From positions 1-35,464 of IMG/VR virus record IMGVR_UViG_3300027734_000178: DNA of 35,464 bases. One strand, given 5' to 3'. Of the stretch, positions 1 through 35,464 are shown one piece after another (within the stretch, counting starts at the first letter, position 1; each line of letters opens with the position of its first letter). The position numbers and the translations under genes were made by a program. The stretch is from a virus. The notes under the pieces are model-generated. The model worked only from the letters and a program-made list of their open reading frames with translations. It searched no databases and had not been told where the DNA came from.

Positions 1-74
1 GTCTCTGTACGCGTGAGATTTTGAACTTCGAGGGGGGTGGGGAAAATGCCAGTGGGGGGTTGTTCGCAGGTTGT
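1..74. other. Left genome edge, candidate cos region
   Basis: This stretch has no gene. It lies downstream of the HNH gene stop at 75 and is rich in G runs (about positions 31-59). If the window ends are joined, it sits with 35399-35464 between HNH and TerS, the place where many cos-type siphoviruses carry their packaging site. That assignment is inferred from gene order; no overhang can be read from the sequence. Confidence 0.3.
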
Positions 75-383
75 TCAGGTCTGTCTGCGTGCTGAGTTAC
101 AGCTGCGACATAGTACCCTTAGATTAGATGGGCTATTATCCCCACCCATGGATAGGGGTAGGATATGGTCAACCGTGAGGTCAAAAGTCAAGCCACAAAA
201 AGAGCACCAAGGTTGAGCCTGTCTCATTAGCCTTGACACCTTGCGCCACTCACTGTCATAACCGCGCTTAGAGGCAGATAATCTAGTACCCCTATGGGTA
301 GATTGGCATTTGTTGCATTTGGCAGCTCCTTGTATAAGGAAACCGCACACGGTGCAAGGCTTAGTTATCCTCGTCATCGTCAT
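75..383 (-). CDS. HNH endonuclease
   Basis: Predicted HNH homing/packaging-type endonuclease of about 102 aa. An N-terminal Cys pair set (CTVCG, CNKC) is followed by the HNH core: CSFCG, the DHILP catalytic His segment, the Asn of SNLRVLC, and a closing CRSC. The ATG at 383 (or 377) is preferred because a GGGGA-like ribosome site lies just upstream; an earlier ATG at 452 would overlap the upstream gene by over 90 bases. HNH proteins next to terminase genes are known to assist TerL in cos cleavage in HK97-like phages. Here the gene would be immediately upstream of TerS if the genome is circular. It overlaps the end of the acidic gene by 23 bases. Confidence 0.85.
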   Translation of the reverse strand: MTMTRITKPCTVCGFLIQGAAKCNKCQSTHRGTRLSASKRGYDSEWRKVSRLMRQAQPWCSFCGLTFDLTVDHILPLSMGGDNSPSNLRVLCRSCNSARRQT

Positions 384-573
384 CGTCGTCCCCACTAAAA
401 ACGTCATAAATAACGCGCATGCGCTCCTCTTGTGGGAGCGCCATATACACATTCAGTGTGGACGTAACAACCCGAGTGAGCAGGGTCTCTATCGCGTCAA
501 AGCTGAGGGGTGCGTCTGTCATTAGATTGGTCTCAATAGCACCAATCGAGATTGAAATGGATAGATTGCTCAT
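361..573 (-). CDS. Small protein with acidic C-terminal tail
   Basis: A 70-aa protein of unknown function. It starts at an ATG with GGGGGCC just upstream and a candidate promoter at 611-640. The body is predicted helical (residues about 24-58) and ends in a run of nine residues that are almost all Asp/Glu. Acidic tails of this sort can mimic DNA or bind basic protein surfaces, but nothing shows that here. It is first in a short unit with the HNH gene, which it overlaps, and may therefore be co-expressed with packaging genes. Confidence 0.6.
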   Translation of the reverse strand: MSNLSISISIGAIETNLMTDAPLSFDAIETLLTRVVTSTLNVYMALPQEERMRVIYDVFSGDDDDDDEDN

Positions 574-610
574 TTGGCCCCCACAAATACAAATCTACCC
601 CAAGAGGATA

Positions 611-640
611 AGTGTACCACACGAAACGCGGCGCGTACAA
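611..640 (-). promoter_or_regulatory. Candidate leftward promoter
   Basis: Read on the minus strand: TTGTAC (640-635), an 18-base spacer, then TACACT (616-611). It precedes the gene starting at 573 and would also drive HNH and, after circularisation, the terminase genes. The match to sigma-70-type consensus is moderate. The 14-base sequence at 625-638 inside it recurs inverted at the right edge of the window. Confidence 0.4.
625..638. repeat. 14-base inverted repeat, left copy
   Basis: AACGCGGCGCGTAC here is the exact reverse complement of 35446-35459. It overlaps the candidate promoter at 611-640. A 14-mer match could occur by chance in 35 kb, so position rather than statistics makes it interesting. 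Confidence 0.4.
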
Positions 641-652
641 ACGACGCGCTAC

Positions 653-1237
653 TTACACCGCGGGCGTGTCGAGCATCAACCCAAGGCGCGGCCATTCTGT
701 TTCGCTCCATGAGTGCCCCTTTCCATTCACACACGCACAATCCTCAGCTGCACACCTGCAACCGTGATTCCTGCAGAGCAGAAGCCCTTGGTCTAGCTTG
801 AGGACTAACGACTTAGTACAATACGGACATCTTAGTCTTGCTGACAAGGGCCTCTGCTCCAATCCTAGTAGAATCCTGACTTGATAATGGCGTTTGCCAG
901 TCGAATAGCCAATCTCTTCAATCAGCTTGGTTCGGTTGTCAGTCGGCCATTTTTCAATCGTGTCAGCAACCCAATACAGCGAGCGCTCGGCTTGCGTGTT
1001 TGGGACTGCTGGCTGGTTGAGCTCGAACCTGAGTTCGGCTTCCCACAAAAGTGTATCAGTGCGAATGTCCAAAATGGCATCAAGCACATCGACACGAAGT
1101 GGGAGTCGAGGCCCAGGCATTGAGCGCGTTGTGCGCTCGCCCGTACGTCCAGGTTCGAGCTCTGCGCTTAGCTCCTTGTACCAAGTGGCCAAGTCCCTAA
1201 GTTGTTGGGCTGTCTCAATGAATGGCTTATCAGACAC
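653..1237 (-). CDS. Zinc-ribbon protein of unknown function
   Basis: A 194-aa protein. I choose the GTG at 1237 because GGGAG lies five bases upstream and the start overlaps the dUTPase stop; a farther ATG at 1288 would overlap dUTPase by 59 bases. The N-terminal two thirds are helical and charged. The C-terminal part has a CPYC knuckle, then CRNHGC and CAAEDCAC, which fits one or two zinc-binding ribbons. No catalytic motif is recognised. It is the last gene of the purZ/deoxyribosyltransferase/dUTPase string. DNA or RNA binding is possible, but this is only inference. Confidence 0.75.
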   Translation of the reverse strand: MSDKPFIETAQQLRDLATWYKELSAELEPGRTGERTTRSMPGPRLPLRVDVLDAILDIRTDTLLWEAELRFELNQPAVPNTQAERSLYWVADTIEKWPTDNRTKLIEEIGYSTGKRHYQVRILLGLEQRPLSARLRCPYCTKSLVLKLDQGLLLCRNHGCRCAAEDCACVNGKGHSWSETEWPRLGLMLDTPAV

Positions 1238-1661
1238 CTGAACTCCCAAAACCCGAGGCGCCACGGTCGGTTTTGGGGAGTTCGTCAACCTGCTGCGCCT
1301 CTACATCTAGAGAGGCGTTATTCATGAGAATGTACTGCACCAAGCGCATGCCTGGTTCAATCTTGACTGGCTTGTCTGTCATATTCCACACGCCAGCAAA
1401 GAGTGGGCCTGTGTAGCCACAATCGATGATGCCTTGCGCGACCATGAGGCCGTGCTTGCGTAACGTGCTTGAGCGAGCTGTTAGCAAGCCCCACGTTCCT
1501 TCGGGCACTTTGATTGCAACACCGAGCGGTACGTCCACAAAAGTGCTCGGTTCAATCGTCATCTCTGCGTCACAATACAAGTCAAACCCAGCGTCGTCTC
1601 CGTACGCTTTAGTTGGGGCCAAACCTGTAGGACTGAGAACGCGGTACAATAGCGCTGCCAT
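1230..1661 (-). CDS. dut: dUTPase (dUTP diphosphatase)
   Basis: Trimeric-type dUTPase of 143 aa that hydrolyses dUTP to dUMP and pyrophosphate, keeping uracil out of DNA and feeding dTMP synthesis. All five family motifs are visible: AGFDLYC (25-30), ARSSTLRKHGL (62-72), GIIDCGYTG (77-85), PGMRLVQ (103-109) and RGASGFGSSG (133-142). Motif 3 has Gly where an acidic residue is common before the Tyr, a small deviation. The ATG at 1661 has GGAG five bases upstream; an earlier start at 1742 would run deep into the previous gene. It overlaps the deoxyribosyltransferase gene by 53 bases and belongs to the nucleotide-metabolism operon. Confidence 0.93.
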   Translation of the reverse strand: MAALLYRVLSPTGLAPTKAYGDDAGFDLYCDAEMTIEPSTFVDVPLGVAIKVPEGTWGLLTARSSTLRKHGLMVAQGIIDCGYTGPLFAGVWNMTDKPVKIEPGMRLVQYILMNNASLDVEAQQVDELPKTDRGASGFGSSGV

Positions 1662-2037
1662 GGTCACTCCATTCCATAATAGATTCGAATACTGGGGCTT
1701 CAAGAGCCGCAAGTGCAATGCTATGGATACCGACATCACCAATCACAATGACTGGAATCTCTTTGTCAACTGCATGCTGTATTTCAACGATTGTGCCGAT
1801 TGTGAAGACACTGCGCAGCAAAACAGCCACGACAAGGTCTGCGTCTTCTAGCACTTTGAGATTCGACCAATGCACAAACTCGTCGGGCACTAAGTCACTC
1901 GGTGCATTCCATGCGCCAGCTGGGTCATACACCCAAACGCACTCCTGCTCTTTGAAGTGGGCTTTGATTTCGTCTTTCAGCTTTGTGATGCGAGAGCCTT
2001 TGTCGAAGTCAATCGGTGCCGCAAGATAGACAATCAC
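1609..2037 (-). CDS. Nucleoside 2-deoxyribosyltransferase-like protein
   Basis: A 142-aa protein resembling the nucleoside 2-deoxyribosyltransferase family, which moves 2-deoxyribose between bases. Some members act as nucleotide N-glycosidases. Visible features are the N-terminal IVYLAAPIDF strand-loop, DADLVVAVL in mid-protein and the GTIVEIQHAV helix with the expected Glu. I choose the GTG at 2037: it overlaps the upstream stop as GTGA and places the first strand at the N-terminus as in the family. A GTG at 2055 is also open. In this operon it may salvage or exchange deoxynucleosides, or remove unwanted dNMPs. The substrate cannot be read from the sequence. Confidence 0.75.
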   Translation of the reverse strand: MIVYLAAPIDFDKGSRITKLKDEIKAHFKEQECVWVYDPAGAWNAPSDLVPDEFVHWSNLKVLEDADLVVAVLLRSVFTIGTIVEIQHAVDKEIPVIVIGDVGIHSIALAALEAPVFESIMEWSDHGSAIVPRSQSYRFGPN

Positions 2038-2429
2038 TTTGCGAAACCGCCCCACTCACCGTTGTGGCGTGCGTACTGCGCCATTTTGGTGTAGATAGCG
2101 ATATCGTGCCATGTATCGTCGCTCGGTTTGCGACCGTCTGCGTAGCCGCCCACAAGACGGGCGACCTTGCCGAGCACGTAGAAGGCGATGCCCAGTTCGT
2201 CATTCGTGACGTCCTTTGGCTCGCCAATCATTTGACTGAGTGCAAATCCAATTACTTTGAGGTCGGCACTGCCATACTCGAGCGCCTTTGGAATGACTGA
2301 GTCCAATTCGTTGCGAGTCTCGTCCAGCCACCACTCGGCCAGCTGCTTTACACCCTCGGGTGCAGACTCGCCTTCAAGTGGTAAACGGCCAAGGGCCGCC
2401 GCCAGGTCTTCCCACTTTTCGAACGCCAT
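2034..2429 (-). CDS. MazG/DUF1599-like candidate pyrophosphohydrolase
   Basis: A helical 131-aa protein directly downstream of the PurZ-like gene, with TAATG start-stop overlap. The C-terminal part contains SDDTWHDIAIYTKMAQYAR, whose spaced acidic residues resemble the metal-binding helix of all-alpha NTP pyrophosphohydrolases (MazG, DUF1599). An earlier helix (about 33-45) also carries paired acidic residues (DETRNELD). In known aminoadenine phages a MazG-type enzyme (MazZ) makes dGMP from dGTP for PurZ, so the location is suggestive. The similarity is weak by eye. It could instead be a conserved actinophage protein of another fold. Confidence 0.5.
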   Translation of the reverse strand: MAFEKWEDLAAALGRLPLEGESAPEGVKQLAEWWLDETRNELDSVIPKALEYGSADLKVIGFALSQMIGEPKDVTNDELGIAFYVLGKVARLVGGYADGRKPSDDTWHDIAIYTKMAQYARHNGEWGGFAK

Positions 2430-3463
2430 TACTTCACCCACGCCATTGTTGAAGGGCCAGTGCCAACGAGCGCCACTCGAGCATCAACTTGGTTCTCGAT
2501 GTCTGTGATGTAGTTGTACTGCTCGTCTGACAAGATGTCAATGCCGCTCTGGTCTTTGAGTTCTGGAAAGATGTAGTCGAACATGGTAAGTGCGATTTTG
2601 ACTGTTGGAGAGCCACCGTTTGCGATGACTGCCTCTTTGACAAGAGAAGCATCAAAGTGACCGACACGGCGAATCTTTTGAGTCACTGTTGTGCGTTCTG
2701 CCTCGAGTCCTAGCTCTTCCCAGTTGGTCTCGTTTTCGAGAGGTCCTGAATTGCCAGCTACGCGAATTGGGTAAGTGCGAGCAGTCACCCAAACGTCAAA
2801 AACGTCAACTGCGCTGTCCCACGGGCTGATGCCAGCTTGTGAGCAGAAGTCAACAGCACGACAGTCCTGGCTTGTGCAGAACGGGTACTGACCTGCGTGC
2901 AAACCAAGGCCATAGCCCTGCGTGCCTTCGATTAGTGCGGTGCCGCCCATACGAAGGTGCTCGCGAATAACTTTTGAAGTATCTACCCCGCCGCCAAACA
3001 GCGAAGCCTTGCGCATGATGCGGTCTGCACGTGCAGCACCGATTCCTTTGCTAGTCGAGCCGATTCGGGCTTGAATGCCGTCTGCGGTCTCAATATCGTG
3101 GTGCATTGGCTCCAAGATTGTGGCTTGGTCGTCAACGATGATGCGAGAGCTGGCTTGGTACCCAGCCTTGTCAAGTTCTGAAAGCTCTCGGTTGAAAACT
3201 TCCATGTCAATCTCTGAGCCTGCAGCGATGATAAGGTCAGACTCTGGTGCCGTGACTGCGTTGACTGGGATTGAGCGAAGGCGCCATGCGTATGATTCCT
3301 CGCCGTCTGGTCCCTTGCCATAAACCGTGTGACCAGCATTCGGCCCAGCCACTCTGATGCCCATGAACGGCACTTCAGATGTTGCGGATAGGTAGCCTGC
3401 TACGGCTCCCTTGCCTTCGCTGCCGTACTGGCCGCCAACTACGGCGATGAGACGTCCTGCCAT
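2429..3463 (-). CDS. purZ: PurZ-type adenylosuccinate synthetase (succinoaminodeoxyadenylate synthetase)
   Basis: A 344-aa PurA homologue, well short of the roughly 430 aa of cellular PurA. The N-terminal P-loop reads GGQYGSEGKG (10-19): residue 15 is Ser, where PurA has the catalytic Asp of GDEGKG. This Asp-to-Ser change is the recognised hallmark of phage PurZ, which condenses dGMP with aspartate to give the precursor of 2-amino-dAMP (Z). Also present are NAGHT (42-46, the PurA-type His), the EGTQGYGLGLHAG segment and ARTYPIRV near residue 228. The ATG at 3463 follows a GGGGGAAC ribosome site. It heads a string with a MazG-like gene, a deoxyribosyltransferase and dUTPase. Confidence is high for the superfamily and good for PurZ type. 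Confidence 0.88.
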   Translation of the reverse strand: MAGRLIAVVGGQYGSEGKGAVAGYLSATSEVPFMGIRVAGPNAGHTVYGKGPDGEESYAWRLRSIPVNAVTAPESDLIIAAGSEIDMEVFNRELSELDKAGYQASSRIIVDDQATILEPMHHDIETADGIQARIGSTSKGIGAARADRIMRKASLFGGGVDTSKVIREHLRMGGTALIEGTQGYGLGLHAGQYPFCTSQDCRAVDFCSQAGISPWDSAVDVFDVWVTARTYPIRVAGNSGPLENETNWEELGLEAERTTVTQKIRRVGHFDASLVKEAVIANGGSPTVKIALTMFDYIFPELKDQSGIDILSDEQYNYITDIENQVDARVALVGTGPSTMAWVK

Positions 3464-3475
3464 TTGTTCCCCCTT

Positions 3476-3805
3476 TTAGAAGTTCGGCGTGTCACTCGAC
3501 ACGGCCGCTTTTTCGTTCCAGTAGTCGGGCTCTTTCCGACTGTACTGTTCTGAACGGCACTGGTGTTTAGCCAGTACCAGCTCATATTGCTTTGCGATGT
3601 TCAACATCGAACGCCGCTCTAGGTAGAAGCCTGGCCGCCACCTAGAAACTCCGTATGTCGCTCTCTGATTGAAAAGGCACTTAGCCTCGGTCAACAAGTC
3701 CACAGGAATCGGGTCACACTCAAAGCGAAACCCGCACCACTGCGCTTTCCAAATAAAGCCGAAACAAGACAAACACACCCCAGCGTGAGCTTTTTTATCC
3801 TGCAT
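3476..3805 (-). CDS. Small Cys-containing protein of unknown function
   Basis: A 109-aa basic protein immediately upstream of purZ. It starts with an ATG at 3805 below the repeat-rich region and has only a weak ribosome site. An N-terminal CLSC knuckle is followed by further Cys residues (CGF, FECD, KCLF), which would suit a single zinc site. The middle (about 52-85) is basic and probably helical, with YGVSRWRPGFYLERR. No known family is recognised. Its stop lies 12 bases before the purZ start, so the two are probably co-transcribed. Confidence 0.6.
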   Translation of the reverse strand: MQDKKAHAGVCLSCFGFIWKAQWCGFRFECDPIPVDLLTEAKCLFNQRATYGVSRWRPGFYLERRSMLNIAKQYELVLAKHQCRSEQYSRKEPDYWNEKAAVSSDTPNF

Positions 3806-3846
3806 TTTGAAACCTGACTGGTGGTGTGCCCACCGACTTCACCGAC

Positions 3847-3947
3847 CGCCCCCCGTTATACGGGGGGGCGATATCGGTCAAGTTTCGGTACGCGTAGGCC
3901 GTGGATTGACCGACACCGTCGCGGTCAATATCGGTCAAGTCGGTCAA
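3847..3947 (-). promoter_or_regulatory. Iteron-like repeats, hairpin and candidate promoter
   Basis: This noncoding stretch (within 3806-3949) holds five copies of CGGTCAA or its complement: plus-strand at 3875-3881, 3922-3928, 3932-3938 and 3941-3947, and inverted at 3906-3912. Three are spaced 9-10 bases, about one helix turn. A C6/G7 hairpin lies at 3847-3870 with loop TAT. On the minus strand TTGACC (3881-3876) and TATAAC (3860-3855) could form a leftward promoter with a short 15-base spacer. The block is either an operator for the purZ operon or iterons of a replication origin beside the primase gene. Confidence 0.5.
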
Positions 3948-3949
3948 GT

Positions 3950-4114
3950 TCACTGGTGCCCCCACCCTTCGCCTTTGAAAATGACGCCTGGCGAGGACCA
4001 GACTCTATCAGCAAGCTGGCTGCAACACAAGGGCGCCACGATTTCACCAAGCACCGACTGGTCTGTTGTCAATGACATGCCGCACACTGCACAGCGAAAC
4101 TCATAAATCGGCAT
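3950..4114 (-). CDS. FmdB-type zinc ribbon protein
   Basis: A 54-aa protein read directly from the minus strand. It begins MPIYEFRCAVCG and ends near SSPGVIFKGEGWG, the opening and closing signatures of the FmdB/CxxC_CxxC regulatory zinc-ribbon family. The second knuckle is CC rather than the usual CxxC (APLCCSQ), an oddity that may weaken metal binding. The gene overlaps the primase-helicase stop by 14 bases and ends at the iteron-like region. Family members are often called regulators but their biochemical role is poorly known. Confidence 0.75.
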   Translation of the reverse strand: MPIYEFRCAVCGMSLTTDQSVLGEIVAPLCCSQLADRVWSSPGVIFKGEGWGHQ

Positions 4115-6188
4115 CTAGGGCTCCCTGGAATGGTCGTGGTGCTCCAAGCACGTAAGGCTTTGAGTGAGAAAAATAGCGGCCCTGGCCTTGGGCCCGCACT
4201 GTGAGGTAGCCAGTGTTCTCAAGCTGTGCGAGCGCCTTCTTGATTTGGTCGGTGCCGCCGTCTATCGCTTGCACGATTTGGTTGGTCGAAAGCTCTGCAC
4301 CGTGCTTCTCCATGAACTCTGACAGCTTGCGCATCAAGTATTCGTGAGGCGAGAAGCCGACCTGGCCACCAACGATTGAGATTTCAATGCGGTTGTCAGG
4401 TTGTGAAATCAAATCGACCGAGCCGATGAGCGAAGCCTCTTGAGCGATACCGCGCACGAACCCTGGGCGGTCTTTGGTGATTTTCAAGTTCAGCTTGCCG
4501 TTTGAGCCGCGACCGAAAGGCATGGACACGTCAACTGCGATTGCAACGCCATCGATATCGGCACGCTTTGCCTGGGCACCGATAGCGTAGTTGCCGCGGT
4601 TGTCCTTGCTCTTGGTCACGTGGTCAATCGTCAGGACAGCCGCACCCCACAAGCGAAGTGGGCGCAGCACAACCTGTGAGAACTGAGTCGCGTCTTTGTT
4701 CTTTTCAAGGTCGAGGCCCAGCAAGTTCATGGCGGCATTGACACCGTCCATCACAATCAAATCGGGCACGAAGTCGCGAATCGAGCCCAGGAGTGCCTGC
4801 TGCGCGATTTCGTTGTAGGCACCGTCAGGGTTGGCGTATTTGAAGCGGCTAAAGTGTTCGCGCAAGACCCCGAGTGCTTTCAGACGACCGCGAATGCCGC
4901 GCTTTGAATCCTCAAAGTCAATGTAAAAGACCTTGTTGCCCTGGACGAGCTGCTGCCTGACAGCTTCGAGCGCCACCCAGGTCTTGCCAGATTCTGACTC
5001 CCCGAAAATGGCGTTGATTTTCCCAGCGTACAAAAGGCACTGCCCGTCTGTTCGATAGAGAACGCTCGGGCCAGGTTCTGACTCCTCGTCCTCAAAGTCC
5101 ACGACTCTCGGCAGCCAGCTGGTGTCGGGTTCTGTCGCTGGCAGTTCTGCAAGCTCTAGGGCGGGCTCTGCCGCGGGCGCTTCAAGCCACGAACTCAGGT
5201 CAATCGGTTGCAGCTGACTGCCACCGCCCGTGCCGAATCCCTTGGCTTTGAGAGCTGCCGCCGACTTGTGGAAGTCGCCGCCGTGCTCGACGAGGGTGTA
5301 CACCGCGAACTTCGAATAGGCACGCTCTGCGTCAAAAATGGTGCTGGTGCTGAAGCAATAGAAAAAGTCGGTACCGTCAAAGCCTGTCGTGGCGCTGATG
5401 CCCTCGCTCTTGCCTGGACGGCGCCAGGCGGTAGTGCCGCGGTTGGTGAAAACCTTTGACCACCCCAGTGGCAAGAGAAGCTCGTCCCAGGTTGTCTTTG
5501 AGTTGTAGTCGTCTCCTGGAAGTTCGGTGTTCGTTTCCCGAGTACCCGCCGAGACCTCAGAAGCCAGTACCGCGGCCTTCGGAAGTTGGTCGAAGTATTT
5601 GAACAAGGAGTGGACAGTGTCACGCTCGTCTAGGCTCAGCAGCGGGATTGTCTCAATCGAGCCCGAAATCAACTGCCACACACCACCCGAAGGGTGACAC
5701 GTTCCCGCCGTAGGAGCAACGACCACAAAACCACCCTCGCCGCGGGTTTCCGCGAGCACATCTACGGTGTCGCCTTGTCCTGGTCTGCGAGCAAGTTTCG
5801 TGTTGCCTGGCACGTCGCCGTTCAAGCGATAGAGCCAGTGCAAGCCGCCTGACGGCGTCATCTCGCAGTAGCCCGAGTTCAGTCTGTCCCAGAGTTCGTC
5901 CAGCCCCATTTCGTGGGCCATTTCTTTGATTGAGGTGTGCAAGCCGTCTGCAACAGCTCGGCCTTCGAGTTCCATCATTTCGAGATTGCCCGATATCTTG
6001 CCAGTGATAAGGCCGACGCCCTGCGCATCTTTGAACCAAGTCTGAAGTTCGTCTGTCGTTGGAAGCTTGTGCTGGTACTCTTTCCACTGGCCAATGCCAG
6101 GTCGCTTGGAGCCGTCTGCCATAACGGGCACGACTGAGCACCCAACAGCCGCGAACCTCAACGCTGCAGTGAAGACATCAAGTGACAA
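4101..6188 (-). CDS. Primase-polymerase / RepA-type helicase fusion
   Basis: A 695-aa replication protein. Residues about 1-185 form a bifunctional primase/polymerase (Prim-Pol) domain: SLDVFTAALRFAAVGCSVVPV at the start, GVGLITGKISGNLEMMELEG with acidic metal-site residues, and an HPSGGVW segment. Residues about 385-620 are a RecA-fold helicase of the RepA/AAA_25 type with Walker A GESESGKT (396-403) and Walker B LIVMDG. The C-terminus looks like a winged helix (TNQIVQAIDGGTDQIKKAL). I choose the TTG at 6188 because GGGGGAAC lies just upstream; a GTG at 6233 has no ribosome site and lies inside a tRNA-like element. With no polymerase gene seen, it would prime and unwind for a host polymerase. 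Confidence 0.9.
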   Translation of the reverse strand: MSLDVFTAALRFAAVGCSVVPVMADGSKRPGIGQWKEYQHKLPTTDELQTWFKDAQGVGLITGKISGNLEMMELEGRAVADGLHTSIKEMAHEMGLDELWDRLNSGYCEMTPSGGLHWLYRLNGDVPGNTKLARRPGQGDTVDVLAETRGEGGFVVVAPTAGTCHPSGGVWQLISGSIETIPLLSLDERDTVHSLFKYFDQLPKAAVLASEVSAGTRETNTELPGDDYNSKTTWDELLLPLGWSKVFTNRGTTAWRRPGKSEGISATTGFDGTDFFYCFSTSTIFDAERAYSKFAVYTLVEHGGDFHKSAAALKAKGFGTGGGSQLQPIDLSSWLEAPAAEPALELAELPATEPDTSWLPRVVDFEDEESEPGPSVLYRTDGQCLLYAGKINAIFGESESGKTWVALEAVRQQLVQGNKVFYIDFEDSKRGIRGRLKALGVLREHFSRFKYANPDGAYNEIAQQALLGSIRDFVPDLIVMDGVNAAMNLLGLDLEKNKDATQFSQVVLRPLRLWGAAVLTIDHVTKSKDNRGNYAIGAQAKRADIDGVAIAVDVSMPFGRGSNGKLNLKITKDRPGFVRGIAQEASLIGSVDLISQPDNRIEISIVGGQVGFSPHEYLMRKLSEFMEKHGAELSTNQIVQAIDGGTDQIKKALAQLENTGYLTVRAQGQGRYFSHSKPYVLGAPRPFQGALDADL

Positions 6189-6212
6189 GTGTTCCCCCGT
6201 TGTTTGATTTGC

Positions 6213-6284
6213 GTGCGACGCTGGGACTTGCACCCAGTGCTGCCTAATTCGCTCTTCCCCAAGTACGAACTTTGCAACGCCGCG
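6213..6284 (-). ncRNA. Degenerate tRNA-like element
   Basis: On the minus strand a 72-base stretch has a perfect T-arm (CTGGG, loop TGCAAGT, CCCAG; 6237-6221), a 3' acceptor arm (6220-6214) that pairs at six of seven positions with 6284-6278, and a D-loop-like AGTTCGTA. The anticodon stem does not pair and the T-loop has G at its second position, so it is not a canonical tRNA. It could be a decayed tRNA, a tRNA-derived attachment site, a structured leader of the primase gene, or chance. Confidence 0.22.
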
Positions 6285-6323
6285 CCTTCCTCAGTGAGTG
6301 GAAGGATACTCAGCTTTGGAAGC

Positions 6324-6773
6324 TTATAGAGGCTTTGCTCCGAGTTGTGCGAGCAGAGCTGCAACTTCAGGCGTGATTGCGCCTGCCGCTGTTGGTGCCG
6401 CTGGCGCTGCTGCTGCAGCTCCTGGCTTGTGTCCCTGGGCCTTTGCGAGTGAAACAGGGTCTTGCGATGCGTCCTCGAGAATCCAAGGCGCTGTCTTGCC
6501 AGGCTTCGCGACGCCTTGCTTGATTCGGCCTAGGACTTTTTGCCCGATAAGCGGGCGAAGTGAGGAGCGCAGTGCAACGTTGAAAAACAGCACGTCGTTG
6601 TGTTCCTCTCCTGTGTCCAGGTTGATGAGGTCGCAGCTGATTGCGTCTGCTGGGCCATTGACTGTCTCGATACCAGTGCGGTATTCGATTGGCTTGAAAA
6701 TGAGCAGCTGACCTGCGAGGTCTGCCGCCTTTGGGCCCGCGCTAGACGCGGCTGGTGAAGCGAATGCTTCCAT
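6324..6773 (-). CDS. Single-stranded DNA-binding-like protein
   Basis: A 149-aa protein. A predicted beta-rich core at residues about 22-105 (LLIFKPIEYRTGIET, AISCDLINLDTGE, VLFFNVALRSSLRPLIGQKVLGRI) looks like the OB-fold ssDNA-binding proteins that actinophages carry beside their primase and exonuclease. A flexible Ala/Pro-rich tail follows (about 112-135), with a short helix at the end. The ATG at 6773 has GGGGAAT upstream and overlaps the stop of the 33-aa gene as TAATG. By context it covers ssDNA during replication or recombination. The family call is by eye. Confidence 0.65.
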   Translation of the reverse strand: MEAFASPAASSAGPKAADLAGQLLIFKPIEYRTGIETVNGPADAISCDLINLDTGEEHNDVLFFNVALRSSLRPLIGQKVLGRIKQGVAKPGKTAPWILEDASQDPVSLAKAQGHKPGAAAAAPAAPTAAGAITPEVAALLAQLGAKPL

Positions 6774-6874
6774 TATTCCCCTGCTTTCGTTTGGTTGGTG
6801 TTGGTGGTTGGGTCCTCTGCAGCAGACTCGAGCATCTCTTTGTAGATGTCGCTGATGGTTTTCTCAGGCGGTTT
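6773..6874 (-). CDS. Small 33-aa protein
   Basis: A short open frame from a GTG at 6874, beginning VKPPEKTISDIYKEML and ending in a Thr/Asn-rich tail. It fills the gap between the exonuclease stop (11-base overlap) and the SSB-like start (TAATG overlap). GAAGGG lies upstream at a slightly long spacing. The tight overlaps at both ends are the main support. The N-terminal half could be one amphipathic helix. No function is known. Confidence 0.45.
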   Translation of the reverse strand, partial: KPPEKTISDIYKEMLESAAEDPTTNTNQTKAGE

Positions 6875-7598
6875 CACCTGGGCACCCTTCAACGAGAGAC
6901 TTGCTGAAAGGCTTGAAGTACGGACACCAACTGCAAAGACGGTCGGCCTCTGCTGGTATCTGACTCCAAATCTCTGGATTAGACTCGACATCGGCTGCGG
7001 CAAGCAACGCGTGAATCGAGTCGAGTCGAGCCAGCGCGTCAAGCGCCACTTGCTCGTCGTAGTCGTGCATGACCAAGACCATGTCTGTGAGTGAGCCCGA
7101 TGTTGGAAGGTAGCAGAGTGCAACCTTTTTGACATCAGCGCCCTGCTGAGCCAGGCCGTATGCGTAGAGTTGGACTTGAACAATTTGTTGTTGGTCTGCA
7201 CCAAACTTCTTATAGTTGGCCAGCTTAGTTGCGCCCGTCGTTTTCCAATCGAGCACCACACCGTTCTTGACGTCGTAGAGGTCCACTGTTCCTGCGAGGT
7301 TGCCGCGGATTTGGACTCGCTGCTCAATGAGGAACCCGTCTCGCTTGCCGAATACTTCAGCGAGGTAAGCGTGGATTGCTGTACCGACTTGAGCTGCCCA
7401 GGAACCGCCCTGCATCTCGTTTGGCTTTTCCCAGTCGAGGAGCTTGTACGCGAGACGACGAGTGCACTTGTGCCCGACCTCGCTTGGGCCGATAGCGACC
7501 TGGCCGCTCCTTGGGCTCCAGACTCCTGCTTGGACGACAACGTCGCGGACGGCGTTAGCATACTCTTCTTGGTCGCTGAATAGCTTGGCGTAGGTCAT
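6864..7598 (-). CDS. Cas4/RecB-like PD-(D/E)XK exonuclease
   Basis: A 244-aa nuclease of the Cas4/RecB class. Visible motifs are GPSEVGHKC (38-45), His76 in the VGTAIH helix, Asp106 in GTVDLYD, the catalytic DWK (117-119) and the QVQLYAYGL helix (141-149). Cys45 with Cys222, Cys225 and Cys239 gives the four ligands of the iron-sulfur cluster typical of Cas4 and AddB. It probably resects DNA ends for recombination or replication. It starts by ATGA overlap with the 32-aa acidic gene. Neighbours (YqaJ-associated-type protein, SSB-like, resolvase-like) form a recombination set. Confidence 0.88.
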   Translation of the reverse strand: MTYAKLFSDQEEYANAVRDVVVQAGVWSPRSGQVAIGPSEVGHKCTRRLAYKLLDWEKPNEMQGGSWAAQVGTAIHAYLAEVFGKRDGFLIEQRVQIRGNLAGTVDLYDVKNGVVLDWKTTGATKLANYKKFGADQQQIVQVQLYAYGLAQQGADVKKVALCYLPTSGSLTDMVLVMHDYDEQVALDALARLDSIHALLAAADVESNPEIWSQIPAEADRLCSWCPYFKPFSKSLVEGCPGETA

Positions 7599-7693
7599 TC
7601 GTCATCGTCCTCGTCCTCGTAAACCACGTGGTCGGGAACATTCGGCTGCCGCCCCCAGTCGGGTGCTGGCACTATCGGGTCAACGAAGCTCAT
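7595..7693 (-). CDS. Small acidic 32-aa protein
   Basis: A short frame beginning MSFVDPIVPAPDWG and ending YEDEDDDE. It overlaps the upstream gene by 14 bases and the exonuclease start as ATGA, which makes translational coupling likely. GGTGGA lies upstream of the ATG. The acidic end resembles that of the 70-aa protein at 361-573. Function unknown. Confidence 0.5.
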   Translation of the reverse strand: MSFVDPIVPAPDWGRQPNVPDHVVYEDEDDDE

Positions 7694-7997
7694 CGGTGTC
7701 CACCAAGGTGAAGCGACGAGAGACGCTGTCTGACGACAAGAAAGCCAAAATCTTTGGGTCTAGCACTTCGCGAGCCTTTTTCATGTCCAGGCGAGTGCTG
7801 GTCACTTTGGTCCAACGCACGACAGCGGAGCCGTCAATCAGGCCAATCTCGTTATCACCGAGCGCGTCCTGAATCTTCTCTTTCGCGGTCTGCGCCTTCT
7901 CCTCTAGCTGTTTGATTTCAGCCTGAGTCTTTTTGTACAGCTCGAGCCAGCCTGCCATATCGATAGGCAACTCGACGCTGCTGCGTTGTTCTTCCAT
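7680..7997 (-). CDS. YqaJ-associated-type recombination accessory protein
   Basis: A 105-aa protein beginning at an ATG with GGGGGACAA directly upstream. Residues about 15-50 form a charged coiled coil (ELYKKTQAEIKQLEEKAQTA), followed by IGLIDGSAVVRWTKVTSTRLD and a closing SSDSVSRRFTLVD. This coiled-coil plus beta-hairpin layout is the same as the C-terminal extension of many YqaJ-type phage recombination exonucleases; here it is a separate protein next to a Cas4-like exonuclease. A role in loading or positioning the nuclease is inferred. The family call is by eye. Confidence 0.6.
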   Translation of the reverse strand: MEEQRSSVELPIDMAGWLELYKKTQAEIKQLEEKAQTAKEKIQDALGDNEIGLIDGSAVVRWTKVTSTRLDMKKAREVLDPKILAFLSSDSVSRRFTLVDTDELR

Positions 7998-8005
7998 TTG
8001 TCCCC

Positions 8006-8419
8006 CTAGTACCAGTTCTTTCGTTGAAAATGCTGCCAAGCCTTGCACGGCCCGCCTGAGCCGTACTTGCGCCCGATGTAAGCGAGCGCCGCCACTGTCT
8101 GTGGCACTGCCTCGGTCGAGTGCTTCATTCCGAGATTTCGGTAGGTGCTTCTTAGAAGCTGGCCCACCCCCGCTGCCGAGCTAGTCGGATTTTGGGCCTT
8201 CGGATTCCAAGCGCTCTCCTTGCCCATCAGCTGGGTGAAGCACTTGTACTGCTGTGGAGTGAGCAACGCCCGAGCCACGTCCCTCGCGTCCGCTTGCATG
8301 AGGCTCTGTTGAGCAGTTACAAGTGGCTGTGCTGGTTTTGCCTGGATTGCGTCTAACGCGATTGCTAACGATACTGCCACGACGGCGTATCGTACGAGAA
8401 ACTTTGTTGCTGGGCGCAT
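8006..8419 (-). CDS. Secreted lytic transglycosylase-like protein
   Basis: A 137-aa protein with an N-terminal signal or membrane anchor (basic MRPATKFLVR, hydrophobic core 11-24, possible cleavage near AKPA). The rest matches the SLT lysozyme-like fold: catalytic Glu68 in GKESAWNPKAQNP, then SSAAGVGQL, the usual Glu-to-GxxQ spacing. It would cut peptidoglycan glycan strands outside the membrane. It sits in the replication arm, far from the CHAP endolysin at 13650. It could help entry, remodel the wall early, or support lysis. GAAGGGAGC upstream of the ATG supports this start. Confidence 0.8.
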   Translation of the reverse strand: MRPATKFLVRYAVVAVSLAIALDAIQAKPAQPLVTAQQSLMQADARDVARALLTPQQYKCFTQLMGKESAWNPKAQNPTSSAAGVGQLLRSTYRNLGMKHSTEAVPQTVAALAYIGRKYGSGGPCKAWQHFQRKNWY

Positions 8420-8439
8420 TTGCGCTCCCTTCGTGCAAG

Positions 8440-8868
8440 CTACAACTTTGGTTTGTCATAACCCGCCGCTTTCAATAGTTCGAGGAATACCGACAGAGGC
8501 ACAATGGCTGGCCAGTCGGCGATGTGAGACTCTCCTTGGCCATCAAGACGGAGCACTGCCACTGGCAGTTTTCCCTCTTCATAGCGCTCGCGGAGCTGTT
8601 TCATGGCTGTCGCGACATGGATGCCGCGCCGAGCTTTCACTTCGATGTCCACCCCTGGAACACCTGTAACATCTGAGCCTTGACGGCCCGAACCAGCGGA
8701 CAGCGCATATGGCCAGCCGTTAGCGGCGAAGTATTTCGCCACGATGTCTTGCGATTTGAGTCCTCGCTGGACTCGGGAATGGCTCACCCACGACTCCGCT
8801 GGGCCGCTATATGCCCGACGGAAGCGGAGTTGAGGGTGAGTTCCCCCGAAAAGGATTTGATTGGACAC
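8440..8868 (-). CDS. PD-(D/E)XK nuclease, resolvase-like
   Basis: A 142-aa small nuclease. The core runs GLKSQDIVAKYFAANGW (helix), then GSDVTGVPGVDIEVKAR with the Asp and ExK of a PD-(D/E)XK site, then a helix and PVAVLRLDG. This resembles the stand-alone resolvase/HJR-like nucleases of actinophages. It may resolve branched DNA before packaging. The GTG at 8868 is taken as the start but has no clear ribosome site; an internal GTG at about 8787 with CGGAG upstream would remove the first 27 residues while keeping the core. Confidence 0.72.
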   Translation of the reverse strand: MSNQILFGGTHPQLRFRRAYSGPAESWVSHSRVQRGLKSQDIVAKYFAANGWPYALSAGSGRQGSDVTGVPGVDIEVKARRGIHVATAMKQLRERYEEGKLPVAVLRLDGQGESHIADWPAIVPLSVFLELLKAAGYDKPKL

Positions 8869-8877
8869 AGGCAGGTA

Positions 8878-9156
8878 TCAGACTGCTTGTTTCTTGTGAT
8901 TGGCATTGAGAGCCTTTCTGAGTTCCAAATCCATGACGGCTGGCGAGTGGTAATACCCCACTGTCACGCCTTCGTCGGATTTGACGGCCAGCGCCCATAC
9001 GCTAGCGGGTAGGACGACCGTGTACCAGTCGCCGTGCCTGTTGCTCCCCTCGAATGATGCTCGAGTTGGCAAAGGGTCTTGCTGTAGAACTGCGTCAAGC
9101 TGCTTGGACCAGTTGGAGTTGGTCTCGACTCTTAGAGCTGATTTGAACTTGTACAT
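8878..9156 (-). CDS. Protein of unknown function (92 aa)
   Basis: Starts at an ATG with GGGGGAAGGA upstream. The sequence begins MYKFKSALRVETNSNW and has a predicted alpha/beta layout: a helix (NWSKQLDAVL), a strand DWYTVVLPASVWAL, then VTVGYYHSPAVMDLEL and a basic end. No catalytic motif stands out. It follows purB by about 50 bases and precedes the resolvase-like gene, so it is expressed with the recombination set. An upstream in-frame ATG at 9210 is rejected because it overlaps purB and lacks a ribosome site. Confidence 0.6.
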   Translation of the reverse strand: MYKFKSALRVETNSNWSKQLDAVLQQDPLPTRASFEGSNRHGDWYTVVLPASVWALAVKSDEGVTVGYYHSPAVMDLELRKALNANHKKQAV

Positions 9157-9206
9157 GTGGGTCCTTCCCCCGTTGTGGGAACTAGTGTAGCACGAAAGTC
9201 GAAAAG

Positions 9207-10445
9207 TCACAGAGACGACACGCCGTTCATCATTGACGCCTCTTGCATAGCCAGGCGCAGCATTGACAAGCTGTCCCAGGTGTGCTCATTGTCGGGCTCG
9301 GGGCAGCGCTTGCGCACGCCATACTTGGCGGCTTGGTAAGCCTCGTTGCGTGTCATGCCTTCATTGATGAACTCGTTGAGCATGGTGGTGCTGCCTTCAG
9401 TGGCGATATTGTAGCGCATTTGAGCGGCGTTCACGCGAAGGTTCTTGACCAGGTCGGCTGTAGTCTTCAGGACGTGCTCGGTGATAGCGCAAAGGTCGGG
9501 CACTGCGATGCGCTCGACAGATGAATGGCTGATGTCGCGTTCGTGCCATAGGGCGATTCCCTCGGTGATTGGCATGACATAGGCCCTGGTCATCTTGGCA
9601 AGGCCGCAAATCTTTTCGGACGCGATTGGGTTCTCCTTGTGCGGCATAGAGGACGAGCCCTCTTGTCCAGGGCTGCGACCCTCGAACAGCTCGCGCACCT
9701 CGGTTCGCATGCCGTGGCGCACTTCGAGTGCAAAAGCCTCACAGATTGATGCGAGATTCGCCAGGCTGTAGGCCCAGGCCCCGAGAGAATCTCGCATCAA
9801 CACCTGAGTGGCGCTGTTTGGTGCATTGAGGCCAAGGTCTTTGGCAACGTCCAGCTCTACAGCGCGGGGCACATGGGCGTTGTTACCCAGTGGCCCCGAG
9901 ATGTGGGCAGTCTGAACTTCATTTGCAGAGTGAGCGAAGCGGTCTAGGCTTCTGTCCAAGGCAAATGCGATGTCGGCGACCCTGTAACCCCAGGTCGTCG
10001 GCTCTGCAGCCTGGCCGTGAGTGCGCCCGATTTTCCGCTGGTCTTTGTGTTGAAAGGCGTGGGCAATGAGAGCCTCGAGCAGGTCGTAACCCGCCCGACT
10101 GATGAGCCAGTTGGCTTCGGCCAGCAAAAGAGCCTGAGCGGTCTCCACCACGTCAGAGCTGGTTAGCCCGTAGTGCAGGTACCTGTGCAGGTCTTTGTTG
10201 TCCGTACTTTGACGCCAGGCTTCAAGAAAGGCCATGACGTCGTGCTTGAGCGTTAGCTCTTGGTGTGCTACTTGGTCGGGGGTTGGTAGCAGGACAAGCT
10301 CGAGGGCCCGCCAAAGGTCGCGGTCGAGTATCCCGCGCCGTCCTTGGGCCTTCATGACCTCGAGCTCTACTTGCCCCCAGGTCGCTATCTTGTTCTCGTC
10401 TGACCAAACCGCCGCCATTTCGGGCGTAGTGTATCGGTTTATCAT
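9207..10445 (-). CDS. purB: Adenylosuccinate lyase (fumarase/aspartase superfamily)
   Basis: A 412-aa PurB homologue that eliminates fumarate from adenylosuccinate and SAICAR. In aminoadenine phages PurB also converts the PurZ product into 2-amino-dAMP. Visible: the first conserved segment GLTSSDVVETAQ (93-104), GRTHGQAAEPTTWGY with the catalytic-type His143, and the signature SSSMPHKENP (264-273) with the mobile-loop Ser and Lys. It is slightly shorter than many cellular enzymes. The ATG at 10445 has no ribosome site and the -10 box ends only six bases upstream, so the mRNA is probably leaderless. It is the first gene of the leftward arm, opposite the small-gene operon. Confidence 0.92.
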   Translation of the reverse strand: MINRYTTPEMAAVWSDENKIATWGQVELEVMKAQGRRGILDRDLWRALELVLLPTPDQVAHQELTLKHDVMAFLEAWRQSTDNKDLHRYLHYGLTSSDVVETAQALLLAEANWLISRAGYDLLEALIAHAFQHKDQRKIGRTHGQAAEPTTWGYRVADIAFALDRSLDRFAHSANEVQTAHISGPLGNNAHVPRAVELDVAKDLGLNAPNSATQVLMRDSLGAWAYSLANLASICEAFALEVRHGMRTEVRELFEGRSPGQEGSSSMPHKENPIASEKICGLAKMTRAYVMPITEGIALWHERDISHSSVERIAVPDLCAITEHVLKTTADLVKNLRVNAAQMRYNIATEGSTTMLNEFINEGMTRNEAYQAAKYGVRKRCPEPDNEHTWDSLSMLRLAMQEASMMNGVSSL

Positions 10446-10451
10446 TGGAGC

Positions 10452-10480
10452 AGGGTAGCACAGCCCACTGACAGCGTCAA
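10452..10480 (-). promoter_or_regulatory. Leftward promoter of purB
   Basis: Minus strand: TTGACG (10480-10475), 17-base spacer, TACCCT (10457-10452). The expected start of transcription falls at or next to the purB ATG, which predicts a leaderless message, a common form in actinobacteria. Confidence 0.6.
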
Positions 10481-10509
10481 CACAGGCGCCTCGAGGCGGG
10501 CGTGTCGAA

Positions 10510-10525
10510 TGTGATGAATCTCACA
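10510..10525. promoter_or_regulatory. CRP/GlxR-like box between divergent promoters
   Basis: TGTGA-N6-TCACA, a perfect match to the CRP/GlxR consensus half-sites. Its centre lies about 72-75 bases from both predicted transcription starts (about 10445 leftward and 10593 rightward), a spacing usable by class I activators. A second copy precedes the next promoter. Confidence 0.6.
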
Positions 10526-10556
10526 CGACTCGCGGGTGCTCTAAGATTGCTCTGTA

Positions 10557-10586
10557 TTGACAGCGTATTTACCGCCGTGCTACGAT
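10557..10586 (+). promoter_or_regulatory. Rightward promoter 1
   Basis: TTGACA (10557-10562), 18-base spacer, TACGAT (10581-10586). The block TATTGACAGCGTATTTAC is identical to that of the promoter at 12026. A small hairpin (10600-10612) and an AAGGCACAAAATG leader follow. Confidence 0.75.
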
Positions 10587-10631
10587 ACTCCCATAAACAG
10601 CTCCTAGAGAGCCCCAACTGAAAGGCACAAA

Positions 10632-11126
10632 ATGAAGCGCACAGAACTCGTAATCGGAGCAGAACTCGCATACCAGCGTCGCACATCAGCGGCAGACTCA
10701 ACATACGGAATCGAAAAGGCTGTGGTCCTTGCAGTCGAGCCACACGAAAAGGGCTACCGCGGTCGCGAAGCTCGTCCAGTGTCTAGCGGTAACGGCGTTT
10801 TGGTTTCAATCTCAACCCGTTTTCTTGGTCGTCCTGACGTACGCACTGAGGTTGTACAGCTCAGCACACTCGTTGGCGATTTCGCAGCTGAAATGGCACG
10901 TCGTGAAGCAGCAGAAGCTGCAGACAGAACTCGCCGCGAGCAGTGGGAAGCACAGAAAAACGCACACCATGCAGAGTTCGACCCAGCACTCAGAGCTATG
11001 ATGACACAAATCGAAAGCACCACAGGCAAGTACGTCAGCGACTACACAGAGCTTCGCAAGCTTCCACTCGAAGTTGTACAGGCAATCACTGCAGCACTCG
11101 CAGCTCAGAATGCGAAGGTCGCATAA
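10632..11126 (+). CDS. First gene of rightward arm, unknown function
   Basis: A 164-aa protein with GAAAGG upstream of its ATG. The N-terminal half (1-85) looks like a small beta-rich fold (ELAYQRRTSAADS, KAVVLAVEPH, GNGVLVSISTRFLG). A long charged helix (about 80-115, EMARREAAEAADRTRREQW) and a C-terminal helical part follow. No family is recognised. It is driven by promoter 1 and is the most promoter-proximal rightward gene, so abundant early expression is likely. A nucleic-acid or host-protein binder is possible but unproven. Confidence 0.7.
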   Translation: MKRTELVIGAELAYQRRTSAADSTYGIEKAVVLAVEPHEKGYRGREARPVSSGNGVLVSISTRFLGRPDVRTEVVQLSTLVGDFAAEMARREAAEAADRTRREQWEAQKNAHHAEFDPALRAMMTQIESTTGKYVSDYTELRKLPLEVVQAITAALAAQNAKVA

Positions 11127-11431
11127 TGATGGCGTCAGACGCAATCCAGTACGCAGTGCAGCGCACAGTGAGCGAGTTCAGCTCGAACACAAGCGACAAC
11201 GGCGACGGCCACTACTACATTTGGAATGACAAGCACGTCGGCACTTTCAGAGCTAACGGCACCTCGTACTTGCGCCAGGGCGTCATCGTTTACCTTGATG
11301 ACGAGACCGTCGTGATTCGCGCAGTGGTCGACAACGGATTGAATGCGGGCGAAGTTCGCCTGACAGGCTTTGCGACTCGCAGCATTGAGCTAATCGCAGG
11401 AGCAATCGAGACAGCATTGGAGTTCATCTAA
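11126..11431 (+). CDS. Unknown 101-aa protein
   Basis: Starts by TAATG overlap with the previous stop (double ATG, MMASDAIQYAV). Predicted alpha/beta: a helix, then strands YYIWNDKHVGTF, GVIVYLDDETVVIRAVV and VRLTGF, then a C-terminal helix (IELIAGAIETAL). Its ordered strand content and coupling to its neighbours support a real gene. Function unknown. Confidence 0.65.
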   Translation: MMASDAIQYAVQRTVSEFSSNTSDNGDGHYYIWNDKHVGTFRANGTSYLRQGVIVYLDDETVVIRAVVDNGLNAGEVRLTGFATRSIELIAGAIETALEFI

Positions 11432-11577
11432 TGAATCTAGAGCTGACGGAAGAGGAGTTCGAGCTGGTCCTGGCGGGGCTGGGTTCGATGACACACGACA
11501 TTCGATTCAGCGCTAACCGCCAGTGGGACGCGCAACAGCTAGGCAAGAAACTCCACCAACTAACGGAAGGCAAGTAA
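11431..11577 (+). CDS. Small 48-aa helical protein
   Basis: TAATG overlap with the previous gene. The sequence begins MNLELTEEEFELVLAGL, an amphipathic helix, with a second helix near QWDAQQLGKKLHQL. Probably a two-helix protein. No function recognised. Confidence 0.55.
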   Translation: MNLELTEEEFELVLAGLGSMTHDIRFSANRQWDAQQLGKKLHQLTEGK

Positions 11578-11578
11578 A

Positions 11579-11758
11579 ATGGGAGCAGTCAAAGAGATAT
11601 TCACAGAAATGCAAGACGAGATGTTCAACGTGGCCGAGTCGCTAAATACGGCGGCCGAGGACGGAGACCCTGACTTGATTTTCAGCACCCTGGTCGAGTG
11701 CACCGCAAAGCTGGCGGTGGTGACCCGCCGCTACCACAGCTTGTATGAGCCATCATGA
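11579..11758 (+). CDS. Small 59-aa helical protein
   Basis: Begins two bases after the previous stop, with GGAAGG upstream. Acidic and helical throughout (MGAVKEIFTEMQDEMF, DLIFSTLVECTAKLAVV). Ends by ATGA overlap with the next gene. Function unknown. Confidence 0.55.
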   Translation: MGAVKEIFTEMQDEMFNVAESLNTAAEDGDPDLIFSTLVECTAKLAVVTRRYHSLYEPS

Positions 11759-11868
11759 GCTGCGAGAGTCACGAATGGGTGGCCGCCGAACTCGGCGGCG
11801 TCACCTTCTACAGCTGCATCAAGTGCGAAAAGACCATCTACAAGGAGAAGGGCTGGGCCACGATATGA
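11755..11868 (+). CDS. Small zinc-knuckle protein (37 aa)
   Basis: ATGA overlap at both ends. Contains an N-terminal Cys/His (SCESHEW) and a CIKCEK knuckle, which together could bind one zinc ion. Basic C-terminus. Function unknown; very small zinc proteins in phage early regions often bind host proteins or nucleic acid. Confidence 0.5.
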   Translation: MSCESHEWVAAELGGVTFYSCIKCEKTIYKEKGWATI

Positions 11869-11987
11869 GCGAGCCTAGACTCGAGGACGACGTGGCTGCG
11901 GGCTTAGATGAGCGTTGCGAGGACTGCGGCGAACGCGCTTGCGTCTGTTCGGACTTCGACACGCTTGAAGAGAAATACGCGGATTAG
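11865..11987 (+). CDS. Small acidic Cys-rich protein (40 aa)
   Basis: ATGA overlap with the previous gene. An acidic protein with RCEDCGERACVCSDF, four Cys in CxxC...CxC order, consistent with a zinc site. It is the last gene before promoter 2. Function unknown. Confidence 0.5.
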   Translation: MSEPRLEDDVAAGLDERCEDCGERACVCSDFDTLEEKYAD

Positions 11988-12003
11988 TGTGACAAATCTC
12001 ACA
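11988..12003. promoter_or_regulatory. Second CRP/GlxR-like box
   Basis: TGTGA-N6-TCACA again, followed by the same CGAC extension as the copy at 10510. It ends 22 bases before the -35 of promoter 2, against 31 in the first copy. The difference is close to one helix turn, so both boxes face the polymerase similarly. Confidence 0.6.
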
Positions 12004-12025
12004 CGACACGCATATTGGTCCCGTA

Positions 12026-12055
12026 TTGACAGCGTATTTACAGAGATGGTATACT
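12026..12055 (+). promoter_or_regulatory. Rightward promoter 2
   Basis: TTGACA (12026-12031), 18-base spacer, TATACT (12050-12055). It shares TATTGACAGCGTATTTAC with promoter 1. A short hairpin (12069-12083) precedes the GGAAGG ribosome site of the gene at 12099. Confidence 0.8.
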
Positions 12056-12098
12056 TATTTCATAAGGACGGGGAAGCTCCCCGAAGGGAAGGTACAAA

Positions 12099-12389
12099 AT
12101 GACACACAAGTTCCAGGTCAAGAAGACAGAGCTCGGATACACAACATGCTGCGGCACTGAGATAGTCAAGCTTACAAAAGCACAAGACCCTGAGATGTAT
12201 GGTTCAGTCAACTGGTACTACCAGAATCAGAATGAAGACATCGACTGCACCGCTTTTTACACATTCACAGATTTGAAGAACTATTTGATGAAGGAGCACG
12301 ACCGCAAGTTCGGCACAATGCAGTACACAGAGAAGGTCCTTGCAGAATCAGCTGCAATCCTCGCAAAGTACGGAAAGGTGAGTGCATAA
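12099..12389 (+). CDS. Unknown 96-aa protein
   Basis: First gene after promoter 2, with a strong GGAAGG site. Features include CCGTEIVKL near residue 18, aromatic WYYQNQNEDIDCTAFY in the middle and a C-terminal helix (KVLAESAAILAKYG). It may be a small alpha/beta fold. No family is recognised. It overlaps the next gene as TAATG. Confidence 0.65.
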   Translation: MTHKFQVKKTELGYTTCCGTEIVKLTKAQDPEMYGSVNWYYQNQNEDIDCTAFYTFTDLKNYLMKEHDRKFGTMQYTEKVLAESAAILAKYGKVSA

Positions 12390-12571
12390 TGACAATCAAG
12401 CTAAAGAAGCTCGAGTTCGGCGGATACCGCACAGCAGACGATAAGTACCGCGTTTTCAATTACATGGGCGTTTGGACAGTCGTTGAAGATTTTGATGGCG
12501 AAGAGACAATGACAGACTTCATGACACTTGCGGAGTGCCGCGAGTTCATCGCAGAGAAGGTGGCAGCATAA
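12389..12571 (+). CDS. Unknown 60-aa protein
   Basis: Small beta-rich protein (KKLEFGGYRTADDKYRV, GVWTVVEDFDG) ending in a helix (TLAECREFIAEKV). TAATG overlaps at both ends. The strand-strand-strand-helix order recalls the neighbouring 82-aa and 55-aa proteins, so the three may be divergent paralogues. Function unknown. Confidence 0.6.
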   Translation: MTIKLKKLEFGGYRTADDKYRVFNYMGVWTVVEDFDGEETMTDFMTLAECREFIAEKVAA

Positions 12572-12819
12572 TGGCGCGCTACTCAGTCCCGTCCCTTTTC
12601 TACTGGGACCACCGCGGCCGTGAATGCGGCGCCAGCGGTGTTGTTATAAAGCGCGGTAAGTACGTCACCACTGTCGAGCTTGACAGTGAGGCTTACACCG
12701 ACCTCTTTTCAGACGCCGAGTGCTACGCTGCTTTTGTTGGCACAGACGACTACGCAGAGAACGCGTCGGTTGTTGATAGCGCCGTGCGCACCGTGGCTCG
12801 ATTGAGAAAGGCAGCATAA
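12571..12819 (+). CDS. Unknown 82-aa protein
   Basis: Starts at the ATG that overlaps the previous stop; an upstream ATG at 12535 lies inside the previous gene. Strands FYWDHRGRECGAS, VVIKRGKYVTTVEL, then helix SDAECYAAFVG and a basic C-terminal helix. Layout is similar to the 60-aa protein before it. Function unknown. Confidence 0.6.
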   Translation: MARYSVPSLFYWDHRGRECGASGVVIKRGKYVTTVELDSEAYTDLFSDAECYAAFVGTDDYAENASVVDSAVRTVARLRKAA

Positions 12820-12986
12820 TGCAAATCAATCAGACATCAAGAGGCGCGTGGCAGATAGCAGCCGCCGTCACTAACAAGCACGACACCTGGATTGAGTTTC
12901 GCACTTTCTATGGCGTTGACGAAAAAGAGGCGCTCGCTCGCTACTACAACACGATTTTCACAATGGGTTGGGACATGGCAGAATGA
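12819..12986 (+). CDS. Unknown 55-aa protein
   Basis: TAATG start overlap and ATGA stop overlap. Strands (AWQIAAAVTNKHDTWIEFRTF) are followed by a helix (EKEALARYYNTIF). Short but fully packed between neighbours. Function unknown. Confidence 0.55.
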   Translation: MQINQTSRGAWQIAAAVTNKHDTWIEFRTFYGVDEKEALARYYNTIFTMGWDMAE

Positions 12987-13123
12987 CGATTCGCGAGAAT
13001 GAGAACAAGGATTTGAAGCGCTTGATGGACTGGCACCTTCAGCAAGCGAACAAGGGTAAAGAAATGCGCGAGTTCCACATTTGGGCTGCGACTTTGATTT
13101 CACTGATTAGGGAGATACGATGA
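12983..13123 (+). CDS. Small basic helical protein (46 aa)
   Basis: ATGA overlap with the previous gene and with the next. Charged helix (ENKDLKRLMDWHLQQANKGK) followed by a hydrophobic helix (IWAATLISLIREI). Possibly peripheral at the membrane. Function unknown. Confidence 0.5.
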   Translation: MTIRENENKDLKRLMDWHLQQANKGKEMREFHIWAATLISLIREIR

Positions 13124-13269
13124 AGCCCACAAAACGAGGCCGCCGTGTGCGTGCCATTCTAATACTGGCAGCGATAGTCGCTGTTTACTATGTCACTCTG
13201 AACGTGTGGTGGGTTGACGACCACTACTGCTGGGGCTCAATGACAGAGTGCTTTCTAGAGGGGAAATAA
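13120..13269 (+). CDS. Small single-pass membrane protein (49 aa)
   Basis: Basic N-terminus (MKPTKRGRRVR), then one hydrophobic segment (AILILAAIVAVYYVTL) and a short polar end with two Cys (HYCWGS, TECFLEG). The predicted topology is N-terminus inside. ATGA overlap at the start. It could act on the host envelope early in infection. Function unknown. Confidence 0.55.
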   Translation: MKPTKRGRRVRAILILAAIVAVYYVTLNVWWVDDHYCWGSMTECFLEGK

Positions 13270-13406
13270 TGAGTAACGCTACACCTATCCGAAGCGTTCG
13301 CGTGGACAACAAGCTGTGGAAGGCAGCCAAGGTCCGAGCGAAACGCGATGAAACGACAGTGTCTGAGGTAATAATCCAGGCTCTGCGCGACTTCACCGCG
13401 AAATAG
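13269..13406 (+). CDS. Ribbon-helix-helix DNA-binding protein (45 aa)
   Basis: The sequence RSVRVDNKLWKAAKVRAKR followed by TTVSEVIIQALRDF fits the Arc/MetJ ribbon-helix-helix fold: one strand, a helix, a turn and a second helix with the typical SEVI start. Such proteins dimerise and bind operators. It is the last gene of the rightward arm, directly before the terminator, and starts by TAATG overlap. It could regulate the divergent promoters or the repeat block near 3900; neither target is shown. Confidence 0.7.
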   Translation: MSNATPIRSVRVDNKLWKAAKVRAKRDETTVSEVIIQALRDFTAK

Positions 13407-13412
13407 AAAAGA

Positions 13413-13445
13413 CCCCCGCCACCTGGTTTGCGCAGGTGGCGGGGG
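13413..13445. terminator. Bidirectional rho-independent terminator
   Basis: A perfect 13-bp stem (CCCCCGCCACCTG, 13413-13425, with 13433-13445) and 7-base loop, flanked by AAAAG on the left and TTTCTTT on the right. It separates the convergent early (rightward) and late (leftward) transcription units and can stop both. Confidence 0.95.
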
Positions 13446-13461
13446 TTTCTTTATATCTGAG

Positions 13462-13653
13462 CTAGTTTGAGCCCTTGCCGAACTGGGTCTCTTTCGGGTC
13501 CATCGCTTTGAAGATTGGGCCAACAACCGCTGCGATTCCAGCGATTAGATAATCCTTGAGCGGACGGTTAGCGTCCGCGATAAAGAGCGCGGCGGCTGCT
13601 GCTGCAGCTGCACGTAGGTAGGTCTTGATTACTGGTGGCACGTTGATGTTCAT
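13462..13653 (-). CDS. Holin-like membrane protein
   Basis: A 63-aa protein with two hydrophobic stretches (about 13-25, AAAAAAAALF, and 35-48, YLIAGIAAVVGPIF) joined by a short polar turn (ADANRPLKD), with a charged C-terminus. Size, topology and its place directly after the endolysin (ATGA overlap) fit a small phage holin that lets endolysin reach the wall. Last gene of the late operon, just before the terminator. Confidence 0.7.
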   Translation of the reverse strand: MNINVPPVIKTYLRAAAAAAAALFIADANRPLKDYLIAGIAAVVGPIFKAMDPKETQFGKGSN

Positions 13654-14117
13654 TTTGCTCCTTTGGGTCCAGCGACAGCCATGATGGTGTCGTACTTGCG
13701 CTTTTTGAGATAGAAGCCGTCACCGTTGGACTGGCTGCCAGCCTTGCCGCTGCTGGTGTTGCCTTCCCAAACGTTGATGTACTTCAAAACCGTGTTGTGA
13801 TACTGCACAATACCGACATGGTCGGGCTGTGCGTCGCTGTCGAACTGGAAAAAGACCAAGTCTCCGCGCTGTGCTTTGCCGATTGGAACAAGCTGGCCAT
13901 TCTTTGTGAGGTGTTTGAGCCACTCATCACAAGAAGCGTGTCCTTTTGCCTTGTTGCTGTACTGCGCCAAGACGCCAGCTTCGTGCAAGACCTTGGAAGC
14001 GGCCATCGCACACCACGGCTGGTTGTTCATGCCGAACCACTTGCCGAACACGGTGTCGTTGTTTGCACCCTCTGTGTAGCCGATATAGCCTTTTGCGACC
14101 TCAGCTATCGATTTCAT
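13650..14117 (-). CDS. Endolysin, CHAP amidase/peptidase
   Basis: A 155-aa CHAP-domain enzyme that cuts peptidoglycan peptide or amide bonds. The catalytic Cys36 lies in NQPWCAMAAS, the His100 in PDHVGIV, and a further conserved acidic/Asn pair in WEGN (117-120). QRGDLVFF is the usual strand before the His. There is no separate wall-binding domain and no signal peptide, so export depends on the holin. The ATG follows a GGGGAAAA site. It lies between two small membrane proteins. Confidence 0.9.
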   Translation of the reverse strand: MKSIAEVAKGYIGYTEGANNDTVFGKWFGMNNQPWCAMAASKVLHEAGVLAQYSNKAKGHASCDEWLKHLTKNGQLVPIGKAQRGDLVFFQFDSDAQPDHVGIVQYHNTVLKYINVWEGNTSSGKAGSQSNGDGFYLKKRKYDTIMAVAGPKGAK

Positions 14118-14314
14118 TTTTCCCCTTTTGTAAGCATCTTGATGACCAAATCCATCTGGACCTCGAGTCTTGAGACAGAGTCCTTGAGCGAGGAGCCGCC
14201 ATTCGGCTTCAGCTCAGCCAGGTAGTGTTTTACTAACCACCTAACAGAACCCGCGAATGCGCTTGCTATGGCTATGATTGAGACGAGTAGTCCCGCCCAG
14301 TTTGTGGGTGTCAT
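14114..14314 (-). CDS. Small membrane protein, holin-like
   Basis: A 66-aa protein from an ATG with GGAG upstream. One transmembrane segment (LLVSIIAIASAFAGSVRWL) is followed by a charged helix likely to form a coiled coil (DSVSRLEVQMDLVIKMLTK). Its stop overlaps the endolysin start as ATGA. Gram-positive phages often carry a second small membrane protein next to the endolysin that assists or delays holin action; this is the likely role. Confidence 0.65.
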   Translation of the reverse strand: MTPTNWAGLLVSIIAIASAFAGSVRWLVKHYLAELKPNGGSSLKDSVSRLEVQMDLVIKMLTKGEK

Positions 14315-14388
14315 TTTTCTCCAGTAAGAAACCAAGCGCTTCGGTGTCGTCCACGCTATCGTCTATAGTTCGGACTACTGGTACAAGT

Positions 14389-14514
14389 TCACTCAGTAGT
14401 GTCATTGGTCGTCTTGTTCAGTTGTGCTTGTAGTATCGCGTTCTCTAGTGCAAGAGCACCGATGCGCTCGCGCAGGTTCTTGAGAACTTCTTCGATGTTG
14501 ACTTCGGTTTCCAT
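14389..14514 (-). CDS. Small coiled-coil protein (41 aa)
   Basis: Begins one base after the fibre stop (GCATAAATGG), which places its ATG at 14514. The sequence VEEVLKNL-like heptads (INIEEVLKNLRERIGALALENAILQ region) predict a single coiled coil. It may oligomerise or accompany the fibre. The 74 bases after it up to 14315 hold no convincing gene. Confidence 0.5.
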   Translation of the reverse strand: METEVNIEEVLKNLRERIGALALENAILQAQLNKTTNDTTE

Positions 14515-15891
14515 TTATGCCCCCTCTAGCTGTTGAACTCGAGCTGATAGCTCTTGGATTGCCTTTGCCATTGGTGCGATAAACTGCTCATATGACAAAG
14601 ATTCGGTAGAGTCTGGGTCAGACAAGTCGTCTTTTACCCAGCCCGCAAAATCCGCAACGCCGCTGGCGTCTACGGCTTGTTTGACCTCTTGTGCGATGAA
14701 ACCGTAATGAAGACGAACACCTGGTATCTCAACCATTTGGAAAATGGGCTTGCCCTCAGCAGTCTCGCCGATGATGATGCTGTCGCCTTTTGCGTCTTTT
14801 GCTACTTCTTGCTTCCCGACTATCCAGCGGTAGCTGACTGGACGCAGTGAGTTGATGAACGAGAGTCCAAGCGGCGAGTTTGTGACGTCCGTTTTTAGGC
14901 TGACGTCCGAGGTGCTGATAGTCGTGTTGTTTGCGTAAACGCGTTGCCAGCGTCGGTTTGCACCGTAACCCGCTGAAGTGGCTTGCCCAAGATTGTAAGT
15001 GTTGTCACTGTTCGGCGCCCAATCAGAGTCTATGCCGTAGCCACCCGAGATGGACTGCAACGAAATGGTGTTGTAGTAAGAAAAGTAGTTGCGGTTGCCG
15101 TTGGTGCCGTTAGCACTGATAACAAAGTTGCCTGTTGTATAAATGTCGCCAGCCGATTGAAGACCAGCGGGCGCGATTGGGCGGTCTGAGATTAGAGCGT
15201 AGATACCCGTTGCGGACGACGGGTACAATATGGTTGAGAGTCCGTTGTTGCTGAGTGTGCCGTTGGACGCGAATTGCCAACCGTTCGATGGGCTGCCTAT
15301 GTAGCCCGAGGTTGCGTTAACAGTCCCAGTGAAAGTGCCGCTGGTGGCGGTGATGCTGCCAGTGATTGTGGCGCCTGTCGCGGTCAAGAAGCCGCTCGAG
15401 TTGATGATAGCGTTGCCTGCGATGTTGAGTGTGCCGCCTGTGATGGTCGCACCCGTGACGTCGCCCGAGAACACGGCCGCGCCTGTCGATGCGCTGACAG
15501 AGAATGTCGCAGTGCCGCCCGAGTTAAAGCCCGCAAGACCAGTTGAGTTCAGAACTACGCGAGCGCCAGAGGTCGATGAAGCGCCAGAATAGACCGTCAG
15601 GCCTGTAGCGTCAATCGCTGTCAGCTGTTTGGTCGTCGGGTTTTGAATCGCGTAGGCGCTTGGTTGTAGCGAGTTGATGGCGGTGGTGTACGCTGTGCCA
15701 GCCGCGGCTAGAGCCGTGGCGGCTTCTGCCTGAGCTGCTGCCGCTGCAGCTTGTGCGGCTGCCGCGCTGCTGTTGACCGTGCTGAGCTGTTCAGTGGTTG
15801 CAGGGTCGCCCGCCGCAATAACAGAAGTCTGGGTCATGCCAGTCGAAGTGACGGTGATTGGCGTGATTGTGATTTGCGGACAAAGTGGCAT
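14515..15891 (-). CDS. Tail fibre with S74 intramolecular chaperone
   Basis: A 458-aa fibre. An Ala-rich coiled coil (about 40-75) is followed by repeated short beta segments (GATITGGTLNIAG, GATITGSITATSGTFTG) of the kind found in trimeric fibre shafts. The C-terminus from about residue 326 is a Peptidase_S74 domain: STSDVSLKTD with the self-cleaving Ser and Lys, SFINSLRPVSYRW, HYGFIAQEV, and a final helix. S74 domains guide trimer folding and cut themselves off. As the most tail-distal structural gene, it is probably a receptor-binding or baseplate-associated fibre. GGGGAT precedes the ATG. Confidence 0.88.
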   Translation of the reverse strand: MPLCPQITITPITVTSTGMTQTSVIAAGDPATTEQLSTVNSSAAAAQAAAAAAQAEAATALAAAGTAYTTAINSLQPSAYAIQNPTTKQLTAIDATGLTVYSGASSTSGARVVLNSTGLAGFNSGGTATFSVSASTGAAVFSGDVTGATITGGTLNIAGNAIINSSGFLTATGATITGSITATSGTFTGTVNATSGYIGSPSNGWQFASNGTLSNNGLSTILYPSSATGIYALISDRPIAPAGLQSAGDIYTTGNFVISANGTNGNRNYFSYYNTISLQSISGGYGIDSDWAPNSDNTYNLGQATSAGYGANRRWQRVYANNTTISTSDVSLKTDVTNSPLGLSFINSLRPVSYRWIVGKQEVAKDAKGDSIIIGETAEGKPIFQMVEIPGVRLHYGFIAQEVKQAVDASGVADFAGWVKDDLSDPDSTESLSYEQFIAPMAKAIQELSARVQQLEGA

Positions 15892-15899
15892 CTTATCCC

Positions 15900-16991
15900 C
15901 TAAATGGTAATCGTGTAAGGGTCAACAACTGAAGTAAAGTAGCTGACGCGCCAGTTGTCTGTGGTGATTGAGTGTGCCATGCCTTCGACCACGCTGTTGA
16001 TTGTGATGTTGCGGTTGTCGTAGGTCAGACGCTTGACTTGCACCAAATCGTTCAGTTCTGTCTCCAAGAAGTCGGTGGCAAGCGCTCCAATGCCGATTGC
16101 CGTGAAGTCAATCTGCTCGGCCAGCACAACCGCATCTGCGTCCTTCCGAGCAGCGTACAAAGCGAGATTCGCTGCGCTGGTCGTGTTTGACACTGGAGCG
16201 TCGAGCTTCTTGGATTTTAGTCCGTAAGTCGAGACGCTGGCGTTGTACTTGGCCGAGTATTGATTGACACCTGGGCCACGAAAGACCGTGGCTTCGTTGT
16301 ACACATAGTCGGTGCCAGGGTTTGTGATGATGCCATCATATCCGACGCTGTTGGCGTCGCCCTGGTCAGAGAATAGGAGTTGAGTCGGACGTGAGAACTT
16401 GTTGGACAACGGCACCAAAGTGGCTATGCCCAGGCGGCTAACATAAAAGCGGCCACCAATAACGTTGGCGCACTGCTCCAGCATGTCGAGACAGCTCATG
16501 CCCTGTGCTGTGGCAAGCATCGTTGTTGTGCCCGTTAGGCTGCGAGAGCCCGCTGGCCACTGCGCGATGTCTAGAACGCGACCAGCTCTTGTTGCTGCAG
16601 ACTCAGAGTTCGCAGAAGCAGAAAGCGCTGGGGCGATTGTCTTGCCGAAAGTTGCAAGCCCGTCCACAAAAGTAAGCGACACAGTTGGGTAGATACCCTG
16701 GTTGACCATGTTGTCTTCAAGATAGCCCATGTAAATGACGGTGCTGTTTGCGGTGATTCGTACTTGCATGCCTTCAATAAGCGTGTTGTACCAGGTGCTC
16801 GAGGTGTTGCTCGGGTCAAAAGCACCAGACTGGTTGTTCAAGATGACCATGGCAGTGCCAGAGTCTAGAAAGACGTTCTGGTACTGGCGGCCGCGCCTAA
16901 TATCAATCTGCAAAATCAAGTCAGGGCCGACGTTGGTGAAAGTGCCGTTGATGCCAAATGCGACTGTGACTGTTGGTGCACCCGTTGGCAT
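15900..16991 (-). CDS. Minor tail protein / tail hub
   Basis: A 363-aa protein directly downstream of the tape measure, with TAATG overlap. It begins with beta segments (PTVTVAFGINGTFTN, LILQIDIRRGRQYQNVFLDSGTAMVIL) resembling baseplate hub proteins and carries GRFYVSRLGIATLVPLSN and a C-terminal beta portion. The position after the tape measure is where siphoviruses keep distal-tail and hub proteins. Whether it is the Dit-like or Tal-like subunit is not decidable by eye. Confidence 0.75.
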   Translation of the reverse strand: MPTGAPTVTVAFGINGTFTNVGPDLILQIDIRRGRQYQNVFLDSGTAMVILNNQSGAFDPSNTSSTWYNTLIEGMQVRITANSTVIYMGYLEDNMVNQGIYPTVSLTFVDGLATFGKTIAPALSASANSESAATRAGRVLDIAQWPAGSRSLTGTTTMLATAQGMSCLDMLEQCANVIGGRFYVSRLGIATLVPLSNKFSRPTQLLFSDQGDANSVGYDGIITNPGTDYVYNEATVFRGPGVNQYSAKYNASVSTYGLKSKKLDAPVSNTTSAANLALYAARKDADAVVLAEQIDFTAIGIGALATDFLETELNDLVQVKRLTYDNRNITINSVVEGMAHSITTDNWRVSYFTSVVDPYTITI

Positions 16992-18559
16992 TAGAGCACC
17001 GCAAATCCGCTGCCGCCACGGCGACGGAAGAGAGTCTCGAGGCCGTTCTTGATGCCCATGATAAGGTCACCGTCTGACACGACTGAACCTGCGACGTTCA
17101 CTGTGATGTTGCCCCCGTTCATTGTGGTGTTCGCTGCGATGTTGCCGTGGCCAGCCGAAGCCAAAAGTGAGATAGTCGGGCTGGAAATGCCGAGCTTCTG
17201 TTGTCTTAGCTGGTTTTTGCGAATCGCTTCGAGTGTGATTGGGTCCTGAGCCTTCAGGTCTTTGCTAGACAGACCGAACTTCTTGAGTGCTTGGAGCCCC
17301 TTGGTGACTGCGATTTCTTCTTTTTGCGCGTCTGTCAGGTTCTTTGTGGCATTGGTCATGCCGTCGATGCCCTTGGTGTAATCGCTGGCCTTTGTTGTAA
17401 AGCCCTTGGCGTTGTAGCCGAACTTGCCAAGCGAATCTGCCGCTTTGTCAGAGTCCTTATTGAACTTGTTCGCCGCAATACCCATGCCGACCAAAGCAAC
17501 GCCAAATGCTGCAGCTCCAGCAGCAGCTGAAATACCGCCAGTCGCAAGTGCAGTGGCTGCAGCTGATGCAAGCGACACCGTACGCAGGGCCTTCATTACC
17601 TTGATAATCGCCTGAATGCCAGTGACCAAGGCCGCAACAGCTCCAGCTACTTTGCCACCAAAGAACGCCGCGATAATGACAGCGCCAAGCATCGCGAACA
17701 CCTTGATGTTGCGGGCTACGAAGCTAAACATGTCGTACATCAGCTTTGCAAAGGCAACGCCGTAGGCGATTGAAGTCTTGAAGCCCGCGGCGATTTTGTC
17801 GCCGTTCTCGTCAACGAACTTTTGAATGGCTGGGATTGCCTTGTTGATAATGACATCCGCAAAAGCCTGAATCTGTGGGAGCAGCTTATTGCCGAGTGAT
17901 TCTTCAGCTTCGCCAAACGCCAGCTTGATGCGGTTGATTTGGCCAGCGAATGTTGCGGCGGCTGCAGCTGCAGCGCCCTTTGTCTCGCCTGAAATCTCAC
18001 GAAGTGCGGCTGCAAAGTCCTTTGATTTGACTGTGGCCGCTGAAATCTGTGGGAACAGCTTCTTGAGTGCGCCGATGTTGCCGCCGTACGCTTTGGCTAC
18101 GAGTGCGGACGCGCTCTGCAAGTCGATAGTTCTGGCGGCCGAGATGTCCATGGCAACACCGAGCAAAGACTGTGCCTTGCCGACGTCGCCTGTGACAGCT
18201 GCAAGTCTGCCAAGCGCTGGACGCAAATCGTCGTCTGCAACACCAAACTCTGCCTGCATGGCCGAGATATACTGCTCAGTTGCGGCGATTGCAGCGTCTG
18301 TGGCGCCGACTGTGTTGCGGAGCGAGTTCGCAAGCAAAACCTGAGACTTTTGGTCTTCCATGGCAGCTTTGACTGAGTCGTAGCCTACCTTCACAGCAAA
18401 AGCGCCGACGGCGAGAGCCGCTAGCCCGAAAGCTTTTGCGGACTTGTTGGCGAAATCGCCGAACTTCTTCTCCATCTTGCTGATGTCTTTGACTGCAGCT
18501 TTTGTGCCCTTGTCAGAGTATTGCGTCAGAATGCGAGCGACTATTGCCCCAACTGCCAT
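16991..18559 (-). CDS. Tape measure protein
   Basis: A 522-aa protein, short for this family, implying a rather short tail if length scales as usual. It has an N-terminal helical part (DISKMEKKFGDFANKSAKAF), Ala-rich helices (DLQSASALVAKAYGG), a central hydrophobic membrane-like stretch (IKVFAMLGAVIIAAFFGGKVAG; TGGISAAAGAAAFGVALVG) and a C-terminal beta-rich end. It lies between the gp10-like/chaperone genes and the hub, as expected. It sets tail length and may form a channel at DNA entry. Confidence 0.88.
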   Translation of the reverse strand: MAVGAIVARILTQYSDKGTKAAVKDISKMEKKFGDFANKSAKAFGLAALAVGAFAVKVGYDSVKAAMEDQKSQVLLANSLRNTVGATDAAIAATEQYISAMQAEFGVADDDLRPALGRLAAVTGDVGKAQSLLGVAMDISAARTIDLQSASALVAKAYGGNIGALKKLFPQISAATVKSKDFAAALREISGETKGAAAAAAATFAGQINRIKLAFGEAEESLGNKLLPQIQAFADVIINKAIPAIQKFVDENGDKIAAGFKTSIAYGVAFAKLMYDMFSFVARNIKVFAMLGAVIIAAFFGGKVAGAVAALVTGIQAIIKVMKALRTVSLASAAATALATGGISAAAGAAAFGVALVGMGIAANKFNKDSDKAADSLGKFGYNAKGFTTKASDYTKGIDGMTNATKNLTDAQKEEIAVTKGLQALKKFGLSSKDLKAQDPITLEAIRKNQLRQQKLGISSPTISLLASAGHGNIAANTTMNGGNITVNVAGSVVSDGDLIMGIKNGLETLFRRRGGSGFAVL

Positions 18560-18560
18560 T

Positions 18561-19142
18561 TTAGACTCGCTCTCCGTTTAGATGCTTCTGTAAAGTTGCT
18601 TTGGCCTCTTCAAGTGCGCGGGCCACGTTTTTTTCGATTCTTGGTTTGTCTTTGTCAACGACTCGCCACACAAGACGTGACGCCTTGCCGAACCTGTTGC
18701 CCAAAGTGCGCAAGAACTGAGCAGAACCTGTGCGGTCTGCAGTGCCTTTCGTCTTGCGGCCTGCGACTTCAAAAATCGCGCCAGCTGCAGACTTGTTGAG
18801 CAGCGCACCAGCAGAAGTCGTCCAGTCTCCTCGGACCTTGCCTTGCGCTTTTGTCTTGCGAATACCCTGCTGAATGACGCCAGTATTCCAACCAGGCCAG
18901 CCAGCACCACCGCGAGTGGAGCGACGCGGTTTTGCTGCGTCGTTTGGTTTCCAGCCGCTCATCGGTGTGCCGCTTGGCCCGTAGCCGCTAGCTTGGGATA
19001 CAAGCGCGTGAGCGTCTCGTTCCGCGCTAGCCAGCTCGGTGTTGATGACCTTGTTGAACTTTTTGACTGCGTCTTTGTCAAACTCTTTGAGCGCCATGAG
19101 TGTTTCGTGGACCCCAGTGAGAATGATTGCTTCGTCAGCCAT
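18561..19142 (-). CDS. Tail protein, HK97 gp10-like
   Basis: A 193-aa basic protein. The N-terminal MADEAIILTGVHETLMALKEFDKDAVKKF and the C-terminal FRRVVDKDKPRI-type helix pattern recall HK97 gp10-like minor tail/completion proteins, which act on monomer-to-tube joining. A loop of Gly/Pro/Arg (GYGPSGTPMSGWKPND) lies in the middle. It sits between the chaperone frameshift pair and the tape measure rather than with the head-tail connectors, a less usual position. The -1 frame chaperone ORF overlaps its start by eight bases. Confidence 0.6.
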   Translation of the reverse strand: MADEAIILTGVHETLMALKEFDKDAVKKFNKVINTELASAERDAHALVSQASGYGPSGTPMSGWKPNDAAKPRRSTRGGAGWPGWNTGVIQQGIRKTKAQGKVRGDWTTSAGALLNKSAAGAIFEVAGRKTKGTADRTGSAQFLRTLGNRFGKASRLVWRVVDKDKPRIEKNVARALEEAKATLQKHLNGERV

Positions 19143-19284
19143 TGTTCTTTTTCGCCCGTTCTTTTAGGTAGGCAGTGATTGCTTCAAGCACCCCCTCGGG
19201 GGCATCAAGCAAATCAACTGGTGAAATGCCTGTTTCCACCGAGATAGCCGCTACAGTGTAGGTTAGGCTGTCTCGGTGGACCCG
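19135..19284 (-). CDS. Tail assembly chaperone, -1 frameshift extension (GT)
   Basis: An open -1 frame with no start of its own, running past the end of the G frame to a stop at 19135. It encodes TYTVAAISVETGISPVDLL and then LEAITAYLKERAKKNNG, typical of the T part of lambda-like G/GT chaperones. Stops in this frame at about 19296-19302 mean the slip must occur between there and the G stop, around the TCT TTC codons at 19289-19284. The GT product would be about 135 aa. It helps load the tape measure before tube assembly. Confidence 0.72.
   Translation of the reverse strand, partial: RVHRDSLTYTVAAISVETGISPVDLLDAPEGVLEAITAYLKERAKKNNG
19236..19279 (-). promoter_or_regulatory. Frameshift-stimulating stem-loop
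   Basis: Minus strand: CCACCGAG (19279-19272) pairs perfectly with CTCGGTGG (19243-19236). A nested AGCC/GGCT pairing extends the stem inside. It begins four to five bases after the candidate slip codon, close to the spacing that stimulates -1 frameshifting. The heptamer TTCTTTC is not a perfect slippery site. Confidence 0.6.
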
Positions 19285-19541
19285 AAAGAATCGTCAGAAT
19301 CAAGCTCCGCACTGATGATGGTATCCAAGAAATCTGGGCCCCACGGCTTTACGATGACTCCGCTGGTCTGCATGGACTTCCACGCAAGCCAATAGACGTG
19401 CTCGATTTTTTGCTCTTCACCAAGTAGCTTCGGCATTCCTTTGCCGTATTGCTGCTCGAATCCGACGATGACGCGAGGTGTCAGTTTGTATGAAGCCTCG
19501 ACGCCGTCTGTGGTTTTGACTTTGATTGATAAGCCGTCCAT
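19263..19541 (-). CDS. Tail assembly chaperone (G)
   Basis: A 92-aa protein starting at an ATG with GGGGGAAC upstream. It has a small beta N-terminus (LSIKVKTTDGVEASYKLT), a helix (PRVIVGFEQQYG) and YWLAWKSMQTSGV, ending in an acidic stretch (ELDSDDSFGS) where the frameshift occurs. This fits the N-terminal tail chaperone encoded just before the tape measure in siphoviruses. Made alone and as a longer frameshifted form. Confidence 0.82.
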   Translation of the reverse strand: MDGLSIKVKTTDGVEASYKLTPRVIVGFEQQYGKGMPKLLGEEQKIEHVYWLAWKSMQTSGVIVKPWGPDFLDTIISAELDSDDSFGSTETA

Positions 19542-19558
19542 TGTTCCCCCTTGTTGGT

Positions 19559-19957
19559 TTAGGATTTAGTGATGACGCCGCTAATCGGCCAAGTGACCGA
19601 TGCGGTTGCTAACTCTCCGACTGCTCCGTTGAGCGGAGTCCATTCGGAAATCAGTGCGCTGAAACTGTAAGCAGGAGAGCTGCCAGCAACAGGGCGAACG
19701 GTGATTGAAACCGCTGTGCCGACTGTCGTTGAAGTTCCGTTGATTACAGACTCGAGTGCGCTTGCTGCGTAGTCCTGGTTGAACTCAAAGGACACGCTGT
19801 TGTCAGCAAGACCAGCAACGCGGGTGCGTGCGGTATTGCCAAATGCCGTTGTCTCGACCACGTCATAGGTCGTGTTCAAAGTGACAGAAGTGACGTAGCT
19901 CGAGATGTCGGTTGCACCATACGTGACTGCAACGTTAGTCAGGACGATACGGGCCAC
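19559..19957 (-). CDS. Major tail protein paralogue 2
   Basis: A 132-aa tail-tube-type protein, starting with GTG (19957) that abuts the stop of its neighbour. It is clearly homologous to the upstream protein: shared MARxVLTN start, VVETTAFGNTARTRVAGLADNSV, SEWTPLNGAVGELATASV and PISG end. Internal loops differ. It is a second tube or tube-cap subunit from a tandem duplication. Which copy forms the bulk of the tube is unknown. Confidence 0.8.
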   Translation of the reverse strand: MARIVLTNVAVTYGATDISSYVTSVTLNTTYDVVETTAFGNTARTRVAGLADNSVSFEFNQDYAASALESVINGTSTTVGTAVSITVRPVAGSSPAYSFSALISEWTPLNGAVGELATASVTWPISGVITKS

Positions 19958-20377
19958 TTATGAAACCGCCTTTGTGATAGCACCTGAGATTGGCCATGTA
20001 ACGCTCGCAGTTGCTAATTCGCCGACGGCTCCACTGAGGGGAGTCCACTCGGAAACAAGCGCTGTGAATGTGTAAGCAGGGTTGTCAGCTGCTGTGGTTG
20101 CACCGTTGGGCTTCACGACGATTGTTGTCGTTGTGCCAACAAGAGAAGAACCAGTTGCGTTGATTGTTGCTTCAACTGAGCTTGCTGCGTAGTCCTGTTG
20201 GAACTCGAGTGCTACTGAGTTGTCAGCAAGGCCAGCAACGCGTGTGCGTGCTGTCGAGCCGAAGGCTGTTGTTTCAACGATGTCGTCACTTGTTGTGAGT
20301 GTGACGCTAGAGACGTGGTCTGATAGATTGACCGAGTTGATTGTTACGTACGCGTTGGTTAGGACTAAACGGGCCAT
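19958..20377 (-). CDS. Major tail protein
   Basis: A 139-aa beta-rich tail-tube protein (MARLVLTNAYVTINSVNLS, IVETTAFGSTARTRVAGLA, YTFTALVSEWTPLSGAVG). Small size and position between tail terminator and chaperone genes fit the major tail subunit. It starts by TAATG overlap with the 56-aa gene and is followed at once by its paralogue. I list it as the main subunit because it comes first. Confidence 0.82.
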   Translation of the reverse strand: MARLVLTNAYVTINSVNLSDHVSSVTLTTSDDIVETTAFGSTARTRVAGLADNSVALEFQQDYAASSVEATINATGSSLVGTTTTIVVKPNGATTAADNPAYTFTALVSEWTPLSGAVGELATASVTWPISGAITKAVS

Positions 20378-20547
20378 TATTCGGCTCCTTCTGCTTGTGT
20401 TTTGACGGGGCTATTGCTTGATAGGTGCCCACCGCTGACAAGCGCAGCGATATTGAGTCCAGCTTCTAGCAATTCTTTTTCAGCGACCTGGTCGCCTTTT
20501 TTCTTGTTGGCCACCGCAAGGGTGTCCGAGGTGATTGTATATTGCAT
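20377..20547 (-). CDS. Small protein before the tail-tube genes (56 aa)
   Basis: Reads MQYTITSDTLAVANKKKGD, then ELLEAGLNIAALVSGGHL and a polar end. Siphoviruses of actinobacteria commonly carry such a small protein between tail terminator and tube genes. TAATG overlap with the major tail gene and AGGAG upstream support it. A role in head-tail joining is inferred from position. Confidence 0.62.
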   Translation of the reverse strand: MQYTITSDTLAVANKKKGDQVAEKELLEAGLNIAALVSGGHLSSNSPVKTQAEGAE

Positions 20548-20548
20548 G

Positions 20549-20956
20549 TTAGTCTCCTTGACCCCATACGGTTAGTCGGTAGCGATAAGAAAGATAGTCG
20601 ATGTCGCCCATTTGATAGGTGCCAGACTCTGCAGAAGTGACTCGCAACGTGTTGCAAGCACCACCAAGAGTGCGGTCCGATTCAATAGCCGCCTTGATTG
20701 AGTTGTCACCTGAACCAGCTAGATACGTGTCTAGCTTGTCCTGTCCTGTGCGCTCCGAAAAGCGTTGGACGATGACAAACACATCAAGATTGGCCTGGTC
20801 TAGACCGCGGGCGTTGTTCAAGTCGAATGTGAAATCGAGCTGGCCAACAACCACACACGGTGGGACGATTACATCTGGAACGAGGTCGTAACAGCGCAAC
20901 CCCTCAATGGAAGAAAGGTTCTGCTTGATGCCCTCACGAATGTCGGAGATTATCAC
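20549..20956 (-). CDS. Tail terminator / tail completion protein
   Basis: A 135-aa protein from a GTG at 20956 (GTGA overlap with the connector). Mixed alpha/beta: helix SDIREGIKQNLSSI, strand PCVVVGQLDFTFDL, LDVFVIVQRFSERTGQDKLDTYL, and a C-terminal DIDYLSYRYRLTVWG strand. This is the size and layout of lambda gpU-like tail terminators, which cap the tube and join it to the head. Placement between connector and tube genes agrees. Confidence 0.7.
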   Translation of the reverse strand: MIISDIREGIKQNLSSIEGLRCYDLVPDVIVPPCVVVGQLDFTFDLNNARGLDQANLDVFVIVQRFSERTGQDKLDTYLAGSGDNSIKAAIESDRTLGGACNTLRVTSAESGTYQMGDIDYLSYRYRLTVWGQGD

Positions 20957-21561
20957 GCGACGAGACCGTTCAGCTTGCGGAATGGACGAATCAATGCCTC
21001 GACGTCTGGGTCAAGGCGGGAAGAAAGGCGAACTGTGCCAAGGTCTGGTGTGCCCGCGATGCCGAAAGGTGATTGACGGCGAATAAACAGGCGGGAAGCC
21101 TGAAGCTTGGTAGCCATTTGGATTTCATTTGGTATTGAACTCCAGCCCCAGACTGCCTTGATGCGGACTGTCTGTGGGTAGAGGCGTGGGAAAAGGTAAG
21201 AGCCGATGGCAAGAAGGCGAGTGTACGGCCAGCCTCGGCGTGGGTTGTTGACGGGTTCAACCATGTAATCAGTCGCTGCCCACACGGTGGTGTAGCTTTG
21301 GTCGAAGTTCTCGTCTGTCGCAATCTCGTTGAGCGAGATGAAGTCGTCTGTATTGCAAATCCACCAGTCGTTCGGTGTGTAATAGCGGGTCACAGGTGCG
21401 CCAGTTGTGCCGTCTCTGTAAAAGAACCTGCCTGTGTAGTCATCGACCATGCGGCTGGCTGTGAGGATAGCGGCCTCGAGCGCTGTGTCGTCTTGAATGT
21501 CCTCGATTGCGAGGCTTGTTTTCAAGTCAGACAGTGTGCAATAGCAGTTTGTTAGGGCCAC
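20953..21561 (-). CDS. Head-tail connector (gp6-like)
   Basis: A 202-aa protein, GTG start at 21561 with GAGGA upstream. The N-terminal helices (CTLSDLKTSLAIEDIQDDTALEAAI, ASRMVDDYTGR) are the hallmark of the HK97 gp6-like adaptor. A beta insertion (aromatic RYYTPNDWWICN, ATDYMVEP) and a C-terminal helical tail follow. It forms the ring under the portal. First gene after the capsid gene. Confidence 0.82.
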   Translation of the reverse strand: MALTNCYCTLSDLKTSLAIEDIQDDTALEAAILTASRMVDDYTGRFFYRDGTTGAPVTRYYTPNDWWICNTDDFISLNEIATDENFDQSYTTVWAATDYMVEPVNNPRRGWPYTRLLAIGSYLFPRLYPQTVRIKAVWGWSSIPNEIQMATKLQASRLFIRRQSPFGIAGTPDLGTVRLSSRLDPDVEALIRPFRKLNGLVA

Positions 21562-21589
21562 GCTGTGTCCTCTTTCCTGGGTGTTGTGG

Positions 21590-21631
21590 GCGCAGGGCAG
21601 ACGAGTCGGGGGAGTCTCGCCTGCCCTGCGC
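21590..21631. terminator. Intercistronic hairpin after the capsid gene
   Basis: A perfect 11-bp stem (GCGCAGGGCAG, 21590-21600, with 21621-21631); inner bases can pair further. No U-run follows, so it may attenuate transcription or protect the capsid mRNA 3' end rather than fully terminate. Confidence 0.6.
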
Positions 21632-21650
21632 TTGTACTAAAGTCCTTCGA

Positions 21651-22994
21651 TTAGAAGGACGGTGCTACTAAGCCAGTGCCTGAGATGATAGAGGCAGCTG
21701 CTGGGTAACGTCCTGCTGAGAAGGCTGCGTAGCCATAAACAACAGACTTGATTGTCAAGCTGCCAGCACTAGTCGCGTCAAAGTTGAGCGCGAATGGTGA
21801 ACCTGGTTGCTCCCAAAGGTGCATTTCAGGTGCAGCAACGCAATAAATCTTGTCCTGGTTTGTGCCAGCACCTGCGTTTGTAACGACGTTTGCGTCTGTG
21901 ATGATTGGAAGACCCATCAATGAGTAACCTGAGTTACCGTATGATACGGCTCCTGCACCAGATGCGATTGTGTTCATTGGGCCGCCTGCTGTTGGTACAA
22001 CGAGTGGACGGTTAGATGAATCAACTGCAGCCAAGAGGTAAGCAAGGCGACGTGGGTGCATAATCCAGTGTGTTGGTTGCTGGAATGCTGTTGTCTGAAT
22101 CTGTTGTACAGCGTCAGCTAGCTTTGGGTAAAGAAGCTGGACTGTTGGTGATGCAGATGTGTAAGTGATTGCGTTTCCACCTGAAGCATCAAGACCAAGA
22201 ACGGTTCCTGAAGTTCCAGCACCGTTGAGGCACTGGTTGTCAAGTGTTGTGTGCCATGAGCGAATGAGGTCTGCAAGAATGAACGAATCAATTCCTGTTC
22301 CACGTTCGATTGCCTGGCGTGAGATGTCCTGTTGTCCAGCCACTGTGCGCACGTTGATAGTGAGTAGTGTGTCGTCAGCGTCTGTGTTTGAGACTGCTGC
22401 GTTTTCTGTTGCCTGGATTGCAGTTGTTGTGCCAGTGGTCATTCTGCTGATGTTCAGCGTCATACCTGAGGCAGGGAGTGCATGCTTGTTTGTAGCAGCG
22501 TCCAAGAATGGGCGGCCAGCGCGAGCATACGGTGCAGCTAGGTCTGTAAGGTACTGTGGTACTACGAGACCATCGAAGTTACCAGTCGCAACTGCGCGGT
22601 TTTCGATTGATTCTTCACGCATGTGGCGTGCGAGACGCTCAGATGCTGCATAGTCATTCTTGAATTGCGCGTTGTATGCGTCCTTCACGAATGAAGCTTC
22701 TGCTTCTGGTGCGTACGTGCGAGCTTCAGAGATGACGCGAGCGCCGCCTGCTGGAGTCGCAACTGGCGCAACTGCTGAACGAACTTCTGCAGCCTTAGCG
22801 TCTGCGTCAGCCTGTGTCTTTAGCTTTTCGATTTTTGTATCGAGTGAACGTGACTCTTCTACAAGAGCGTCAACCTTCTCGGTTTCCTCTGCAGTAAGGT
22901 CGGTGCGGTTCTCTTCAGCTACTGCTTCAAGAACTGCATCCATTTCTGCCTTTACTGCGTCACGGCGCTCGATTACTTTGTCAAGGTATGACAT
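21651..22994 (-). CDS. Major capsid protein, HK97 fold
   Basis: A 447-aa protein. Residues about 1-70 are a charged coiled coil (IERRDAVKAEMDAVLEAVAEE, EKVDALVEESRSLDTKIEKL), the delta domain that scaffolds assembly and is removed by the protease. The remainder matches Phage_capsid: PQYLTDLAAPYARAGRPFLDA, DISRQAIERG, WHTTLDNQCLNG, THWIMHPRRLAYL and PIITDANV. AGGAG precedes the ATG. No separate scaffold gene is present, consistent with a fused delta domain. The protease and portal genes lie upstream in the normal order. Confidence 0.93.
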   Translation of the reverse strand: MSYLDKVIERRDAVKAEMDAVLEAVAEENRTDLTAEETEKVDALVEESRSLDTKIEKLKTQADADAKAAEVRSAVAPVATPAGGARVISEARTYAPEAEASFVKDAYNAQFKNDYAASERLARHMREESIENRAVATGNFDGLVVPQYLTDLAAPYARAGRPFLDAATNKHALPASGMTLNISRMTTGTTTAIQATENAAVSNTDADDTLLTINVRTVAGQQDISRQAIERGTGIDSFILADLIRSWHTTLDNQCLNGAGTSGTVLGLDASGGNAITYTSASPTVQLLYPKLADAVQQIQTTAFQQPTHWIMHPRRLAYLLAAVDSSNRPLVVPTAGGPMNTIASGAGAVSYGNSGYSLMGLPIITDANVVTNAGAGTNQDKIYCVAAPEMHLWEQPGSPFALNFDATSAGSLTIKSVVYGYAAFSAGRYPAAASIISGTGLVAPSF

Positions 22995-23110
22995 TGTATT
23001 CTGCTCCTTATGAGTTTGGATTCGAGGTGGTGGCGATTTTGCTCACGGCGCTTTTGGGGTGTGAGTCTCGCTCCGACTTCGGTATCTGCGGGCCATTTGC
23101 CAGCAGAATG

Positions 23111-24088
23111 CTATTTTGTGTTGTTGATAATCGCCTTTGCAAGGCGAAGTGAGATTGAACGACCAGCAACAGGCATGTCCTCTGCTGGTGTCTCCTCTGC
23201 TGGCATGTCTTCCATCGGCATGTCTTCAGCTGGTACGTCTTGCAAGTCCATTAGAGTTGCCATGACTTCGACTGCTTTCATTACGTAGTCGTGCCCCTCT
23301 GTCAAATCGTCAAAGACACTCTGCAAAACCAAAAGTGACTCGCCCGAAACTTCGCGGCCTTCTTTGACTGCGCGAACCGCATTTTGCAAATGCTCGCGAG
23401 CTTCGACTGTTGTAGTTGGGTAAGCGGGGTAGGTGACTACGCTGACGTCGCCGTCTGCGAGTGAAACTTCAGTTAGTGTGCGCTCGGTGCGCTCTTTGTT
23501 CCAGGATTGGCGAATGACGCGAAATGCAAAGCTCATTTGGTCAACGTCACCGCGCTGCACTAAAGTCCACAAATCGCGGGCCTCTGTTGTGTCTGGCAAT
23601 TCTGCCGAGATGTAAAGACCTGTCTCGTCCTCGGTCAACGAAAGTGTGCCGTTTTTTGTGCGTGCGAGAGGCAAGCCTTCGTGGTTGATTAGGAGTCTCA
23701 CGTCTGGTGTCTCACTAAGAGTCTTGCGGAATGCTCCAGGTGCGATGCGCTCGCTGAACGGTAGCGGTACGCTGGGGTCATTGAAAACCGCCGCGTAGCC
23801 CGCAAGGCGCATTGTGCCGTCGCCCTCTTGGCGTGTCTCTATGTTGCGCACTGTAAAAGTGCGACGCTCGATTTTCTTCATCTTGCTCCTGTCTTCCCCG
23901 ACGGATTCGCGCTTGCCAACTTCGCCGCCTGGCTCCATGTCTTCAGAGATGGAAACCGCGACCATTTGGTCGATTGCGTCTTGTTTCGTGTCGTGACAGG
24001 CGAGCGTTGTGTAGCTGCCGTCCGATTCTTGCTTTACTGCTGCCCAACCCGAGCAGTCGCTTTGCTGGTCGGAAATGAAATATGGCAT
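23111..24088 (-). CDS. Prohead protease (S78/HK97 type)
   Basis: A 325-aa protease that removes delta domains during head maturation. The central S78 domain (about 72-240) shows LAGYAAVFNDPS, the His in LLINHEGLPLART, the Ser in VDQMSFAFRV and the acidic EVSLADGDVSVVTYPAY. An added N-terminal module of about 50 aa (SGWAAVKQESDG, ACHDTKQDAIDQMVAVSI) precedes it. Near the C-terminus is an acidic repeat of DMPxEE units (about 285-308). The gene overlaps the portal stop as TAATG. An internal ATG at residue 70 could give a form lacking the N-terminal module. Confidence 0.9.
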   Translation of the reverse strand: MPYFISDQQSDCSGWAAVKQESDGSYTTLACHDTKQDAIDQMVAVSISEDMEPGGEVGKRESVGEDRSKMKKIERRTFTVRNIETRQEGDGTMRLAGYAAVFNDPSVPLPFSERIAPGAFRKTLSETPDVRLLINHEGLPLARTKNGTLSLTEDETGLYISAELPDTTEARDLWTLVQRGDVDQMSFAFRVIRQSWNKERTERTLTEVSLADGDVSVVTYPAYPTTTVEAREHLQNAVRAVKEGREVSGESLLVLQSVFDDLTEGHDYVMKAVEVMATLMDLQDVPAEDMPMEDMPAEETPAEDMPVAGRSISLRLAKAIINNTK

Positions 24089-25533
24089 TAGTTGACCTCG
24101 TAAACTGATGATGGATTTTCGGGGTCAATCGTTGAGACTTGCTGCAACTGACCTGTTGGAACTCCAGTGTGACCCATCGGTGGCAAGCCCACGGCCTCAA
24201 GGACCGCTTTCGGCTCAAACCCGACTTGTATCAAGTTGGTGGCGATTTCAGCCCTCAGCTTCATGCCAACGTCTTTTGCGTCCTTTGCGTCGATGTTCTG
24301 CAACGGAACTCTGTATTGGTCGCCAGACTCGCCAAGTGGCGCAAGGTCTTCAACTGCGCGGACGTCGTTGAGTGACAAGAAGCCCTCGTTGAGTCCCTTT
24401 GTGTAAGCGTCGTAGCGCTCGAGTGTTGTACCGCGCAGCAGCGCATCAAGGTTGAACTTGATAAAGCCATCAGACTCTGGCAGCAGCGGTGAGAGTGCTT
24501 GCTCTAGGCGCTCCAAAAGTGGGCGCAGTGAGTGTTGAACGAATGACAGGTTCTGAGCTTCAACTGATGCAAAGCTCATGGCGCCTGCCACTGGGTGTCC
24601 AAGCAGTGAGATTGGAACACGGAAAAGGCGAGCGATTTCTTCGACTCCAAAGCGACGAACTTCGAGAAGCTGCGCGTCTGAGGCGTTGAGTGTAAGCGGC
24701 TTGAACGAAGCGCCACCAGTTAGAATGCCAAGCTTGCCAGCACGGTAAGGGCCAGTGTGGCTCATGTTCCAGTTGCGAGCGATGTCCGAAATCTGCTCCT
24801 CAGTCATTTCGCCTGGAGACTCAATGACGCCGCCTGGGTTTGCAGCGTTACCAAAGTAGCTGGCTGCGTAAACTTCTGCAGCCATCGCAGAGCCAAGAGT
24901 GATGCGAGCAGCCGCGATTGGACCAAGACCAAGAAGCTGGCCTGGAAGTCTGAACATCGGAATATGCAGCATTTCGTTCTTTGTAAGCACCATCGTCTTT
25001 GTCGCCATAGGGTCGAAAGGCTGTGCATTGTCATAGAACTGGTTGACTGGGTCTTGCGCGTTTTGACCGATTGTGACGACGTACTCAATCTCGCCCATTG
25101 GGTCTGGGCGGCGAATGCGAACTTGAAGCGGGTTGATGCAGTAGAGCTCTTTCACGTCGCCCATGTCATCGCGCACTGTCAAAATGAAAGCGTTGCCGTG
25201 CAAGTTCAAAGACGAGATAACCTGCTCATAGAACTCCAGGCGTGTAGCTTCAGGATTCGGCTTGGTCACCCACTCTGGCATTTCGCCATAGACTGATGCG
25301 TATGAGATGCGGGCTCGCCCTCTGCGTACGTAGGCAGAAAGGGGCAATGAACTAATTGTATCACCCAAAAGACGCACGCACGCGTAAACGGTGGACATGC
25401 GAATTGCTGTGTCGGAATTAACATCAACGCCAGCTGGAGTTGCGTACAAAGCGCGGCCAGGCAAAAACGGTTCTAAGAACTGGTTGTTCGACCGTTGTTC
25501 GCCTGCTTTGCGCAGTCTGTTCGATAAGCTCAT
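24088..25533 (-). CDS. Portal protein
   Basis: A 481-aa portal of the HK97 type. It has SDTAIRMSTVYACVRLLGDTISSLPL, the stem-like ARNWNMSHTGPYRAGKLGIL, LLEVRRFGVEEIARLFRVPISLLG and SFASVEAQNLSFVQHSLRPLLERLE, all usual landmarks. It forms the twelve-fold ring through which DNA enters and leaves. It starts by ATGA overlap with the glycosyltransferase gene and leads into protease and capsid genes. In most siphoviruses TerL precedes the portal directly; here about 8 kb of fibre genes intervene. Confidence 0.92.
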   Translation of the reverse strand: MSLSNRLRKAGEQRSNNQFLEPFLPGRALYATPAGVDVNSDTAIRMSTVYACVRLLGDTISSLPLSAYVRRGRARISYASVYGEMPEWVTKPNPEATRLEFYEQVISSLNLHGNAFILTVRDDMGDVKELYCINPLQVRIRRPDPMGEIEYVVTIGQNAQDPVNQFYDNAQPFDPMATKTMVLTKNEMLHIPMFRLPGQLLGLGPIAAARITLGSAMAAEVYAASYFGNAANPGGVIESPGEMTEEQISDIARNWNMSHTGPYRAGKLGILTGGASFKPLTLNASDAQLLEVRRFGVEEIARLFRVPISLLGHPVAGAMSFASVEAQNLSFVQHSLRPLLERLEQALSPLLPESDGFIKFNLDALLRGTTLERYDAYTKGLNEGFLSLNDVRAVEDLAPLGESGDQYRVPLQNIDAKDAKDVGMKLRAEIATNLIQVGFEPKAVLEAVGLPPMGHTGVPTGQLQQVSTIDPENPSSVYEVN

Positions 25534-26603
25534 TTAGTGGCCTTTTCTGTCTCGAGTTGATACCAGCCGTCGTCCCAAAGGGTAAGCAGCCTTGCAAAAT
25601 AGTCTTCGTACATCTTTCCAACAGTCGCAAGTGAATACTTCTCGATTGCTTGCTGTCTAATCGCTGCGCGGTCGAGTGACTTGACGTCCTCGGCTGCACG
25701 AACGAAATCGGCGAGAGTGCGGCATCTGTAGCCAGTCACTCCGTTGATGTTGGTCTCTACGAATGCACCCCAGTCGGTCGTGATTGTAGGAGTGCCACAG
25801 ACTTGGGCTTCGATGGCAATATTGCCAAAAGGCTCGATATACAGAGTTGGTGCGAACAACGCAATTGCGCCGCCCATAAGCTCGGCTCTTTGCTCGGGTC
25901 CAACGTTTCCGATGAACTCGCCGTAGCCTGTGCCTTCGCCTGGGCCCGCAAGAATGAGCCTCTTGCCAAGGCGTTCGCAGACTTCTTGTGCGATTCTGTA
26001 GCCTTTTCGGTCGATGATACGCCCGATAAAAAAGTAATAGTCTCCGTCGCCATCACCCGCTGGGAACATCTCAGGTTCGAGGTACCCTGGTATTACTGCG
26101 TCAAAGAAGTTGCCGTTTGTTGTTGTCGGATTTGTGTGTCCAGCGTAGATTGAGTGCATCCACGCGTAAGACTCAAAAACGCGGTACTTGGCGAAAGTGC
26201 CGCCGTACCCGATTCCAAACTCGACTGTCGTGTGCTGCGGGAAAGCGTCTGCGATTGGCTTGTGTGCGGTGCCGCCGATTACGCAAATGAAGTCTTTTGG
26301 TTCTAGACGCTCGCGCATCTTGTTGATGGCGGTTGCGTTAAACACCTGCCAGTGCGGCAAGTTCGTATCAAACGACGCCGTCGTGTAGTGGTTTTTGCCA
26401 ACCGCTGCAGCTCGCAGGTCCTCGCCGATGCAGACCACGTGCTCGGTCACTGGCGCTTCATTTTCCTCGCCAGCGTAGAGAATAACCTCATGTCCGAGGT
26501 CCGTCATCATGATACAGAAACGTCGCACCTTCTCAGTGAAGGCGCAGCTTGTAAAGTCTTTTGTTACATTTGTGTGTGGCAGTGCTACAACGTGGAATCT
26601 CAT
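25530..26603 (-). CDS. GT-B (GT4-like) glycosyltransferase
   Basis: A 357-aa enzyme starting at an ATG with GGGGGACC upstream. The N-terminal Rossmann half has HVVALPHTNVTKDFTSCAFTEKVRRF. The C-terminal half shows YYFFIGRIIDRKGYRIA, RLILAGPGEG and LYIEPFGNIAIEAQVCGTPTITTDWG, the nucleotide-sugar binding EPFG...EAQxxGxP signature of GT4-like retaining enzymes. It would move a sugar from an NDP-sugar donor. Located between fibre genes and portal, its target may be capsid, tail or fibre proteins; glycosylated virions are known in mycobacteriophages. Host-wall sugars are another possible target. Confidence 0.87.
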   Translation of the reverse strand: MRFHVVALPHTNVTKDFTSCAFTEKVRRFCIMMTDLGHEVILYAGEENEAPVTEHVVCIGEDLRAAAVGKNHYTTASFDTNLPHWQVFNATAINKMRERLEPKDFICVIGGTAHKPIADAFPQHTTVEFGIGYGGTFAKYRVFESYAWMHSIYAGHTNPTTTNGNFFDAVIPGYLEPEMFPAGDGDGDYYFFIGRIIDRKGYRIAQEVCERLGKRLILAGPGEGTGYGEFIGNVGPEQRAELMGGAIALFAPTLYIEPFGNIAIEAQVCGTPTITTDWGAFVETNINGVTGYRCRTLADFVRAAEDVKSLDRAAIRQQAIEKYSLATVGKMYEDYFARLLTLWDDGWYQLETEKATK

Positions 26604-26620
26604 TGGTCCCCCGACCTTGT

Positions 26621-26854
26621 TCATTCTGTTATTGCTGCGATTTCGTCGCCAGTCAGGCCAAGCGCCTGAAGCTTGGCTTGTGCGGTCAGCTTTGCGTCAG
26701 CCTTTGCGGCTTCTGCTGCTTCGCGCTCTGCTCGTTCGATTGCTGCGTTTTGTGCATCAATCTCGCGCTGCTCAATCTCTTCAGGTGTAAGGTCGATATA
26801 TCGTTGAGTCCCTGTTGACAGGTCCACAACCAGTTTCTTTGGCACTTCGCTCAT
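26621..26854 (-). CDS. Small helical fibre-cassette protein (77 aa)
   Basis: Begins MSEVPKKLVVDLSTGTQRYIDLTPEEIEQRE at the ATG overlapping the previous stop (TAATG). A long charged Ala/Glu-rich helix (about 30-60) follows, ending LQALGLTGDEIAAITE. The pattern resembles small phage tail-fibre-associated proteins with a DLTPEE opening. Possibly a fibre chaperone or attachment piece. An upstream ATG at 26941 lies inside the preceding gene and is rejected. Confidence 0.65.
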   Translation of the reverse strand: MSEVPKKLVVDLSTGTQRYIDLTPEEIEQREIDAQNAAIERAEREAAEAAKADAKLTAQAKLQALGLTGDEIAAITE

Positions 26855-27153
26855 TATTCTTCTCCCATGATGATAACGTGTGAGGCATCTGGACAAGACC
26901 AGGTGCAAGTCTCTTCGTCGAATGCGACAGTTTCGTGGCATTCGGGCTTTGGTGCGATGAAAGCGTCACGCACAGCGTCGTATGTGAATCCGATACCTGC
27001 GTAGTTCTTTCGAATGTTGCCGTTGTAGCTGGTCTTGACCCAAGTGCCGCCAAGCGAGTTCATAAAAGCTTCGCCCTCGTCAGGCTCTGAGTTGTCGCCA
27101 ACCAGCACACGAATAACCGTGTTGGTTTCGTCTATTTCTGCCCAGTGTGACAT
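26854..27153 (-). CDS. Conserved phage protein of the MSHWAEIDE type (99 aa)
   Basis: Starts at an ATG with AGGAG upstream. It reads AEIDETNTVIRVLVGDN, SLGGTWVKTSYNGNIRKNYAGIGFTYDAVRDAFI, and a Cys-containing end. I recognise this layout from many environmental and cyanobacterial phages, where it lies beside tail-fibre genes and has no settled function. Its presence here is consistent with exchange of fibre modules between aquatic phages. A structural or fibre-assembly role is inferred. Confidence 0.75.
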   Translation of the reverse strand: MSHWAEIDETNTVIRVLVGDNSEPDEGEAFMNSLGGTWVKTSYNGNIRKNYAGIGFTYDAVRDAFIAPKPECHETVAFDEETCTWSCPDASHVIIMGEE

Positions 27154-27161
27154 TTTTCTCC

Positions 27162-28544
27162 TTATACCATCGCGTATCGAATAATTACAATGCCAGAACC
27201 ACCCGAACCAGCAACACCAGCGCCACCACCAACTACGGGGTACCCGCTTGCGCCACCGCCGCCACCCGTGCCAATAATTCCACTGTTTGGTGTAGTTCCA
27301 GCTGGCACTGCTGCACCACCGCCGCCGTTTCCACCAGCACCTGAGCCGCTTGTGTTGGCATTGATGCCACCACCGCCACCACCAGCGTACCAATAAGTCC
27401 CGCCTATGTTTTGGCCAGTCAATGTAGCAGCGCCCCAAGAAGAGTACGTAGATAAACCATTGCCACCAGCACCGCCTGCACTATCATTTCCATTACCGCC
27501 AACTGCGCCCATACCACCACCACCACCTGCGCCGTAGTTTGGTGCGGCTGAATTAGCGTTACCGCCAGCAAAACCCTGCGAGCCAGTTCCACCAGTTGAC
27601 GACAAAGAACCAACCGCGCCACCACCACAACCGCCGTTTTGTGCGCCGCTTGGCCCGAAGTTACGACCCCAAGACCCGCCGCCACCTTGCGCAGCAGTAA
27701 GCGATGCGAATTGAGAGTTGCTTCCTTTACCCGATGGTATTCCAGCACCACCAGTTCCTGCACCCCCCGCGCCTACGACAACTGCGTGGTTAATGCTCGT
27801 CAGGCTTTGTGATGAAGCGTACACAAGACCACCAGCACCGCCGCCACCCGATGAATTGTCGGTAGCACCGCCACCACCCGCGACAGTAAGCACATCAACT
27901 GCCAGTGCCAGTTGAGGTGTAAACGTTCCAGAGGTCAAGAAAGCGTGGTACCAGTAGGTGCCGTCGTTGGCGATGATGTTGCCGCCTGTGGCTTTCGGTG
28001 CCGTTACTGGTGTTGTGCCGAACGCAGCCACACCGTAGAGTGAAAAAGTGCTGTACTGCACGAACTGCGCCGTTGGAGAGTTGTACGGTGTGATTGTGAT
28101 TGATGAAATCGCAGTGTTTGATGAATACAAACCAGCGCTCAGCTGAATCGCAGCGCCCGAGGCGTTGTTCTCTGACACCGACTCCATAGACACAGTCTTG
28201 TATGTCGTTGTCGAATTGTAGTTTGGCAAATACATTGTTGTGTTGCCGAATGTCGAAGCTGTAGCGCCAGATGAAGTCACGCCAAGCGTAACGAAAGATG
28301 TGGTATCGGTGCGACTTGATGGTGTTCCGCTGCCCAGTCCAATAAGGTCGCGCCATGAGAGCGCAGCGCCTGAGTTTACAGTGATATAAGTGTCGTACCA
28401 AGAATTGCCAAATGTTGCGCTGCAACGAGTGCTCATCACAAGTTTGAGGTCGGTGTAGCCAGTTTGCGGTATACTGTCAAGTGTGACAGAAGAAGCGCTT
28501 TGAGTCAGCTCGATTGTTTCAAGAAGCACATAGTTGGCTGGCAT
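27162..28544 (-). CDS. Glycine-rich tail fibre / adhesin 1
   Basis: A 460-aa protein with two parts. Residues about 1-175 are a beta-sandwich (NYVLLETIELTQSASSVTLDS, TDLKLVMSTRCSAT, ending FVQYSTFSLYGVAAFG). After a linker (PKATGGNIIANDGTYWYHAF) comes a glycine-rich domain (about 225-460) with GGGGAGG motifs interrupted by loops. Such domains resemble the polyglycine-sandwich adhesins at fibre tips, where the loops decide host range. Ends in a strand IVIIRYAMV. A clear paralogue of the next gene upstream. Confidence 0.82.
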   Translation of the reverse strand: MPANYVLLETIELTQSASSVTLDSIPQTGYTDLKLVMSTRCSATFGNSWYDTYITVNSGAALSWRDLIGLGSGTPSSRTDTTSFVTLGVTSSGATASTFGNTTMYLPNYNSTTTYKTVSMESVSENNASGAAIQLSAGLYSSNTAISSITITPYNSPTAQFVQYSTFSLYGVAAFGTTPVTAPKATGGNIIANDGTYWYHAFLTSGTFTPQLALAVDVLTVAGGGGATDNSSGGGGAGGLVYASSQSLTSINHAVVVGAGGAGTGGAGIPSGKGSNSQFASLTAAQGGGGSWGRNFGPSGAQNGGCGGGAVGSLSSTGGTGSQGFAGGNANSAAPNYGAGGGGGMGAVGGNGNDSAGGAGGNGLSTYSSWGAATLTGQNIGGTYWYAGGGGGGINANTSGSGAGGNGGGGAAVPAGTTPNSGIIGTGGGGGASGYPVVGGGAGVAGSGGSGIVIIRYAMV

Positions 28545-28553
28545 TTTTCTCCC

Positions 28554-29939
28554 TTAGGCCTTCAAGTAACGAACTATGACAACACCCGAACCGCCAGCTT
28601 TAGTATCTGCACCGCCGCCGCCGCCTGTGTTAGGAAGACCAGCAGTTGCGCCAACTTCAGTTCCGACCCCGCCGCTGCCACCGCCACGTCCACCGCCACC
28701 AGCACCGCCAGCACCCCAAAAACCGCCCGCTGCACTGCCGCCGATTGAACCACCGCCGCCGCCAGCCAGGTAGTAATTGCCAGCCACGAGCTGGCCTACA
28801 CCAGTCGCCGCGCCAATCGAATTAATAAATGAGTCTGTGCGCCCAATGCCACCTGCGCCGCCATTCGTAGCTGAACCGTTGCCGCCTGCGCCGCCTGCGC
28901 CGCCGCCACCGCCTGTGCCGTACTGCGAGGTAGCAAAGCCGCTGCCGCCTGCAAAACCATAACCAGTCGCGCCACCCGAAGTGCCTTGAGTTGCTGCGCC
29001 GCCAGCTGCAGAAGTGCCGTAACCGCCGCCGCCGCCCGAACCACCAGCAGCGCCAGTGAGAACGCCAGCTGCGGGATTGCCGTAGCCGCCGCCGCCGCCG
29101 CCCAACGCCGTTATGGAGTTGAAAGTGGTGTTGATGCCCTGGCCGCCCCTTGCGTTTACTGTGTTGGCCGTGCCGCCCGCGCCGATGGTTGCAGTGTACG
29201 TGGTGCCGCTTGTGTATCCGCTGTTCAAAAGAATACAAAGACCACCAGCACCACCAGCACCACCATCATCGCCTGACGAACCGCCGCCACCCGCAAGAAC
29301 TAGGGTGTCAGCATTGAATGTCTGAGATGGAATGAAAGCGCCACTAGAACCAAAAACGTGGTAGTAGTATGTCGAATCTGAATAAATCGCGCCGCCCGTA
29401 GCTTTTGGCGCGGGGCTGATTCCTTCAGCCGCGATGCCGTAAAGCGAGAATGTAGAGCCCGCCAGAATGCTACCACTGGCCATGAGGCATGTTATCGTTG
29501 TAATTGCTTCGGGTGTTTTGCGCCAAACGCCGATAAGCCCTTCAGTTCCAGTGTAAGTCGGAGTTGTGGCCGTGGCTCTGTTACTGCGTGCGACAACAGT
29601 TTTATAAATGTTGGTTGAAGCGTAGCTTTGTATGTTGATTATCAGGTTTGCCGTGATGTCGTTTGAAGTCGCGGTGTTCCACTGCGCGAACATCGCATTG
29701 CGGTCTGCTGATTTACCAGCCCTTGTACCTGAACCATTGCCGTCGATTGAAATAGTTGAATAATTTGTTGCAGAATCGGAGTTAAAACGCAGCTGTAGGT
29801 AATCTTCAGCTACAGTTGAACCGACATTGGCAACAATAACAAGGTCTGTGTACCCGCCACTTATGCCCGTGAAGTCAACGCTGCTTACGTTTGAGGCTAT
29901 GGTCTTTTTGTCTAAGGCGACATACGTGTTTGTTGCCAT
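28554..29939 (-). CDS. Glycine-rich tail fibre / adhesin 2
   Basis: A 461-aa paralogue of adhesin 1 with the same order: a beta-sandwich (TYVALDKKTIASNVSSVDFTG ... GSTFSLYGIAAEG), a PKATGGAIYSDSTYYYHVF linker, and a glycine-rich domain ending GSGVVIVRYLKA. Sandwich domains differ strongly in sequence while the glycine framework is alike. The two could be co-assembled or alternative receptor-binding proteins. The coding strand is very GC-rich in the Gly stretch, which creates spurious Pro-rich frames on the other strand. Confidence 0.82.
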   Translation of the reverse strand: MATNTYVALDKKTIASNVSSVDFTGISGGYTDLVIVANVGSTVAEDYLQLRFNSDSATNYSTISIDGNGSGTRAGKSADRNAMFAQWNTATSNDITANLIINIQSYASTNIYKTVVARSNRATATTPTYTGTEGLIGVWRKTPEAITTITCLMASGSILAGSTFSLYGIAAEGISPAPKATGGAIYSDSTYYYHVFGSSGAFIPSQTFNADTLVLAGGGGSSGDDGGAGGAGGLCILLNSGYTSGTTYTATIGAGGTANTVNARGGQGINTTFNSITALGGGGGGYGNPAAGVLTGAAGGSGGGGGYGTSAAGGAATQGTSGGATGYGFAGGSGFATSQYGTGGGGGAGGAGGNGSATNGGAGGIGRTDSFINSIGAATGVGQLVAGNYYLAGGGGGSIGGSAAGGFWGAGGAGGGGRGGGSGGVGTEVGATAGLPNTGGGGGADTKAGGSGVVIVRYLKA

Positions 29940-30515
29940 TTATTTCACCCCGTAAAGTGCAAACGACGAATACTGCGCAAAACTTGTTTGGTTGGTAGTA
30001 ATGCTTAAAGCAGAAACGGCAGATATACTTCTCCAACAAGATGAATTGAAGAAAAACGCTTCACCAGCGTTGTTGTTTAAACTTGTACCAGCGATGGCAT
30101 TAACTGTCTTGTTCTTTGTAGGGCTGGCGTAGTCTAAAATATCAACAATCATGGTTGCATATGACAAAGGCAACGCTGATGAGGCACCCTGTGCTTGTCC
30201 GATTGCGCACGCTGTAGTGTTGATGCTTGAATCCGCTCCAGGCGAACCCGTTCCGTATCCATAAACACGGTGCCAAGAGTAGTTGCCACTAGCGTCATCA
30301 TTCATTTGCATATAGATTGTTCCATCGCCTGTGCCAGTTGTAGACCTGTGCACTGCGCGAATCTGCAAATGCCTATATCCAGCTGGAATACCCGCAAAAG
30401 TGACCGAAGGGACCGCCGTTGCGCCCACAGTTACAGTGGCCAGTGCGTCATACACGCCTACGGCAAAACTCAGGTTGCCGCTAATGGCAGAGGCTAAGAC
30501 TCCAAGGATTGGCAT
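29940..30515 (-). CDS. Fibre beta-sandwich protein without glycine-rich domain
   Basis: A 191-aa protein that corresponds only to the N-terminal sandwich of the two adhesins: SVTFAGIPAGYRHLQIRAVHRST in the same place as their TDLxxV strands, and an end FAQYSSFALYGVK that matches their FSLYGVA motif and then stops. It may be a founder module, a truncated duplicate or a spacer subunit. It overlaps the collagen-like gene stop by one base. Confidence 0.75.
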   Translation of the reverse strand: MPILGVLASAISGNLSFAVGVYDALATVTVGATAVPSVTFAGIPAGYRHLQIRAVHRSTTGTGDGTIYMQMNDDASGNYSWHRVYGYGTGSPGADSSINTTACAIGQAQGASSALPLSYATMIVDILDYASPTKNKTVNAIAGTSLNNNAGEAFFFNSSCWRSISAVSALSITTNQTSFAQYSSFALYGVK

Positions 30516-31156
30516 TAGGAGAGGTCACCCACGACTGTAAATGTATTTGCTGCTGTGCAGATAATCGAACAAGCTGAATACCGTGCTCTTAGCTTGGGCG
30601 CTGTTGCTGTCGCACCAGTGGAAGTGATTGTGACACCCGCACCCTGCGCAAAAGTAACCTGGCCCACACCGATTTGCTGCACATTGATAACGTCATTGGC
30701 TGCAAACACCGAAGGTGGAACAGTGATGGTGATTGCACCTGCGTTGTTAGCTGTAACCAAGTCGTTGACGTCGGTTAGAACAAGCGTGTAAGTTGTGCCA
30801 GTTTGTGCGTTGAAAGCTGCGATACCGCCACCAGCAGCGCCAGTTGGACCTGTAGCGCCGTTTGGACCAGTTGCACCTGTCGGACCTGTTGGCCCTGTCG
30901 CACCGATTGGACCAGTTGGACCTGTGATGCCAGTAACGCCAGTTGGGCCTGTCGCACCGATTGGACCAGTTGGACCAGTAGCGCCAGCAGCACCAGCTGT
31001 GTAAGCATACGCCAAAGAGTTCCAAGGAGTTGAGCCCGTGCCCATCTTGTACTTGGCTGTGTCGGTTTCGAGTCCGATTTCGCCTGCAGCAAGGGTGGGG
31101 TTGTTAGATGTCCAGTTGGCCGCGGTGTCTCGGCGATTTTGGAGTCTTGATGTCAT
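30515..31156 (-). CDS. Collagen-like fibre with Mtd-type N-terminus
   Basis: A 213-aa protein. Residues 1-50 ([45 protein letters not shown]) are the head-binding domain common to phage fibres (Mtd_N-like/hyaluronidase-like). Then about 20 Gly-X-Y triplets ([13 protein letters not shown]) form a collagen-like shaft. The C-terminal 85 residues ([26 protein letters not shown] ... ) are a small trimeric-type beta domain. A complete short fibre by itself. Confidence 0.85.
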
Positions 31157-31177
31157 GTTGGCTGCTTTCTCTATTGG

Positions 31178-32926
31178 CTAGAATGTCGTGACTGACGCCC
31201 CAGCGTCAATGATGTAAGTCCATGAAGTTGTGCTTGATGTCTCTGCGTTGTATATGACGTCGCCGATTTGAGCCGAGGTGCCGCCGTCTAAGTAGTCTAC
31301 AACGGGGTTGTCGCCGCCTTGCGGGCCAGTCGCACCAGTCGCACCGTTTGCGCCAGTTGCACCCGTTGCACCGACTGGACCTGTAGAGCCCGTCGGACCT
31401 GTTGTGCCTTGCGGGCCAGTTGGGCCAGTGGCGCCTGTTGCGCCGTCTGTGCCGTTCGTACCTGCAGGGCCTGTGGCACCAGTTGCACCGACGGGGCCTG
31501 TGGCACCGACTGCGCCTGTTGAACCGACAGCTCCTGTTGCACCGACTGGGCCAGTCGCACCGACGGGGCCTGTGGCGCCGATTGGGCCAGTAACTCCGAC
31601 GTCGCCTTGGATTCCTTGAATGCCTTGTGGGCCTGTTGCGCCAGTAGCACCTGCAGGGCCTGTGGCTCCTGCTGGACCTGTGGCACCGACTGGGCCTGTT
31701 GGACCAGTCGCACCATCAACACCAGCGGGGCCTGTTGCACCAACTGCACCTGTTGCTCCAGCTGCACCCGACGCGCCGACTGGGCCTGTAGCACCGATTG
31801 GCCCTGTTGGACCCGTCGGGCCTGGGATAATAGAAGCTGCACCGCTGGCACCAGTTGCACCGATTGGGCCTGTTGGGCCTGTCGAGCCTGTGGGACCTTG
31901 TGGGCCTGTAGCACCTGTTGCACCGCTTGGTCCAACAATGCCGCCCGAAACGATTGCTAAGAAGACTAAGTGGTTATTCGCAAAGCCAGTTGTGCCAGTT
32001 CCACCCGACGCGAGCAAAGAGACTGCGATTGTATCGTAGCCAGTCTGCTCGACAGGCGCCGCTGTGACCGTCCATTTTTGAAAGTTGTCAGAGTCGTTGG
32101 CATCTTGTACAACAACAACGTCGCCCGCTTCGAGCAAATGAAGGAAAATATTGATGTCGTAGTTGTCAGCATCAATGTGGCTCACGTTAAGCGCAGTTGC
32201 GCTCGTTTGTGTTGCGTTGTTGTAAATAATGAAAGTGTTGCCAGGGTTGCCGCTTGTTATGCTTGTCTTGATTTTGTAGTCATAGAAGCTGCTGGACTGC
32301 CCCTGTGGACCCGTGGCGCCTGTCGCGCCCGTTGGACCACTGACACCTGTTGCGCCGATTGGGCCTGTTGCTCCAGTTGCGCCGATTGGGCCTGTTGTAC
32401 CTGTTGGGCCTGGAACGGTAGAAGCTGCGCCAGTCGCGCCAGTGGCACCGACTGGGCCTGTAGCTCCAGTTGCGCCGACTACGCCTTGAATGCCTTGTGG
32501 ACCTGTTGCACCGACTGGACCTGTCGCGCCGACTGGACCTGTTGGGCCAGTGACACCGACGAGGCCTTGTGGGCCTGTTGCTCCAGTTGTGCCCTGCGGG
32601 CCTGTTGCGCCGATTGGGCCAGTCACACCGACTGGACCTTGAATGCCTTGGATTCCTTGTGGGCCTGTCGCGCCGACTGGACCTGTTGGGCCAGTAACGC
32701 CGATTGGGCCAGTGACACCGATTGGGCCAGTAACACCGATTGGGCCTGTTGGGCCAGAAGCGCCGCTTGGACCAGTGACGCCGATTGGGCCAGTTGCACC
32801 TGTCGCACCAGCAGGACCTGTTGGACCTGTTGGGCCAGTTGAGCCTACAGGGCCCTGTGCTCCAATGTCTGAGATAAGGACGGTGTTGATGTCCTTGACG
32901 ACGGTGACTTGATTTTGGTCAGACAC
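31178..32926 (-). CDS. Long collagen-like fibre protein
   Basis: A 582-aa protein. After a short N-terminus ([18 protein letters not shown]) come two long Gly-X-Y blocks (about residues 28-213 and 333-540) made of GPTGP, GATGP, GPIGV and [11 protein letters not shown] units. A globular beta domain of about 120 residues separates them ([21 protein letters not shown] ... ). A 35-residue C-terminal cap follows. It would make a long trimeric fibre. The repeats are prone to recombination and length change. No phase break is visible. Confidence 0.85.
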
Positions 32927-33269
32927 GCGTTACCTCGGGAGCCACTGTTAGCTGGCCCTGAATCAGACGGTCTTTGTAGCTGCCAGACGTCAGTTCGACG
33001 TCGTAAACGTAGTAGCCCTCTTCGAGTGCCGCGGTCTGTGTTGCGGTCATCGTGATTGTGACAACGCCAGTTGCGCCAGTGATGACAATACCGCCGCTTG
33101 GGCTAGTTAGTGTCAACTCGGCTGTGTCAGAACTGTACTGCTGACGCACCTGCATGGCCGCGGTGTACCCAGTCAAGTTGATTGGCGTTCCAGTAGAATC
33201 TTTGTATGTAACAACGACGCTCCAGGTTGCACCCTGGTCGATAGTCGCGTTATAAATGCCAGCAGTCAT
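32919..33269 (-). CDS. Ig-like/BppU-type structural protein
   Basis: A 116-aa all-beta protein ([67 protein letters not shown]). This layout is widespread in phage baseplates and fibres (BppU N-terminal-like) and probably anchors the collagen-like fibre. It overlaps that gene by eight bases and the small membrane gene by TGATG. Confidence 0.75.
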
Positions 33270-33409
33270 CAGTTAGCCTTTTCTGTAACCCAAACGAGGA
33301 AGGAGCCAAGAGCTATGAGAGCGATTGGCAGTGAGAGCAAACCGAGTCCGACAGTGACAAGCGTGACACCTGCGATTTCAAGAGCAAGCCCAGCATCAAA
33401 GTTCTTCAT
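33269..33409 (-). CDS. Small membrane protein downstream of TerL (46 aa)
   Basis: Fills the space between TerL and the BppU-like gene. Reads MKNFDAGLALEIAGVTLVTVGLG, then LLSLPIALIALGSFLVWV; one long or two short transmembrane segments. AGGAGACAAA precedes the ATG and the stop overlaps the next start. Function unknown; a third holin-like protein is possible but it is far from the lysis genes. Confidence 0.6.
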   Translation of the reverse strand: MKNFDAGLALEIAGVTLVTVGLGLLSLPIALIALGSFLVWVTEKAN

Positions 33410-33417
33410 TTTGTCTC

Positions 33418-34977
33418 CTAGACTTGTATTGTGCGGTATGCGACTTTCGGAGCCACGGGTTCGGGATTGATGAGCGCTTCAGTGCGACCCAGGTAGGCAA
33501 GCACTGCAGCAATCAAACCGTCAATCTTGTGACTGTGCGATGGTTTCATGACCTGACCGTACCGAGTCGGCACCGCGTTAGTCACGTGTCTTGTAAGTTC
33601 AGCTGCACCGCTGTGTTTCAAGCGGCCCTCGAGTGTGTCCTCGAGAAAGCGGTCAAGTCCTTGCGCCATCAGTTTTCGCTGGCTCGAAGGGTAAACCGCG
33701 ACTACTTTGTCGGCGAATGTTGAGTTCCAAGCGTCCAAGTAAGACTGCCAACCCGAAGGGTCTGCCCATATCTTGTGCACTTTGAACTTTGCGAATGCGG
33801 CTCGCACCGCTTCATCGACTTCTGCTCTTGGGACTTCCCACCCGTAACCCGCGGGTCCAGGTGGTCGTTCCCAGCAGTCAATCTGAAAAATCTTGCCGTC
33901 TTCAATACGGCACGCAACAAGAACAGTGGCGTCGTCTTTGCGAGAGCCGTCATACCCAAGCACAACCTCGGTGCCTTCTGCAAGCTCTTCAGGCTCTGCG
34001 GCTGCATTCCATGCTGTGATGTTCATGTAGCGGTCTGTGTCTGTGGACGGCTGGTTCAAAAAGTAGCGTCTTGCGTCTGATGCTTTTGTCATCGGGTCTT
34101 GTATTTCGGCCATTAGGCGGTCAGCATCAAGCCATTTGAAGGCTGGGCCGTACACGAAAGCGAGAGCCTTTTTAAGCTTTTCGCTATCGTGCAGGTCTGG
34201 TACATCGGGCGCTTGCTTGTGGTCGAATAACAGGCCTTGATTTTTTGTGCGGCCTTCTTGTATCGAAATCCATTGGCGGTGCGTTTGTTCAGCGATTGAT
34301 TCCTCGCCGACCGAATACATTGTTGAAGTCTCGAGCATCCAAGGGTCTGCAGCTTTTCGCTTGGCTAGGTTACGCCGAACGGTTTCGTGCATTCGCTTGA
34401 GCTCAGGGCTCGAATAGAGGTGTGTCTCATCAGCCACCGCAAACGACTCTTTTCCGCCGTCTTTTGATGCTGATGCTGCTGTTGATGGGACGATTTCGCC
34501 GCCACCCTTTAGGAAAGTGCGTGTGAGCCCGACGTCGATGCCTGGGTACTCAGTGCCAAAGTTCGTTTTGATGTGCTCGAGCATGTAGCGCACGTTGTCG
34601 TATGTGTTGCCCGATTGCGATTCTTCAGTAGCTAGACATCTGATGAACGGGTACTGCACTGGTCTGCCAACTGGGTTGCCGAACTGGTCCCAACGGTCAA
34701 AGCGAGCAGGGCCGAGAGCCTCAAAGCAGACGAGCATTCCAGCCAGCTCAGATTTCGCACGGCCTTTTGGTCGCGAGAAAAAGGCTCGCCTTGTGACCCG
34801 TCGTCCATTCTTGTCCAGTTCGTATGCTTTCAGTATGAAAGTGGCTTGTTCGTCGTCTAGAGTGATGGCCTCGCCTTGCACGTCGCCTGGGCCGTGGACT
34901 AGATAAGTCTCAATCCAGTCAATCGCGTCCCACCCGAGTGAGATGAAGCTACTCTGTTGCCGTTTCTTCTTTGTCAA
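33418..34977 (-). CDS. terL: Terminase large subunit
   Basis: A 519-aa packaging motor and nuclease. The ATPase part has a deviant Walker A (SRPKGRAKSE, about 69-78) and Walker B with catalytic Glu (FAVADETHLY, about 180-190). The nuclease part shows LGYDGSRKDDATVL, IWADPSGWQSYLDAW and HKIDGLIAAVLA, the three acidic clusters of the RNase H-like fold. It starts at a TTG (34977) inside the TerS end; a GGGGGAG lies unusually close to it, so the start is uncertain by a few residues. Confidence 0.93.
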   Translation of the reverse strand: MTKKKRQQSSFISLGWDAIDWIETYLVHGPGDVQGEAITLDDEQATFILKAYELDKNGRRVTRRAFFSRPKGRAKSELAGMLVCFEALGPARFDRWDQFGNPVGRPVQYPFIRCLATEESQSGNTYDNVRYMLEHIKTNFGTEYPGIDVGLTRTFLKGGGEIVPSTAASASKDGGKESFAVADETHLYSSPELKRMHETVRRNLAKRKAADPWMLETSTMYSVGEESIAEQTHRQWISIQEGRTKNQGLLFDHKQAPDVPDLHDSEKLKKALAFVYGPAFKWLDADRLMAEIQDPMTKASDARRYFLNQPSTDTDRYMNITAWNAAAEPEELAEGTEVVLGYDGSRKDDATVLVACRIEDGKIFQIDCWERPPGPAGYGWEVPRAEVDEAVRAAFAKFKVHKIWADPSGWQSYLDAWNSTFADKVVAVYPSSQRKLMAQGLDRFLEDTLEGRLKHSGAAELTRHVTNAVPTRYGQVMKPSHSHKIDGLIAAVLAYLGRTEALINPEPVAPKVAYRTIQV

Positions 34978-35398
34978 GCTCCCCCACCACTCTCAACAGA
35001 CGAGTTCGTCGCTGGTCAGATAGGGTCTTGTTAGATTTGGCCCCCTCTGCTTCACCCTCGACCTGCAGTCTCAGCCGCATTCTGTCTTCAGGTGTAGCGC
35101 CAAACTTAGCGACTCGGAGCCGCAATTCTGCACCCACGTTGTCACCGTTCCAAAAGGACGAGTGCAAGAGGGCTGTGTCAATCAAAAAATCCCAGTCGGT
35201 GTTGGTGAAAGTTGCAGCCTGTGCTGACTTGCGCCAAGTGTCCCACCAAGTAAAAGTCTGTGTGTGCCAAGGGTAGCCAGCAGGTAGGTCTGGACCACGC
35301 AAGACGTCATCTTGCACGACTACCTGAGTGGGCACAGGGTCCGCGTTTCTGCGTCTGCGCTGTTCTGCGTCTTTTGGCGCTGGGCCTTTGCCTGCCAT
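34949..35398 (-). CDS. terS: Terminase small subunit
   Basis: A 149-aa protein. The N-terminus MAGKGPAPKDAEQRRRRNAD and the YPWHTQTFTWWDTWRKS segment are typical of actinophage small terminases. A helical middle and a charged C-terminal tail follow. It recognises packaging sites and hands DNA to TerL, with which it overlaps by 29 bases. AGGAGC precedes the ATG. It is the first gene of the late operon, next to the right edge. Confidence 0.88.
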   Translation of the reverse strand: MAGKGPAPKDAEQRRRRNADPVPTQVVVQDDVLRGPDLPAGYPWHTQTFTWWDTWRKSAQAATFTNTDWDFLIDTALLHSSFWNGDNVGAELRLRVAKFGATPEDRMRLRLQVEGEAEGAKSNKTLSDQRRTRLLRVVGELDKEETATE

Positions 35399-35445
35399 GT
35401 TGCTCCTAAAATGTGATTTGTGCCACTATGTCGAATCCTAAATCC

Positions 35446-35459
35446 GTACGCGCCGCGTT
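35446..35459. repeat. 14-base inverted repeat, right copy
   Basis: GTACGCGCCGCGTT, the exact reverse complement of 625-638. Lies five bases from the right edge, in the noncoding stretch before TerS (35399-35464), which otherwise shows no gene. Confidence 0.4.
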
Positions 35460-35464
35460 CTTGG

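Follow-up and report, generated by a model that had tools for sequence, protein, structure and literature searches.

The virus represented by the IMG/VR record IMGVR_UViG_3300027734_000178 (35,464 nucleotides, analysed over its whole length and called the window below) probably replaces adenine by 2-aminoadenine (Z) via the PurZ0 route, without the DNA polymerase DpoZ and with a lyase of its own. Synthesis of Z is very likely, because the PurZ of the window carries the catalytic Ser and its gene is accompanied by companion genes; full substitution of Z for A in a phage lacking DpoZ is less sure, and the strongest competing reading is a partial one. The PurZ enzyme type itself is already known (PurZ0). 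What goes beyond the published PurZ0 phages is the lack of PolA/DpoZ in the lineage, a phage-encoded adenylosuccinate lyase (PurB) and the near-universal presence of the uncharacterised protein X135 after purZ. The gene identities, the clade, the catalytic residues, the gene order, the lack of PolA and DatZ matches and the purifying selection are established here; the enzyme activities, Z in the virion DNA and the role of X135 are inferred.

The purZ gene (2429..3463, minus strand) begins with ATG and encodes a protein of 344 aa, which was assigned to the PurZ0 subgroup by its ORF, PHROG and structure matches, alignment and tree. The earlier note had described a short PurA homologue with the P-loop GGQYGSEGKG, Ser15 and a retained His, and the ORF, the P-loop (residues 10-19) and N42-A43-G44-H45 are all as described. 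Ser15 and His45 are invariant across the alignment with reference PurZ0 proteins. The protein matches PHROG 1211, '2-aminooxy adenylosuccinate synthetase' (E 2e-79), and Pfam PF00709 (E 2e-43). Among solved structures the best match is 7VF6 (E 1e-84), which PMC12884076 identifies as the PurZ0 of Gordonia phage Archimedes; below it stand Pyrococcus PurA (5K7X, 1e-44) and the PurZ proteins of phiVC8 and S-2L (about 1e-27). The catalytic position is occupied by Ser in 83/83 collected PurZ0 proteins and by Asp in 37/37 cellular PurA.

The maximum likelihood tree (IQ-TREE, LG+C20+F+G4) included 84 proteins: 62 PurZ0 candidates, 3 reference PurZ, 10 archaeal-type and 9 bacterial-type PurA. PurZ0 forms a single clade (support 97/94) including the window, Archimedes, Ghobes, Preamble and Galactica, and PurZ0 and PurZ group together (100/99) apart from all archaeal and bacterial PurA. 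Because the bootstrap had not wholly converged and the three reference PurZ are long branches, the point at which PurZ0 joins PurZ is less certain than the split of PurZ0 from cellular PurA. The window protein thus combines the catalytic Ser with a position in the PurZ0 clade, outside both PurA and the PurZ of S-2L and phiVC8, and is therefore PurZ0 and not of the S-2L/phiVC8 type, which is a neighbouring subfamily. The tree proposed in the earlier note as a check on a PurZ-type rather than cellular enzyme accordingly favours PurZ; the comparison made there with S-2L and phiVC8 holds for the type of enzyme, but the subgroup is the actinophage type, not theirs. The product of the gene is predicted to convert dGMP, aspartate and ATP to N6-succino-2-amino-dAMP (dSMP). 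Protection of the virion DNA from restriction or Cas nucleases, as proposed in the earlier note, would depend on Z being present in it.

On the same strand, 3' of purZ, lie X135 (2034..2429), an NDT-family gene, dmtZ (NDT/DNPH1 family, 1609..2037), and a dUTPase-family gene, dutZ (1230..1661), so that dutZ and dmtZ of the PurZ0 gene set are both present close downstream of purZ. Stop and start codons overlap at the purZ-X135 junction (TAATG; likely ATG of X135 at 2429) and at the X135-dmtZ junction (GTGA; likely GTG of dmtZ at 2037), and the likely ATG of dutZ is at 1661. The order purZ-X135-dmtZ-dutZ is common to the window, Ghobes and most IMG/VR PurZ0 loci; in the published PurZ0 phages dutZ is found in 98/98 and dmtZ in 85/98 (PMC12884076). 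In the window lineage dutZ adjoins a further conserved gene (653..1288, minus strand; PHROG 1467), which possibly lies outside the pathway.

DmtZ and DutZ of the window were called by family, residues and position. In PurZ0 phages DmtZ is a dAMP hydrolase also able to transfer deoxyribose phosphate to the Z base, DutZ is a dATP/dGTP/dUTP pyrophosphohydrolase, and in Ghobes and Wayne the two enzymes drain dATP to adenine (PMC12884076, February 2026). Five residues of Ghobes DmtZ were tested by mutagenesis in the same work (Y6, D12, P57, N77, E103); four of these are kept in 75/75 homologues and N77 in 74/75, and all five are present in the window. The lid residue Trp124 of the Ghobes enzyme is Ile in the window, and Trp occurs in only 15/75 homologues. 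Among the phage dUTPases sampled from its hits, those of PurZ0 phages match window DutZ best, at 45-51% identity; a clear gap separates them from the dUTPases of other phages, none of which exceeds 37.6%. By their likeness to the Ghobes and Wayne enzymes, window DmtZ could act as a dAMP hydrolase and deoxyribose-5-phosphate transferase to Z, and, by likeness to Ghobes DutZ, window DutZ could act as a dATP/dGTP/dUTP pyrophosphohydrolase. The companion genes are not those of the S-2L type: DutZ and DmtZ were found instead of DatZ and MazZ, the PF12917 profile of DatZ (YfbR-like HD phosphohydrolase) has no match, and X135, which adjoins purZ, is unlike S-2L MazZ and phiVC8 MazZ-2. Two IMG/VR loci differ in their dmtZ call (L064 near 5337 and L065 near 10935), a 294-aa ORF overlapping X135 where neighbours have about 130-150 aa; the probable cause is a start codon called too far upstream, not a fusion.

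X135, a family of uncharacterised proteins of about 100 aa, is represented in the window by a helical protein of about 131 aa. Homologues are encoded on the purZ strand in 78/79 metagenomic PurZ0 loci whose contig continues for 500 b or more beyond purZ, as a rule directly after it. The sole exception is L069 (12,865 b), in which purZ lies on one strand and X135 on the other, as part of an inverted X135-dmtZ-dutZ block with a second purZ piece; this contig looks like a palindromic assembly error and is probably misassembled. Among GenBank phages, X135 is present in 31 records from genera carrying PurZ and adjoins purZ in those opened; the corresponding place in Arthrobacter phage Preamble is taken by a DUF5664 protein. 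Conserved residues are K52, Y56, G65, E82, K92, R95, D109, D113 and Y117 (135-aa numbering).

X135 has no match in Pfam. Its AlphaFold2 model is confident and helical (mean pLDDT 85.8), and most of the viral structures that Foldseek places nearest to it, its own family aside, belong to DUF6378 or Nmad1 ('nucleotide modification associated domain'), at E about 0.1 or worse. Profile-profile comparison with DUF6378 gave E 8e-4 but a probability of 24% (controls, E about 0.6), and the DUF6378 Pfam profile weakly matched one of 53 X135 members (E 0.037) and nothing in the PurZ0 genomes. The likeness to DUF6378/Nmad1 proteins is weak and suggestive. Direct HMMER comparison with DUF6378 sequences was not better than shuffled controls, similarity to S-2L MazZ, phiVC8 MazZ-2 or DUF5664 was not detectable, and the DUF1599 profile had no match in 14/14 records. 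Sequence and fold searches of the PDB gave weak helical matches only (iMazG, Z 5.1, rmsd 6.8 over 59 residues; MazG and HisE, Z 3.6-3.7), all unusable as proof. Its position and fold prompt the guess that X135 may handle nucleotides, perhaps as a MazG-like enzyme acting with PurZ0.

The step following PurZ could be performed by a PurB-like adenylosuccinate lyase of 412 aa (9207..10445, minus strand), identified by its Pfam family match and an intact active-site signature (THGQxAEPTT, SSxMPHKxNP, HERDISHSS); the residue before NP is Glu in the window (KENP) and Arg in most relatives. This step was assigned to the host in PMC8342488 and PMC12783734, and PurB is not mentioned in PMC12884076; the GenBank annotation 'PurB-like adenylosuccinate lyase' exists in Streptomyces and Gordonia phages. 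PurB is present in 20/38 larger PurZ or PurZ0 records, among them the relative G014, and in addition in the window and its relatives G002 and G005; it is absent in the other 18/38, including the PurZ0 phages Cicada and Preamble; S-2L, phiVC8 and SH-Ab 15497 have no PurB match. As it is missing from many such records, PurB is not essential to the route. In nine loci of sister lineages (L037, L039, L088, L090, L092, L097, L098, L101 and L103) purB lies inside the purZ operon, directly after X135, and is followed by dmtZ and dutZ where the contig extends far enough. The simplest reading is that phage PurB would be a dedicated lyase converting dSMP to dZMP. In a tree of phage and cellular PurB, a branch with SH-aLRT 99 had all the phage proteins on the same side; no origin is drawn from this, as the tree came from a quick run, had long branches and lacked actinobacterial sequences.

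A single phage-encoded DNA polymerase was recognised in the window, a PrimPol (AEP primase-polymerase) with a RepA-like AAA ATPase fused to it (4101..6233, minus strand); it was identified by Pfam and PHROG matches and by motifs, namely an acidic pair (ELE), TPSGGLH and DVL, which were equated with those of S-2L by eye. The family A polymerase PolA/DpoZ-1 (profile PF00476) has no match in the window or in its relatives G001, G002, G005 and G014, and the same search that covered G014 finds PolA in 24/35 records. One of these is the more distant G017, a contig of 39,795 b with an end repeat of 123 bases and a PurZ of about 63% identity. A perfect correspondence of PurZ0 and PurZ phages to two clades of DpoZ has been reported (PMC12884076), and S-2L was described as the only Z-phage with PrimPol and without PolA (PMC8342488). 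Judged by its genes, the window lineage is a second DpoZ-less case, in another branch (PurZ0) than S-2L. Without DpoZ, the choice of Z over A must come from dATP depletion; copying could also fall to host Pol III or to a polymerase so divergent that the PolA profile of Pfam misses it. PolA matches are likewise lacking in the PurZ0 contigs G028, G030, G035 and G036, which are not closed. In the last three (37-43 kb; loci L083, L089 and L091) PurB is transcribed away from purZ, and they are possibly another DpoZ-less lineage.

The proposed route would start with DutZ, which would convert dATP and dGTP to dAMP and dGMP. PurZ0 would condense dGMP with aspartate to dSMP, the phage PurB-like lyase would remove fumarate from dSMP to give dZMP, and host kinases would produce dZTP. 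DmtZ could either destroy dAMP or move its deoxyribose phosphate onto free Z. Depletion of dATP would then select Z over A during copying by the phage PrimPol and/or a host polymerase, as reported for S-2L. A fuller version of this reading is quite possible and is put forward tentatively: Z-DNA would arise in a DpoZ-less PurZ0 lineage purely via the dATP pool emptied by DutZ and DmtZ, with its own dSMP lyase and with X135 as a dedicated PurZ0 component, for example a MazG-like enzyme handling dGTP or dGMP.

Among cultivated phages, Gordonia phages Ghobes and Archimedes and Arthrobacter phage Wayne share with the window the PurZ0 clade, the catalytic Ser and the DutZ and DmtZ families, and Ghobes and Archimedes also have a PurB-like lyase; however, all three have the family A polymerase DpoZ-1. 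The window PurZ is 50% identical to that of Archimedes and 43% to that of Ghobes. The closest isolated PurZ proteins (50-54% identity by tblastn) belong to the Streptomyces phages Galactica, Keanu and Hiyaa (genomes of 81-83 kb), which also encode a PurB-like lyase about 40% identical to that of the window and an X135 domain; in Galactica DmtZ and DutZ are fused, X135 makes up the C-terminal portion of a protein of 315 aa, and PolA is present. The cyanophage S-2L resembles the window in having PrimPol as its sole phage polymerase and no PolA, with Z specificity expected via dATP removal, but it differs in PurZ subgroup and in having DatZ and MazZ for DutZ, DmtZ and X135, and the C-terminal part of its PrimPol differs from the RepA-like ATPase of the window. 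The PurZ-subgroup phages with DpoZ-2 use the same type of PurZ reaction, with DatZ and MazZ-2 or DUF550/DUF5664, and have no PurB match.

Partial replacement of A by Z is somewhat unlikely. It would follow if PrimPol or the host polymerase did not discriminate in the absence of DpoZ and dATP depletion were incomplete; S-2L PrimPol does not discriminate between A and Z (PMC8065100), and S-2L removes dATP by DatZ, which is absent here. Nevertheless, the draining of dATP by DutZ and DmtZ in Ghobes and Wayne could replace DatZ (PMC12884076), and the cluster is kept under purifying selection. The values of dN/dS, calculated from only those pairs unsaturated at silent sites, are 0.03-0.10 for PurZ, X135, DutZ, PurB and PrimPol and 0.16-0.24 for DmtZ; purZ, an intact gene, gives 0.04-0.07 against relatives 89-94% identical. 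Values this low throughout indicate that the whole gene set is maintained.

The missing DpoZ could also be an artefact of incomplete contigs or of an unrecognised polymerase, given that IMG/VR lists the contigs as linear and that coding sequence of the window between 10.6 and 13 kb is unannotated. This is quite unlikely, as two relatives without PolA close on themselves and none of the remaining unassigned ORFs, structural genes aside, is large enough to encode a Pol I. Highly improbable is a reading in which the PurA homologue is an auxiliary metabolic gene raising AMP and dATP, with PurB as its partner and with normal DNA. PurA and PurB are indeed consecutive enzymes of AMP synthesis with homologues of both in the window, and purB occurs without reported PurZ in some phages, e.g., Microcystis phage MaAM05; the Ser instead of Asp throughout the clade and the place of the protein with PurZ0, away from cellular PurA, argue against it, as do the linked DutZ and DmtZ, whose relatives destroy dATP and dAMP, the opposite of a dATP boost (PMC12884076).

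Replacement of A by Z via PurZ0 without DpoZ stays the preferred reading. A second, distantly related DpoZ-less lineage tests whether pool depletion alone can write a Z genome. The phage PurB lyases and X135 offer direct starting points for work to complete the Z pathway and to make Z-DNA without host enzymes, and both could aid the recognition of Z-phages in metagenomes.

The window has an HNH gene at its start and TerS at its end, and no end repeat. In G005 (34,080 b, PurZ 90% identical), which has a 99-base exact end repeat, HNH and TerS are adjacent at the point where the window is cut, and the gene order is otherwise the same. The ends of G014 (32,186 b, 75% identity in PurZ) repeat each other exactly over 123 bases, and this contig shares the set of nucleotide and replication genes. 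These repeats are read as circular closure, although IMG/VR classes both contigs as 'linear', and the window is an essentially complete genome, of about 35 kb, of an uncultured siphovirus. Its terminase relatives are actinophages, and PurZ0 isolates among the matches infect Actinomycetota, from which the host is probably an actinobacterium. A PurZ search of genome contigs for a host via a binned phage found none, and a nucleotide search with the first 25 kb of the window gave no match among phage and plasmid records.

Several further genes were observed. A transglycosylase-like gene (PHROG 12661, 8006-8419) lies within the replication and nucleotide block, between an exonuclease and a RusA-like gene, and is kept in relatives. 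A glycosyltransferase gene (25530-26624; PHROG 3408, E 9e-79) is found between the portal and a tail-fibre-like block, and its product could possibly glycosylate the host surface or the virion. Two collagen-like proteins with long GATGPTGP repeats are encoded at 30515-32926, near glycine-rich structural proteins (27162-29939).
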